From Sphaerolaimus hirsutus (taxonomy: Eukaryota > Nematoda > Chromadorea > Monhysterida > Sphaerolaimidae), in assembly GCA_964036195.1 (NCBI GenBank), contig OZ038452.1:12084704-12148703 (forward strand): DNA of 64,000 nt. The letters run 5' to 3'. Positions 1 to 64,000 of the stretch are shown here, piece after piece (position 1 is the first letter of the stretch; each line of letters begins with the position of its first letter). The position numbers and the translations under genes were made by a program. Below the pieces are notes generated by a model. That model made no database searches and was not told the DNA's origin. It worked only from the letters and a program-made list of their open reading frames with translations.

Positions 1-1417
1 CAATCAATTATGCAAGCGCCCGCCGATTTCCTTACGCGTTTGTGTGAATAACTTGTGAATGAGTGGAATTATCACAGCCATACTTTGTGGAAACATTTGC
101 TTATTAGTTGATAATGTTCACATAAAATTTGATCTTCATCCAACCACCCACTGCATAGTTATTAGAAATCTAATGTGTACGTCTAAATTGCCGCACCCTG
201 TATACATATGTGGTACCTTAAAAATGCTACATGCTTTATCCTATCCTAAATATCTACCTATTGATCAATACTCAAATGTGAAAAATATTAAGACTCTAAA
301 CAAAACTAAACTTTGTCTTAACATTGTTAATCTCGCTGCATCTAAAATACCTTGTGCAATAAAAACATTTCACCTGCAATGCACAAAACTCAGTGGTCCA
401 TTCAATCAGACAGGTTTAGCATTTGCTTGCATGTCGTGGTAGGTGTGCAGCTTATGCTACCTGTTAGCTTGGGCTGGACCCCACTGTTCTGCTGCGCTTG
501 CAGTGAAATGTTCAGGCATGTCATTATGCTGCTGAATTTCTGCCATCTTGTTTTGTGTGTGGTTGTGGTAGTGTTGGACTGTGTACAAGCTTCTCCTACA
601 GTAGTGAATGCACATTCTGATGAGACAAACTGTCAAAGCCTAAATATTGTTGTCAGTATTGCTTTTACTTATTTAGTTGCCACAGTGTCGGTGCAATGCA
701 ACTGAATGCAATTACTAGTGCAGTGGTTCGCACATGTACAGGTGTTACATCATTGCTGTGTGTTGTGGTAGGCATGCAGTCGATGCAACACCTCCTCACA
801 TGAGCTGAACCCCACTGCACAAATGTACATGCAGCCAGTTGTGTGCACATGCAGTGGTATGGTCCACATCACTGGATATGTATGCACATATTTACATATA
901 CAGTGGTTTTTGCGCTGTTTATGTTTTTGCCAATGCCAATGGTGCCATGGCGTGGTGCCAATGATGCGCGCAGGTGTTATGGTGCCATTCGCTTGCGATA
1001 GGGGTCAAAAAAAATTGGGGGGCACCCCCCCATTCGCCAGGTCCTCTATACAATCCGTTCCCCACTCAAAAATTCCGGCTACCCACTGCGCACTGCACAC
1101 TATGCCACTGGTAAGGAGTCAGCCAGCTTTGAACAGGGTGCGCGCAGTGTTGTGTCACTCGACAATGGCATTTGTAGACATAAAATAGGTCTTAAAATAG
1201 GATTATCTTACATCGGCATATGTTACAAAATTACAGCAAACCACTCATTGCACTCACATTTGTATTAAAATATTTATTTCATGGCCAAGCATAGAAGAAT
1301 GCAGCTACGAGTCAGAAAAGCGTGAGCGCACTGCGAAAACCGAGCGGGCACTGCGACGACAACAACTGGACTATCCTCGACAATTCGAAATCGAGTACTC
1401 GACGACTATCGACGATA
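1..1417. other. Left flank, no confident gene; diverged internal repeats and a hAT relic
   Basis: No reading frame here resembles a known protein. A GTGGTAGG...GCAGT...ACCCCACTG block occurs at about 434-490 and again, diverged, at about 768-816, so part of the stretch is a diverged direct repeat rich in TG/CA. Around 1005-1085, a G/C-run followed by a TACAATCC...CCCACTCAAAAAT block ending near CCACTG resembles the right end of the complete element at 48472-48884, so it is probably a decayed copy of that hAT-like family. An open frame at 59-442 (127 codons) has no recognisable domain and is not called. Confidence 0.4.
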
Positions 1418-1531
1418 GATGGCTGGGTGGCGCGACCATCTAGGATACAGGTAATGCCAGAATAAGATAAATAGCTGGAAAAATTTTGGGGGAGGGGGTT
1501 GCGGGGGTTCCATGTGCGTTTTCAAAGTGTA
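1418..1531 (+). repeat. Outlying satellite monomer fragment, left edge of the array
   Basis: The block reads GATGGCTGGGTGG..., then CATCTAGG, ACAGGTAATGCC and ATAAATAGCTGGA, then a G-rich run and TTTTCAAAGTGTA. This follows the same order as the main satellite monomer with roughly 80-85 percent identity by eye. The monomer stops at 1531, where an inverted-repeat element begins, and resumes at 2807 with AAATAAGAAAAGGGAG, which is the next part of the monomer. The array edge therefore lies near 1418 and was later split. Confidence 0.75.
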
Positions 1532-1771
1532 TGGCCCACCGCACACTGCAAAGTGGCACGGGCGGTTCGGACGTTTTTCTTGGATGGTCGAAATTCAAAG
1601 GCGGAATTCAAAAGAGGGGTGGTATTAAAAATCATCCGAACCGACCCAAATTTCAGTAGTTTTCTAAATTTGTCATAAATAGAATCATCCAAACCGACTT
1701 TACAACTCCGCCTGGCCGAAAATTAAAAACGTCCGAACCGCCTGTGCCACTTTGCAGTGTCCAGTGAACCA
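1532..1771. mobile_element. MITE with GCACACTGCAAAGTG termini
   Basis: Short non-coding element with imperfect terminal inverted repeats: CCACCGCACACTGCAAAGTG at the left and the complement of CACTTTGCAGTGTCC at the right. It is homologous along its length to 2569-2806; both contain GTTCGGA and CGTCCGAAC blocks and the ACCCAAATTTCAGTAG string. It has no coding capacity. Confidence 0.65.
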
Positions 1772-1774
1772 TTG

Positions 1775-2121
1775 TTGCACGGCACACTGAAATTTTCAGT
1801 TGCAGTTTGAACACTTTTTCAAGGGCGGAATTCAGAAGGGCGGAATTAAAATCGGGGGTGGAATTCAAAAACGTCCGAACTGCCCTCGATTTCAATTCCG
1901 CACATGAAATGTTCGAACACTTTGACGATGGCGGAATTGCCTCGAATTGTGCAGGGGCAGAATTAATTCGGAAAGGGCGGAAAGCGCAAAGCGTTTGCAC
2001 AATGTCCGCACTCTTTTTATGCATGGCGGAATTGCCTCGAATTGTGCACGGGCTGAATTAATTCGGAAAGCGCAAAGCGTTTGAACACTGTCCGCACTCT
2101 TTTGAGTGTGCGGTGTGCCAT
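1775..2121. mobile_element. Second inverted-repeat element of the same cluster
   Basis: The left end has GCACGGCACACTGAAATTTT and the right end has GAGTGTGCGGTGTGCCA, which are inverted relative to each other. The interior contains an internal direct repeat: GGCGGAATTGCCTCGAATTG occurs at about 1930 and 2026, followed both times by a GAATTAATTCGGAAAG string. It is non-coding; the small open frames are a by-product of low stop density. Confidence 0.5.
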
Positions 2122-2568
2122 CTAGGCAAGAAAACATTGGGACACTTTCTAGAGGGTGGAATTCAGTTTAAGTTTACACAAATATGCCACACGGTGAACT
2201 TCAATATCTTTAAAACAAGTGGATATTACTAAAAAATTTCTCTATTCATTTTTGAAGACAAAGCCTAGATCTACCTATAAAATTTTTTTCACAAATATAT
2301 TTGGCAAGATAAGTGAGATGTGTTTCTCACAACAACCTTCTCTAATGGGTGGAATTGAAAGTCAAGGGCGGAATTGAAAGTGTCCCAATCATTTTGAAAC
2401 TTGCTGCGTGGAAATGTTATGACACGCAAATCAGCGAAAAGTGTACAAATTTGTCCGGACTCCTTTCGAATGTCCAAAAAATGCCCTAAAAATCCTTTAA
2501 AAAATCGTTCAAACTGCACTTGGAGTTTCGCCTTGGTGGAACTCAAAAACGTTTGAACCGCACCGCCA

Positions 2569-2806
2569 TTGGCGCACCGCACACTGCAAAGTGTAACGGG
2601 ACGTTCGGATGATTTTGCATGGGTGGAATTCAAAGGCAGAATTAAAAAAGGGGTGGAATTTAAAATCGTCCGAACCGACCCAAATTTCAGTAGTTTTTTA
2701 GATGTGTTGTAAATAAAATCGTCCGAACTGACTTTATAGTTCTGCCCGGGTGGAAACTAAAACGTCCGGACCCAATCGTTACACTTTGCAGTGTGCGGTG
2801 CACCAA
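2569..2806. mobile_element. MITE, 238 bp, abutting the satellite array
   Basis: Long terminal inverted repeats: TTGGCGCACCGCACACTGCA at the left, and at the right a segment whose complement reads TTGGTGCACCGCACACTGCA; similarity continues through AAGTGTAACG. The right terminus ends at 2806 and satellite sequence starts at 2807. It belongs to the same superfamily as 1532-1771. The related GCACCGCACACTGAAA MITE at 52492-52769 shares only the first part of the terminus. Confidence 0.75.
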
Positions 2807-5800
2807 TAAATAAGAAAAGGGAGTAAAAATTGCTACAAGTAGGTGAAAATGGCCAAAATGCGTATACAAGTACATATAGTACCAAAAATAGCTGAAAATA
2901 GGCAGTTAGACACATGAACTAGTGATTTTGGGGCTGAAAATCATAAAAAGGTCTGAACAATAGCGATTTTTTAGCAAAAATTGGGGTATAGTTTCTCAAA
3001 AATCACTCCAGATAGGTAGATAGATGGGTGGTGCAACCATCTAGATAACAGGTAATGCCGGAATCAGATAAATAGCTGGACAAAATTTTAGGGGGTGGGC
3101 CTTTGCGGGTGGTCGATATATATGCTTTTTCAGAAATGGTCAAAAATCGGTATATAAGCACATATAGTACCAAAAATAGCTGGAAATAGGCAGTTAGACA
3201 CATGAACTAGTGATTTTGGAGGTAAAAACCATAAAAAGGTATGAAAAATAGCGATTTTTAGCGAAAATTGCAGTATAGTTTCTCAAAAATCACTCCAGAT
3301 AGGTAGATAGCTGAGCGGCCTCTGAGATAGATAGATAGCTGGATGGTGCAACCATCTAGGTAACAGGTAATGCTGGAATGAGATAAATAGCTGGAAAAAA
3401 TTTTGGGATGGCGGTTTGGGGGGGTTGCGGGGGGTCGATATATAGGCTTTTTCAAGGTGAACAAGGAAGAAATAGGAGAAAAATTGCTAAAAGTAGGTGA
3501 AATGGCCAAACTTGGGTATATAAGCACAGAGTACCAAAAATAGCTGAAAATAAGCAGTTAGACACATGAACTAGTGATTTTGGGGGTGAAAATCATAAAA
3601 AGGTATGAAAAGTAGCGATTTTTAAGCGAAAATTGGGGTATAGCTTCTCAAAAACACTCCAGATAGGTAGATAGCAGAGCAGCCTCTGAGATAGATAGAG
3701 GTAGCTGAGCGGCCTCCGAGATGGATAGATAGCTGGGTGGTGCAACCATCTAGGTAACAGGTAATGCCGGAATGAGATAAATAGCTGGACAAATTTTGGG
3801 GATGGCGGTTTGGGGGCATTGCGGGGGTCAATATATAGGCTTTTTCAAGGTGAATAAGGAAGAAAAGGGAGAAAAATAGCTAAAAGTAGGTGAAATGGCC
3901 AAACTTGGGTATATAAGCACATATAGTACCAAAAATAGCTGAAAATAGGCAGTTAGACACATTACCTAGTGATTTTGCAGGTGAATATTGTAAAAACAGA
4001 TGAAAAATAGCGATTTTTGGCAAAAATTGAGGTATACTTTCTCAAAAATCGCTCCAGATAGGTAGAGAGCTGGCTGATTTGAGGGGGTTAGGTAGACCAA
4101 AATAATAGCCCAAAATTTGCCTCTGGGATAAATAGATAGCTGAGCAGCCTCCAAGATAGATAGATAGCTGAGCGACCTCCAGGATAGATAGATGGCTGGG
4201 CGGTGCAACCATCTAGGTAACAGGTAATGCCGGAATCAGAAAAATAGCTGGAAAAAATTTTAGGGGGTGGGGCTTTGCGGGTGGTCGATATATACGCTTT
4301 TTCAGAAATGGTCAAAAATCGGTATATAAGCACATATAGTACCAAAAATAGCTGGAAATAGGCAGTTAGACACATGAACTAGTGATTTTGGAGGTAAAAA
4401 CCATAAAAAGGTATGAAAAATAGCGATTTTTAGCGAAAAATGCAGTATAGTTTCTCAAAAATCACTCCAGATAGGTAGATAGCTGAGCGGCATCTGAGAT
4501 AGATAGATAGCTGGATGGTGCAACCATCTAGGTAACAGGTAATGCTGGAATGAGATAAATAGCTGGAAAAAATTTTGGGATGGCGGTTTGGGGGGGTTGC
4601 GGGGGGTCGATATATAGGCTTTTTCAAGGTGAACAAGGAAGAAATAGGAGAAAAATTGCTAAAAGTAGGTGAAATGGCCAAACTTGGGTATATAAGCACA
4701 GAGTACCAAAAATAGCTGAAAATAAGCAGTTAGACACATGAACTAGTGATTTTGGGGGTGAAAATCATAAAAAGGTATGAAAAATAGCGATTTTTTAGCG
4801 AACATTGGGGTATAGTTTCTCAAAAACACTCCAGATAGGTAGATAGCAGAGCAGCCTCTGAGATAGATAGAGGTAGCTGAGCGGCCTCCGAGATGGATAG
4901 ATAGCTGGGTGGTGCAACCATCTAGGTAACAGGTAATGCCGGAATGAGATAAATAGCTGGACAAATTTTGGGGATGGTGGTTTGGGGGCATTGCGGGGGT
5001 CAATATATAGGCTTTTTCAAGGTGAATAAGGTAGAAAAGGGAGAAAAATAGCTAAAAGTAGGTGAAATGGCCAAACTTGGGTATATAAGCACAGAGTACC
5101 AAAAATAGCTGAAAATAAGCAGTTAGACACATGAACTAGTGATTTTGGGGGTGAAAATCATAAAAAGGTATGAAAAATAGCGATTTTTTAGCGAACATTG
5201 GGGTATAGTTTCTCAAAAACACTCCAGATAGGTAGATAGCAGAGCAGCCTCTGAGATAGATAGAGGTAGCTGAGCAGCCTCCGAGATGGATAGATAGCTG
5301 GGTGGTGCAACCATCTAGGTAACAGGTAATGCCGGAATGAGATAAATAGCTGGACAAATTTTGGGGATGGCGGTTTGGGGGCATTGCGGGGGTCAATATA
5401 TAGGCTTTTTCAAGGTGAATAAGGTAGAAAAGGGAGAAAAATAGCTAAAAGTAGGTGAAATGGCCAAACTTGGGTATATAAGCACATATAGTACCAAAAA
5501 TAGCTGAAAATAGGCAGTTAGACACATTACCTAGTGATTTTGCAGGTGAATATTGTAAAAACAGATGAAAAATAGCGATTTTTGGCAAAAATTGAGGTAT
5601 ACTTTCTCAAAAATCGCTCCAGATAGGTAGAGAGCTGGCTGATTTGAGGGGGTTAGGTAGACCAAAATAATAGCCCAAAATTTGCCTCTGGGATAAATAG
5701 ATAGCTGAGCAGCCTCCAAGATAGATAGATAGCTGAGCGACCTCCAGGATAGATAGATGGCTGGGCGGTGCAACCATCTAGGTAACAGGTAATGCCGGAA

Positions 5801-8800
5801 TCAGAAAAATAGCTGGAAAAAATTTTAGGGGGTGGGGCTTTGCGGGTGGTCGATATATACGCTTTTTCAGAAATGGTCAAAAATCGGTATATAAGCACAT
5901 ATAGTACCAAAAATAGCTGGAAATAGGCAGTTAGACACATGAACTAGTGATTTTGGAGGTAAAAACCATAAAAAGGTATGAAAAATAGCGATTTTTAGCG
6001 AAAAATGCAGTATAGTTTCTCAAAAATCACTCCAGATAGGTAGATAGCTGAGCGGCATCTGAGATAGATAGATAGCTGGATGGTGCAACCATCTAGGTAA
6101 CAGGTAATGCTGGAATGAGATAAATAGCTGGAAAAAATTTTGGGATGGCGGTTTGGGGGGGTTGCGGGGGGTCGATATATAGGCTTTTTCAAGGTGAACA
6201 AGGAAGAAATAGGAGAAAAATTGCTAAAAGTAGGTGAAATGGCCAAACTTGGGTATATAAGCACAGAGTACCAAAAATAGCTGAAAATAAGCAGTTAGAC
6301 ACATGAACTAGTGATTTTGGGGGTGAAAATCATAAAAAGGTATGAAAAATAGCGATTTTTTAGCGAACATTGGGGTATAGTTTCTCAAAAACACTCCAGA
6401 TAGGTAGATAGCAGAGCAGCCTCTGAGATAGATAGAGGTAGCTGAGCGGCCTCCGAGATGGATAGATAGCTGGGTGGTGCAACCATCTAGGTAACAGGTA
6501 ATGCCGGAATGAGATAAATAGCTGGACAAATTTTGGGGATGGCGGTTTGGGGGCATTGCGGGGGTCAATATATAGGCTTTTTCAAGGTGAATAAGGTAGA
6601 AAAGGGAGAAAAATAGCTAAAAGTAGGTGAAATGGCCAAACTTGGGTATATAAGCACAGAGTACCAAAAATAGCTGAAAATAAGCAGTTAGACACATGAA
6701 CTAGTGATTTTGGGGGTGAAAATCATAAAAAGGTATGAAAAATAGCGATTTTTTAGTGAACATTGGGGTATAGTTTCTCAAAAACACTCCAGATAGGTAG
6801 ATAGCAGAGCAGCCTCTGAGATAGATAGAGGTAGCTGAGCAGCCTCCGAGATGGATAGATAGCTGGGTGGTGCAACCATCTAGGTAACAGGTAATGCCGG
6901 AATGAGATAAATAGCTGGACAAATTTTGGGGATGGCGGTTTGGGGGCATTGCGGGGGTCAATATATAGGCTTTTTCAAGGTGAATAAGGTAGAAAAGGGA
7001 GAAAAATAGCTAAAAGTAGGTGAAATGGCCAAACTTGGGTATATAAGCACATATAGTACCAAAAATAGCTGAAAATAGGCAGTTAGACACATTACCTAGT
7101 GATTTTGCAGGTGAATATTGTAAAAACAGATGAAAAATAGCGATTTTTGGCAAAAATTGAGGTATACTTTCTCAAAAATCGCTCCAGATAGGTAGAGAGC
7201 TGGCTGATTTGAGGGGGTTAGGTAGACCAAAATAATAGCCCAAAATTTGCCTCTGGGATAGATAGATAGCTGAGCAGCCTCCAAGATAGATAGATAGCTG
7301 AGCGACCTCCAGGATAGATAGATGGCTGGGCGGTGCAACCATCTAGGTAAAAGGTAATGCTGGAATCAGAAAAATAGCTGGAAAAAATTTTAGGGGGTGG
7401 GGCTTTGCGGGTGGTCGATATATATGCTTTTTCAGAAATGGTCAAAAATCGGTATATAAGCACATATAGTACCAAAAATAGCTGGAAATAGGCAGTTAGA
7501 CACATGAACTAGTGATTTTGGAGGTAAAAACCATAAAAAGGTATGAAAAATAGCGATTTTTAGCGAAAAATGCAGTATAGTTTCTCAAAAATCACTCCAG
7601 ATAGGTAGATAGCTGAGCGGCATCTGAGATAGATAGCTGGGTGGTGCAACCATCTAGGTAACAGGTAATGCTGGAATGAGATAAATAGCTGGAAAAAATT
7701 TTGGGATGGGGGTTTGGGGGGGTTGCGGGGGGTCGATATATAGGCTTTTTCAAGGTGAACAAGGAAGAAATAGGAGAAAAATTGCTAAAAGTAGGTGAAA
7801 TGGCCAAACTTGGGTATATAAGCACAGAGTACCAAAAATAGCTGAAAATAAGCAGTTAGACACATGAACTAGTGATTTTGGGGGTGAAAATCATAAAAAG
7901 GTATGAAAAATAGCGATTTTTTAGCGAACATTGGGGTATAGTTTCTCAAAAACACTCCAGATAGGTAGATAGCAGAGCAGCCTCTGAGATAGATAGAGGT
8001 AGCTGAGCGGCCTCCGAGATGGATAGATAGCTGGGTGGTGCAACCATCTAGGTAACAGGTAATGCCGGAATGAGATAAATAGCTGGACAAATTTTGGGGA
8101 TGGCGGTTTGGGGGCATTGCGGGGGTCAATATATAGGCTTTTTCAAGGTGAATAAGGTAGAAAAGGGAGAAAAATAGCTAAAAGTAGGTGAAATGGCCAA
8201 ACTTGGGTATATAAGCACAGAGTACCAAAAATAGCTGAAAATAAGCAGTTAGACACATGAACTAGTGATTTTGGGGGTGAAAATCATAAAAAGGTATGAA
8301 AAATAGCGATTTTTTAGCGAACATTGGGGTATAGTTTCTCAAAAACACTCCAGATAGGTAGATAGCAGAGCAGCCTCTGAGATAGATAGAGGTAGCTGAG
8401 CAGCCTCCGAGATGGATAGATAGCTGGGTGGTGCAACCATCTAGGTAACAGGTAATGCCGGAATGAGATAAATAGCTGGACAAATTTTGGGGATGGCGGT
8501 TTGGGGGCATTGCGGGGGTCAATATATAGGCTTTTTCAAGGTGAATAAGGTAGAAAAGGGAGAAAAATAGCTAAAAGTAGGTGAAATGGCCAAACTTGGG
8601 TATATAAGCACATATAGTACCAAAAATAGCTGAAAATAGGCAGTTAGACACATTACCTAGTGATTTTGCAGGTGAATATTGTAAAAACAGATGAAAAATA
8701 GCGATTTTTGGCAAAAATTGAGGTATACTTTCTCAAAAATCGCTCCAGATAGGTAGAGAGCTGGCTGATTTGAGGGGGTTAGGTAGACCAAAATAATAGC

Positions 8801-11800
8801 CCAAAATTTGCCTCTGGGATAGATAGATAGCTGAGCAGCCTCCAAGATAGATAGATAGCTGAGCGACCTCCAGGATAGATAGATGGCTGGGCGGTGCAAC
8901 CATCTAGGTAAAAGGTAATGCTGGAATCAGAAAAATAGCTGGAAAAAATTTTAGGGGGTGGGGCTTTGCGGGTGGTCGATATATATGCTTTTTCAGAAAT
9001 GGTCAAAAATCGGTATATAAGCACATATAGTACCAAAAATAGCTGGAAATAGGCAGTTAGACACATGAACTAGTGATTTTGGAGGTAAAAACCATAAAAA
9101 GGTATGAAAAATAGCGATTTTTAGCGAAAAATGCAGTATAGTTTCTCAAAAATCACTCCAGATAGGTAGATAGCTGAGCGGCATCTGAGATAGATAGCTG
9201 GGTGGTGCAACCATCTAGGTAACAGGTAATGCTGGAATGAGATAAATAGCTGGAAAAAATTTTGGGATGGGGGTTTGGGGGGGTTGCGGGGGGTCGATAT
9301 ATAGGCTTTTTCAAGGTGAACAAGGAAGAAATAGGAGAAAAATTGCTAAAAGTAGGTGAAATGGCCAAACTTGGGTATATAAGCACATAGAGTACCAAAA
9401 ATAGCTGAAAATAAGCAGTTAGACACATGAACTAGTGATTTTGGGGGTGAAAATCATAAAAAGGTATGAAAAATAGCAATTTTTTGGCGAACATTGGGGT
9501 ATAGTTTCTCAAAAACACTCCAGATAGGTAGATAGCAGAGCAGCCTCTGAGATAGATAGAGGTAGCTGAGCAGCCTCCGAGATGGATAGATAGCTGGGTG
9601 GTGCAACCATCTAGGTAACAGGTAATGCCGGAATGAGATAAATAGCTGGACAAATTTTGGGGATGGCGGTTTGGGGGCATTGTGGGGGTCAATATATAGG
9701 CTTTTTCAAGGTGAATAAGGTAGAAAAGGGAGAAAAATAGCTAAAAGTAGGTGAAATGGCCAAACTTGGGTATATAAGCACAGAGTACCAAAAATAGCTG
9801 AAAATAAGCAGTTAGACACATGAACTAGTAATTTTGGGGGTGAAAATCATAAAAAGGTATGAAAAATAGCGATTTTTTAGCGAACATTGGGGTATAGTTT
9901 CTCAAAAACACTCCAGATAGGTAGATAGCAGAGCAGCCTCTGAGATAGATAGAGGTAGCTGAGCAGCCTCCGAGATGGATAGATAGCTGGGTGGTGCAAC
10001 CATCTAGGTAACAGGTAATGCCGGAATGAGATAAATAGCTGGACAAATTTTGGGGATGGCGGTTTGGGGGCATTGCGGGGGTCAATATATAGGCTTTTTC
10101 AAGGTGAATAAGGTAGAAAAGGGAGAAAAATAGCTAAAAGTAGGTGAAATGGCCAAACTTGGGTATATAAGCACATATAGTACCAAAAATAGCTGAAAAT
10201 AGGCAGTTAGACACATTACCTAGTGATTTTGCAGGTGAATATTGTAAAAACAGATGAAAAATAGCGATTTTTGGCAAAAATTGAGGTATACTTTCTCAAA
10301 AATCGCTCCAGATAGGTAGAGAGCTGGCTGATTTGAGGGGGTTAGGTAGACCAAAATAATAGCCCAAAATTTGCCTCTGGGATAGATAGATAGCTGAGCA
10401 GCCTCCAAGATAGATAGATAGCTGAGCAACCTCCAGGATAGATAGATGGCTGGGCGGTGCAACCATCTAGGTAAAAGGTAATGCCGGAATCAGAAAAATA
10501 GCTGGAAAAAATTTTAGGGGGTGGGGCTTTGCGGGTGGTCGATATATATGCTTTTTCAGAAATGGTCAAAAATCGGTATATAAGCACATATAGTACCAAA
10601 AATAGCTGGAAATAGGCAGTTAGACACATGAACTAGTGATTTTGGAGGTAAAAACCATAAAAAGGTATGAAAAATAGCGATTTTTAGCGAAAAATGCAGT
10701 ATAGTTTCTCAAAAATCACTCCAGATAGGTAGATAGCTGAGCGGCATCTGAGATAGATAGCTGGGTGGTGCAACCATCTAGGTAACAGGTAATGCTGGAA
10801 TGAGATAAATAGCTGGAAAAAATTTTGGGATGGGGGTTTGGGGGGGTTGCGGGGGGTCGATATATAGGCTTTTTCAAGGTGAACAAGGAAGAAATAGGAG
10901 AAAAATTGCTAAAAGTAGGTGAAATGGCCAAACTTGGGTATATAAGCACATAGAGTACCAAAAATAGCTGAAAATAAGCAGTTAGACACATGAACTAGTG
11001 ATTTTGGGGGTGAAAATCATAAAAAGGTATGAAAAATAGCGATTTTTTAGCGAAAATTGGGGTATAGTTTCTCAAAAACACTCCAGATAGGTAGATAGCT
11101 GAGCAGCCTCTGAGATAGATAGAGGTAGCTGAGCGGCCTCCGAGATGGATAGATAGCTGGGTGGTGCAACCATCTAGGTAACAGGTAATGCCGGAATGAG
11201 ATAAATAGCTGGACAAATTTTGGGGATAGCGGTTTGGGGGCGTTGCGAGGGTCAATATATAGGCTTTTTCAAGGTGAATAAGGAAGAAAAGGGAGAAAAA
11301 TAGCTAAAAGTAGGTGAAATGGCCAAACTTGGGTATATAAGCACATATAGTACCAAAAATAGCTGAAAATAGGCAGTTAGACACATTACCTAGTGATTTT
11401 GCAGGTGAATATTGTAAAAACAGATGAAAAATAGCGATTTTTGGCAAAAATTGAGGTATACTTTCTCAAAAATCGCTCCAGATAGGTAGAGAGCTGGCTG
11501 ATTTGAGGGGGTTAGGTAGACCAAAATAATAGCCCAAAATTTGCCTCTGGGATAGATAGATAGCTGAGCAGCCTCCAAGATAGATAGATAGCTGAGCGAC
11601 CTCCAGGATAGATAGATGGCTGGGCGGTGCAACCATCTAGGTAAAAGGTAATGCCGGAATCAGAAAAATAGCTGGAAAAAATTTTAGGGGGTGGGGCTTT
11701 GCGGGTGGTCGATATATATGCTTTTTCAGAAATGGTCAAAAATCGGTATATAAGCACATATAGTACCAAAAATAGCTGGAAATAGGCAGTTAGACACATG

Positions 11801-14800
11801 AACTAGTGATTTTGGAGGTAAAAACCATAAAAAGGTATGAAAAATAGCGATTTTTAGCGAAAAATGCAGTATAGTTTCTCAAAAATCACTCCAGATAGGT
11901 AGATAGCTGAGCGGCATCTGAGATAGATAGCTGGGTGGTGCAACCATCTAGGTAACAGGTAATGCTGGAATGAGATAAATAGCTGGAAAAAATTTTGGGA
12001 TGGGGGTTTGGGGGGGTTGCGGGGGGTCGATATATAGGCTTTTTCAAGGTGAACAAGGAAGAAATAGGAGAAAAATTGCTAAAAGTAGGTGAAATGGCCA
12101 AACTTGGGTATATAAGCACATAGAGTACCAAAAATAGCTGAAAATAAGCAGTTAGACACATGAACTAGTGATTTTGGGGGTGAAAATCATAAAAAGGTAT
12201 GAAAAATAGCGATTTTTTAGCGAAAATTGGGGTATAGTTTCTCAAAAACACTCCAGATAGGTAGATAGCTGAGCAGCCTCTGAGATAGATAGAGGTAGCT
12301 GAGCGGCCTCCGAGATGGATAGATAGCTGGGTGGTGCAACCATCTAGGTAACAGGTAATGCCGGAATGAGATAAATAGCTGGACAAATTTTGGGGATAGC
12401 GGTTTGGGGGCGTTGCGAGGGTCAATATATAGGCTTTTTCAAGGTGAATAAGGAAGAAAAGGGAGAAAAATAGCTAAAAGTAGGTGAAATGGCCAAACTT
12501 GGGTATATAAGCACATATAGTACCAAAAATAGCTGAAAATAGGCAGTTAGACACATTACCTAGTGATTTTGCAGGTGAATATTGTAAAAACAGATGAAAA
12601 ATAGCGATTTTTGGCAAAAATTGAGGTATACTTTCTCAAAAATCGCTCCAGATAGGTAGAGAGCTGGCTGATTTGAGGGGGTTAGGTAGACCAAAATAAT
12701 AGCCCAAAATTTGCCTCTGGGATAGATAGATAGCTGAGCAGCCTCCAAGATAGATAGATAGCTGAGCGACCTCCAGGATAGATAGATGGCTGGGCGGTGC
12801 AACCATCTAGGTAAAAGGTAATGCCGGAATCAGAAAAATAGCTGGAAAAAATTTTAGGGGGTGGGGCTTTGCGGGTGGTCGATATATATGCTTTTTCAGA
12901 AATGGTCAAAAATCGGTATATAAGCACATATAGTACCAAAAATAGCTGGAAATAGGCAGTTAGACACATGAACTAGTGATTTTGGAGGTAAAAACCATAA
13001 AAAGGTATGAAAAATAGCGATTTTTAGCGAAAAATGCAGTATAGTTTCTCAAAAATCACTCCAGATAGGTAGATAGCTGAGCGGCATCTGAGATAGATAG
13101 CTGGGTGGTGCAACCATCTAGGTAACAGGTAATGCTGGAATGAGATAAATAGCTGGAAAAAATTTTGGGATGGGGGTTTGGGGGGGTTGCGGGGGGTCGA
13201 TATATAGGCTTTTTCAAGGTGAACAAGGAAGAAATAGGAGAAAAATTGCTAAAAGTAGGTGAAATGGCCAAACTTGGGTATATAAGCACATAGAGTACCA
13301 AAAATAGCTGAAAATAAGCAGTTAGACACATGAACTAGTGATTTTGGGGGTGAAAATCATAAAAAGGTATGAAAAATAGCGATTTTTTAGCGAAAATTGG
13401 GGTATAGTTTCTCAAAAACACTCCAGATAGGTAGATAGCTGAGCAGCCTCTGAGATAGATAGAGGTAGCTGAGCGGCCTCCGAGATGGATAGATAGCTGG
13501 GTGGTGCAACCATCTAGGTAACAGGTAATGCCGGAATGAGATAAATAGCTGGACAAATTTTGGGGATAGCGGTTTGGGGGCGTTGCGGGGGTCAATATAT
13601 AGGCTTTTTCAAGGTGAATAAGGAAGAAAAGGGAGAAAAATAGCTAAAAGTAGGTGAAATGGCCAAACTTGGGTATATAAGCACATATAGTACCAAAAAT
13701 AGCTGAAAATAGGCAGTTAGACACATTACCTAGTGATTTTGCAGGTGAATATTGTAAAAACAGATGAAAAATAGCGATTTTTGGCAAAAATTGAGGTATA
13801 CTTTCTCAAAAATCGCTCCAGATAGGTAGAGAGCTGGCTGATTTGAGGGGGTTAGGTAGACCAAAATAATAGCCCAAAATTTGCCTCTGGGATAGATAGA
13901 TAGCTGAGCAGCCTCCAAGATAGATAGATAGCTGAGCGACCTCCAGGATAGATAGATGGCTGGGCGGTGCAACCATCTAGGTAACAGGTAATGCCGGAAT
14001 CAGAAAAATAGCTGGAAAAAATTTTAGGGGGTGGGGCTTTGCGGGTGGTCGATATATATGCTTTTTCAGAAATGGTCAAAAATCGGTATATAAGCACATA
14101 TAGTACCAAAAATAGCTGGAAATAGGCAGTTAGACACATGAACTAGTGATTTTGGAGGTAAAAACCATAAAAAGGTATGAAAAATAGCGATTTTTAGCGA
14201 AAAATGCAGTATAGTTTCTCAAAAATCACTCCAGATAGGTAGATAGCTGAGCGGCATCTGAGATAGATAGCTGGGTGGTGCAACGATAGGTAACAGGTAA
14301 TGCTGGAATGAGATAAATAGCTGGAAAAAATTTTGGGATGGGGGTTTGGGGGGGTTGCGGGGGGTCGATATATAGGCTTTTTCAAGGTGAACAAGGAAGA
14401 AATAGGAGAAAAATTGCTAAAAGTAGGTGAAATGGCCAAACTTGGGTATATAAGCACATAGAGTACCAAAAATAGCTGAAAATAAGCAGTTAGACACATG
14501 AACTAGTGATTTTGGGGGTGAAAATCATAAAAAGGTATGAAAAATAGCGATTTTTTAGCGAAAATTGGGGTATAGTTTCTCAAAAACACTCCAGATAGGT
14601 AGATAGCTGAGCAGCCTCTGAGATAGATAGAGGTAGCTGAGCGGCCTCCGAGATGGATAGATAGCTGGGTGGTGCAACCATCTAGGTAACAGGTAATGCC
14701 GGAATGAGATAAATAGCTGGACAAATTTTGGGGATAGCGGTTTGGGGGCGTTGCGGGGGTCAATATATAGGCTTTTTCAAGGTGAATAAGGAAGAAAAGG

Positions 14801-16242
14801 GAGACAAATAGCTAAAAGTAGGTGAAATGGCCAAACTTGGGTATATAAGCACATATAGTACCAAAAATAGCTGAAAATAGGCAGTTAGACACATTACCTA
14901 GTGATTTTGCAGGTGAATATTGTTTAAAAAAATGAAAAATAGCGATTTTTAGCGAAAATTGGGGTATAATTTCTCAAAAATCGCTTCAGATAGGTAGAGA
15001 GCTGGCTGATTTGAGGGGTTAGGTAGACCAAAATAATAGCCCAAAATTTGCCTCTGGGATAGATAGATAGCTGAGCAGCCTCCGGGATAGATAGATAGCT
15101 GAGCGACCTCCAGGATAGATAGATGGCTGGGCGGTGCAACCATCTAGGTAACAGGTAATGCCGGAATCAGATAAATAGCTGGACAAAATTTTAGGGGGTG
15201 GGCCTTTGCGGGTGGTCAATATATATGCTTTTTCAGAAATGGTCAAAAATCGGTATATAAGCACATATAGTACCAAAAATAGCTGGAAATAGGCAGTTAG
15301 ACACATGAACTAGTGATTTTGGAGGTAAAAACCATAAAAAGGTATGAAAAATAGCGATTTTTAGCGAAAATTGCAGTATAGTTTCTCAAAAATCACTCCA
15401 GATAGGTAGATAGCTGAGCGGCATCTGAGATAGATAGATAGCTGGATGGTGCAACCATCTAGGTAACAGGTAATGCTGGAATGAGATAAATAGCTGGAAA
15501 AATTTTTGGGATGGCGGTTTGGGGGGGTTGCGGGGGGTCGATATATAGGCTTTTTCAAGGTGAACAAGGAAGAAATAGGAGAAAAATTGCTAAAAGTAGG
15601 TGAAATGGCCAAACTTGGGTATATAAGCACAGAGTACCAAAAATAGCTGAAAATAAGCAGTTAGACACATGAACTAGTGATTTTGGGGGTGAAAATCATA
15701 AAAAGGTATGAAAAGTAGCGATTTTTAAGCGAAAATTGGGGTATAGTTTCTCAAAAACACTCCAGATAGGTAGATAGCAGAGCAGCCTCTGAGATAGATA
15801 GAGGTAGCTGAGCGGCCTCCGAGATGGATAGATAGCTGGGTGGTGCAACCATCTAGGTTACAGGTAATGCCGGAATGAGATAAATAGCTGGACAAATTTT
15901 GGGGATGGCGGTTTGGGGGCATTGCGGGGGTCAATATATAGGCTTTTTCAAGGTGAATAAGGTAGAAAAGGGAGAAAAATAGCTAAAAGTAGGTGAAATG
16001 GCCAAACTTGGGTATATAAGCACAGAGTACCAAAAATAGCTGAAAATAAGCAGTTAGACACATGAACTAGTGATTTTGGGGGTGAAAATCATAAAAAGGT
16101 ATGAAAAATAGCGATTTTTTAGCGAACATTGGGGTATAGTTTCTCAAAAACACTCCAGATAGGTAGATAGCAGAGCAGCCTCTGAGATAGATAGAGGTAG
16201 CTGAGCAGCCTCCGAGATGGATAGATAGCTGGGTGGTGCAAC
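2807..16242 (+). repeat. Higher-order satellite array, left segment
   Basis: Tandem satellite. Each monomer carries the string CAGTTAGACACAT, a CTAGTGATTTTG box, TCTCAAAAA, TCCAGATAGGTAGA, GATAGATAG subrepeats, CATCTAGGTAACAGGTAATG and TATATAAGCACA. Spacing of TTAGACACAT within one unit (5518, 5931, 6295, 6688, 7083) gives four monomers of 413, 364, 393 and 395 bp. The 413-bp type (TTAGACACATTACC) starts at 3953, 5518, 7083, 8644, 10207, 11377, 12547, 13717 and 14885. The first higher-order units are therefore 4-mers of ~1565 bp and the later ones 3-mers of ~1170 bp. Neighbouring units are nearly identical, while the monomers within a unit differ clearly, which is the signature of higher-order homogenisation. 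Repeated open frames of 60-100 codons on the minus strand are products of the repetition. Confidence 0.95.
16235..16242 (+). repeat. Target site duplication, left copy (GGTGCAAC)
   Basis: The 8 bp GGTGCAAC are satellite sequence (from TGGGTGGTGCAACCATC) and are repeated at 18211-18218 directly after the inserted element. The intact satellite has this octamer once, so it was duplicated on insertion. Confidence 0.95.
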
Positions 16243-16254
16243 TAGGGTGTCAAA

Positions 16255-16510
16255 TTTCCGTTTCCGTTTTCCGTTTCCGCCTTTCCGCAGGAAAATTTTT
16301 TACCTTTCCGTTTTCCGTTTTCCAGCAGCCGAAAAATTTTTACCTTTCCGTTTTCCGTTTTCCGGCAGCCGAAAAATTTTTACCTTTCCGTTTTCCGTTT
16401 TCCGGCAGCTGAAATTTTTTTACCTTTCCGTTTCCGTTTTTCCGGCCCATTTTTCCGTTTTCCGGCTGAAAAATTTTTACCTTTCCGTTTCCGTTTTACC
16501 AGGCCATTTT
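16255..16510 (+). repeat. Left subterminal TTTTCCG tandem repeats
   Basis: About six imperfect ~40-bp direct repeats, each with CAGC(C/T)GAAA, an A/T run, ACCTTTCCG, TTTTCCGTTTTCC. They are probably multiple transposase-binding sites, as is common in subterminal regions of hAT elements; that role is inferred. Confidence 0.8.
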
Positions 16511-17883
16511 TCCATTTTCAGGCTCGATTTTCAGTTTTCTTGCATTTTTCCATTGTTTTTCCAATCTGTATTTATCTTCAATTGGCTCATCCCATTGTGT
16601 TGTTTTTGTCTCTTGGAGCAGCATTGACAACTGGGATTTCAGGGTCAGTGAAACAGGTGCTGTGAACCCAATTGGGTCATATGCTGACACCAATAATTTA
16701 TTCAAGTTTCGTCTGGTTGGTGTTGTGATGCTGTCAATTTGCAATTTTGGTGTTGATATTGCCAGCATGTCCGTTCGGTGATTTTATTTCATGCCCATTA
16801 CTGCGACAATTTTATTCACCTTTGGACTCCTGTCGTTTTCTGCTATTTCATTCATGACTGATCTGGAGTTTGACAGCCATTCCCTCATGTTCATAGAACA
16901 TTGGTTAAATAAAGCTTTGACTTTGTAATATAGTTCTAAAGCTTCAACTTCATTTGTGACACTCATGATGAAGTTATCAATGTAAATGCTGTTTATTATC
17001 ATTGCCAACTGGTTTTGTTCCCCTTCATTTTCTTCATATTCATTCATGTTGTTTATTGTCACATTTAAATGGTATTTTATGACTGCTCCAAGTCCAAACA
17101 GACTTGAAGTCCAAACAGTACACGTCTAAAAAGAAGTACTATTAAGTTATTTTCAGTTACTGGTTTTGAAGCATCTTTCAGCCAGAAAAATCGTGTGTAG
17201 TCTCTAGCTTGGTCATGCAATCCTATTTGCAAAAATGCCTTTTCAATATCAGCAATGAATGCTAGATTGCCTGCCCTGAACCTCGGGAGTAGGCCCAGTG
17301 CTAATGGTGTTGTAATTGGTCCTCTAAAAAGGCACTCGTTGAAACTGGGCTTACCTGACGACCCATTGTACACGATTCTGCATGATGTTGATTTGCCCGG
17401 TGTGATTACTGGCTGGTGTGGCAGGTAATGAATCCCCTTGTTGTCTGTTTTGTCATCACAGATCTCAATTATTCCCTTTTCTAGTTGGTCATCCAAAACT
17501 TTCTGGTATTGTTCGAATAAGTTTGGATCTTTGTTGGATCTTCTTATCAGTGATTTAAACTGCACCAAGGCTTCTCCTTTTCCCGTGGGCAGGTCACTGA
17601 TACTCTCTTTATACGGCCAGTCAATATAGTATTGTTTGTTGTTGTTGTTGAATTTTATGCTATTTATTATCATCTCCTCTGCAATGTTTTCATCAATTGC
17701 ATAGGGGTCATCAGTGATTCCCACTGCTTCTAGACTGTGAAATTGTCGTAGTGTTTCCTTTCCTATGGCCACTATGGCTACTTTTTGATGATTTTTTGTT
17801 GGTTCAGTTAAGCTTGAACTACAAGTGAAGTTACAGGCATGATCCATAGTTGCAGAATGTACAGCTACCACAATCAAAGCCAA
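16496..17883 (-). pseudogene. BEL/Pao retrotransposon pol fragment (reverse transcriptase region), broken
   Basis: Read on the minus strand. The first frame (17883 down to 17077, 268 codons) has the Pao-type order HYLPHQPVITPGK, then CRIVYNGSSGKPSFNECL, then a palm motif A FIADIEKAFLQIGLHD, and RVLFGL. The second frame (17062-16784) has the palm motif C region as SIYIDNFIMSV, where the family usually has YxDD. The third part (16768-16496) has SAYDPIGFTAPVSL, matching the Pao segment after the RT palm. The reading frame is broken between parts one and two at a 17-bp tandem duplication (AGTCCAAACAG twice, near 17088-17120), and an in-frame TAA lies at 16784-16786 between parts two and three. 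Protease, RNase H and integrase are missing. This is an internal fragment, not a full element. Confidence 0.88.
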
Positions 17884-17924
17884 ACAGGCAAACCTGCATG
17901 CAGGTTTTCCTTCTGAAATTTGTC

Positions 17925-18198
17925 TATTACCGTGCTAATTTCACTTTATTTTTTTCCGTTTCCGTGAAAATTTTGCTTTCCGTTTTCCGTTTTCCGGCAT
18001 TTCATTTTTCCGTTTTCCGTTTTCCGGCTGACAATTTTTTTTTACCTTTCCGTTTTCCGTTTTCCACTGAGTGAAATTTTTTTACCTTTCCGTTTTCCGT
18101 TTTCCGGCAGAAATTTTTTTTTTACCTTTCCGTTTTCCGTTTTCCGTAAAGTGAAAAAATTTTACCTTTCCGTTTTCCGTTTTCCGTAAAAAAATTTT
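17925..18198 (+). repeat. Right subterminal TTTTCCG tandem repeats
   Basis: About six ~35-40-bp direct repeats with an A/T run, ACCTTTCCG and TTTTCCGTTTTCC. They lie in the same orientation as the left array (16255-16510), not inverted, so only the 12-bp termini of the element are symmetrical. Confidence 0.8.
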
Positions 18199-18210
18199 TT
18201 TGACACCCTA

Positions 18211-21200
18211 GGTGCAACCATCTAGGTAACAGGTAATGCCGGAATGAGATAAATAGCTGGACAAATTTTGGGGATGGCGGTTTGGGGGCATTGCGGGGGT
18301 CAATATATAGGCTTTTTCAAGGTGAATAAGGTAGAAAAGGGAGAAAAATAGCTAAAAGTAGGTGAAATGGCCAAACTTGGGTATATAAGCACATATAGTA
18401 CCAAAAATAGCTGAAAATAGGCAGTTAGACACATTACCTAGTGATTTTGCAGGTGAATATTGTAAAAACAGATGAAAAATAGCGATTTTTGGCAAAAATT
18501 GAGGTATACTTTCTCAAAAATCGCTCCAGATAGGTAGAGAGCTGGCTGATTTGAGGGGGTTAGGTAGACCAAAATAATAGCCCAAAATTTGCCTCTGGGA
18601 TAGATAGATAGCTGAGCAGCCTCCAAGATAGATAGATAGCTGAGCGACCTCCAGGATAGATAGATGGCTGGGCGGTGCAACCATCTAGGTAACAGGTAAT
18701 GCCGGAATCAGAAAAATAGCTGGAAAAAATTTTAGGGGGTGGGGCTTTGCGGGTGGTCGATATATATGCTTTTTCAGAAATGGTCAAAAATCGGTATATA
18801 AGCACATATAGTACCAAAAATAGCTGGAAATAGGCAGTTAGACACATGAACTAGTGATTTTGGAGGTAAAAACCATAAAAAGGTATGAAAAATAGCGATT
18901 TTTAGCGAAAAATGCAGTATAGTTTCTCAAAAATCACTCCAGATAGGTAGATAGCTGAGCGGCATCTGAGATAGATAGCTGGGTGGTGCAACCATCTAGG
19001 TAACAGGTAATGCTGGAATGAGATAAATAGCTGGAAAAAATTTTGGGATGGGGGTTTGGGGGGGTTGCGGGGGGTCGATATATAGGCTTTTTCAAGGTGA
19101 ACAAGGAAGAAATAGGAGAAAAATTGCTAAAAGTAGGTGAAATGGCCAAACTTGGGTATATAAGCACATATAGTACCAAAAATAGCTGAAAATAGGCAGT
19201 TAGACACATGAACTAGTGATTTTGGGGGTGAAAATCATAAAAAGGTATGAAAAATAGCGATTTTTTAGCGAACATTGGGGTATAGTTTCTCAAAAACACT
19301 CCAGATAGGTAGATAGCAGAGCAGCCTCTGAGATAGATAGAGGTAGCTGAGCAGCCTCCGAGATGGATAGATAGCTGGGTGGTGCAACCATCTAGGTAAC
19401 AGGTAATGCCGGAATGAGATAAATAGCTGGACAAATTTTGGGGATGGCGGTTTGGGGGCATTGCGGGGGTCAATATATAGGCTTTTTCAAGGTGAATAAG
19501 GTAGAAAAGGGAGAAAAATAGCTAAAAGTAGGTGAAATGGCCAAACTTGGGTATATAAGCACATATAGTACCAAAAATAGCTGAAAATAGGCAGTTAGAC
19601 ACATTACCTAGTGATTTTGCAGGTGAATATTGTAAAAACAGATGAAAAATAGCGATTTTTGGCAAAAATTGAGGTATACTTTCTCAAAAATCGCTCCAGA
19701 TAGGTAGAGAGCTGGCTGATTTGAGGGGGTTAGGTAGACCAAAATAATAGCCCAAAATTTGCCTCTGGGATAGATAGATAGCTGAGCAGCCTCCAAGATA
19801 GATAGATAGCTGAGCGACCTCCAGGATAGATAGATGGCTGGGCGGTGCAACCATCTAGGTAACAGGTAATGCCGGAATCAGAAAAATAGCTGGAAAAAAT
19901 TTTAGGGGGTGGGGCTTTGCGGGTGGTTGATATATATGCTTTTTCAGAAATGGTCAAAAATCGGTATATAAGCACATATAGTACCAAAAATAGCTGGAAA
20001 TAGGCAGTTAGACACATGAACTAGTGATTTTGGAGGTAAAAACCATAAAAAGGTATGAAAAATAGCGATTTTTAGCGAAAATTGCAGTATAGTTTCTCAA
20101 AAATCACTCCAGATAGGTAGATAGCTGAGCGGCATCTGAGATAGATAGATAGCTGGATGGTGCAACCATCTAGGTAACAGGTAATGCTGGAATGAGATAA
20201 ATAGCTGGAAAAAATTTTGGGATGGCGGTTTGGGGGGGTTGCGGGGGGTCGATATATAGGCTTTTTCAAGGTGAACAAGGAAGAAATAGGAGAAAAATTG
20301 CTAAAAGTAGGTGAAATGGCCAAACTTGGGTATATAAGCACAGAGTACCAAAAATAGCTGAAAATAAGCAGTTAGACACATGAACTAGTGATTTTGGGGG
20401 TGAAAATCATAAAAAGGTATGAAAAGTAGCGATTTTTAAGCGAAAATTGGGGTATAGTTTCTCAAAAACACTCCAGATAGGTAGATAGCAGAGCAGCCTC
20501 TGAGATAGATAGAGGTAGCTGAGCGGCCTCTGAGATGGATAGATAGCTGGGTGGTGCAACCATCTAGGTAACAGGTAATGCCGGAATGAGATAAATAGCT
20601 GGACAAATTTTGGGGATGGCGGTTTGGGGGCATTGCGGGGGTCAATATATAGGCTTTTTCAAGGTGAATAAGGTAGAAAAGGGAGAAAAATAGCTAAAAG
20701 TAGGTGAAATGGCCAAACTTGGGTATATAAGCACAGAGTACCAAAAATAGCTGAAAATAAGCAGTTAGACACATGAACTAGTGATTTTGGGGGTGAAAAT
20801 CATAAAAAGGTATGAAAAATAGCGATTTTTTAGCAAACATTGGGGTATAGTTTCTCAAAAACACTCCAGATAGGTAGATAGCAGAGCAGCCTCTGAGATA
20901 GATAGAGGTAGCTGAGCAGCCTCCGAGATGGATAGATAGCTGGGTGGTGCAACCATCTAGGTAACAGGTAATGCCGGAATGAGATAAATAGCTGGACAAA
21001 TTTTGGGGATGGCGGTTTGGGGGCATTGCGGGGGTCAATATATAGGCTTTTTCAAGGTGAATAAGGTAGAAAAGGGAGAAAAATAGCTAAAAGTAGATGA
21101 AATGGCCAAACTTGGGTATATAAGCACATATAGTACCAAAAATAGCTGAAAATAGGCAGTTAGACACATTACCTAGTGATTTTGCAGGTGAATATTGTAA

Positions 21201-23557
21201 AAACAGATGAAAAATAGCGATTTTTGGCAAAAATTGAGGTATACTTTCTCAAAAATCGCTCCAGATAGGTAGAGAGCTGGCTGATTTGAGGGGGTTAGGT
21301 AGACCAAAATAATAGCCCAAAATTTGCCTCTGGGATAGATAGATAGCTGAGCAGCCTCCAAGATAGATAGATAGCTGAGCGACCTCCAGGATAGATAGAT
21401 GGCTGGGCGGTGCAACCATCTAGGTAACAGGTAATGCCGGAATCAGAAAAATAGCTGGAAAAAATTTTAGGGGGTGGGGCTTTGCGGGTGGTCGATATAT
21501 ATGCTTTTTCAGAAATGGTCAAAAATCGGTATATAAGCACATATAGTACCAAAAATAGCTGGAAATAGGCAGTTAGACACATGAACTAGTGATTTTGGAG
21601 GTAAAAACCATAAAAAGGTATGAAAAATAGCGATTTTTAGCGAAAAATGCAGTATAGTTTCTCAAAAATCACTCCAGATAGGTAGATAGCTGAGCGGCAT
21701 CTGAGATAGATAGCTGGGTGGTGCAACCATCTAGGTAACAGGTAATGCTGGAATGAGATAAATAGCTGGAAAAAATTTTGGGATGGGGGTTTGGGGGGGT
21801 TGCGGGGGGTCGATATATAGGCTTTTTCAAGGTGAACAAGGAAGAAATAGGAGAAAAATTGCTAAAAGTAGGTGAAATGGCCAAACTTGGGTATATAAGC
21901 ACATATAGTACCAAAAATAGCTGAAAATAGGCAGTTAGACACATGAACTAGTGATTTTGGGGGTGAAAATCATAAAAAGGTATGAAAAATAGCGATTTTT
22001 TAGCGAACATTGGGGTATAGTTTCTCAAAAACACTCCAGATAGGTAGATAGCAGAGCAGCCTCTGAGATAGATAGAGGTAGCTGAGCAGCCTCCGAGATG
22101 GATAGATAGCTGGGTGGTGCAACCATCTAGGTAACAGGTAATGCCGGAATGAGATAAATAGCTGGACAAATTTTGGGGATGGCGGTTTGGGGGCATTGCG
22201 GGGGTCAATATATAGGCTTTTTCAAGGTGAATAAGGTAGAAAAGGGAGAAAAATAGCTAAAAGTAGGTGAAATGGCCAAACTTGGGTATATAAGCACATA
22301 TAGTACCAAAAATAGCTGAAAATAGGCAGTTAGACACATTACCTAGTGATTTTGCAGGTGAATATTGTAAAAACAGATGAAAAATAGCGATTTTTGGCAA
22401 AAATTGAGGTATACTTTCTCAAAAATCGCTCCAGATAGGTAGAGAGCTGGCTGATTTGAGGGGGTTAGGTAGACCAAAATAATAGCCCAAAATTTGCCTC
22501 TGGGATAGATAGATAGCTGAGCAGCCTCCAAGATAGATAGATAGCTGAGCGACCTCCAGGATAGATAGATGGCTGGGCGGTGCAACCATCTAGGTAACAG
22601 GTAATGCCGGAATCAGAAAAATAGCTGGAAAAAATTTTAGGGGGTGGGGCTTTGCGGGTGGTCGATATATATGCTTTTTCAGAAATGGTCAAAAATCGGT
22701 ATATAAGCACATATAGTACCAAAAATAGCTGGAAATAGGCAGTTAGACACATGAACTAGTGATTTTGGAGGTAAAAACCATAAAAAGGTATGAAAAATAG
22801 CGATTTTTAGCGAAAAATGCAGTATAGTTTCTCAAAAATCACTCCAGATAGGTAGATAGCTGAGCGGCATCTGAGATAGATAGCTGGGTGGTGCAACCAT
22901 CTAGGTAACAGGTAATGCTGGAATGAGATAAATAGCTGGAAAAAATTTTGGGATGGGGGTTTGGGGGGGTTGCGGGGGGTCGATATATAGGCTTTTTCAA
23001 GGTGAACAAGGAAGAAATAGGAGAAAAATTGCTAAAAGTAGGTGAAATGGCCAAACTTGGGTATATAAGCACATATAGTACCAAAAATAGCTGAAAATAG
23101 GCAGTTAGACACATGAACTAGTGATTTTGGGGGTGAAAATCATAAAAAGGTATGAAAAATAGCGATTTTTTAGCGAACATTGGGGTATTGTTTCTCAAAA
23201 ACACTCCAGATAGGTAGATAGCAGAGCAGCCTCTGAGATAGATAGAGGTAGCTGAGCAGCCTCCGAGATGGATAGATAGCTGGGTGGTGCAACCATCTAG
23301 GTAACAGGTAATGCCGGAATGAGATAAATAGCTGGACAAATTTTGGGGATGGCGGTTTGGGGGCATTGCGGGGGTCAATATATAGGCTTTTTCAAGGTGA
23401 ATAAGGTAGAAAAGGGAGAAAAATAGCTAAAAGTAGGTGAAATGGCCAAACTTGGGTATATAAGCACATATAGTACCAAAAATAGCTGAAAATAGGCAGT
23501 TAGACACATTACCTAGTGATTTTGCAGGTGAATATTGTAAAAACAGATGAAAAATAG
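18211..23557 (+). repeat. Higher-order satellite array, middle segment
   Basis: Continuation of the array after the hAT-like insertion; it opens with the duplicated GGTGCAAC and the rest of the interrupted monomer. The 413-bp monomer type starts at 18425, 19595, 21160, 22330 and 23500, giving units of 1170, 1565, 1170 and 1170 bp. The 3-mer units lack one of the two ~394-bp monomers of the CATTGCGGGGGTCAAT type. Confidence 0.95.
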
Positions 23558-23993
23558 CAGGGACGTACGCAGGATTTTTGAACGGGGGGGGCGGATTGTA
23601 TACGGAGCCCGGCGAACGGGGGGGGCGGCGCCCCCCCCCTAAAATTTGGCCCTATAGTAAAGGAATGGAGCCATGGCGCTGGCGCCATCTGTAGGCGCCA
23701 GCGCCATGGCAGTATTGGCGTTGGCGTTGGCGCCAACGTCTACTTTATAGGTATCTATTTATACCTATATATGGTACTAGTCCCACTTTCGGCACTGTTG
23801 GACATTTTAGTAATGATATTTGACACCTGAAAATACATGTTAAAGAGTGGGGTGGCGATTTGCGCGCGAAAAATTTTCAAAGTGCCCTCAAATTCGCCCC
23901 AGAAAAGTGCCATTTCTGGCACTTTTTTCTGTCCGGCCCGGGAACGGGGGGGGCGGCCGCCCCCCCCCCGCCCCCCCCCTGCGTACGTCCTTG
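23558..23993. mobile_element. hAT-like MITE, 436 bp, inside the satellite
   Basis: The ends are inverted: CAGGGACGTACGCAGG at 23558 and, at 23993, a sequence whose complement is CAAGGACGTACGCAGG (one mismatch in 16). It is flanked by the 8-bp duplication AAAAATAG (23550-23557 and 23994-24001). Removing 444 bp restores the satellite spacing from 2009 to 1565 bp, exactly one 4-mer unit. The interior has long G and C runs just inside each end and a GGCGCCA-rich palindromic centre. No transposase is present. Its plan matches 48472-48884, which has related ends. Confidence 0.93.
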
Positions 23994-26900
23994 AAAAATA
24001 GCGATTTTTGGCAAAAATTGAGGTATACTTTCTCAAAAATCGCTCCAGATAGGTAGAGAGCTGGCTGATTTGAGGGGGTTAGGTAGACCAAAATAATAGC
24101 CCAAAATTTGCCTCTGGGATAGATAGATAGCTGAGCAGCCTCCAAGATAGATAGATAGCTGAGCGACCTCCAGGATAGATAGATGGCTGGGCGGTGCAAC
24201 CATCTAGGTAACAGGTAATGCCGGAATCAGAAAAATAGCTGGAAAAAATTTTAGGGGGTGGGGCTTTGCGGGTGGTCGATATATATGCTTTTTCAGAAAT
24301 GGTCAAAAATCGGTATATAAGCACATATAGTACCAAAAATAGCTGGAAATAGGCAGTTAGACACATGAACTAGTGATTTTGGAGGTAAAAACCATAAAAA
24401 GGTATGAAAAATAGCGATTTTTAGCGAAAATTGCAGTATAGTTTCTCAAAAATCACTCCAGATAGGTAGATAGCTGAGCGGCATCTGAGATAGATAGATA
24501 GCTGGATGGTGCAACCATCTAGGTAACAGGTAATGCTGGAATGAGATAAATAGCTGGAAAAAATTTTGGGATGGCGGTTTGGGGGGGTTGCGGGGGGTCG
24601 ATATATAGGCTTTTTCAAGGTGAACAAGGAAGAAATAGGAGAAAAATTGCTAAAAGTAGGTGAAATGGCCAAACTTGGGTATATAAGCACAGAGTACCAA
24701 AAATAGCTGAAAATAAGCAGTTAGACACATGAACTAGTGATTTTGGGGGTGAAAATCATAAAAAGGTATGAAAAGTAGCGATTTTTAAGCGAAAATTGGG
24801 GTATAGTTTCTCAAAAACACTCCAGATAGGTAGATAGCAGAGCAGCCTCTGAGATAGATAGAGGTAGCTGAGCGGCCTCCGAGATGGATAGATAGCTGGG
24901 TGGTGCAACCATCTAGGTAACAGGTAATGCCGGAATGAGATAAATAGCTGGACAAATTTTGGGGATGGCGGTTTGGGGGCATTGCGGGGGTCAATATATA
25001 GGCTTTTTCAAGGTGAATAAGGTAGAAAAGGGAGAAAAATAGCTAAAAGTAGGTGAAATGGCCAAACTTGGGTATATAAGCACAGAGTACCAAAAATAGC
25101 TGAAAATAAGCAGTTAGACACATGAACTAGTGATTTTGGGGGTGAAAATCATAAAAAGGTATGAAAAATAGTGATTTTTTAGCGAACATTGGGGTATAGT
25201 TTCTCAAAAACACTCCAGATAGGTAGATAGCAGAGCAGCCTCTGAGATAGATAGAGGTAGCTGAGCAGCCTCCGAGATGGATAGATAGCTGGGTGGTGCA
25301 ACCATCTAGGTAACAGGTAATGCCGGAATGAGATAAATAGCTGGACAAATTTTGGGGATGGCGGTTTGGGGGCATTGCGGGGGTCAATATATAGGCTTTT
25401 TCAAGGTGAATAAGGTAGAAAAGGGAGAAAAATAGCTAAAAGTAGGTGAAATGGCCAAACTTGGGTATATAAGCACATATAGTACCAAAAATAGCTGAAA
25501 ATAGGCAGTTAGACACATTACCTAGTGATTTTGCAGGTGAATATTGTAAAAACAGATGAAAAATAGCGATTTTTGGCAAAAATTGAGGTATACTTTCTCA
25601 AAAATCGCTCCAGATAGGTAGAGAGCTGGCTGATTTGAGGGGGTTAGGTAGACCAAAATAATAGCCCAAAATTTGCCTCTGGGATAGATAGATAGCTGAG
25701 CAGCCTCCAAGATAGATAGATAGCTGAGCGACCTCCAGGATAGATAGATGGCTGGGCGGTGCAACCATCTAGGTAACAGGTAATGCCGGAATCAGAAAAA
25801 TAGCTGGAAAAAATTTTAGGGGGTGGGGCTTTGCGGGTGGTCGATATATATGCTTTTTCAGAAATGGTCAAAAATCGGTATATAAGCACATATAGTACCA
25901 AAAATAGCTGGAAATAGGCAGTTAGACACATGAACTAGTGATTTTGGAGGTAAAAACCATAAAAAGGTATGAAAAATAGCGATTTTTAGCGAAAAATGCA
26001 GTATAGTTTCTCAAAAATCACTCCAGATAGGTAGATAGCTGAGCGGCATCTGAGATAGATAGCTGGGTGGTGCAACCATCTAGGTAACAGGTAATGCTGG
26101 AATGAGATAAATAGCTGGAAAAAATTTTGGGATGGGGGTTTGGGGGGGTTGCGGGGGGTCGATATATAGGCTTTTTCAAGGTGAACAAGGAAGAAATAGG
26201 AGAAAAATTGCTAAAAGTAGGTGAAATGGCCAAACTTGGGTATATAAGCACATATAGTACCAAAAATAGCTGAAAATAGGCAGTTAGACACATGAACTAG
26301 TGATTTTGGGGGTGAAAATCATAAAAAGGTATGAAAAATAGCGATTTTTTAGCGAACATTGGGGTATAGTTTCTCAAAAACACTCCAGATAGGTAGATAG
26401 CAGAGCAGCCTCTGAGATAGATAGAGGTAGCTGAGCAGCCTCCGAGATGGATAGATAGCTGGGTGGTGCAACCATCTAGGTAACAGGTAATGCCGGAATG
26501 AGATAAATAGCTGGACAAATTTTGGGGATGGCGGTTTGGGGGCATTGCGGGGGTCAATATATAGGCTTTTTCAAGGTGAATAAGGTAGAAAAGGGAGAAA
26601 AATAGCTAAAAGTAGGTGAAATGGCCAAACTTGGGTATATAAGCACATATAGTACCAAAAATAGCTGAAAATAGGCAGTTAGACACATTACCTAGTGATT
26701 TTGCAGGTGAATATTGTAAAAACAGATGAAAAATAGCGATTTTTGGCAAAAATTGAGGTATACTTTCTCAAAAATTGCTCCAGATAGGTAGAGAGCTGGC
26801 TGATTTGAGGGGGTTAGGTAGACCAAAATAATAGCCCAAAATTTGCCTCTGGGATAGATAGATAGCTGAGCAGCCTCCAAGATAGATAGATAGCTGAGCG

Positions 26901-27964
26901 ACCTCCAGGATAGATAGATGGCTGGGCGGTGCAACCATCTAGGTAACAGGTAATGCCGGAATCAGAAAAATAGCTGGAAAAAATTTTAGGGGGTGGGGCT
27001 TTGCGGGTGGTCGATATATATGCTTTTTCAGAAATGGTCAAAAATCGGTATATAAGCACATATAGTACCAAAAATAGCTGGAAATAGGCAGTTAGACACA
27101 TGAACTAGTGATTTTGGAGGTAAAAACCATAAAAAGGTATGAAAAATAGCGATTTTTAGCGAAAAATGCAGTATAGTTTCTCAAAAATCACTCCAGATAG
27201 GTAGATAGCTGAGCGGCATCTGAGATAGATAGCTGGGTGGTGCAACCATCTAGGTAACAGGTAATGCTGGAATGAGATAAATAGCTGGAAAAAATTTTGG
27301 GATGGGGGTTTGGGGGGGTTGCGGGGGGTCGATATATAGGCTTTTTCAAGGTGAACAAGGAAGAAATAGGAGAAAAATTGCTAAAAGTAGGTGAAATGGC
27401 CAAACTTGGGTATATAAGCACATAGAGTACCAAAAATAGCTGAAAATAAGCAGTTAGACACATGAACTAGTGATTTTGGGGGTGAAAATCATAAAAAGGT
27501 ATGAAAAATAGCGATTTTTTAGCGAAAATTGGGGTATAGTTTCTCAAAAACACTCCAGATAGGTAGATAGCTGAGCAGCCTCTGAGATAGATAGAGGTAG
27601 CTGAGCGGCCTCCGAGATGGATAGATAGCTGGGTGGTGCAACCATCTAGGTAACAGGTAATGCCGGAATGAGATAAATAGCTGGACAAATTTTGGGGATA
27701 GCGGTTTGGGGGCGTTGCGGGGGTCAATATATAGGCTTTTTCAAGGTGAATAAGGAAGAAAAGGGAGAAAAATAGCTAAAAGTAGGTGAAATGGCCAAAC
27801 TTGGGTATATAAGCACATATAGTACCAAAAATAGCTGGAAATAGGCAGTTAGACACATGAACTAGTGATTTTGGAGGTTAAAACCATAAAAAGGTATGAA
27901 AAACAGCGATTTTTAGCGAAAATTGCAGTATAGTTTCTCAAAAATCACTCCAGATTGATAGATA
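23994..27964 (+). repeat. Higher-order satellite array, right segment
   Basis: Satellite resumes with the duplicated AAAAATAG. The 413-bp monomer type begins at 25509 and 26679. From about 27849 the units become the TTTTGGAGG type only and begin to diverge, as expected at an array edge where homogenisation is weaker. Confidence 0.93.
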
Positions 27965-28138
27965 GCTGAAGTAGACCCATGAACTAGTGATTGTGGAGGT
28001 GAAAATCATAATAACGTAAATATGAAAAATAGCTATTTTTAGCGATAATTGGGGTATAGTTTCTCAAAAATCGCTGAAGATAGGTATAGAGCTGGCCGAT
28101 TTGGGGGGGGGGGGATTAGGTAGCCCAAAATTTGCCTC
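27965..28138 (+). repeat. Diverged edge monomer of the satellite
   Basis: It retains AGTGATT-TGGAGGTGAAAATCATAA, TCTCAAAAATCGCT, AGAGCTGGCCGATTTG and CCCAAAATTTGCCTCTGGGA in monomer order, but with substitutions, an insertion of ACGTAAAT and an expanded G run. It is clearly older or less homogenised than the core units. Confidence 0.8.
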
Positions 28139-28320
28139 TGGGATAGATAGATAGCTGAACGGCCTCCGGGATAGATAGATAGCTGAACGGCCTCCGGGAT
28201 AGATAGATAGCTGAACGGCCTCCGGGATAGATAGATAGCTGAACGGCCTCCGGGATAGATAGATAGCTTAGCGGCCTCCGGGATAGATAGATAGCTGAAC
28301 GGCCTCCAGGATAGATAGAT
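28139..28320 (+). repeat. 28-bp minisatellite expanded from the satellite subrepeat
   Basis: Six to seven tandem copies of GATAGATAGATAGCTGAACG followed by GCCTCCGG. The same word occurs two or three times inside each 413-bp monomer, so a subrepeat of the satellite has expanded separately at the array edge. Confidence 0.9.
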
Positions 28321-29402
28321 TAGGTATGTTTTTTATGAACGAATTTATGTTTCCGGTGGTGCGGCCATGAAAATGGCGCTACATTGAGAGATATATTGAT
28401 TAGACGGCATGTTTTGCAAATTTGAAAAGAATTGGAGCCCGAGCACGGCGCCAGCGAGAGAAATGCTTTTCGAATGACTACAACATGAAGATAGTAAGTA
28501 ATAGTAAAACTTGAGAACGTGAGTGCAGTACGGCGCCAAGTGAAAGCTAGACAAGTGTAGAGTTTCATTCGAAAAATACGCTGAGCGTGGGCGCCATTTT
28601 TGTACATATTTATAGCCGGAAACTTTTGGAAAGATATGGATGTCTTTTGTTGAAATTTGTTTGGTTTGTTCGTTTTTGCATGAGGAATTCCTGTCGGCTC
28701 TTCCAAGAGCGTGTAAAGTTGTGAAAACTTACATAAATTCACCAATTTTCGAAACTAGCATCCATGTGTCTCCAAAGTAAGTATGACTATGCGTGATAAG
28801 TGATCCACGCTCATGCAGGGCAATGAGACTCTGCACTTGATAAATAAAAAAGGAAATCGATCTTCAAAGAAATCGGGCCTTGGGCGCGGCCAGCTAACTA
28901 TTTACGTGAAGACGATAAGAATGGTAGCGAAAGAAATAATTTATAGCCTTATACCCATAGTTGACAATGACACCAAATGTCTACAGGTTTCCACGGAAAA
29001 CATGACTTTTTGAAAAAGCTAGTTAATTCCGATGGGATATGGTAGATTTCACTGTAAAGTGCGCGGTCGAAGAAAATTGAACGGCGCCTTAATACGCGCG
29101 GCGTCCGCCAGCACCTACATACATGAAAAAGCACCAGAAAATTTATTTCAAAAACACCGCTTTCAGACAACAACTAAAACCAAACAATCAGCCAGCATCT
29201 GCGGCGGCCCCGGAATAAATGCGGCCAAGGACTGGCGAGGCGACTGCGAGCGGCCGGGCCGAAGGGATACCGAAACCGCGGAAAATAATGTGTGTTGGGG
29301 GGGGGGGGTTGATTTTTATGACGGCATAAATGCCGCGGGGTGTCACGGTGGAAGGGCGTCGGAAACAATGCCAGCGCCGAAATAAGTATGGCTTATTGGC
29401 GA
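28321..29402. other. Unassigned 1.1 kb flank of the satellite
   Basis: I see no recognised gene or complete mobile element. An open frame on the minus strand (28320-28745, 141 codons) has no known domain and mixed composition. Around 28955-28985 there is a GTTGACAATGACACCAAATG string related to the ends of the inverted-repeat elements at 36126-36300 and 46089-46350, so at least part is transposon debris. Confidence 0.35.
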
Positions 29403-29671
29403 TCCGCACATTGAAATTTTGTGTTCAGGGTTCGAATGTTAAGCTTCGCTCAGGCTCAGTTAAGTTCAGGCTTAACTACAAACCCTGAAATTCAAATCTG
29501 AAGAACACAACGTTTTTGAAGCGTGAAAATTCGGAATCTGCAAACCTTCGCGCAATTTGCTGCGAGCCGACTTTTTTACGCTTCGAAAACGTCGTGTTCG
29601 TTAGATTTTAATTTCAGAGTGCAAATACGTTCGAACGCTAAACGCAAAACTTCAGTGTGTGGTGCGCCATT
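29403..29671. mobile_element. Inverted-repeat MITE of the GCACACTGAAA family
   Basis: The left end is CCGCACATTGAAATTTTGTG followed by TTCAGGGTTCGAATG. The right end has GTTCGAACGC, AAAACTTCAGTGTGTGG and TGCGCCA. The two halves are inverted copies, and the middle repeats ACGCTTC...GAAGCGT. It is a more decayed relative of 52492-52769. Confidence 0.7.
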
Positions 29672-29672
29672 T

Positions 29673-30349
29673 TCTGAGATAAAAAAATAAAAAATAAAAT
29701 ATAAGCGGCCATAAACAAATATTTGCACGCGCGCGAGTGCCAAGTGACATTATCGATCGGCTTGGCACTCGTTGACGCGTCGATAAAGTGGCCGCGCGGC
29801 ACGCGTGTCAATATTTCTTTAACACCGCGTGCAAACTGCACTGGCTGCGAGGAAACATTTATGTGCATTTGCACGCTTGATAGGGGCGAGCAAACGCAAT
29901 GAAAACACGAATGGAAAGTAGAAATTGTGTGAAGTAAATGTCTTAAAAAATTCTCCTACTTGATAAATGACGCCTTTACTTCTAAAAGTGAAACAAATGA
30001 TATTTATGTTAAGCACAATTTCCGCTGTAAAAATTGAGAAACTATTTAGAAATTTGACACACTTTTCAGGGTTTCGCGGTTTGCCATCGTTCCTCTGCAT
30101 TGTAAAGTTCCAAATCTTAATTTGAAAGTATCAAACTTTCTGCCTCTACTCTCAATCGATTGGTATGAGAGCTGCGTCCGCTTCAAAAATACCTTTCTAC
30201 CAGAAAAGGTATGACAATGAAAATAAGGCTTGTCGATCTCAAATAAGTAGGAAATTTATGTGAAAAATGACTTTTAACTACTTCGGAAAATGACGGAATC
30301 TATTCTCAATACCGTTCCGTTCCTCAGTGACTTTACACCTGTGCGTGAT
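29673..30349. other. Unassigned spacer
   Basis: AT-rich sequence with no convincing coding frame, no terminal inverted repeats that I can pair and no tandem repeat. It contains GC-rich words such as GCGCGCG near 29730. Nothing is assigned. Confidence 0.3.
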
Positions 30350-32910
30350 TAGGGTAGGGATGGCCGAGGTTTTTTTCAAAAGTTTTTGAAAGTTTTTTTA
30401 AACGCAAGTATCGAAACCGTTTTTTCAGCTGACATTTTTAGTACTCAGCGTTTTTTGCACTAGGCATTTTGCAATTTTTTGCACGCAAGCGCGCAATTTC
30501 ACATACACATTACCATTGGTGGTGGTTTTCATTGGTTTCGAGCAATTTTTTAGTGTAACAGCTTCCATTTGTTCATGATATGGTGTTATAATAAGCCGTG
30601 TCAAATGTTAGTGTAGTTAATAATATCCAGCCAATGTGGGAGGGTGCATCATTTCAAATGCTAGTCATTTCATATGCTGCGGAAAAGCTCACTTCAAATG
30701 CTGTAGTGTCTAATTTCAAATGCTACTGTGCTACAGTGTATACACAGCATGAAATTTTGTCATTCCACTCATTTTACACACTTAAAAAGTCATATAGTGC
30801 CATATTAAGATGCTCAATCATGCTTTCTTTTGTCATGAATTTAACACTTTAATATGTTTTTCCAATTGAGATACCATGAGTGCATTTAAAGCAAAACCTT
30901 GTGCAATATGGTGCTGCAAGTGCAAGAGGATTTAATGCTGGCATTTGAAGTGATGCCTTATAGTAGCCTAAGTGAGCTTTTTGGCAGCATACAAAATGAC
31001 TAGCATTTGACATGGTCTGGGCTCATTAAATCATTGGATAGGTGTTATGCAAGACAGACTTTTTTCAAATGATGTAAACATTTTTACATGTTTACATATT
31101 GAAATATTTTGTGTTCCCAGCATGCCGCTAATTGAATGCCCTGGGCATAGAACCCATAGAACCTTGAAACCAAGCATAATGCCCTGGGTGTTGTGCACGG
31201 GGGTGGGGTGGTTCACATGGAGAAATACAGTATTCCATGCCCAACTTCACTTGAAGTCACAAGCATTTGACAAAAGGTAATATATGTAACATGTCGACAT
31301 ACAATATTTTTGACAGAAATCACCACTTATAATGCCATCCCATGGCCACACAGCTATTCTATGGCTATATAAACCCACATTCACCTCACTAGGCATCCTG
31401 ACAACATAGAAAAAATTCATAACTTCCTGAAATAGGATTGAATCTTGGCATGATCCAGATGAAATTGTAGGGCAATTCATGCCCTACATTTTGCCATAGT
31501 CATTGCCATTTTGCCTATTCTCTGGGCAATGTTACTGCCTGGAGGATTTTTATTATGCATTACTGGATGATCACCTCGGTACGCACCTCACTCTTTATCG
31601 ATGCAGAACTCTGCCAATCAAGGCAGGATGCTGCAAAGGTGCGAATTGTTCAGACTTGGCATCCAGCCAGCTTGGAGTCCAGTGGCAAAATTTGAATCAA
31701 TGATTGTAGGGCTACGGTCATTCTTTTTCTGGCAAATGACTAAATTAGGCTAAAAGTGGTTGGTTTAACCATTTTTGAGACTTTTCAGCAGCAGAAAAGA
31801 CTTGTGCCACATGTATGGAGCTACACAAATGTGTACATGCCCTACAGGTGGAGGACATTTGCTAACATTCCTGTGATATTTGCAAATGTCAAAGTCGACA
31901 TTGCTGAGCTTTGCTGCCTCATTGTAAATGCCAGCAGGATCAAGCTGACATAGCACAGCCAGACATTGCATAGGAGGCTTTGTGCTTTCAGCTAAAGCAA
32001 TCTGCCTTTCCTGTAATATTGCAATCTTCAAGAGAACTTTAAACACAAAACTAAATTCTTCTTGAGAAGCAGAAAACAGGAACATAAACACACATCTAAT
32101 TTTGCTTTAAAGTTCTCATGATAATTGCAATATGTCAGGAAAAGCAGATCACTTTAGCTGAAAGCACAAATCCTCCTGTGCAATGTCTGGCTCTGCCATG
32201 TCAGCTTGATGCTGCTGGCATTTGCAACGAGGCAGCAGAGCTCGGCAATGTAAACCTTGACATATCATGGAAATGTTACCCAGCAACCTGTGCTCCACTT
32301 GTAGGGCATGTACACACTTATGTAGCTTCATAGATGTGGCATGAAGCTTTTCTGTTGCTGAAAAGTCTCAGAATGGTTAAACCAACCACATTTAGCCTGA
32401 TTTGGTTGTTCACCAGGAAAAAGAATGACTGTAGCCTACAGAAGTGATTCAAACTTTGCCACTAGACTCAGAGCTGGCTGGGTGCCAATTTCGAACAGTT
32501 CTGGCCTTTGTACAACCCCGCCTTGATTGGCAGAGTTATGTATCAATAAAGAGTGAGGTGCCTACCGAGATGATCATCCAGAAATGAATTTAAAAATTCT
32601 CCTGGCCCAGAGAATAGTTATATGCCCATGATCCACAGCAATTTTTAGGGCATGAATTGCCCTACGATTTCATCAAGTTCATGCCTGGATTCAATTCTAC
32701 TTTGGGAAGTTATGAACCTTTTTCTAAAAATGTAGTCAGGGTGCCTACTGAGGTGAACAGGGGTTTATAACATAAAGTACTGCCAGTTGTCTAATATATG
32801 TTGATCCATAACCATATTTGGGAGCTTGTGAAAAAAAAAAACGATTTTATAAAAAACACATTTTTTCTTTAAAACGGGGTCGTTGAAAAAAAGACATTTT
32901 TCCATCCCTA
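30350..32910. mobile_element. hAT-like element with TAGGGATGG ends and a large internal fold-back
   Basis: The left end is TAGGGTAGGGATGGCC (the TAGGG appears doubled) and the right end is TTTTTCCATCCCTA. It is flanked by TGCGTGAT (30342-30349) and TGCGTGGT (32911-32918), an 8-bp duplication with one change. It shares GCGCAATTTCACATA and ACAGCTTCCATTTGT with the smaller complete copy at 44951-45341. No transposase is seen. The interior from about 31375 to 32740 is a long imperfect hairpin. Confidence 0.75.
31375..32740. repeat. Long imperfect inverted repeat (fold-back) within the hAT-like element
   Basis: The left arm has ACCTCACTAGGCATCC, GTAGGGCAATTCATGCCCTA, TGGATGATCACCTCGGTACG, CTCTGCCAATCAAGG and TGGTTGGTTTAACCATT in order. 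The right arm carries the complements of these in reverse order, down to AGGGTGCCTACTGAGGTGA. The centre is near 32095. By eye the arms match about 75-80 percent. Confidence 0.8.
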
Positions 32911-33032
32911 TGCGTGGTTCACACTGGCGATAAGCCAGTGATATTTGGAGCGTGCCACTGTCAAAATGGTTGGCACACAGATGACGCGTGCTTAGAATGA
33001 TTGGAAGTGAAAAAAAAGTGAAAAAAAGTTGC

Positions 33033-33180
33033 GCAATGACATTAGTGAACTTTTTTCACTTCACTCGTATCTGAAAATCACTTGAAAATATGTCAAGTGA
33101 AAAAAAAACAGTGAAAAATAGACATTTTCAAGTGATTTTCAGATATGAGTGAAGTGAAAAAAGTTCACTAATGTCATTGC
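33033..33180. repeat. Near-perfect 57-bp inverted repeat
   Basis: GCAATGACATTAGTGAACTT at the left is matched by AAGTTCACTAATGTCATTGC at the right. The arms extend through TCACTTCACTC(G/A)TATCTGAAAATCACTTGAAAA with one mismatch, around a ~33-bp centre. A further decayed half-copy follows to about 33250. It may be a small fold-back element. Confidence 0.85.
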
Positions 33181-33250
33181 GGAGCGTTTTTCCCTTCACT
33201 CATATCTGAAATCTGGAATTCACTTAATAAAGTGTCAAGTGAAAAAAATG

Positions 33251-34132
33251 GGCAAATGTGCGTAACGGGCAGATGTGCGTATCAGTGTACCCGCGATTGG
33301 AATACGTAAATATGTACAGCGTGAGACATAAATGAGTGCAAGTGCAGATGAAGTCGGCCGAGCTTCACTCATTTTTGAAATTTTGGAGTTAACAATACGG
33401 CAACTTTTATTGAAATAATTGCGATTGAATTAATGGCGAAGCGCCAAACGAAAATGGCTCTCAGATGCGTTGAGTGAGCTGCTGTGCACTACCGTATTTT
33501 GATGAATAAAGTCACGCCACAACTGTGTACCGAATTCAAGAAGATATTGTAGATTCCAAGGCAAAGTGTACAGTCCGTTGTTGTGTTGCCTCTGAATAAC
33601 TGCCCACAATTTGTAGAAGACTAGGTATAGGTACATATAATATACAAGTTTTGTATTCCGTATACTTTTGACAAGTTCGGTACTTTTAACAACTCTTTGA
33701 AGCATCCCCATGTTATGTAAAATATGTAACGCTTGTGTGGACGCGCGCAGCTAAAGTGGCAAAAAGATATATTTCAAACATAAATATTTATGTAAGCAAG
33801 TGTATACCGAGTGGAGCACATACTTTGCGCAGAATCCTACCATAATTAAATGAATAAAATCTTGTAATAAATTTGTAATTAATTATTCCATAGTAAATAC
33901 CTAATATTAGGTGAAGAATTGTAAAAATTTTGGTTCACTATTCAGATCGGTTATGGTAGGTTTCCATATTAAGTGTGATGTCCGCCGAGTATGTTTCACA
34001 CTCACACCACTGCCCGCGGTTTGAATGTTCTGAACTAGCTGTTCCGATACATGGTGGCTCAGATTGTATAGAAAAATTCTGATATTGTCGAGAAAAATAT
34101 TGTCAATTTTTTAATTATGAAAATTGTATTAG
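33251..34132. other. Unassigned spacer with one dispersed repeat
   Basis: No gene is recognised. The block at about 33812-33900 (CAGAATCCTACCAT, AATGAATAAAATC, AATTATTCCA) recurs at about 37275-37350, and GTCCGCCGAGTAT near 33981 matches the terminus of the inverted-repeat element at 47896-48165. An open frame on the minus strand (33430-33711) has no recognisable domain. Confidence 0.35.
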
Positions 34133-35803
34133 TAAACTGCGTTCGGATCATGTCCGGCAGTCACTTTTTGAACAGACTTATGACGCTATAACTCATGCTA
34201 TGGGGGGGAGTTAAGAGCTGAAATTTGGGGGCATTTTAGCCGACATTCCCCCCCTACTATACACCAACGCAGATGCAACGGCGACCCGTTTTAGTGTGGG
34301 TCGCCGTATATGCGAAAAAAACTTGTGCGGTTTTCGCTGTCCGGATCATGTCCGGCACCCAGTGGTTCTTCACCACTTAGGGGGCCGTAACTCCAGGTGC
34401 GGTTCCGCAAGTGGAAAAGTTAAGAGTTAAAAGTTAAGAGTTGAGTAAAATGATAAATGATAAGTTAAGAGCAAAGTTAAAAGTTAAGAGTTGAGTAAAA
34501 TCGTTTGTCGTTTTACTCAACTCTTAACTTTACTCATAACTTGTCATTTGTCATTTTACTCAACTCTTAAGTTTTAACTCTTAACTTTTCCACTTGCCAC
34601 TTGCGGAACTGGCCCCAGATACATGATCAGGATGACTCTGAAACTTGGGGGGATGAACGGCGAAATCCGCCGCTTACTGTACACGGGATGGCGAGTGCCA
34701 CTAACACACAAAAAGTGCCGCTCGCCGCGTATCAAGCGTTTTTTTATAGACGCACTGTCCGCATCCGGCCTGGCACCCAATAACTTTTTTTCAGAAAGAA
34801 GTCAGGTGACCCCTGAGTTAAATCAGCAACTTGAGTAAATTCTGCTCTTCTTGACGCGCCCTGAAGCGACCGTGTCCAGCTTCACTGAATGGTTTCCACC
34901 TGCACAATTGATGGGTATTTGAATTTACAGTAGATATGATCATGTAAAATTTAACAACAATTCTGTTATCATGATATTTACAGTAAACAGTTTTCATTTG
35001 TACGTTTTACAATCCTGCAGTACGATACCATACTGCAAAAAAAACAGCGAAATTTCCTGACCAGTGCTGATCAACAGAATTTCTGACCTCCCTTGAGTTT
35101 AAGAATACACTTTAAATCAATTTTTTGTTAGACACTTGAAAAGTTGGTTTACAATGCCCTCTTGGGGATAGTTTAAGGTATAAAGTTGCGTAAAAGACCT
35201 TACCCCAAAAATGCCCTGCTAAAGAATTTTAATGGGGGTCAATGCGATGACATCACCTATGACATCATTGTGGTACAAATCTCTACTGCAATGATGTCAT
35301 AGGTGATGTCATCGCATTGACCCCCATTAAAATTCTTTAGCAGGGCATTTTTGGGTAAGGTCTTTTACACAACTTTATACCTTAAACTATCCCCAAGAGG
35401 GCGTTGTAAACCAACTTTTCAAGTGTCATACAAAAAGTTGATTTTAAGTGTATTTTTTGTGTGCAACTCAAGAAAGGTCAGAAGTTCACACTGAACAGGA
35501 AATTTCACAGCATTGTACAGTATTGTATGGTACTGTAGGACTGTAAATATAGCATAAACTAACCATTTTTTTGATGAAAATCCAGGAGTGTCAATCAGCC
35601 TGGATGCGGACAGTGTGTCTATAAAAAACACATGATACACGGCGAGCGGCACTTATCGTGTGCCGGTGGCGCTCGCCATCCGGTGTACAGTAAGCGGTGG
35701 ATGTCGTTTTTAACCCCCCCCCCCCAGTTTCAGATTCATCGTGTGTGTGTATCTGGAGTTATGGCCCCCTAAGTGGTGAAGAACCACTGGGTGCCAATTT
35801 TTT
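34133..35803. mobile_element. Fold-back element, copy 3
   Basis: The outer left segment (TAAACTGCG, GGATCATGTCCGGC, then GTGTGGGTCGCC) resembles the ends of the copies at 37376 and 39165. The left arm CAGTGGTTCTTCACCACTTA is repeated inverted at about 35776-35795. The central arms (ACTTGAAAAGTTGGTTTACA, then GGGGATAGTTTAAGGTATAA, AATGCCCTGCTAAAG) are almost perfectly inverted around 35280. The outer part of the right arm is missing, and a small inverted repeat (34407-34597) sits in the left arm. Confidence 0.75.
34407..34597. repeat. Nested inverted repeat rich in TTAAGAGTT
   Basis: GCAAGTGGAAAAGTTAAGAG at the left and its complement at the right (ending CCACTTGC) enclose alternating TTAAGAG/CTCTTAA words. 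It lies inside the left arm of fold-back copy 3 and has no counterpart in the right arm, so it is a later insertion or local expansion. Confidence 0.75.
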
Positions 35804-35827
35804 TCATTTTACGTCATCATTATATGT

Positions 35828-35901
35828 CAGGGAACTAATTTTACATTTCATGTCAATGATTGCATGCAACCATTGACATAAAATGTAAAATTAGTTCCCT
35901 G
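35828..35901. repeat. Short perfect hairpin
   Basis: CAGGGAACTAATTTTACATT is followed by its complement ending AGTTCCCTG at 35901, around a centre containing GATTGCATGCAACC. It could form a ~30-bp stem. Its role is unknown. Confidence 0.8.
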
Positions 35902-36125
35902 TGTAGTATTTGATTGAATTACTACAATGTATATAAATTAGATTTTTCAATTTGTTCTAGCTGCGGCTGACAACACTGAGTATTGGACACAATTAAGGTA
36001 TTGATACATATCTTCATAAAAAATTGTAGACCTGTAGCATCATCCACACTCACATAATTAATTTTATGACATAATTTTACGTCATCATATTACATCAAAT
36101 TCACGCTGAGCTGTAATCTCTGCTT

Positions 36126-36300
36126 AATGGCCCCGCACACACGCTAGTCGACATCGACACCAAATGTCAACTGGTGCCGATCCCAATTCAAAGCTTGCGT
36201 TTCAACGTCGTTCGTCGGCTCGTCAGCAAGCTTTGAATCGGTATCGGAACCAGTTTACATTTGGTGTCGATGTCAACTAGCATGTGGGGGGCCATTATGG
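36126..36300. mobile_element. Inverted-repeat MITE with CACCAAATGTCAACT arms
   Basis: ATGGCCCCGCACACACGCTA, then GTCGACATCGACACCAAATG at the left; at the right CATTTGGTGTCGATGTC, AACTAGCATGTGGGGGGCCA. Inner arms CCGATCCCAATTCAAAGC and GCTTTGAATCGGTATCGG also pair. It is homologous to 46089-46350 and to relics near 28955 and 39090. Confidence 0.8.
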
Positions 36301-36456
36301 CCATTTCACAACATTCAAACCACACCCAGTGGAGCGACACATGCGAACTAACGGTTGAATTCCAACGTTTTTGGGCCAACCTGTATTTGGTGCGGGGCGC
36401 TGTTTCTCGATGCATTGAACTTGGAGGAAAGAGGCCCCCAAATACATCCATATCGA

Positions 36457-36722
36457 TTGGCGCACCGCACTGATTTTCGCACGTTCAGCGTTCGAACGTT
36501 TTGAAATCCGCTGAATCTGAACCCCATCCGCTGTTCGGACATTTTCAGTTCAGCTTTTTATTACTCTGACGTTCAACGTCCGAACGAATTCGGACGGATT
36601 AGGACAACTTTTCACCATTTTTTTGTCATGTGCTGAACTCGACAGTTCAGCATTTTTGAGATGATTGGCGCACCACACAGCACTTTTGAAAATCGTAGGA
36701 ACGATTTTTGCAAAGTCGGAAC
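36457..36722. other. Two truncated GGCGCACCGCAC element ends in direct orientation
   Basis: TTGGCGCACCGCACTG at about 36458 and TTGGCGCACCACACAG at about 36665 are in the same orientation, not inverted. They are left ends of two fragments of the family seen complete at 52492-52769; GTTCAGCGTTCGAACGTTTT follows the first, as in that copy. Confidence 0.55.
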
Positions 36723-37260
36723 TAGGGATGGCTAGCGATTTTTAAAAAACGCGGCGTTTTTTAAAAAAGCGCAAGGGTCCCAGCACTTTAAAAAAGCACT
36801 TTTTGTACCTACGCACTAGGTAGTCGGGTAAAATATTATGCAATTTTTTGCGCACAATCCATATGCGCACAATATCCAGCCAATGTGTCTCCACATACTT
36901 GTACAGAGTAACATCAGTCTCATGAATTAGCCTTCTCTTATATCCTTATTTAAGCACTATTCCATGCCTAATCTCACTTGAAATTCGTGAATCGTGAAAA
37001 TTTGACAAATGGCAATTTACATAACGAGTCAACATTAAAAGTGGATTTTTTTTGGCAGAAATGACCACTTATAATGTTATTCAATGGCTTCACAGCCATT
37101 CTATGGCTATGTATAGCATCACAACTACTGCCACTTGTCCGATATGTCCACTCACCAAAAAACACGCAAAAATAGACAGATCAAAAACGCGACAAGTCCC
37201 TTCGCACAAAAGTTGGCAATGACATCGGATGTCAGCCGGGCTGTCTGATTTCGAATCAGG
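36723..37260. mobile_element. Truncated TAGGGATGG hAT-like element
   Basis: It starts with TAGGGATGGCTAGCG and contains GCACTAGGTAGTCGGG and TGCAATTTTTTGCGCACAAT, shared with 44951-45341, and a CACTTATAATG...CATTCTATGGCTAT block shared with about 31325-31375 of the large copy. No right end is visible. Confidence 0.55.
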
Positions 37261-38108
37261 TGTAATTGGCGGACCGCGAAGTATGTGCAGAATCCTACCA
37301 TTATTTAATGAATAAAATCATGCATAAATTTCGTAATTGATTATTCCAAGGTATAAACGAAATATTAAACACCTTCCCGATCAAGTCCGGCCCCCCATTT
37401 TTTATTTTACTTCTGACGTCCTATCTCCAGTTCTAGGACGCGCCAGAAGCTGAAACTTGGGGTAGATATAGGCGCAACCCCCCTCTACTTCGCATGAATT
37501 GGAGGGGTCGCGGCGACCCCCTACAGGGTGGGTCACCCTAAGTGCAAAAAATTTCATGGCTTTTTAGTGTCCCACACAGGTCCGGCCCCCACTGATTTCT
37601 TGCACTGCGGGTGCCGTACCTCCAGCTGTGGGAGGGGTAAAAATATACAATTTTGGGGATGTGTCACCAACAGAGTTGCGAAAACGTATTTACGTTTACC
37701 CGAAATACCCGGTTATTCGGGTATTTATACTTACGTTTACGTTTACGCTTTCCAAAAATACCGTTACGCTTTGTTACGTTTTCCTGGCACAATTACCCGG
37801 GTACCAGAGAAAACGTAAAAATATGCTACACGGAAGCATATTGTTTGACAAATGTAGTGTATTATGATGAGTTCAACATGTTGGAGTCCTAATTCCGCAA
37901 TTGGAGAACTCAAACACCAATTTGTAAGTGAAAAGTAAAAAGTTGAAGGAAAGTATTTTTGTGAGTGAGAACTGAAATGCAAAAAAAGTCAAAGACATTT
38001 TTAGTGTTTTCTCATGACTGGCCATTTGTCTTTTAAGTTGCCATTCCACATACAGATTTACTTTTCTTTCAATTATTACTTGCCATTCAACTTGCCATTA
38101 CTTCTCAC

Positions 38109-39038
38109 TAGTGATGTAAAGGCACCGGGGCACCGGTGCTGGGATCCGAAGGGCACCAGCACCGGTGCTGGTGTGGTGCCATTGCAATCTTCAGAGGTGC
38201 CATGCCGGTGCCGGTGCCATTTTTTTCAGAATAGCACCGGTGCCAGTGCGGTGCGGTGTCATTTTTTTGCCGGTGCCAAAGGTGCTAGCACCAGGGCCAA
38301 AGTAAAAGGCACCGGAAAAGGCACCGGCCAAGTCTTCATGTTCTGTGCTATTTTGCCTATTGTATGTGCTTATTCATATTTCAAAAAACAGCGATATATT
38401 TACCCAACGGTTTTTTGCCTATTTTGTAAACATCCCATCAAATAAATATACCTACTGTGAAATCCATTATACCCTGTACGTGATCCGATGAGCGAATCTA
38501 AAATTTTGTTGAATTTTTAATCATTTTTATATTTTTTATTTCTCTTACTTTTTTGCTCAAAATTTGTTCTCAGTTTATGACAGCGATAGGACCATTCTCT
38601 GTACAGCAACGACTCCAATCAGTAGACAATAGTGGCTATGGGCATTGTAGTGCATTATATATTTTATCATTCATTTGTAATCATTGTAATTGCTTGATAA
38701 AAGTGATCGCCACATTATTCTGATCATTTTAAGTGCTCAACCATCAAAATCGGTTGAAAATTCATGGATATATGCACTTCCGAAGGTGTAGCCACTGAGA
38801 AACTGCCCGATATTTACTTCAGAAATTCCAGCCCGGTGCGGTGCCTTTCGGTGCTAGCACCGGCAACCCGCCGGTGCCCTTCGGTGCCGGTGCCATTTTT
38901 TCCAAAAGGCACCGGTGCCGGTGCGGTGCGGTGCCATTTTCTGGCCGGTGCCCCAGGGTGCCAGGTTCCCTTTTCATGCGTTGGCAAAGGTGCCGGTGCG
39001 GTGCGGTGCCATTTTTCCCGGTGCCTTTAACATCACTT
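38109..39038. mobile_element. hAT-like element with GGCACCGGTGCC subterminal repeats
   Basis: The left end is TAGTGATGTAAAGGCACCGG; the complement of the right end is AAGTGATGTTAAAGGCACCG, giving inverted ends of about 20 bp. About 220 bp inside each end is dense in GGTGCCGGTGC/GCACCGGTGCC words, while the middle (38340-38820) is ordinary AT-rich DNA. I could not find a clean 8-bp duplication. The end TAGTGATG and this layout match 42583-43625. Confidence 0.7.
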
Positions 39039-39080
39039 CACTCATAAATTTTTTTAGTTCTCCTGTTACGGAATTCGCAC

Positions 39081-39150
39081 GTTATGGCCCTACACCCACT
39101 AGTTGACAACGTCGCAAAATGTCAACTCCAATCCCAATTCAATATCCCAA
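39081..39150. other. Relic of the CACCAAATGTCAACT MITE
   Basis: GTTATGGCCCTACACCC, then AGTTGACAACGTCGCAAAAT and GTCAACTCCAATCCC, resemble the left half of 36126-36300. No right half is seen. Confidence 0.5.
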
Positions 39151-39164
39151 CCCCATCATTCTAA

Positions 39165-40643
39165 ATATATATATATAAACACCTTCCCGGACAAGTTCAC
39201 CACTCATTTTTTTATTTCACTTCGAATGCAATATCTCCATCCATGGGGGTGTCATAAAGCTGAAACTTTGTATATATAAAGTTGTAAGACCCCTCTACTC
39301 CCCAACAATGGGGGAGGTGCGGTGACTCACTACAGAGTGGGTCGCCCTATATGCAGCAATTTTTTTGGCGGTTTTGGTGTCCCAAACAAGTTCACCACCC
39401 ACGTGATTGGCTACACTACGAGAGCCATATCTCCAGCTGTGATGGCGGTATAAAGCTGAAATTTGGGGGATGTCTTGCCAACAACCCCCTTCACGATCCA
39501 CCAGTGGGGCGGCTGCCAACGATGGGTCACTGCATGGGTCACTGCATATAAAGTTAACCATTTTCTAAAAACAGCCCAAGTGTCCCAAAACAAGTTCATC
39601 ACCCAACTGCATTAAAAAAAATGTTGCAACAACATACCTAATATAAAAATGAATTGGGTTGGAACACTATTTCAGGCAAAAAAATTTTTTTTCAGTAGGG
39701 CACCCACCCTGTCCCATAAACAGCCAACTGAAAATTTCACTTTAAACCAATTTTTTTTTATCACACTTAAAAAGTTGGTTTACAAAGTTCACTAGGGGAA
39801 GGTCTAAGGTTCAAAGTTATGTAAACAACATAACCTCTAAAATGCTTCCATAAGGAAATTTACTTGGGGTGAATTCTATGATGTCAAAATGATGTCATTT
39901 CAGGAAGAAAATTTGACAAAATTTTCACTTTTTCATTCACCCCAAATAAATTTCCTTATGGAAGCATTTTAGAGGTTATGTTGTTTACATAACTTTGAAC
40001 CTTAGACCCTCCCCTAGTGAACTTTGTAAACCAACTTTTTAAGTGTGATACAAAAAATTGGTTTAAAGTGAAATTTTCAATCTGCTGTTTATGGGACAGG
40101 GTGGGTGCCCTACTGAAAAAATTTTAACGAGCATAACTAGGGTTGATTCTGATTCAATTTTATATCAGGTATATTCTCACAACATTTTTTTATAATGCAG
40201 TTGGGTGGCAAACTTGTTTGGGACACTTGGGTTGTTCTTAAAAAAATCATCAAAGTTATATGCAGTGACCCATGCTTTAGTGGGTCGTCGGCAGCCGCCC
40301 CACTGGTTTATTGTGAAGGGGGGTGTTGGCAAGACATCCCCCAAATTTCAGCTTTCTACCGCCCTCACAGCTGGAGATATAGCCTTCATAGGGTAGCTAA
40401 TCAAGTGGGTGGTGAACTTGCTTGGGACACCAAAAACGCCACAAATTTTTTTTGCATATAGGGCGACCCACCCTGTAGTGAGTCGCCGCACCTCCCCCCA
40501 TTGTTGGGGAGTAAGGGGGTCTTACAACTTTATATATACAAAGTTTCAGCCTTATGACACCCCCATGGACGGAGATATTGCATTCGAAGTGAAATAAAAA
40601 AATGGGTGGTGAACTTGTCCGGGAAGGTGTTTATATATATATA
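39165..40643. mobile_element. Fold-back element, copy 2
   Basis: A long inverted repeat with ends ATATATAAACACCTTCCCGG and CCGGGAAGGTGTTTATATAT. The arms pair along nearly their whole ~700 bp: TTCACTTCGAATGCAATATC, GTGAAGGGGGT, ACTTTGAACCTTAGACC and CATTTTAGAGGTTATGTTGT each occur in both orientations. They turn near 39905 around an AAAATTTGACAAAATTTT centre. The bordering TA runs suggest a TA-rich target. Confidence 0.88.
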
Positions 40644-42069
40644 AAATACAGGTAAGCAGAAAAAGTTCGATGGAGATCATATGAACATCCACAATGTTGT
40701 AAAAAAACATTGTGTTTTTTGTATTCTCTGATAGTGGAAGCACTTAATCTAATTTTTACGTTTACGTTTTATTTTACGTTTTCCCCGGTATTTTGAAAAT
40801 ACCTTACGTTTTAGTATTTATACTTTTGATTTGGAAAAGGTATTTACGTTTACGTTTACGTTTTCCAAAAATACCGGTATTTGTACAACTCTGGTCGCCA
40901 ACACCCATCCCCTACTATACACTGGCCAGGCGGTTTTTGGCAACTCACCATAGTGTGGGGGTGCAGCATTCAAAATTTATCAAAACATTACTGTCCCACA
41001 CAGGTCCAGCAGCCAATTGAATTTAAAAAATAAACACTTTTGTGTTGTTTTAACACTAAAGTGATTGATAATGTCAAATAAGCATTAAATATCCTCTATC
41101 AATATCTTATCCCACCGAAAACTGCCCACCACATGAACCAATCCCCTAAAGTGGCTGACAAAAAATCACTTTTTACAACTTTTTTATTAGACACTTGAAC
41201 TGTTGGTTTACAATATTTTATAGAGGAGGGTTAAGGGTTTTAAGTTGTGTAAAAAACCTTAGCTCCAAAAAGCCTTCAAAAGAAAATTTTAAATTTTAAA
41301 TCTTGGGGTAAATTTTACTTATTTTTGTTCCTGCAATGATGTCATTTTTTTCAATTTGAAATTCACCCCAAGCAAATTTTCTTATGAAGGCATTTTGGAG
41401 GTAAGGTTTTTTACACAACTTGAAACCTTGAACTCTCCCCTAAAAATTATTGTAAACCAGCAGTTCAAGTGTCTAATAAGAAAGTTGTAAAAAGTGATTT
41501 TTCGTCAGCCACTGGAGGGATGGGTTCATGTGGTAGGCGGTTTTTGGTGGGATGCGATATTTATAGAGGATTTTTAATGCTTATTTGACATTATCAATCA
41601 GTTTAGTGTTGAAACAACATGAAAGTGCTTATTTTTTAAAATTCAATTGGGTGCTGGACCTGTGTGGGACAGTAATGTTTTGATAAATTTTGATTGCTGC
41701 ACCCCACACTGTGATGAGTTGCCAAAAACCGCCTGGCCAGTGTATAGTAGGGGAGGGGTGTTGGCGACATATCCCCAAAATTTTAGATTTATACCCCTCC
41801 CACAGGTGGAGGTACGGCACCCGCAGTGAAAGAAATCAGTGGGGGCCGGACCTGTGTGGGACACTAAAAAAGCTGCAAATTTTTTTTGCACTCGGCGAAC
41901 CACCCTGTAGGGGGTCGCCGCGATCCCTTCAATTCATGCGAAGTAGAGGGGGGTTGCGCCATTATCTACCCCAAGTTTCAGCTTCTGACGCGTCCTAGAA
42001 CAGGAGATAGGACGTCAGAAGTAAAATAAAAAATGGGGGGCCGGACTTGATCGGGAAGGTGTTTATATG

Positions 42070-42381
42070 CCGTATTACCTCGAAATACCCCCAGGGGGTT
42101 TATTATTTCGCCAGTAAATTTGAGGGGGGTTAATTCGAGGGAGGAGCTTATTCAAGGGTTTTTTTACTATTTCGTCAAAAGATTTCGTGATGGATCTAAG
42201 TAAAGAATAAGCCAAAACGTACCGAAAACGTATTTTGCTACGTTTGCGTACGTCACAAAACAACAAATTAGTACTGGGATCGAAAAATTTATGGCGAAAT
42301 GATAAACCCCATCGATTAACCCCCCTAAAAATTGTCACTCTGAAAAAATAAACCCTCTGGGGGTATTTCGAGGAAATACGG
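42070..42381. mobile_element. CCGTATT-type MITE, copy 1
   Basis: Begins CCGTATTACCTCGAAATACC and ends GGTATTTCGAGGAAATACGG, inverted. Further inward, GGGTTTATTATTTCGCCAG and its approximate complement also pair. It lies against the right end of fold-back copy 1. Confidence 0.8.
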
Positions 42382-42582
42382 TAGTACTTATTTCAAACAA
42401 ACAGCCAGCGCACTGCCACGATGATGTGTAGTAAAAGGAGGCTTGGTGACAAAATAATTTGCGGCTCATGGTAAGTAAGAGTCTCATTTAGTGGAAAAGT
42501 TTCGTTTAGTGGAAGTATTTAAATAAAAGTGATCATTTAGTCTTCCAAACTGAACATAATTTCGCCATACGTGAATCATGAC

Positions 42583-43625
42583 TAGTGATGGAAAAGCGCC
42601 AGGAAAAATGGCGCCAGGCGCCAATGGTGCCATTCGAAATAATGGCGCCGGGCGCCAAAGGGCGCCAGAGAAAATGGCGCCACGGCGCCATCTGAAAAAA
42701 TGGCGCCGGGCGCCAACGATAAAAATCACTTATTTAGCAGGTATATCATAACAGAAGCTTTTTTAGAACAGGAATATGTACCGTATTTCCTTCAAATACC
42801 CGTTGAATTAACCCCCCTTCAAAATACCCCCTGGTCTGAGCAAGCTGGGAAAAAAATAACCTACACTCAACGTCGACACTCCCATCTGTAATAAAGTACA
42901 TCATGTTTACAATGAACATGATGTTTTAATGGCTGCCAATTTACATCGCATCGAAATACCCATAGCGGGTTTATTTGTCAGAGTGCGAATTTCGAGGGGG
43001 GTATTCGAGGGGTGGTTGTATTTTTTCCCCAGAAATTTTCGAGACAGAGGGTAGCAAAGATGGGCTTTTACATACCAAAATTGGTAATCAAAGTGACAAA
43101 ACAGGATATATTTAGATGTATAACGTTGATGGCTACACAAACTAGGTAGTCTGATGTGTGGCTGTGATGCATATTGGCATCGACTAATACATCACGTACG
43201 TTGTGTATTATACATGATGTACCTTATTCCATACAGAGGAATTTCGAGGGGGTATTTTTTACTCAGCTCGAAAACACCTGGGCGTATTTCGAGGGGGTGA
43301 GTTCTAGGGGAGTATTTTAACGAAATACGGTACATTGACTGCTTTGTGTAACGATCTACGATAAAATGTCCAAAAATGTCCTATTTGGTCACACTTATTC
43401 GCGAAATTTTGGCGCCATTTCTGGCGCCATCCAAAACAATTGCGCCGGTCGCCAAATTGGCGCCAGCGAAAATGGCGCCAAGCGCGCCATGGCGCCATTC
43501 GGAATAATGGCGCCAGGCGCCAGATGGCGCCACAGAAAAGGGCGCCAAGCGCCAATGGCGCCATGGCGCTGGCGCCTTTTGGCGCCATTAAAGGGCGCCA
43601 GCGCCATGGCGCCATTCCATCACTA
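42583..43625. mobile_element. hAT-like element with GGCGCC subterminal repeats
   Basis: The ends are TAGTGATGGAAAAGCGCC at 42583 and GGCGCCATTCCATCACTA at 43625, with a perfect 8-bp duplication ATCATGAC (42575-42582 and 43626-43633). Both subterminal regions (42590-42720 and 43405-43620) are built of GGCGCC words spaced by short AT-containing linkers. A CCGTATT-type MITE (42781-43330) is nested inside. No transposase is present. Confidence 0.9.
42781..43330. mobile_element. CCGTATT-type MITE, copy 2, nested in the hAT-like element
   Basis: CCGTATTTCCTTCAAATACC at the left and GTATTTTAACGAAATACGG at the right, with TA on both outer sides. The centre contains two inverted TACATCATGT words. Confidence 0.75.
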
Positions 43626-43658
43626 ATCATGACGTATTACCTCGAACCGTACCGGATA

Positions 43659-44049
43659 CCGTATTACCTCGAAATACCCCCATGTGGGTTTATTATTTCG
43701 CCAACAAAATTTGAGGGGGGTTAATTCGAGGGGGGTTATTATTTCGTCAGAAATTTTCGTGAGGATCGTAGTAAATAGTAGACATTTTTGTACTCGAAAC
43801 AGGTATTGAATATGTCCAAACAGGATATATTGAACATAAAAACGTAGATAGCTACACAAACTAGGTAGTCTTATGTGTAGCTGCAATACAAATTAGCAGT
43901 AATAAATACATCATGTACATTGCATACATGATGTACATCATTCAGGTGGGGTATTTCGAGGGGGGTTTATTACTTCCCCTGACCATTTTGAGGGGGGTTA
44001 ATTCGAGGGGGGGGGGGTAATTCAAGGGGGGATAATTCGAGGTAATACT
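43659..44049. mobile_element. CCGTATT-type MITE, copy 3
   Basis: TACCGTATTACCTCGAAATA at the left; CGAGGTAATACT at the right. The interior has TTTATTATTTCGCC and GAGGGGGGTTAATTCGAGG words, plus the TACATGATGT palindrome also found in copies 2 and 8. A partial extra end (GACGTATTACCTCG) lies just left of it. Confidence 0.7.
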
Positions 44050-44126
44050 ATAAATAAATATGTGCATCAATTTGAGCACAGATCACAAGCAATATGGTTT
44101 TGTAATAATGCCCTTAAGTGAAACTA

Positions 44127-44555
44127 CCGTATTACCTCGAATTATCCCCCCCTTGAATTAACCCCCCTCGAAATACCCCCCCTAAATTTCGGCTGAGGAA
44201 AAAATAACCCCCCCCCCTCGAAATACCCCCCCCACCCTAAAATTGAGTGTAACGTGAACGTACATGACAAATACCGCAGTTTGTGATCTGTACTATGCAG
44301 AACACACGTTAAAACTGATGATTAAGTGACGTTAGGGAAGGGTTTTTGTGTATATACAGTAATATCTGCCTATAAACACATATAAATCTATGTGATTGTT
44401 CGATTTTTCTACGTCTGCGTATGGGGAATTTCCGAAAATTTCTGGCGAAATAATAGACCCCCCCCTCGAATAAACCCCCCCCCCTCGAATTATCCCCCCC
44501 TCAAATTTTGCTGGCGAAATAATAAACACCCTGGGGGTATTTCGAGGTAATACGG
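44127..44555. mobile_element. CCGTATT-type MITE, copy 4
   Basis: CCGTATTACCTCGAATTATC to TTCGAGGTAATACGG with TA on both outer sides. Nearly all of its right part (about 44225-44555) is repeated almost identically at 46860-47169, so the two copies are recent relatives. Confidence 0.8.
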
Positions 44556-44631
44556 TATACGAGAATTTTAAAAAACTCAAGGAATTTTAGAGAGTAAAAT
44601 AAATAAAGCATCATTTGGTGAAAGCTGGTCG

Positions 44632-44826
44632 CTAATTGTCATTCCCCTTTGGTATCATCTCATCATACAGCTTAGAAAACTCGTTGTTATCCAACATCTC
44701 CACACGGCCGCGAATTATCTCTGTTCCGAAAACAGTGGCCATTTGCTGCAGGCAATTTTTCGCTGCCTGTTCTGTCCGTTCGGGCCCATCCAAAGTGCAC
44801 CCGTGCATGACACAGGTGATTATATC
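44632..44826 (-). CDS. HEAT gene exon 9 (terminal)
   Basis: Preceded on the minus strand by a TTTGCAG acceptor. It encodes DIITCVMHGCTLDG...GTEIIRGRVEMLDN and ends GND-N with TAG at 44634-44632. Phase 0 joins exon 8. No clear AATAAA is seen shortly downstream. Confidence 0.85.
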   Translation of the reverse strand, partial: DIITCVMHGCTLDGPERTEQAAKNCLQQMATVFGTEIIRGRVEMLDNNEFSKLYDEMIPKGNDN

Positions 44827-47800
44827 CTGCAAATGAATCTTGATCAGAAGTGATATTTTCTCTTATGTTGTACTGTAATCGATGACAAAAATATATACCT
44901 AGCCGTCTTTTTTTCTGTAATAGACGCATCACACGGTTCGATGTCGCGACTAGGGATGGCCGGGTTTTTTTTCAAAGGTTGTTAAATAAATAAAAAACGT
45001 TTTATTTTGTAAAAAACCCGACCATCGAAACCTTTTTTTAATTAAAAAAACCTTGGCCAAAATTTTTAGTACTAAGCACTAGGTATTTTGCATTTTTTGC
45101 GCGCAACCGCGCAATTTCACATAACCATTATAATACCATTGCTGGTTGTTTTCATTGGTTTTGAGGCATTTGTAGTGTGACAGCTTCCATTTGTACTTCA
45201 TGGCCAACTTCACTTGAAGTCATGATGTTCGACAAAAGCCGATATACATAACTGTCACCTGTCTGATTTACCTGTATATGTGGACTCATGGCTATCTGGG
45301 AACTTTTGAAATTTTTTTAAAACCTTTTTTGGCCATCCTTAGTCGCGACAATGTTCAAGTTGAGAAAATTGATGGGATACACATATAACCGTATTTGCTT
45401 GAATAGTTCCCCTTCGAATAATCTCCCCTGTAAGACGAGTGAGGAAATAATAATTACCCCTTGAAAAATTCCCCCTTTAAGGGATTTAATCAATAAATTG
45501 TTGAACCCAATTTTAACACAAATGGCACGTTATTGTGTTAATAAAGCATATTTAGTGAAATAACTCGATAGAAAGCTCAAAATTTTGAGGAAATGATACT
45601 CCCCGCTCGAATAGTTCCCCCTCAAAAAGTCCCGAGGAAATAACAATCCTCCGGGGTGTTATTCTAGAAAATACGGCAAGTTCTATCTTGGATAACATCG
45701 TCGTTAAACAGATTTTGACCTGTTCGACGACAGGTTCGCCTTGCTAATGACAAAAACAATTTTTTGAAATTGAACGAATATGAATTTTTGCCGGAACAGC
45801 AAAATAATTTGACACACCTGAAGCAACGGCTTAAAGCGCATCTTGCCAACAGAGGTCACAGCGGCATACAGTCGTTCGCACACAGTCGCCAGCAGCACGG
45901 CGCACTCGGGCCTGTCGAACTTGACGCACAGCCGCAACGCGAGAACCATCGGCCCGGGTTTTGTGCAGCTGGCGGCGGGGCGGCCCGGCTGCGGCTGGTC
46001 GCTGCTCAGCAACTCGTCGCATAGAGGTCGCGGGCACGGCTTGTGCTGCGCAATTGATCTTGTAGGTTGAGAAAAGTGAGAGGCGGCGGTTGGCCCCACA
46101 CATACTACGTTGACAACGACACCAAATGTCAACTTGCTCCCATTTTATTTAAAGTTTGCTTCATGCCGCGCTACATTGCACACATCGCAATTTTTTTCCA
46201 ATACTTCAGCTCCATTATTCGCAACATGACTCAACACTTTTGCATTTGAACGTCGTTCGTCGGCTCGTCAGTAATCTTTGAATTGGGATCGGAACTACTT
46301 GACAAATTTGGTGTCGTTGTCAACTATTGCGTGCATGCTCAATTTGACGCACCGCCAGCGCTTCCAGTGTCAACAAAACGGCGCCGTGTGCTCGCCGCCA
46401 TCGGAACGCCTCATCCGTGACGTCACTGCCGCTCTGGCTGCCCGGTTGAAACGGCAAATCAAGTAGGTACTGCTCCACTATTGAGACCACCTGAAATCAT
46501 TGTTGCTGGTGGCCTTTATTAAAAAAACAACAACCGGACAACTGTAAAAATACCGTATTTCCTCGAAATAGCCCCCGGGGGGGGGGTTATTTTTTTAAGA
46601 GTGCAAATTTTGAACAAATTGGAAACAATTGATGTATCAAGTACACGATGAACCTTATACCAGACGGGGGTATTTCGAGGGGGTTGTTTTTTCTCAGCTT
46701 GAAACAACCTGGGAGTATTTTGAGGGGGGTTGATTCAAGGGGGGGGGGGGGTATTTCGAGGAAATACGGTATCTCAAATACTTACAAAAGGTTTATCAAC
46801 ATTTAGCATGTACCGTATTACCTCGAATTATCCCCCCCCCCTCGAAATACCCCCCCTAAAATTGAGTGTAACGTGAACGTACATCACAAATACCGCAGTT
46901 TGTGATCTGTACAATGCACAACACATGTTAAAACTGATGATTAAGTGACGTGAGGGAAGGGTTTTTGTGTATATACAGTAATATATGCCTACAAACACAT
47001 ATAAATCTATGTGATTGTTCGATTTTTCTACGTCTGCGTATGGGGAATTTCCGAAAATTTCTGGCGAAATAATAGACCCCCCCCTCGAATAACCCCCCTC
47101 GAATTATCCCCCCCTCAAATTTTGCTGGCGAAATAATAAACCCCCTGGGGGTATTTCGAGGTAATACGGTAAGTACATTACAGCTAATTACATAAACGAA
47201 CTTTATCACTCGGAGCACCTTGGTGCAGCAGAGCAATGTGCGCCAGCAACTCGGCAGCGGCGGCGCGCACTTGGTTCGTTTCGTCGCTCAAGCAGCGCAC
47301 AAACACGTCGATCAAGCTGCAATCATTCACCTGCTTATTACCGCAAACATTAAATCTCGACCAACAACGGTGAAAACTTAATTGCAGGATAGGTGGGTTC
47401 AGACGGGATTTCGATCTCGAATCTCGATAATTTTCGGGATTTAGCGATCGATGGACTGGGAGTTTACGTGCACTCAAAGTTTCAGCCGAAATTCACAACG
47501 TTGGTGCGGTGAAATATGCACCTGTTCAGAATCTCAGCGCCGCAGTTCGCGTCGACCGCCACCACGCTGAGGGCGCTGATGGCCGCGCACCGGACGCGCC
47601 AGCTGGTCGGGTCGCCGCTGGCGCTCTTCAAATCGTCGACGATCGTGGCTTGGTGAGCTGTTTAGAAAATAGTTTGGTAGAAATGAAAGAGTTTTATCGT
47701 ATTTCCTCGTAATACCCCTCTCAAAATGGCCACTATGTATTTATAACCACCCTCGAAATACCCCACCCCCTCGCCGACTGGAATGATGTAAATACATCAT

Positions 47801-50800
47801 GTATGCAACGTACATTATGTATTCATAGCCGCCAGTTTGAATCGCAGCTACATATAGGTATACTAGATTGTGTTGGGTATACTACCGGTTTTGGGTATAC
47901 TCGGCGGACCGCATGCTATGCATTTTTCTAAAGGAAACACTCCATCATGACGTCATCATTAATAAAATAAAACTAGTTCCAGCAACAGAAAAAAACGAAA
48001 AAAACATTACGGGAAAAAACATTCCCCTTTTGTATGTAACTCCGCCTTTTTCTTGTTGAAAATGTTTTTATTTTTGTGAAAGTGCATACATAAGTATCCA
48101 GCTCGCGCGTTATCGACCAAGACATAAATAATTTTGGGCGCATACTTTGCGGTCCGCCGAGTATACTAAATAGCATATTCTTTACTATGAATTTCACAAA
48201 AATTTCTGACGCAATAACAACCCTCGTTTCACCCACCCCCCTCCTCAAAATTTGCACTATGAAACAATCACCCCCGGGGGTATTTCGAGGAAATACGGTA
48301 GGCAAGTCAAAACTTATGATGGTTGTGATTAGTGACGGAAAAGCGCCATGGCGCTGGCGCCTGGCGCTAGCGCTACAGTAAAAAGCGCCATCGCGCTTGG
48401 CGCTATATTGCTATACACTTGACAGGGATCAGAATTACCACAATCGCACTACAACAACTTATAATGGTAAACAGTGGCGTAGCCAGGGGGGGGGCGGCCG
48501 CCCCCCCCCCCCCTTCCCGGGCCGGACATAAAAGTTGCCGAGAATCGCACTTTTCTTTACCGAATTTGTAGGTTGTCTACAAAAAGTTCGCGCGCAAGCG
48601 CGCATTTCGCCCCTCACAATCTCCCTTATAGTTATGTACGTCTCATGAGTATAAATATCGCTTCAAATGACTAAATGCGGTACAAATTTTCATACATTTA
48701 GGTATAAATTTTATCTTATATTGTAGCCATTGGCGCCAACGCCGACGCCAATCGCGCCATGGCGCGGCGCCTACGAATGGCGCCAGCGCCATAACTCCAT
48801 TCCACTATTATAGGGGCCAAATTTTAGGGGGGGGGGGCGTATACAATCCGCCCCCCACCACTCAAAAATCCTGCTACGCCACTGATGGTAAATAATAGGT
48901 TATAGCAAATAAAAATCACAAATGATATTGCATTCTCAAATCACAAATGATATTGCATTCTCAATTATTCAAAAATCTTCGTTTAATGTATCAAAAAATT
49001 AATGTTGCTTTTCAACCAATTTAATAAACTTTAGAAGATTCACAACCCCCGCCCCGCTAAGGTAAATGCAGTAGTTACACCAACATTTCAATTTCTCCGG
49101 CGGCACTTTGCGCAGTAACTCGTTCATAGACACGCACGCATTCTCACGCAGTTCCGGCAATTCACTTTTAAGGTGCCGGTTGTAAAAGTCGACCAGCCGC
49201 GGCAGCTGAGCTACGACCAAGTTCAAGCCTTGATCATTTGATACAACGCGCCACGTTTCCTGCAAAATGGCCATATTTATCAACTGATTGGTAAGAAACG
49301 CGAACTACCAAAAAGAACCTGGAACATTCACATCATAAAAATCAAGGACAATCGACAATCTTAGCGCGCAAAAGAAATTTGCAGTGTAAAAGCAACCTGA
49401 AAAACATTGGCCAAATCGGCGCTGGTGGCTGCATATCGACTGAAACACAGCGCCGGCAACAATCTATCCAGATTCTCAGCATGTTTCTCAGCAGGCGAAT
49501 ATTCGAGTAGTGACCGCGCAGCCAACGAAGAAGCAGCTCTTATCTGAGAAAATTTAGAAGATTTTTCAACACGCGACACGCACTACAAATAGTTTTCCAC
49601 AGTTGTTAAAAAGTTTTTAGTTTTACTTGCAAAATACGTATACTCGAGTACAGAGTTAATACGTTTGCGTTTCCTCTGAAAAAGTGCATGTACTCGCTTT
49701 TACGTATACTTTTTGAAAGTACTCGAGTACAGAAAACGTATTGCACATAAGACTTTTATACAAACTTTTTAAGGCATAGAAGGGAAAAAGGGAGCAAAAA
49801 GGGAGGTTGGGGAAAAAATAAACCCCCCTCGAAATACCCCCGTCTGGAATTATCGTACATCAGGGGTCTCCAAGGGGGGGCTGGGGGGGGGCTGCCCCCC
49901 CCCCAAATCGGCCAGCTATCTATCTATCCCGGAGGGCGCTCTAAAAAATATATAAATACTTTACGTTTACGTATACTTTTTATCAAGTTTGTTTAAGTTG
50001 GTACTTTAAACAACTCTGCAGTTTTCACACACCTGAGGCATAGGATCAACCAAGGCGGAGTTGATGATTTCCAACAAATCAGTTGCTAGTGGTTCATCAT
50101 GCAGAACGGCCACACGGCAGGGAAACATGGCGGTCAGCAAGGAGAAACTGGTTTTGCGGAGAAACCAATTCAGTCCGCAGATGCCCCCGTCAGAGCCACT
50201 GCACACATCCAGCGTGAACCTAAGTAATATTTACGAATGTTTTGTGCTTCAAAAACAAACCATGCTATGTCATTGAGCAACTCAGCGTGTAAATCAATTG
50301 ACCATAAATCCTTGAATAAGTCCCCATTATTGAATATCTCACCATATTGGCCAAGTTAGGAAATAAAGACCCCCCTTGAAAATAGATTACCTATTTGATG
50401 TGTGCATAAGACTTCTTGACTCGTTTTTCACTATTTTTTTGAAAGGGACAGCTTTTGTCTCCTTTTGCAATTTGCAGTTGTATTTCCATATTTCCATTTT
50501 TGCATTTTTCATGCGCTTTTTGCACTAATTTTCATTTTATTCATTTATCCTACATAAATTTTATTGTTTGACAAATGATCGATTTACAGAATTAATAGAA
50601 ACATTTTACTTTCATCACGAAATTTCCTGGAATTTTCTGATAAAAAAAGAACCCCGTCCCTCGAATAATTTTTTCCCGGGGACTTATTTGAGGATACATG
50701 GTACAACGTTAAAAAATTGTGGGTGTTTTTACGTGTTGATACACGAACAATTTAATATTTGAGGATCGAAAACAAGATCGATTTTTGATGTTTAGAATGC

Positions 50801-53547
50801 TTGACGCTCAGAAAATTTGAAAAAAACATTCTTCACTATCGGGTCAGCATTTCGGAATAGTGCTTTACTGTGTACAATCAGTGAAAATGTCCAAAACGAA
50901 CGAACCGCACAAGGCGCTGGTCGACCACGTGAGCAAACGCTGTCGGATCACATTCTGCACACGCCTGCGCCGCTGACATACAACAGTCGCAGTGGTGCCT
51001 CGCGTTGGCATCCTCCGCGCCTGAAAACGCACCAGTTGTAAAATAACTCGGTTGTTGTGGCTGTGCCAGAGAGAGGAAACTCTCAGTGCATGTAAACTCC
51101 CAGTGTTTGTAAACTATAAGTGCATGTAAATTCGTTGAATCCATGCACCCTATGCAGGGGTCCGCAATGGGTAATTGGATTCATTTGTTATTTGGTTGAT
51201 TTTTAGATAGATAAGTGATTTAGATATTTAGTGCAGCCAATTTTTAACACAATTTATAACACTTTTTGAAGTTAAAAATAAAAATTCAGCAGTCGTCATT
51301 TTTAAAATATAAAAATTGCAACATATTCAATTATTATTTTTATTCCAAATATTTATGCCTCGCCTCTACTCAAAGAATAAAAGTTTAAAGTAAATTTTTT
51401 ATATTAAAAACAGCGGCCAGACCGCACAACGCATAGGGTGCATAGATGCACCGAGTTTACATGCACTGGTGGCAGTCCCAAGCCCTGCAAAGTGTAAAGT
51501 AAAATGTGTGTCAAATGTAAAGTCAAATGCAAAGTAAAGTGTCAACTGTCATGCAAATTTAAAGAAATCTTTTTAAAGTTCAGTAATCCAATCTTTTTTG
51601 TTTTGATTGACACTTTACACTTTACAGGGCTTGGGACTGCTCCCTGAGGCACACCGCGTGCAAGAGAACGAACGCACTGGGACTGGGCAGCGGGGACGCG
51701 CGGCCGTGCGTAGAGTCCGGGGCGGTGCGCAGCGCGGCGGCGATGTCCAGCAGCATGGCGGCCAGCTCGGCAGCCACCTGGGCCACGGCGGCAGTTCCCC
51801 GTCGCAGCAACGCGACCAGGGCATCGCGGCTGGCCACGCACACACGGGGCTCGGCGTCGCGCAGCCGCTCCAGTGCGAACGGCTGCAGCCACGACCGGCA
51901 GTCGGCCGGCAGGCTCTGAGGTAGAATAGGTTGCAGTAGTGAGCCATAGTTTGGGCAATATCACTGTTTTGTTACAGATATTGACCCTCGATACAAATGT
52001 TTATCGAATGATGGTTGACGTTCAATCAGATGTTTTTCAATTTACAGATAACGCTAAGAAGGGGTCTCAAAGATTTTGACCTTCGCGGGGGCTGGATAGA
52101 TAGCAATATGTTTGGAATAAAATCGATTTTTTTTAACGACCCCGATTTAAAATAAAAATCGCCGGGGTCAAAATTAGCCCATTTCTCTCGAAAATCGTCC
52201 CTGAAGGCAATAAAAGACATGTAAATTGATAGGCATTGCACAGTTGTGGTAATATAAGTACTTTAGAGCCGTGGAAAAGCTTAAAAGTCAGTTATTTTGA
52301 AGTTTAAAAGTAATAAAATTGTTGTATTTATTGTGTGAATAAAATTTCATCGACCATTTACAATTTTGTTTGAAGAAATTGCATGTTTTTTTCTGAGAAC
52401 ACTATAAAATCATTTTTGAAGTGAACATGGATGCATTTCCATTCATGTTTGATGTGAAAACACATAGCAAAACAATGTGTACTTCCCCACTGCCGCACCG
52501 CACACTGAAATTTTGCGTTCAGCGTTCAGCGTTCGAACGTTTTTGCACGCTGAACTACAAATGCTGAAATCAAAATATCAAGAACCTAACATTTTTGAAG
52601 CATAAAACAATTCAGAATTTGCAATATTCTCGTAATTGGCATGCGAGCCGCATTTTTACGCTTCAAAAACGCATTGTTCTGTAGATTTTGATTTCAGCGT
52701 TTGTAGTTCAACGTGCAAAAACGTTCGAACGCTGAACGCAAAATTTCAGTGTGCGGTGCGCCATTGATTCACAGCCTACCCTACATGCTTCAAAGCACAC
52801 AGAAATGGATGCTACACCACCAAATTGCTTGTAAAGGCCATGAAAAAAGATACTGGTGGATTGCTTGCATGAAACTGCGTGAATGCGCGCAAAATTTTTG
52901 CATTTTACCTAGTGCATGAGTACCAAATTTTTTCCCCAGCGATTTTTCTGTTAAAATCGGTGCAGGGGCTGCGATTTTTTTATCGCTTGCCAACCCTAGA
53001 TAGCAAATCGCTCTTCCAGAGGGATAGACTTAAAAACAGGTATATTTATAACTTTGTATATCGCTGAAAAAAGTGAAAATTGGCAAAATGGAGCAGCAAT
53101 AAATTTGGGTGAAAAATCGCTCAAGATTTGCTCCACATAAGTGGATAGATCAGCGATTTGGGGTATAGATAGCCAAAAAGTTTGCCTCGGGGCGGATAGA
53201 TAGCAGAGTAAATAACTGGCGATCGGGGAGGGGCACCCCCCCAGATACCCCCCGTATCCACAGGTACACACTAACGCCAAACTCCCGAATTTCAAACCGC
53301 CACCAACCAAATGCGCAGCATCGACAAGAGCAGTCATGGCCACCAGCTGCGCGTGCCTGCACTGCCACGAGTCATCGCCCAGCGCCCTGACCGCATCAAA
53401 GACAGCCGAGGGCACAATGTCATTGTGGTCGCTGGCCGCCGGCGCCAACAAACAGCGCAGTTGGTCCAAGGCCCGATCGCGCGTGAGCTTGTCGTCGGAC
53501 GACATGCGACCGATACAATCGTCCACGCACGGATCGGGTGCAGACAT
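44632..53547 (-). CDS. HEAT/ARM-repeat protein gene, nine exons, predicted 570 residues
   Basis: Exons on the minus strand, in transcript order: 53547-53308, 51915-51626, 50219-50033, 49543-49397, 49259-49085, 47657-47522, 47316-47202, 46045-45818, 44826-44632. Lengths 240, 290, 187, 147, 175, 136, 115, 228 and 195 join in one frame from ATG to TAG. The product is helical throughout with HEAT-like units, for example DDSWQCRHAQLVAMTALVDA (about 55-75), GDPTSWRVRCAAISALSV (about 360-378) and SDETNQVRAAAAELLAHIA (about 402-420). The stretch across exons 4-5, LLPALCFSRY...VFQETWRVV then LPRLVDFYNRHL and ELRENACVSMNELL, resembles an uncharacterised eukaryotic HEAT/ARM family. HEAT proteins are scaffolds; the partner is unknown. 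Donors of exons 1, 5 and 7 are weak (GTTGGT, GTTGGT, GTTCGT), so those borders are tentative. No orthologue name is assigned. Most introns are filled with mobile elements. Confidence 0.85.
44951..45341. mobile_element. hAT-like MITE, 391 bp, in intron 8
   Basis: The ends are TAGGGATGGCC and, inverted, GGCCATCCTTA, flanked by a perfect 8-bp duplication GTCGCGAC (44943-44950, 45342-45349). It shares interior sequence with 30350-32910 (GCGCAATTTCACATA, GACAGCTTCCATTTGT) and is a short deletion derivative of that family. Confidence 0.92.
45389..45676. mobile_element. CCGTATT-type MITE, copy 5 (intron 8)
   Basis: CCGTATTTGCTTGAATAGTT at the left; complement-type end TATTCTAGAAAATACGG at the right. 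It carries AATAGTTCCCC and TGAGGAAATAAT words and is more diverged than copies 4 and 7. Confidence 0.7.
45818..46045 (-). CDS. HEAT gene exon 8
   Basis: Acceptor TTGCGCAG, donor CTTCAG|GTGTGT. It encodes 76 residues in phase 0-0, including CDELLSSDQPQPGRPA, ALRLCVKFDRPECAVLLATV and CERLYAAVTSVGKMRF. It is GC-rich compared with the flanking introns. Confidence 0.85.
46089..46350. mobile_element. CACCAAATGTCAACT MITE in intron 7
   Basis: GTTGACAACGACACCAAATG near 46110 is paired with TTTGGTGTCGTTGTCAAC near 46307. The segment TTCGTCGGCTCGTCAGTAAT matches 36126-36300, confirming the family. Confidence 0.75.
46553..46769. mobile_element. CCGTATT-type MITE, copy 6 (intron 7)
   Basis: CCGTATTTCCTCGAAATAGC to GTATTTCGAGGAAATACGG, with TA immediately outside both ends and G/C runs just inside. 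Confidence 0.8.
46813..47169. mobile_element. CCGTATT-type MITE, copy 7 (intron 7)
   Basis: CCGTATTACCTCGAATTATC to TTCGAGGTAATACGG, TA outside both ends. It ends only 32 bp from exon 7 (47202). Its right ~310 bp are nearly identical to 44225-44555. Confidence 0.85.
47202..47316 (-). CDS. HEAT gene exon 7
   Basis: Acceptor GATTGCAG, then LIDVFVRCLSDETNQ, VRAAAAELLAHIALL: a textbook HEAT helix pair. The donor is called at AAA|GTTCGT because this keeps phase 0 with exon 8; an alternative GT 17 bp upstream would break the frame. Confidence 0.8.
47522..47657 (-). CDS. HEAT gene exon 6
   Basis: Acceptor TTCTAAACAG, donor AACAG|GTGCAT. It encodes ATIVDDLKSASGDPTSW, RVRCAAISALSVVAVDANCG and AEILN, a HEAT unit. 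Phase in 1, out 2. Confidence 0.82.
47697..48298. mobile_element. CCGTATT-type MITE, copy 8 (intron 5), with a nested element
   Basis: The left end TCGTATTTCCTCGTAATACC and right end TATTTCGAGGAAATACGG are inverted. Another inverted-repeat element (47896-48165) is nested inside, which explains its extra length. Confidence 0.75.
47896..48165. mobile_element. MITE with TATACTCGGCGGACCGCA ends
   Basis: TATACTCGGCGGACCGCA at the left is matched exactly by its complement TGCGGTCCGCCGAGTATA at the right, an 18-bp inverted repeat. A TA duplication is possible but cannot be separated from the TA in the ends. Fragments with GTCCGCCGAGTA or GGCGGACCGC occur near 33981 and 37262. Confidence 0.85.
48324..48415. 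other. Fragment of a TAGTGATGG/GGCGCC hAT-like element
   Basis: TAGTGACGGAAAAGCGCC matches the left end of 42583-43625 and is followed by GGCGC/GCGCC words to about 48405. No right terminus is found. Confidence 0.55.
48472..48884. mobile_element. hAT-like MITE, 413 bp, in intron 5
   Basis: The ends are CAGTGGCGTAGCCAGG and, inverted, CCTGCTACGCCACTG. They are flanked by a perfect 8-bp duplication ATGGTAAA (48464-48471, 48885-48892). G runs, C runs and a GGCGCCA-rich palindromic part lie inside, the same plan as 23558-23993 in the satellite. Confidence 0.93.
49085..49259 (-). CDS. HEAT gene exon 5
   Basis: Acceptor CATTTTGCAG. It begins ETWRVVSNDQGLNLVV and continues LPRLVDFYNRHLKSEL and RENACVSMNELLRKV, the most family-like part of the protein. 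The donor is set at AAAT|GTTGGT for phase with exon 6 and is the weakest border in the model. Confidence 0.8.
49397..49543 (-). CDS. HEAT gene exon 4
   Basis: Acceptor AATTTTCTCAG, donor TTTCAG|GTTGCT. Exactly 49 codons, phase 0-0: IRAASSLAARSLLEYSP, then ENLDRLLPALCFSRYAA and ADLANVFQ. The sequence runs directly into ETWRVV of exon 5. Confidence 0.88.
49599..50019. mobile_element. hAT-like element with TACGTATAC subterminal words, in intron 3
   Basis: The ends are ACAGTTGTT and, inverted, AACAACTCTGC, related to CAGAGTTG of 37671-40893. It is flanked by AGTTTTCC (49591-49598) and AGTTTTCA (50020-50027), an 8-bp duplication with one change. It includes TACGTATACT words and an internal fragment with CCAGCTATCTATCTATCC, a satellite-like word in reverse orientation. 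Confidence 0.75.
49865..49935 (-). repeat. Satellite-related fragment in intron 3
   Basis: On the minus strand it reads GGGATAGATAGATAGCTGGC followed by CGATTTGGGG, matching the monomer segment GAGCTGGCTGATTTGAGGGG. It is a short dispersed relative of the satellite outside the array. Confidence 0.6.
50033..50219 (-). CDS. HEAT gene exon 3
   Basis: Acceptor ATTACTTAG, donor CCTCAG|GTGTGTG. It encodes FTLDVCSGSDGGICGLN, then RKTSFSLLTAMFPCRVAVL and LATDLLEIINSALVDPMPQ. Phase in 2, out 0. The hAT-like element of intron 3 begins 5 bp past the donor. Confidence 0.82.
50309..50705. mobile_element. Decayed CCGTATT-type MITE relative in intron 2
   Basis: TTGAATAAGTCCCCATTATT near 50312 is complementary in style to GGGGACTTATTTGAGGATAC near 50679, with GACCCCCCTTGAAAA and CCCTCGAATAATTTT inside. 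The ends have drifted, so the call is tentative. Confidence 0.5.
51035..51450. repeat. Inverted repeat arms with CATGTAAACTC and ATGCACCCTATGC, intron 2
   Basis: AGTGCATGTAAACTCCCAG near 51079 and CATGCACCCTATGCAGG near 51142 have complements GCATAGGGTGCATAGATGCA and CGAGTTTACATGCACTGG near 51430-51470. The AT-rich middle shows nothing else. Confidence 0.6.
51474..51638. repeat. Inverted repeat spanning the exon 2 splice donor
   Basis: GCAGTCCCAAGCCCTGCAAA, GTGTAAAGT on the plus strand at 51475 is matched by the complement at about 51609-51639 (ACTTTACACTTTACAGGGCT, TGGGACTGC). The right arm contains the last bases of exon 2 and its GT donor at 51625-51624. In the pre-mRNA the donor could pair with intron sequence ~130 nt downstream. 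Confidence 0.75.
51626..51915 (-). CDS. HEAT gene exon 2
   Basis: Acceptor TTCTACCTCAG, donor GCCCT|GTAAAGT. It encodes SLPADCRSWLQPFALERL, RDAEPRVCVASRDALVALL, then VAQVAAELAAMLLDIAAAL and a C-terminal SAFVLLHAVCL helix. It is strongly GC-rich, unlike the introns. Phase in 0, out 2. Confidence 0.85.
52060..52250. other. Intron 1 segment with weak satellite similarity
   Basis: GGGGGCTGGATAGATAGCAA and AAAATCGATTTTTTTT recall monomer words, and GGGGTCAAAATTAGCCC follows. Too diverged to define borders. Confidence 0.3.
52492..52769. mobile_element. Fold-back MITE of the GCACCGCACACTGAAA family, in intron 1
   Basis: Almost perfectly palindromic: GCCGCACCGCACACTGAAAT, GCGTTCAGCGTT...CGAACG at the left, and CGTTCGAACGCTGAACGCAA, ATTTCAGTGTGCGGTGCGCC at the right. 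Inner arms TGAAGCATAAAA and TTTTTACGCTTCA also pair. The left arm has a 7-bp extra TTCAGCG. This is the best-preserved copy in the window. Confidence 0.9.
52980..53245 (+). repeat. Diverged satellite-like copy in intron 1
   Basis: The order GAAAAATCGCTC, GATAGATCAGCGATTTGGGG, TAGATAGCCAAAAAGTTTGC, CTCGGGGCGGATAGATAGC follows the 413-bp monomer (TCAAAAATCGCTCC, GAGCTGGCTGATTTGAGGGG, AATAGCCCAAAATTTGCC, TCTGGGATAGATAGATAGC). It is a single dispersed copy, ~25 kb from the array. Confidence 0.65.
53308..53547 (-). CDS. HEAT gene exon 1 (start)
   Basis: ATG at 53547-53545; MSAPDPCVDDCIGRMSS, then LTRDRALDQLRCLLAPAA and VFDAVRALGDDSWQCRHAQL. The donor is placed at TTG|GTTGGT for phase 0 with exon 2; GT sites 5 and 11 bp further on are alternatives in another phase. 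No upstream in-frame ATG was preferred because GC content drops sharply beyond 53550. Confidence 0.78.
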
Positions 53548-53984
53548 GCTTACGGCTTCATCGGTGGGTAGCGAGGTTGGAATACACTACCTACGTATTT
53601 ATCAGTGACTTTATCAGAATGTAGGGCAGGCGGCCATGCCCGTGGATTGGACAGACTTGTCCCAACCAACGCAACATTGCAGTGCTATCAGTGGGGTTTT
53701 GTTGTGATGCAACGTGTGTTATGTGATGTGATGCAACGAATACGCGGCCCCAGCCAGTACACTGACGGTTTTTTCAGTAGAGATGCGCTTTCCAAAATCA
53801 ACATAGGTGACTGATAAATGTGTCATGTCATGTAGATGAATAAGATGAAAATCAGTGGGCTGGCATGCCACTTCCGGTGATAGGCGATCGGCTCCTTTGC
53901 GCTAAATATAGAGACGAAAAGATCATTGGATACGTGCAACAAGTAAGTTTGCAATGAGCACGCAATCTGTAATGCGAGAACTGG
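53548..53984. promoter_or_regulatory. Short intergenic interval between the HEAT gene start and the retroelement leader
   Basis: About 440 bp lie between the HEAT start codon and the first retroelement hairpin. I find no TATA box in a convincing position for the minus-strand gene. By position it should hold the HEAT promoter; this is inference only. Confidence 0.3.
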
Positions 53985-53988
53985 CGGC

Positions 53989-54031
53989 GGGTCACCAAAG
54001 TGCTAGACCTATGTCTCTGGGACGGTGACCC
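53989..54031 (+). repeat. CCTACGYC hairpin 1 (leader)
   Basis: Outer stem GGGTCACC/GGTGACCC, AAA bulge, then GT-G-CTAGA, loop CCTATGTC (54008-54015), TCTGG-G-AC. It has a T.G wobble in the inner stem where other copies have C-G. Confidence 0.88.
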
Positions 54032-54109
54032 AGCGTCAATTAACGCTTACAAGCCCTAATTATGGCGCTTTAGCCGCCGGAAACGCCACACGGGCCATCT
54101 TTAGACCGA

Positions 54110-54130
54110 GCGACGTCATTACGACGTCGC
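54110..54130. repeat. Perfect 8-bp inverted repeat GCGACGTC/GACGTCGC
   Basis: Two GACGTC (CRE-like) hexamers lie in a hairpin with an ATTAC spacer. A related GACGTCATTCGACG occurs at 54342, in the second unit of the leader duplication. Binding by bZIP factors is possible but only inferred. Confidence 0.6.
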
Positions 54131-54197
54131 CCTATATGAAACCTAACTTAGAGGAAACTTATGGCGCGACGGACGCCAGCTATGGTAATTGGCGCCA

Positions 54198-54238
54198 AAT
54201 CACCAAAGTGCCAGACCTACGCCTCTGGGACGGTGATT
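54198..54238 (+). repeat. CCTACGYC hairpin 2 (leader)
   Basis: Outer stem AATCACC/GGTGATT, AAA bulge, GT-G-CCAGA, loop CCTACGCC (54216-54223), TCTGG-G-AC. Compared with hairpin 1 the outer stem has changed on both sides so that pairing is kept. Confidence 0.9.
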
Positions 54239-54364
54239 AAGCGCGAATCACCATAGAACGATATATCGATGGCGCTGTGCCGCCGGCCTTAATTAGCGGA
54301 ACGGCTTAGTTAGCCGCTTCTAGTCGTGAAAAGACCCGGGTGACGTCATTCGACGCCTCCGGGA

Positions 54365-54889
54365 ATGAAACCTAACTTTTGCGATATTTACGGCGCTTTC
54401 ATTAAAAAGGAAAAGCAGCGCCAAGCAAAAAGTCGACTCCCTCGAGCATGGCGGCCAAACGAGCGCCGGCGAACGACTTCGACGGCCGCGACAGCGCCGC
54501 GCCGCCGCCATTGGACGACCGCCGACCGCCGGAACCCGGGAGAGGGGGATTTTGGGTGTTTTGGGGATTTTTGTAAAGTGTTGAATCGGTCAGTTTTGGC
54601 CGAGTGCCAACTTTCGGAAAATGGCACTAAGTGTATTTTGAGGGGGTTTAAGCGCTGCCGCCGTATTTTGGCGACAGTTCATTGTTCAAAAACTTGTAAA
54701 TTCACCCCTACCCAGTCCCCGCGAGCGTCGACAGCGTTGGCCGCCGGAAACATCCGCGAGCGACAGACTTCGGCCGCTCAGAATTCTTGGTGGGAGTGGC
54801 CACCGGAAGGGAGGGCCCCGATAGCTCCTGAAGCCTACGCCCTTCGGAGTAGAGACGGGTCAACCCTTCTGGAGGGATATGTGCCTTAG
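54365..54889 (+). other. Open frame of 174 codons in the leader, uncertain coding status
   Basis: It begins ATGAAACCTAACTT and has no recognised domain; the product would be basic and Arg-rich (KKEKQRQAKSRLPRAW, RPNERRRTTSTAATAPRRR). It includes hairpin 3, read as EAYALRS. The same ATGAAACCTAACTT occurs at 54136 without a comparable frame. It lies upstream of the TATA/initiator pair, so it would not be in a transcript starting there. It could be chance, or an open frame in the LTR. Confidence 0.3.
54821..54855 (+). repeat. CCTACGYC hairpin 3 (leader)
   Basis: CTCC, bulged T, GAAG, loop CCTACGCC (54834-54841), CTTC, GGAG. The inner stem is GAAG/CTTC, unlike the CCAGA/TCTGG type, but the loop is the same. 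Confidence 0.82.
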
Positions 54890-55626
54890 GTTAAAAATTA
54901 GTAAAGGAAGTTGGAAGAATGCCAAAAAGGCAGTTTTTGTGTGTAGTTTGGCACATATCCCGTAGCCATTGCTGCCACAGGGAGGAGTTTGTGATTTTGT
55001 AGGGTGTAGGAGTAGGTTTAGGTTGTAGGTGCGCGGTAGGTGCCGCGGTATGTGATTTATTGCGTATTTCTGTGTATTTGCTTGTATTCATTTACCCACC
55101 TAACCCCCTTAGTTTGTGATAATTGCATGTGTTTGTGATTGTATTTTTATGTTCGCACTCATTTCTGTGTTTCGCACGTATTTCTGTGTTTTGCACTTTT
55201 GCACGTCATGTTTAGCTTCGCGTTGGCCGATTGGTACGCTGGTTTTGGACGAGCTCACGTTTGAGCAGAATACGGTTGTTTTTGTATTTTTGGTCCCTTT
55301 GTGTTTGTGTTTGCAGTTCGAGTAGCTGTGGATTCACTCGGCTTGTTTTTAATTGAATCACGCTTAGTTTGAGAGTCTCGCTCAGTTTAGTCATTTTTAG
55401 CTGTTAGTTTGTGCGTTTACATTCGGTAGGTTACTGTAGGTATTTTTATCTTCTAGTTTGGCACAGTTCCAGGTTTGGTTTTAGCTGGCTGAGTGCCAGA
55501 AGAAAGGTGTTCCTGAATGTCAAGTCACCATTCCCCTTGTTCCATTAAAAAGTAACCCTTGTGGTAACATGGCTCTGTTCAACTGAAGTCACTTATTTTC
55601 GGTACACTTTTGAATGCACTTTCGTG

Positions 55627-55712
55627 ATTGGTTGGCTCCGCCCAGCTGCAAACCAGTTTTGGGCACTTCAAACCCATAAAAGAGAGCCCCAATCCAGTGA
55701 TTATCATCAGTC
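55627..55712 (+). promoter_or_regulatory. Retroelement core promoter (CCAAT, GC box, TATA, initiator)
   Basis: In order: inverted CCAAT box ATTGG (55627-55631), GC box CCGCCC (55638-55643), TATA-like CATAAAAG (55675-55682) and initiator TCAGTC (55707-55712, likely start at A55709). The TATA-to-start distance of about 30 bp is canonical for RNA polymerase II. Transcription from here would read the giant frame after a ~670-nt leader. If this is an LTR, U3 lies to the left and R starts near 55709. Confidence 0.72.
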
Positions 55713-56380
55713 TATTCAATCCAATTCTAATTACTAAGTCAGTGATTTACCAGCTGAAATGAGCCTACCCTTGGTTATTCATTCTCTGCTAACTCTGGCA
55801 TAGGCCTTCTCTTCCCTCTGCACGGTGACATTTAGGTTCACAGGGGCAGGAGTGGCCACACGGAGCTGCCGGTATAGCTAAGATAGGGTGTTGTATGGGG
55901 AGAACCCACCATCTGTGATGCTTACTGTACGTCTGGACCTCTGTGGACTTGTTTTAGGCGTAGTATAAGCTGAAGTAGGCTGTACACCTATTGACTCGCT
56001 CTAGGCTTTCGTAAGGGCCCAAACAGTTGTGCTACGTCGTTGTAGATTACTTTTGATAGTGGTGCTGTGCCAAGCTAGGACTTAAGTACCTGGACTTGTG
56101 TGGTCTCTTACCAGTGTATCGTACTGCTATCCTCACCTGTCTGGTTTAACTTATATGACCCTGAGTGTTATTTAGTCATTTTTATGTTAATGTTTTGATT
56201 TGGAAAGTGGAAAGGTAAATTGGAAATATTTAAATACTTTGGAAACTTTAAATTGCAACGTTATTCGAGAAACCCAATTAGTGTAATTCGAGCTTACTCT
56301 GGTGCAACTAATTTCTCTACTTAGTCTATTGGCTCATTCCAGCTAGTGGATCTAATTAATTCTATTCTAACTAGTGAATC
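55713..56380 (+). other. Untranslated leader before the giant reading frame
   Basis: No protein or repeat is recognised. An in-frame TGA lies at 56375-56377, directly before the ATG at 56381. No standard primer binding site (18 nt complementary to a tRNA 3' end) could be identified by eye, and no AATAAA is present. Confidence 0.5.
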
Positions 56381-59300
56381 ATGATGGAAGTTGCTTTTAT
56401 TTGCTTGCATTCGAGTGATGTTCAATTGTCGGTTTTTGAAGCGTGGGCGAATCTTGTTTCTGTTTCTGAAAGTGCACCAAGTTCTGAAGGTTTCTGGGAG
56501 GTTGATAATTTGGAAATGGGCCCTGCTTTTGATAGTTTTGAACCCGTGTCGGAAATGTTTCAAATACAACGAAGGGCCACGTATGCGGAAAAGGTTCAGG
56601 GCGCCGATGATTTTGTGATTGATTCTGTTTTGCCCAATGGCGAGATAATTTGCGATGCTTCTCAGCAGTGGTTGCTTGATCACTTGATCATGGAGCCAGC
56701 ATTTATTGAGCCCGGAATTTGTGGTGTTTCTGAGAAAACTGCTGAGAGGCTGAAGAAAGTTGTGCAGCCTAGAAATCTTTGGTATTTGGTGGGTAAGAGA
56801 GGGAAATTACAGCCGCACGTTATTAGCCGCAAGCTTTTGCAATTTGCGCGACCGGACTTTGTTAGCTGTGGCAACCAAGTAGACCGAAAAGCTCAGAAGC
56901 CTACGTCCTTCGGAGTAGCTAGGTCGAAAGGCACCAAGCTGGTGAAGTTTGGCAGACAGGGTTCCCGCGCACGCGGCAAGCGTAGGGCCTGTAGGGCAAT
57001 TGTTGATCGTCCGGTGGACACCATGTCGCTCGTTGAATTATCAGAGCTGTGCGATTATCTAGTTGGCGTGTTGCCATCGTTTGTCGTTCCACGGGTGCAG
57101 AAGGCAGTTAAGTCCCCTGTTAGGTGCTGTACATTTGGCGTAATTAGGCAGGATGGGCTGCATGAGCGCATCGTTGAAAGTTCTGACGGAAATGGACATT
57201 GTCCAAGGTGTTGCTATTTGGCCCATAATGGGATCAGAAGTGAAGTTGCAGTACCCGGGGGTCCGTCAGATTATATTGGAGGTCCCACCTCGGGTCACGG
57301 CACCGTGTTGCACCCCCCTTTTACCCCCCCTTCACATCGCACACATAGCCACCCTCCACGCGTACAGGGCGTAGTGTTTCAGCTTAGCCCTATGCTACCG
57401 TGCACATACTGGAACCACAAATGTTGGCTTTTGCGTAAGCGTTTTGAACGTTTGAAATGTGTATCACGCGCTTATTACCGTTTGATTTCTTGGCACACTG
57501 CCCCATTCATGATGCACCAGAGTCAAATTTCCAAATTTGAGAAACTACGATACACCATGCCCTGGCGGCGATTTTTGATGCGAATTTTGAAATTTCCAAA
57601 AAACCTTTCATGTCCCGCGTCAGTCAATTGTCAATTCAAAACTCTCGAAACTTTTGATGTTGAGCCAGAGCTATGTCAATCATGTGAAAAATACGTGACC
57701 ACTGACTACTCTCATGACTCGTTTGATTATCAATACTTATATTTGTCAGTTGACGATGGTGCACCATGGTCCTTTGACGATTCTGAGCAATCAACTGTAC
57801 TAAGCTCGTCATCATGTGCTTCAATTGATAGTGATTCACTAAAATGCCAGACCTACGTCTCTGGGATTGTGGACCAATGTCAATTCGAGCATGATGTGGA
57901 ATTGGCAGCTGGCCAGTATTCGTATTTGCCAGCTGATGGTGGTGCATCAGGGTCTTCTGATGACCTTGAGTTTTCAACTGAATGGAGCTTGTCATCGCAT
58001 GCTTCAATTGACAGTGACTCACTAAAATGCCAGACCGACGCCTCTGGGATTGCGGGTCACGGCCAACTTGAGCACAGTGTTGACTTGGCAGCTAGCCAGC
58101 CTAGTACTCTAGATGACTCTACTTGTGACACGGATGTAGTTTTGGAACATGTGTGCTCCACTACCTTGTCTGCGGCTCAATCGTTTCAAACAGTGTTTAT
58201 TGAGGACTCACTCAATTCTTTCGAAATTATTGACGATTATATGGCTGACCCCGCTGCACTGAGTGGAGCACACACGACGCCAGATGCCAATGATAATTAC
58301 ATGGTTCACGCCGCGGATATTAATATGTTGCAGTATAATTCATCCTTAGGTGTGGTTACTCGCCGCCGCGGCAATTCTAACCAGCAAAGCTTCTTTGAGC
58401 TAGACGGTAGGGAACGCGCGCGCCCTGTCGGTCAATGGGCCAGTACTAGCCGCCACGGTGTTACGTGTAGTGATGTTGGCGATTCTGTGGGTTCTCGGGG
58501 CCGGATGTCTGACCTGGCCACCCCAGCATATACCGCTGAGCCAGGGATGTCATATGTCAACGAGTCCCGGGATACAGTGTTAAGACGACCCGACGAAGAA
58601 TTCCCTCACGCTACTAGTTCCCCCTGCTTGAGCATTCAATCTCCTAGCAGACCCCCCACCTCTGTCTGTGACCTAAGCACCCCCGTGAAACCACCACCTT
58701 CTAACCCCGTTAATAGCCCTCAACCCCAACCCTTCACTGGGCCGGTAAGACAACATCGAGAATTACTGACGAATAACCAATCAGAGATTGATACTATGAT
58801 TTCCCCCTTGCAACAAGCATGTGAACCTACTAAATTATGGGATCACCTGAAACCCTCAGATCAGTGCATTGGGGATGTGTTACAACCCTTTGAAAAACTT
58901 CTAAGCGAACTTGATCCCGAGATAAATAAGTTAGACCAGCTATTGTTTGACCTTGCCACTGTGACATCTCCTGACCCATCCCAGCAAACCACTCTGGATA
59001 ATGTTACCTCGGCCCTGATGACCCTCAGAACATGGTCACAGGCAATGTTGCCATTCCGTGGATCCCTGCAAGACTCTATTGACCGTACTCTAAGTGTTCA
59101 CTTGAAACCCCGGGTTGACTCCCTAGCGGGTGATTTACAGTCCCTACTGAGTAACTTTTGTGCTGATGCGAATGCCCTAACTAAGCCCCCCGTGGATGTG
59201 TCCACGCTGGCTCAGAGACAAGCGAACCAGCAAATACTGGCAGCGTCAGACCCTGGCCCCGCGCGCCCACAGTCACGCGCCTACCCTGTTCAGTGTGCAC

Positions 59301-62300
59301 TTGCGTTTGTGCAATCCGTTTTGCTCGTTTCTGCACAGTCAGCAAGGGATTGGACTACCCTTCGTTCTCAGATTCAGTCGAAATCAACGGCTGGTGTTTT
59401 TGGCCTAGAAAATAAGGGAGTATCCCAAACAGTGCGCGCTGCAGCTCTGCGTAGTTTGACAGAAGCCTGGGTTTACCTCGATGTGCACCGAACCGGATTT
59501 AGCACGTACATGCCATTGCTTGGCACCTTGCCAGAAACAGCTCGGTACGCTATGGCACAATTTCATGGGTGCATAGCTGAAGGCATTCGCCTCAACCATG
59601 CGTTTGCGGATATATTACCTGAGATTAAGCGCCAAGTTAATGGCCCTGTTGCTCGTAAGACAAGGAAAGAATTACTGGCACATCTTGGTAATACCCTGGA
59701 CTCTGCCCGGGACCTCTTGTGCCGCTTAGAGAATTTGGATTTTGCGCAGTACAATGCCCTCTGTGTAATGCATATTGGTCGGGTCTCAGACAGGTGTACC
59801 CCCCAGAAATGTCGGTTGGTGTGTCAGAATCTGCTGAACAATATTGGTTTTGGATTAGACTGGCTACACCAGTTGCGTGGAAAAACCCTTGTTCCGACAC
59901 CCAAACCACAACCTTCGAGAGTACTCGAGCCACACCAGAGTGCGCACCAACCATCAATGTATACTACCCCGTTGAACCGTAGCATTTCAACTTTACCCCC
60001 CGCCTGGAATAATGTCTTAGTAGCCCATCTAATGAGCCCCGATCCTATGCGGCGCTTGGCGACACACCAGTGGCCACCTGATCCTTCTATCAAAGTGCAA
60101 ACTGACCCGCCGCGCATTGTACTGACTGACTTATCCATGCACGCTTGGGTAGAACCTGTAGGGCCGGAGTTCTCTGTTGGCCCAGTGGCTGAGCTGGATG
60201 TCAAAACCACTTGGGTCGGTCGTATTCTGCCTACAGTCGGTATTATGGACACACCCTGGGCCATCATTGATCCACGGAACACCGATCTCGTGCGCGCGTA
60301 TTCTAAGTTGTTGATCGCCGCGTATTTTGAGTCTGAATACATTTTTCAACTCGTGTTTCGTTATGGCTGGTTCCCAGATAGCTTACTCACTGCATTTCAG
60401 CGCTGCGCCTTTCTTGTGCAAAAGCTTGTTGACACGCTTGACCGCTCTATTAAGCATGGTGAAACGGTAGGCATAACAGACACCTATCCGCTACCCGAAC
60501 AGTACCATATTAATGGTCGCTTTTTGTACAAGTTGGCTAGTGATGCTCGTCGCGATTACACACAAGTTGGGGCTAACTACAATAAGTTGGCACGACGATA
60601 CGGGGCGGTGCCTGTGCACACTACTCCGATGCTTCCAATTGACCGAAATAATCGCTTCGAGCATTCTCGCCGTCGCTTACAGTTGCCTACCGCTCAAAAC
60701 GCTCACTCACAGATGGTTCGGGTAACGAATAGTGGTAGCTATGATGCTAACGTAGATATGATTCAGCCAGATGATGTAGGAACGCGGGACAACCAATACG
60801 ATTTTCTGTTGTCACACCAGGGTTATCAGCAGCCTGACTCGGCTGGTGGAGCCCCTGGGCCCGCCGCTGTGCAGGCGCCCCAGCGATTATATCATACGGG
60901 ACACCAGCACACCGGTAGGCTCTCGGTTCCACCAGCACACCCTAGCTCTTCTGTAGCACCCACTTCGGCTCTAGATCAACTTAAGTCAGAAATGGACCAA
61001 AAATATGCTAATATGCGTGACCAGATGGAGGCCATGAACGCTAACATGCGAGCCCTATTAGACCAAAGGCGTGCTCAATCACGAGCTCAGCCCCAAGTTT
61101 CGCAACCAAATGTATCAAATGATCCGCCTAGTACCACAACTAATTCAGATGAGGATTTGGCTAAGCGTATCAAGAAGCTTAAGATGCTTGGTTGTCCCAT
61201 GTTCTCGGGTAAAGCGTCTGTTGATGTCGGCCAATGGCTAGCACAGTTTACGGCGAAATGTAGAATCTGCAAAATCGCCTCTGACGAAGAAAGGGCTTTG
61301 ACTCTGGCCGCTGTGTTGGAACATGATGCAGCTACGCTGTGTTATGGTCAACCGCAGGAAGTCCAGACCTCTTTTACGAAACTGGAGTCAGCCCTTAAAG
61401 CTCACTTTGGCCAGGCGAAACATGTGCTAGCTACATGCCGAGCGATCACACTTATGAACTGGAAACCCAATGACACGATTGATACTGTGCGACGCCGTTT
61501 GATGACCGAATCGGCGCAGTTGAAAAATGTGAATCATAGCGAGCGCGAATTGCGTATGATTGAAGGATTTTTGCACGCTTTGGGTCAGCATAACTCTGAG
61601 TTGCGTCAATTAGTGGAGTTAAACTCTGCTGCACTTGAGTCTTTCGACAAGCTGATCCAGCATGCCAAAGTCGCTCAACAGTCCTTGGAAAACCGTAAGC
61701 TTGAGCAAGATCGCTCAGCTAAGGATACTGAGTTTAAGCGCATGCGCGATGAACTCTCGCAACTGCGGCAGCAAATGTCTAGTGCACGCATGGGCGACAA
61801 CCGTCAGCAGTTGGGTGGCGGTATGCTAGCTGGCCAACGGCCAATGTTTCGACCACCGATGGATATGCGCCAAAACCCGCGATTTGCTTTCCCTGCGCCA
61901 CAAGTGCAGCCTAGTGCTCAACCCCCGTTCAATGCACAGCGCATGCCGTTTAGACCGCAACGGGATATTCCGCCTATGCGTCTACCTCCTGCCGTACAAG
62001 GCCCGCGCTTCGCCCCGCGTCCAACAGTTGATGTAGGGCCACCTGTGGTAGCTATTGATAAGCCCGGTCGACAGCCTCCCAATGCTTATAAGAGCTATTT
62101 TTGCGACAAATGTAAAATGTCCGGCCATACCACTGAAGAGTGTGGTCGTCGTGCAACCGGCCCTACTTCATCTGGCCCTGCACCAGCCCAAACGCCGCGT
62201 GAGCCACTTAAGTGTTTTAAGTGCAATAAGCCTGGCCATTTCTCGCGTGAGTGTCCCGAAAACACGCCTGCGCAGAATGTCAATGAACTGTACGCACAGT

Positions 62301-64000
62301 ATGATATCATACCCGACGATCAAATTGGTTACACTGATTTGCAAGATGATTTAGTTGATGGGGTAGCAGACCCTAACGACTTGCAAGGTTATTATAACGA
62401 ATACCCTTCGGAAACCATGCATCAGTACCAATATGATTACTCGGATATGGTACCACCAGAGACAGACGCATTAGCCGAAGAGGAGAACGACGTGTGTGTA
62501 AACTTTCTGGGTTCCTGTCCAGAACTTTATAACCATTCTGACTCAACCCCAATAAGTTATTTTGACGTTTGCGTTACGCAGTGGGTGGACACGTCTACCA
62601 CTGAGCCAAAGGGCGCCGCGCCAAAGTGCCAGGCCTACGTCCCTGGGACGGCACGCGCGCTCAGCGACTCAGTGACTGGTAGGAGACCCACTGTAAGCTT
62701 CTGTAAAACCTTGACTGGTGTTCCCCAGGTCGATCATGTTTGCGATTCGATTCCACACCCAAGTATTCCAGAAATTCGCATTCAATCTTGCGAACCTGAC
62801 CAGACCTCAGCCCTCGCGGTAACCACGCAAAAGTCCCAAGCCTACGCCCCTGGGATTCGTGATACCGCAAGCACTGGTGACCTGGAGCATGTAGTACTGA
62901 GTAGTCCAAAAGGTGCGCAAGTACAAACACAAACGTCTACCTGGACACCATCTATTAATATGTTTCGCCCTATCAACCCCGCGACACACACGTCTGTAGT
63001 TGCCGCCCTAGATCTCAGCACTTCGGATGCTGGCCGAGAAACTTGTCGTGACCGTAGGAAATACTATTGGGAACAACTCTCCCCGGATTTAGGTGTTAAG
63101 CGCATGGAATACCAATGTAATGCCGCACAAGTGGTAGTAACCGAACCATTGGGTGCTCGCTTGCAAAGTGGCAAAATGACGCGTCCAAAGCACACTGTGC
63201 GCGATTTAATTACACCTAGTATTTACCACCGCGCCGTAATCCAAGGTGTAGGACCCTATCTAGTATTAGCTGATACTGGCGCGGAATTAAGTGCCATTCC
63301 CGTGTCTTTATTAGAGCAAATTGAGAGCCTTTCAGGGAAATGTTTAGACCGTCGAATCTTTCAATTGGAAAAACCCCTTGTTTGTAAAGGCTATACAGGA
63401 CATAAACATACGTTACTGTACTCGATCCAATTGACAGTCTCGATCGGTACGGAAACACGACGTATAAATTTCGCAATCTCTTTTGAAGGCACTCAGTGCA
63501 TTATAGGCATTGGTGATTATGCTAAATTTTGGTTCCTACCTATTTGTCCTGGCGCTTGTATGACTCGACCGGTTATGCACAGCAATAAACGGTATCTCAT
63601 CCCGGGCGATGAACCTTGCTTGCTCTATGAAGGGGAAATCCCCTACGTAGACACCGGGTTACGTACAGGCGCCATTGCAAAATCAGGTGAAAATATCCCA
63701 GAAGCAATTGAACGAGTTCAATCTAGCAATATTTACACTGTAGGATCACTTTTAGAGCCGTATTTGACACCGAAAACAGATGTAAATAGGCTTTGCTCTT
63801 CGTCACCGGTTCCCTATTTTTCGCCAAGTAAGGGCACCGGTGCGGTTGGGGTTGTTGCAACGGAAAACTGGGTATGCCCACCGCGCTCTGTGTCTTATGT
63901 GCCCGCTGAGTTGACAGGTGACCCCCAGGAGATACTCACCACGGTTCTTTTCAGCCCACATGCACACTTCTCCGAAAATTTCGAAAACACCTTGCTACCA
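56381..64000 (+). CDS. Giant Gag-protease polyprotein of an LTR retroelement (partial, 2540+ residues)
   Basis: A single frame with no stop from ATG 56381 through the last base; an in-frame TGA at 56375 fixes the start region. Residues 1 to about 1530 have no recognised domain; they include a 61-residue tandem duplication (about 456-577), Pro/Ser-rich parts (about 745-790) and a helical part (about 800-1190). A coiled-coil-like segment LDQLKSEMDQKYANMRDQ starts at 1531. A retrotransposon Gag domain spans about 1605-1775 (CPMFSGKASVDVGQWLAQF, SALKAHFG), followed by a second charged helix and a Met/Pro/Gln-rich linker. CCHC knuckles are at 1908-1921 (CDKCKMSGHTTEEC) and 1945-1958 (CFKCNKPGHFSREC). 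Retropepsin has its catalytic DTG at 2298-2300 in YLVLADTGAELSAIP, and IIGIGDYAKF near 2374-2383 matches the conserved ILG-type motif. Gag capsid-plus-knuckle regions are usually 300-600 residues, so the ~1500-residue extension is unusual. Reverse transcriptase should follow beyond the window. The frame is intact, so the copy is young or selected. Confidence 0.9.
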   Translation, partial: MMEVAFICLHSSDVQLSVFEAWANLVSVSESAPSSEGFWEVDNLEMGPAFDSFEPVSEMFQIQRRATYAEKVQGADDFVIDSVLPNGEIICDASQQWLLDHLIMEPAFIEPGICGVSEKTAERLKKVVQPRNLWYLVGKRGKLQPHVISRKLLQFARPDFVSCGNQVDRKAQKPTSFGVARSKGTKLVKFGRQGSRARGKRRACRAIVDRPVDTMSLVELSELCDYLVGVLPSFVVPRVQKAVKSPVRCCTFGVIRQDGLHERIVESSDGNGHCPRCCYLAHNGIRSEVAVPGGPSDYIGGPTSGHGTVLHPPFTPPSHRTHSHPPRVQGVVFQLSPMLPCTYWNHKCWLLRKRFERLKCVSRAYYRLISWHTAPFMMHQSQISKFEKLRYTMPWRRFLMRILKFPKNLSCPASVNCQFKTLETFDVEPELCQSCEKYVTTDYSHDSFDYQYLYLSVDDGAPWSFDDSEQSTVLSSSSCASIDSDSLKCQTYVSGIVDQCQFEHDVELAAGQYSYLPADGGASGSSDDLEFSTEWSLSSHASIDSDSLKCQTDASGIAGHGQLEHSVDLAASQPSTLDDSTCDTDVVLEHVCSTTLSAAQSFQTVFIEDSLNSFEIIDDYMADPAALSGAHTTPDANDNYMVHAADINMLQYNSSLGVVTRRRGNSNQQSFFELDGRERARPVGQWASTSRHGVTCSDVGDSVGSRGRMSDLATPAYTAEPGMSYVNESRDTVLRRPDEEFPHATSSPCLSIQSPSRPPTSVCDLSTPVKPPPSNPVNSPQPQPFTGPVRQHRELLTNNQSEIDTMISPLQQACEPTKLWDHLKPSDQCIGDVLQPFEKLLSELDPEINKLDQLLFDLATVTSPDPSQQTTLDNVTSALMTLRTWSQAMLPFRGSLQDSIDRTLSVHLKPRVDSLAGDLQSLLSNFCADANALTKPPVDVSTLAQRQANQQILAASDPGPARPQSRAYPVQCALAFVQSVLLVSAQSARDWTTLRSQIQSKSTAGVFGLENKGVSQTVRAAALRSLTEAWVYLDVHRTGFSTYMPLLGTLPETARYAMAQFHGCIAEGIRLNHAFADILPEIKRQVNGPVARKTRKELLAHLGNTLDSARDLLCRLENLDFAQYNALCVMHIGRVSDRCTPQKCRLVCQNLLNNIGFGLDWLHQLRGKTLVPTPKPQPSRVLEPHQSAHQPSMYTTPLNRSISTLPPAWNNVLVAHLMSPDPMRRLATHQWPPDPSIKVQTDPPRIVLTDLSMHAWVEPVGPEFSVGPVAELDVKTTWVGRILPTVGIMDTPWAIIDPRNTDLVRAYSKLLIAAYFESEYIFQLVFRYGWFPDSLLTAFQRCAFLVQKLVDTLDRSIKHGETVGITDTYPLPEQYHINGRFLYKLASDARRDYTQVGANYNKLARRYGAVPVHTTPMLPIDRNNRFEHSRRRLQLPTAQNAHSQMVRVTNSGSYDANVDMIQPDDVGTRDNQYDFLLSHQGYQQPDSAGGAPGPAAVQAPQRLYHTGHQHTGRLSVPPAHPSSSVAPTSALDQLKSEMDQKYANMRDQMEAMNANMRALLDQRRAQSRAQPQVSQPNVSNDPPSTTTNSDEDLAKRIKKLKMLGCPMFSGKASVDVGQWLAQFTAKCRICKIASDEERALTLAAVLEHDAATLCYGQPQEVQTSFTKLESALKAHFGQAKHVLATCRAITLMNWKPNDTIDTVRRRLMTESAQLKNVNHSERELRMIEGFLHALGQHNSELRQLVELNSAALESFDKLIQHAKVAQQSLENRKLEQDRSAKDTEFKRMRDELSQLRQQMSSARMGDNRQQLGGGMLAGQRPMFRPPMDMRQNPRFAFPAPQVQPSAQPPFNAQRMPFRPQRDIPPMRLPPAVQGPRFAPRPTVDVGPPVVAIDKPGRQPPNAYKSYFCDKCKMSGHTTEECGRRATGPTSSGPAPAQTPREPLKCFKCNKPGHFSRECPENTPAQNVNELYAQYDIIPDDQIGYTDLQDDLVDGVADPNDLQGYYNEYPSETMHQYQYDYSDMVPPETDALAEEENDVCVNFLGSCPELYNHSDSTPISYFDVCVTQWVDTSTTEPKGAAPKCQAYVPGTARALSDSVTGRRPTVSFCKTLTGVPQVDHVCDSIPHPSIPEIRIQSCEPDQTSALAVTTQKSQAYAPGIRDTASTGDLEHVVLSSPKGAQVQTQTSTWTPSINMFRPINPATHTSVVAALDLSTSDAGRETCRDRRKYYWEQLSPDLGVKRMEYQCNAAQVVVTEPLGARLQSGKMTRPKHTVRDLITPSIYHRAVIQGVGPYLVLADTGAELSAIPVSLLEQIESLSGKCLDRRIFQLEKPLVCKGYTGHKHTLLYSIQLTVSIGTETRRINFAISFEGTQCIIGIGDYAKFWFLPICPGACMTRPVMHSNKRYLIPGDEPCLLYEGEIPYVDTGLRTGAIAKSGENIPEAIERVQSSNIYTVGSLLEPYLTPKTDVNRLCSSSPVPYFSPSKGTGAVGVVATENWVCPPRSVSYVPAELTGDPQEILTTVLFSPHAHFSENFENTLLP
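56881..56927 (+). repeat. CCTACGYC hairpin 4 (in coding frame, different register)
   Basis: CTC, A, GAAG, loop CCTACGTC (56900-56907), CTTC, G, GAG, with an outer GACC/GGTC. The loop starts at codon position 1 here (AAG CCT ACG TCC) but at position 2 in hairpins 5-8, so the conserved feature is the nucleotide structure and not the peptide. Confidence 0.85.
57835..57873 (+). repeat. CCTACGYC hairpin 5 (in coding frame)
   Basis: Outer TTCAC/GTGGA (one T.G pair), TAA bulge, AAT-G-CCAGA, loop CCTACGTC (57852-57859), TCTGG-G-ATT. Compared with hairpin 2, the pair GT/AC has become AAT/ATT on both sides. Confidence 0.88.
58016..58058 (+). repeat. CCTACGYC hairpin 6 (in coding frame)
   Basis: Outer GACTCAC/GCGGGTC with one mismatch, TAA bulge, AAT-G-CCAGA, loop CCGACGCC (58035-58042), TCTGG-G-ATT. 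It is the tandem-duplicate partner of hairpin 5, with a loop change T to G. Confidence 0.82.
62616..62656 (+). repeat. CCTACGYC hairpin 7 (in coding frame)
   Basis: Outer GCGCC/GGCACGC with one mismatch, AAA bulge, GT-G-CCAGG, loop CCTACGTC (62634-62641), CCTGG-G-AC. The closing pair A-T of other copies is G-C here, a clear compensatory change. Confidence 0.88.
62818..62866 (+). repeat. CCTACGYC hairpin 8 (in coding frame)
   Basis: GGTA/TACC and CACG/CGTG outer stems, a CAAAA-containing bulge, then TCCCAAG, loop CCTACGCC (62841-62848), CCTGGGA. The G.G mismatch of the other copies is a C-G pair here, while one A.C mismatch appears next to the closing pair. Confidence 0.87.

Follow-up and report, generated by a model that had tools for sequence, protein, structure and literature searches.

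Repeated octaloop hairpins on the sense strand of a giant Ty3/gypsy-type retroelement of Sphaerolaimus hirsutus, a putative protein-binding RNA element

A Ty3/gypsy-type LTR element of the nematode Sphaerolaimus hirsutus carries 21 hairpin positions in one copy, all in sense orientation, which share a fixed geometry and covary between positions. In copies with young LTR pairs their core is strongly conserved in non-coding sequence, and as far as the genome was sampled the hairpins are confined to this element. They would act in cis, as an element repeated along the sense RNA of a giant, recently active retroelement, and a protein-binding role of some kind at the RNA level is probable. The best explanation is a repeated protein site on RNA, most likely for Gag recognition and packaging, although this reading is held with slightly less than even confidence. 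The window, as used here, is the whole stretch of 64,000 nucleotides that was analysed (GenBank assembly GCA_964036195.1, contig OZ038452.1, positions 12,084,704 to 12,148,703), in which an earlier note had described eight copies of the hairpin.

The retroelement that carries the hairpins

The element is about 29.6 kb long and extends beyond the window's end. The following features were located in the window.

53968..57275, + strand: 5' LTR of 3,308 bases, which starts with TGTAAT, ends with ATTATA and matches L010:6268-9575 with one mismatch
55676..55711, + strand: candidate TATA box and initiator (ATAAAAG ... TCAGT), called from sequence only
57277..57295, + strand: primer binding site TGGAGGTCCCACC..., which begins one base past the LTR end
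56378..64000, + strand: gag open frame, which starts within the LTR and runs on through L009:1-3591, past the window
62210..62260, + strand: CCHC zinc knuckle, the nucleocapsid part of Gag (PF00098, E 2.1e-06)

Seven copies align at TGTAATGC, the left boundary of the 5' LTR. The ATAAAAG ... TCAGT stretch is taken by us as a possible promoter, and the U3/R border of the LTR was provisionally placed there. In sequence the primer site looks like the complement of the 3' end of a tRNA-Gln. The gag-pol frame has about 3,738 codons in all, and its part in L009:1-3591 contains RT, RNase H and integrase; RVT_1, RNase H, H2C2 and rve were found by Pfam in Ty3/gypsy order. For the protease, a DTGA motif near 63,270 was found by eye only, without a Pfam match. 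Ty3/gypsy polyproteins are among the best 120 of 3,443 database matches, with identity of at most 46%. The LTR pair, the primer site, the zinc knuckle and the RT-RNase H-integrase order are those of a Ty3/gypsy LTR retroelement, to which the element is assigned on these predicted parts. ORF3 carries a NADAR domain. When pieces of gag, the pol end and ORF3 were searched against Pfam (E<=5), only weak matches were obtained besides the zinc knuckles, integrase and NADAR. For the C-terminal part of ORF3, 8,000 candidates were scored without any protein relative at E<=0.001, and the ORF3 peptides gave no match against viral contigs.

At least 61 close copies of the element exist in the host genome, with RT identity of 95–100%, and the next of the scored matches have 36–39%. 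No intermediate relatives, with RT identity between 95% and 39%, were present among the 114 scored genome matches, a further 1,638 first-look candidates being outside the scoring. A stop-free open frame of 3,734–3,790 aa was present in 36 of the 61 close genome matches. The LTR pairs of 7 copies showed 0–10 differences per about 950 bases, and the RT differences among 3 copies were mostly at third codon positions (for example 40 of 44). The young LTR pairs and the third-position differences suggest that the copies were recently active.

Positions and geometry of the hairpins

Of the 21 positions (slots), 12 are in the 3' UTR, 5 in the gag frame and 3 in U3, and one more separates pol from ORF3. 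Thirteen of the 21 fall past the end of the window (in L009 and L010), and the other eight are listed below.

53980..54040, + strand: hairpin S1, type A, loop CCTATGTC at 54008, in U3
54188..54248, + strand: hairpin S2, type A, loop CCTACGCC at 54216, in U3
54803..54872, + strand: hairpin S3, type B with GAAG/CTTC stem, loop CCTACGCC at 54834, in U3
56882..56925, + strand: hairpin S4, type B, loop CCTACGTC at 56900, in both the LTR and the gag frame
57824..57884, + strand: hairpin S5, type A, loop CCTACGTC at 57852, in gag
58007..58067, + strand: hairpin S6, type A, loop CCGACGCC at 58035, in gag
62606..62666, + strand: hairpin S7, type A, loop CCTACGTC at 62634, in gag
62813..62873, + strand: hairpin S8, type A with CCCAAG/CCTGGG stem, loop CCTACGCC at 62841, in gag

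All eight loop positions given in the earlier note (54008, 54216, 54834, 56900, 57852, 58035, 62634 and 62841) were exact and all eight hairpins are real, but eight was an undercount of the 21 positions per element copy. That note spread the hairpins over leader and coding sequence, but S1–S3 fall within U3 of the LTR, as delimited by the presumed U3/R border, and not in a leader. Between the supposed transcript start, inferred at about 55708, and the gag frame at 56378 there is no hairpin. S4 is in a different reading frame from S5–S8, and S5 and S6 share a 183-bp tandem duplication (75% identical).

The type-A geometry is fixed. From the loop outward it consists of an 8-nt loop, 5 pairs, a G.G mismatch or a C-G pair, 2 pairs, a 3-nt A-rich bulge and the outer stem with an offset of +5. 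The A-rich 5' bulge and the G.G mismatch had been described as kept, and indeed AAA stands at -11..-9 in all 19 type-A slots and in 159 of 165 copies of this type, and the mismatch position is G.G in 15 of 19 slots and C-G in 4. An A.C occurs at -2/+10 in 8 of 19 slots. A kink-turn was set aside, since the residues that follow the bulge form Watson-Crick or GU pairs. The loop is exactly CCTACGYC in 172 of 205 hairpin copies, and the remaining 33 are off by one or two bases; the S2 loop in L017 and L023 is TTTACGCC. The second subtype, at 54834 and 56900, has the common loop on a GAAG/CTTC stem without the AAA bulge, and the type-A model aligned only its tips (14–20 bits). Thus one loop is common to both stem types. 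At loop position 7, T occurs in 12 of 19 slots and C in 7, and the base varies between copies in 4 of 9 3' UTR slots. Dimerisation through the ACGT of the TC loops, one of the roles suggested before, is weakened by this alternation, because the C loops lose ACGT. No Rfam family reached its gathering score in the window, nor E<=1 in L010:2300-6600, and a tRNA or a known RNA family was rejected for the hairpins.

Covariation and folding of the stems

Over 19 aligned slots, double-sided changes were found in 16 of 19 pairs, and the covariation score was 0.536, versus 0.228 for shuffled and at most 0.170 for slid alignments. The fraction of paired cells was 80.9%, versus 62.1% after shuffling and 30–48% in slid registers. 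These results bear out the earlier claim of a covarying structured element within one retroelement, which proved to be on the sense strand only; a role in protein binding or packaging, also raised in the earlier note, is supported as a possibility. In 14 of 21 slots the sense strand folded better than the antisense strand. At the two lengths used, the mean difference was -2.6 kcal/mol (Wilcoxon p 0.025) and -3.7 kcal/mol (p 0.037). In the control stretches the sense strand was better in 101 of 200.

Minimum-energy folding gave imperfect stems with spaced small internal loops; their length was 22–47 pairs in every slot except U2, which had 11. Such stems would suit hairpins that are processed, like pre-miRNAs, into small RNAs from the element transcript; against this, the tip is conserved while the arms, the would-be mature RNA, are free, and the length of the helix is by itself ordinary in this DNA, so that small-RNA processing appears highly improbable. 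Helices of at least 24 pairs are common across this DNA on a loose count. Because such long weak helices are found everywhere, helix length was rejected as evidence, and the outer stem was judged by arm-swap and shuffle controls. At 13–28 nt, the own outer arms paired better than dinucleotide-shuffled arms in 17 of 21 slots, and the excess reached out to ±28 nt. The outer arms of S3 (0.060), S4 (0.255), S7 (0.220) and U4 showed no gain over shuffles at 13–28 nt by the 0.05 mark; for S4 the value at 29–44 nt was 0.015. The arms are mostly unrelated from slot to slot, yet they are centred on the common core.

Adjoining the core (13–20 nt), GU was found 19 times between slots and A.C 10 times, but over 13–28 nt the counts were 30 and 23, with no clear excess of GU. 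Among recent copies the outer stem had 22 GU and 27 AC, and wobble was not favoured. These similar counts, and the A.C at -2/+10 noted above, argue against strict selection for an RNA stem, because such a stem should favour GU. Within slots, no compensation was evident in the outer stem of recent copies, where 2 double changes in 168 consensus pairs were found versus 0–3 in slid registers of 53–82 pairs, a result that counts against the RNA-site reading.

Conservation among element copies

Eight copies were compared in the 3' UTR, where 9 slots had enough letters. There the core varied at only 12 of 261 sites, versus 119 of 503 in the outer arms, 140 of 350 in the near flank and 642 of 2232 in the other 3' UTR. 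At third codon positions of gag, the inner stem and bulge of S5 and S6 varied at 0 of 14 sites versus 84 of 376. In the LTR, the inner stem and bulge varied at 6 of 63 sites and the outer arms at 17 of 96, versus 294 of 792. The loops varied at 4 of 16 sites in gag and 7 of 24 in the LTR.

It might be that the core alone is functional, and that the outer palindromes come from template switching of reverse transcriptase at the core hairpin, by which one arm is copied from the other; the covariation outside the core would then be a by-product of mutation. The about equal GU and AC mismatches, the recent copies without compensation, and the arms that differ between slots around a single core are all in keeping with this. 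The outer arms in gag (S5 and S6) are at least as variable as the rest (14 of 64 versus 159 of 1128), but in the 3' UTR they vary less than the near flank, and in the LTR less than the remaining sequence, which speaks against such an origin. The better folding of the sense strand is also against it, and copying would tend to erase the bulge and the G.G mismatch, yet both are kept. Template switching is considered an improbable source of the outer stems.

Restriction to the element and to one strand

The loop 8-mer CCTAYGYC alone is weak evidence (9 matches in the window versus 4.7 expected), whereas the loop together with a paired stem is strong evidence. Pattern CCAGACCTACGYCTCTGG gave 144+173 matches in the host genome versus 0 for the reversed control, and pattern TAAARYGCCARRCCTACGYCYYTGGGRYT gave 264+263 matches versus 0 for its control. 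A covariance model built from 19 slots gave full-length type-A hairpins 44.7–71.7 bits. With E<=1 as the limit it matched nothing antisense to the element and nothing in positions 1–53.9 kb of the window, and all model matches had a single orientation relative to the element. A loose scan gave some one-mismatch loops on at least 4 pairs without the type-A core, a few of them antisense, none with a model match. On the sense strand from the 5' LTR start to the 3' LTR start, all 19 CCTACGYC words are hairpin loops; pairing of the loops with the element itself was set aside, since the complement GRCGTAGG occurs there only once.

About the first hundred places for each pattern were examined, and none of them showed a hairpin outside the element; clustered places were judged by element spacing, and the 5 places fetched were element or LTR pieces. 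A small mobile palindrome of the Rickettsia palindromic element type, inserted many times into the element, had been proposed, and a common core at many places, including the coding frame in two reading frames, would fit it. The confinement to the element at the places examined, the absence of antisense copies and the arms that mostly differ between slots largely refute this proposal, which now deserves very little credence. The single orientation of all model matches also speaks against the view that a host protein binds the hairpins as DNA. The gypsy insulator is a cluster of Su(Hw) sites, which a zinc-finger protein binds as duplex DNA in either orientation, and here too one core of about 30 nt exists in multiple copies within one element, three of the LTR sites being upstream of the supposed promoter. 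However, the stems pair despite their free sequence, the loop is asymmetric, and the sites spread over coding and 3' UTR sequence, and a DNA-level site is regarded as very unlikely.

The core gave 24 single matches in bacteria and archaea versus about 60 expected by chance (an estimate that assumes equal base use), on which the model aligned 19–22 core positions with 14–25 bits. It gave 0 matches against viral contigs. Among the titles listed in a small survey of open-access papers, none dealt with retroelement hairpins of this sort.

Proposed role

Each type-A tip would present the octaloop CCUACGYC on an 8-bp stem with the G.G mismatch and the three-A bulge on its 5' side, on top of roughly 10–30 more pairs of free sequence. 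A protein would read the loop plus the bulge, the outer stem would merely hold the tip out, and the many sites would act jointly. The likeliest reader would be the element's own Gag with its CCHC nucleocapsid, and the 21 dispersed sites would mark the very long RNA for assembly or packaging. A packaging role overall seems somewhat less than an even prospect. That about 20 dispersed hairpins, read by a protein encoded in the same element, identify the very long RNA of the retroelement is possible but should be taken as tentative.

The placement of the hairpins argues against packaging, since the signals of retroviruses are in the 5' leader whereas these hairpins are mostly 3' (12 in the 3' UTR plus 3 in U3), which fits export or localisation at least equally well. 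The hairpins could instead be bound on the RNA by a host factor for transcript export, localisation or stability, in the manner of constitutive-transport or zipcode elements, and 15 of 21 sites, in the 3' UTR and the 3' U3, would be expected on all 3' co-terminal transcripts. Five sites lie in gag, which is less expected for this role. Some zipcode elements of yeast ASH1 mRNA do lie within the coding region. This mRNA has four zipcode elements bound by She2p, according to PMC3079584. A host factor further predicts sites in host genes. All places examined belonged to the element, but a host site might not fit the patterns used. Recognition by a host factor is an unlikely reading, but one of real weight.

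One reason why dispersed packaging signals of RNA viruses are difficult to prove is that the motifs involved are degenerate and short. The motif of this element spans about 30 nt, its loop is nearly invariant, and it recurs about 20 times per natural RNA with strong internal controls, which would make the choice between many tags and one 5' signal in Gag-type particles directly testable. The hairpins are also an unusually clean paralogous set for RNA-protein recognition, and they may account for the selection and folding of an RNA of such length. If packaging by Gag is the true role, the element would clearly exemplify a Gag-based reverse-transcribing element whose assembly is multi-site and packaging-signal-like; if a host protein is the reader, it would show a retroelement recruiting host RNA transport.

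Comparison with known systems

The L-A totivirus binding site, HIV TAR and the iron-responsive element combine a 5' bulge, a short upper stem and an apical loop read by protein, but they are present in single or few copies, with loops and bulges other than those of the element. Burro of planarians and Ogre of plants are giant Ty3/gypsy elements of tens of kilobases with extra ORFs or domains, Burro being longer than 30 kb with a very long polyprotein; in the review that describes them (PMC6431247), 'hairpin' occurs twice, both times about Helitrons. Unlike Burro, the present element has an ORF3 with a NADAR domain, and the extra Burro domains were not found by Pfam. Retroviral packaging signals, as the review PMC7599994 describes them, are structured RNA hairpins in one 5' leader region. 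The element resembles them in having structured hairpins near the Gag-coding region and a Gag with a CCHC knuckle, but differs by about 20 scattered copies, mostly 3'. In MS2, picornaviruses and the HBV pregenome, dispersed packaging signals consist of many stem-loops sharing a loop motif, which in MS2 is made of loop bases and an A in a 5' bulge (PMC6281560). The 21 positions with one octaloop and a loop-plus-5'-bulge tip are like these signals as described there; in contrast to them, the element's motif is far longer, nearly invariant, crowded towards the 3' end and carried by a Gag-type reverse-transcribing element.

Architecture of the element carrying the hairpins

The window corresponds to C3:12084704–12148703 (C3, coordinates of the host contig) in a 348 Mb eukaryotic assembly. 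An LTR element of about 29.6 kb, running from window position 53968 to L010:9575 (L009 and L010 are the DNA following the window's end), carries the hairpins. Its LTRs are 3,308 bases each with one mismatch between them, and no matching pair of target-site duplications was evident at the ends (window 53958–53967 versus L010:9576–9590). The gag frame opens at 56378 inside the LTR and runs on into L009 as a single frame with reverse transcriptase (RT), RNase H and integrase, the protease being marked only by a DTGA motif spotted by eye. A second long frame (ORF3, L009:5529 to L010:2362) contains a NADAR domain near its end; its C-terminal part (786 residues) gave no protein relative at E<=0.001. 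A large tandem array of ~393–395 bp units with GATAGATAGATAG cores occupies window 3344–28320, with TTTCCG-rich repeats and a segment of opposite skew interrupting it at 16.2–18.2 kb.

Number and location of the hairpins

A scan followed by a covariance model identified 21 hairpin positions (slots) in this element copy. All eight hairpins of the earlier note are real, with loops exactly where it placed them, but its count was too low.

Hairpins and associated features of the element copy
Window 54008, 54216, 54834 (loops): S1–S3, U3 of the LTR
Window 56900, 57852, 58035, 62634, 62841 (loops): S4–S8, gag frame (S4 also still within the LTR)
Window 57731–58096: 183-bp tandem duplication in gag, one hairpin per unit, 75% identical
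L009:4577: M1, between the pol frame and ORF3
L010:1571–1981 (C3:12160274–12160684): NADAR domain PF08719, near the C-terminus of the ~2,280-codon ORF3, E 7e-14
L010:2418, 2547, 2656, 2832, 2939, 3136, 3444, 3564, 3761, 4050, 4191, 5543: U1–U12, 3' UTR

All 21 hairpins point the same way. At E<=1 the covariance model found neither antisense matches nor any match in the window's other 53.9 kb. Some hairpins are duplicates: S5 and S6 belong to the 183-bp units, and similar outer arms occur in the pairs U5/U8, U6/U9 and U7/U10, so an 'independent' set of 15 type-A slots omits S6, U8, U9 and U10. In gag, S5–S8 (around window 57850, 58033, 62632 and 62839) share a reading frame and encode a K-C/S-Q peptide. 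S4 is read in another frame, and the nucleotide motif rather than the peptide therefore seems to be kept. Both LTRs of one copy (L019:3006 and L020:7558) hold an additional type-B hairpin, with loop TCTACGTC, 101 bp downstream of S3.

Geometry and covariation

Type A (19 slots) consists, from the loop outward, of five base pairs, a position with opposed G.G (15 slots) or C-G (the other 4), two further pairs, three bulged bases within -12..-9, and then pairs (-n, n+5). AAA stands at -11..-9 in all 19. Type B (S3, S4) has the same octaloop on a GAAG/CTTC stem. Loop positions 1, 2, 4, 6 and 8 never vary between slots, and position 7 is T in 12 and C in 7. Among 205 copies from 31 sources, which were chosen by loop and similarity to the window's slots and so lack strongly changed loops such as TTTACGCC (S2 in the element pieces L017 and L023), 172 have CCTACGYC and 33 are one or two bases off.

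The stems were said to change on both sides together, and this was borne out by aligning 19 slots without gaps and taking the structure from the geometry (type-B S3 and S4 excluded; L003:525, one of the rows, comes from the U12 position of a different copy). Double changes occur in 16 of 19 pairs, and the covariation score is 0.536, compared with 0.228 when shuffled and at most 0.170 when slid. Paired cells amount to 80.9%, versus 62.1 shuffled and 30.3–48.0 slid. Swapping arms among 12 slots lowered the number of Watson-Crick pairs, from 7.2 to 4.3 out of 12 and from 7.3 to 4.6 out of 16. At 13–28 nt the arms beat dinucleotide shuffles at the 0.05 level in 17 of 21 slots (all except S3, S4, S7 and U4), compared with 8 at 29–44 and 2 at 45–60. 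On these results, most slots carry a genuine hairpin of about 60 nt and some one of about 95 nt; the longer helices predicted by minimum-energy folding are not reliable.

Conservation among copies

In the 3' UTR of eight copies (nine sufficiently complete slots), 12 of 261 sites vary in the core (loop, inner stem and bulge), 8 of them at loop position 7 and position -8, versus 119/503 in outer arms, 140/350 in near flanks and 642/2,232 elsewhere. In gag (10 copies), 1/42 sites and 0/14 third positions vary in the S5/S6 inner stem and bulge, versus 159/1,128 and 84/376 in the remainder; variation in S5/S6 loops (4/16) and outer arms (14/64) is not low. Around S4, scored by type-A geometry, 3/21 inner-stem and bulge, 0/8 loop and 188/877 remaining sites vary (10 copies). 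In the LTR (12 copies), the values are 6/63 for inner stem and bulge, 17/96 for outer arms and 7/24 for loops versus 294/792.

The compared copies are not old debris, because their LTR pairs differ at only 0–10 of ~950 bases (7 copies) and the RT genes of three copies show 44–66 differences in 1,071 bases, 40–59 of them at third positions. Most of the at least 61 RT protein matches (including C3:12188411) are 99–100% identical while the DNA of the three copies is 4–6% apart, which indicates strong purifying selection on RT in lineages that have been active recently.

Confinement to one family, as far as sampled

Of 1,752 first-look RT candidates in the whole genome 114 were scored, so counts are lower bounds: 61 matched at 95–100% identity and 53 at 36–39%. 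Among the 61, 36 had open frames of 3,734–3,790 aa with no stop in the match. The 53 at 36–39% represent other gypsy-type elements, present at no fewer than 53 places, whose open frames reach 1,679 aa.

Two hairpin patterns gave 317 and 527 genome matches (reversed controls 0), the latter being ~8.6 per RT copy, close to the content of one element. Among the matches listed (about the first hundred places per pattern), clustered ones show the element's spacing, and five fetched places, solitary or at a cluster edge, were all element or LTR pieces at 86–88% identity. No core match was found in viral contigs, and bacterial and archaeal matches were single and ended at the core. As far as sampled, the hairpins are confined to one giant retroelement family.

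Evidence for sense RNA, and possible function

The sense strand folds better than the antisense strand in 14 of 21 slots (p 0.025 and 0.037; controls 101/200), which together with the single orientation points to sense RNA. Support for this is modest, because the GU excess lies only beside the core (GU versus A.C, 19 versus 10 at 13–20 nt and 11 versus 13 at 21–28) and compensatory changes are not in excess among recent copies (double changes number 2 in 168 pairs, versus 0–3 in 53–82 pairs for slid registers). Including type-B slots and the inner stem gave six double changes, three of them in slots or registers where the geometry is wrong or doubtful.

The hairpins are strongly supported as a real, structured, covarying element; their function we only infer. 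The loop would matter most, because two stem types carry one loop. Our first choice is that Gag may package the element RNA through the hairpins. With 15 of 21 sites at the 3' end, a putative role in host export or localisation ranks only slightly lower. The review PMC6281560 describes MS2 packaging signals by loop bases and an A in the 5' bulge, and raises the possibility that Gag-like proteins assemble in a comparable way. The retroelement hairpins likewise combine a near-frozen loop with an equally fixed 5' bulge below the next short helix, and their outer stem stays paired while its sequence is free. This is how an RNA hairpin recognised by a protein would be built.
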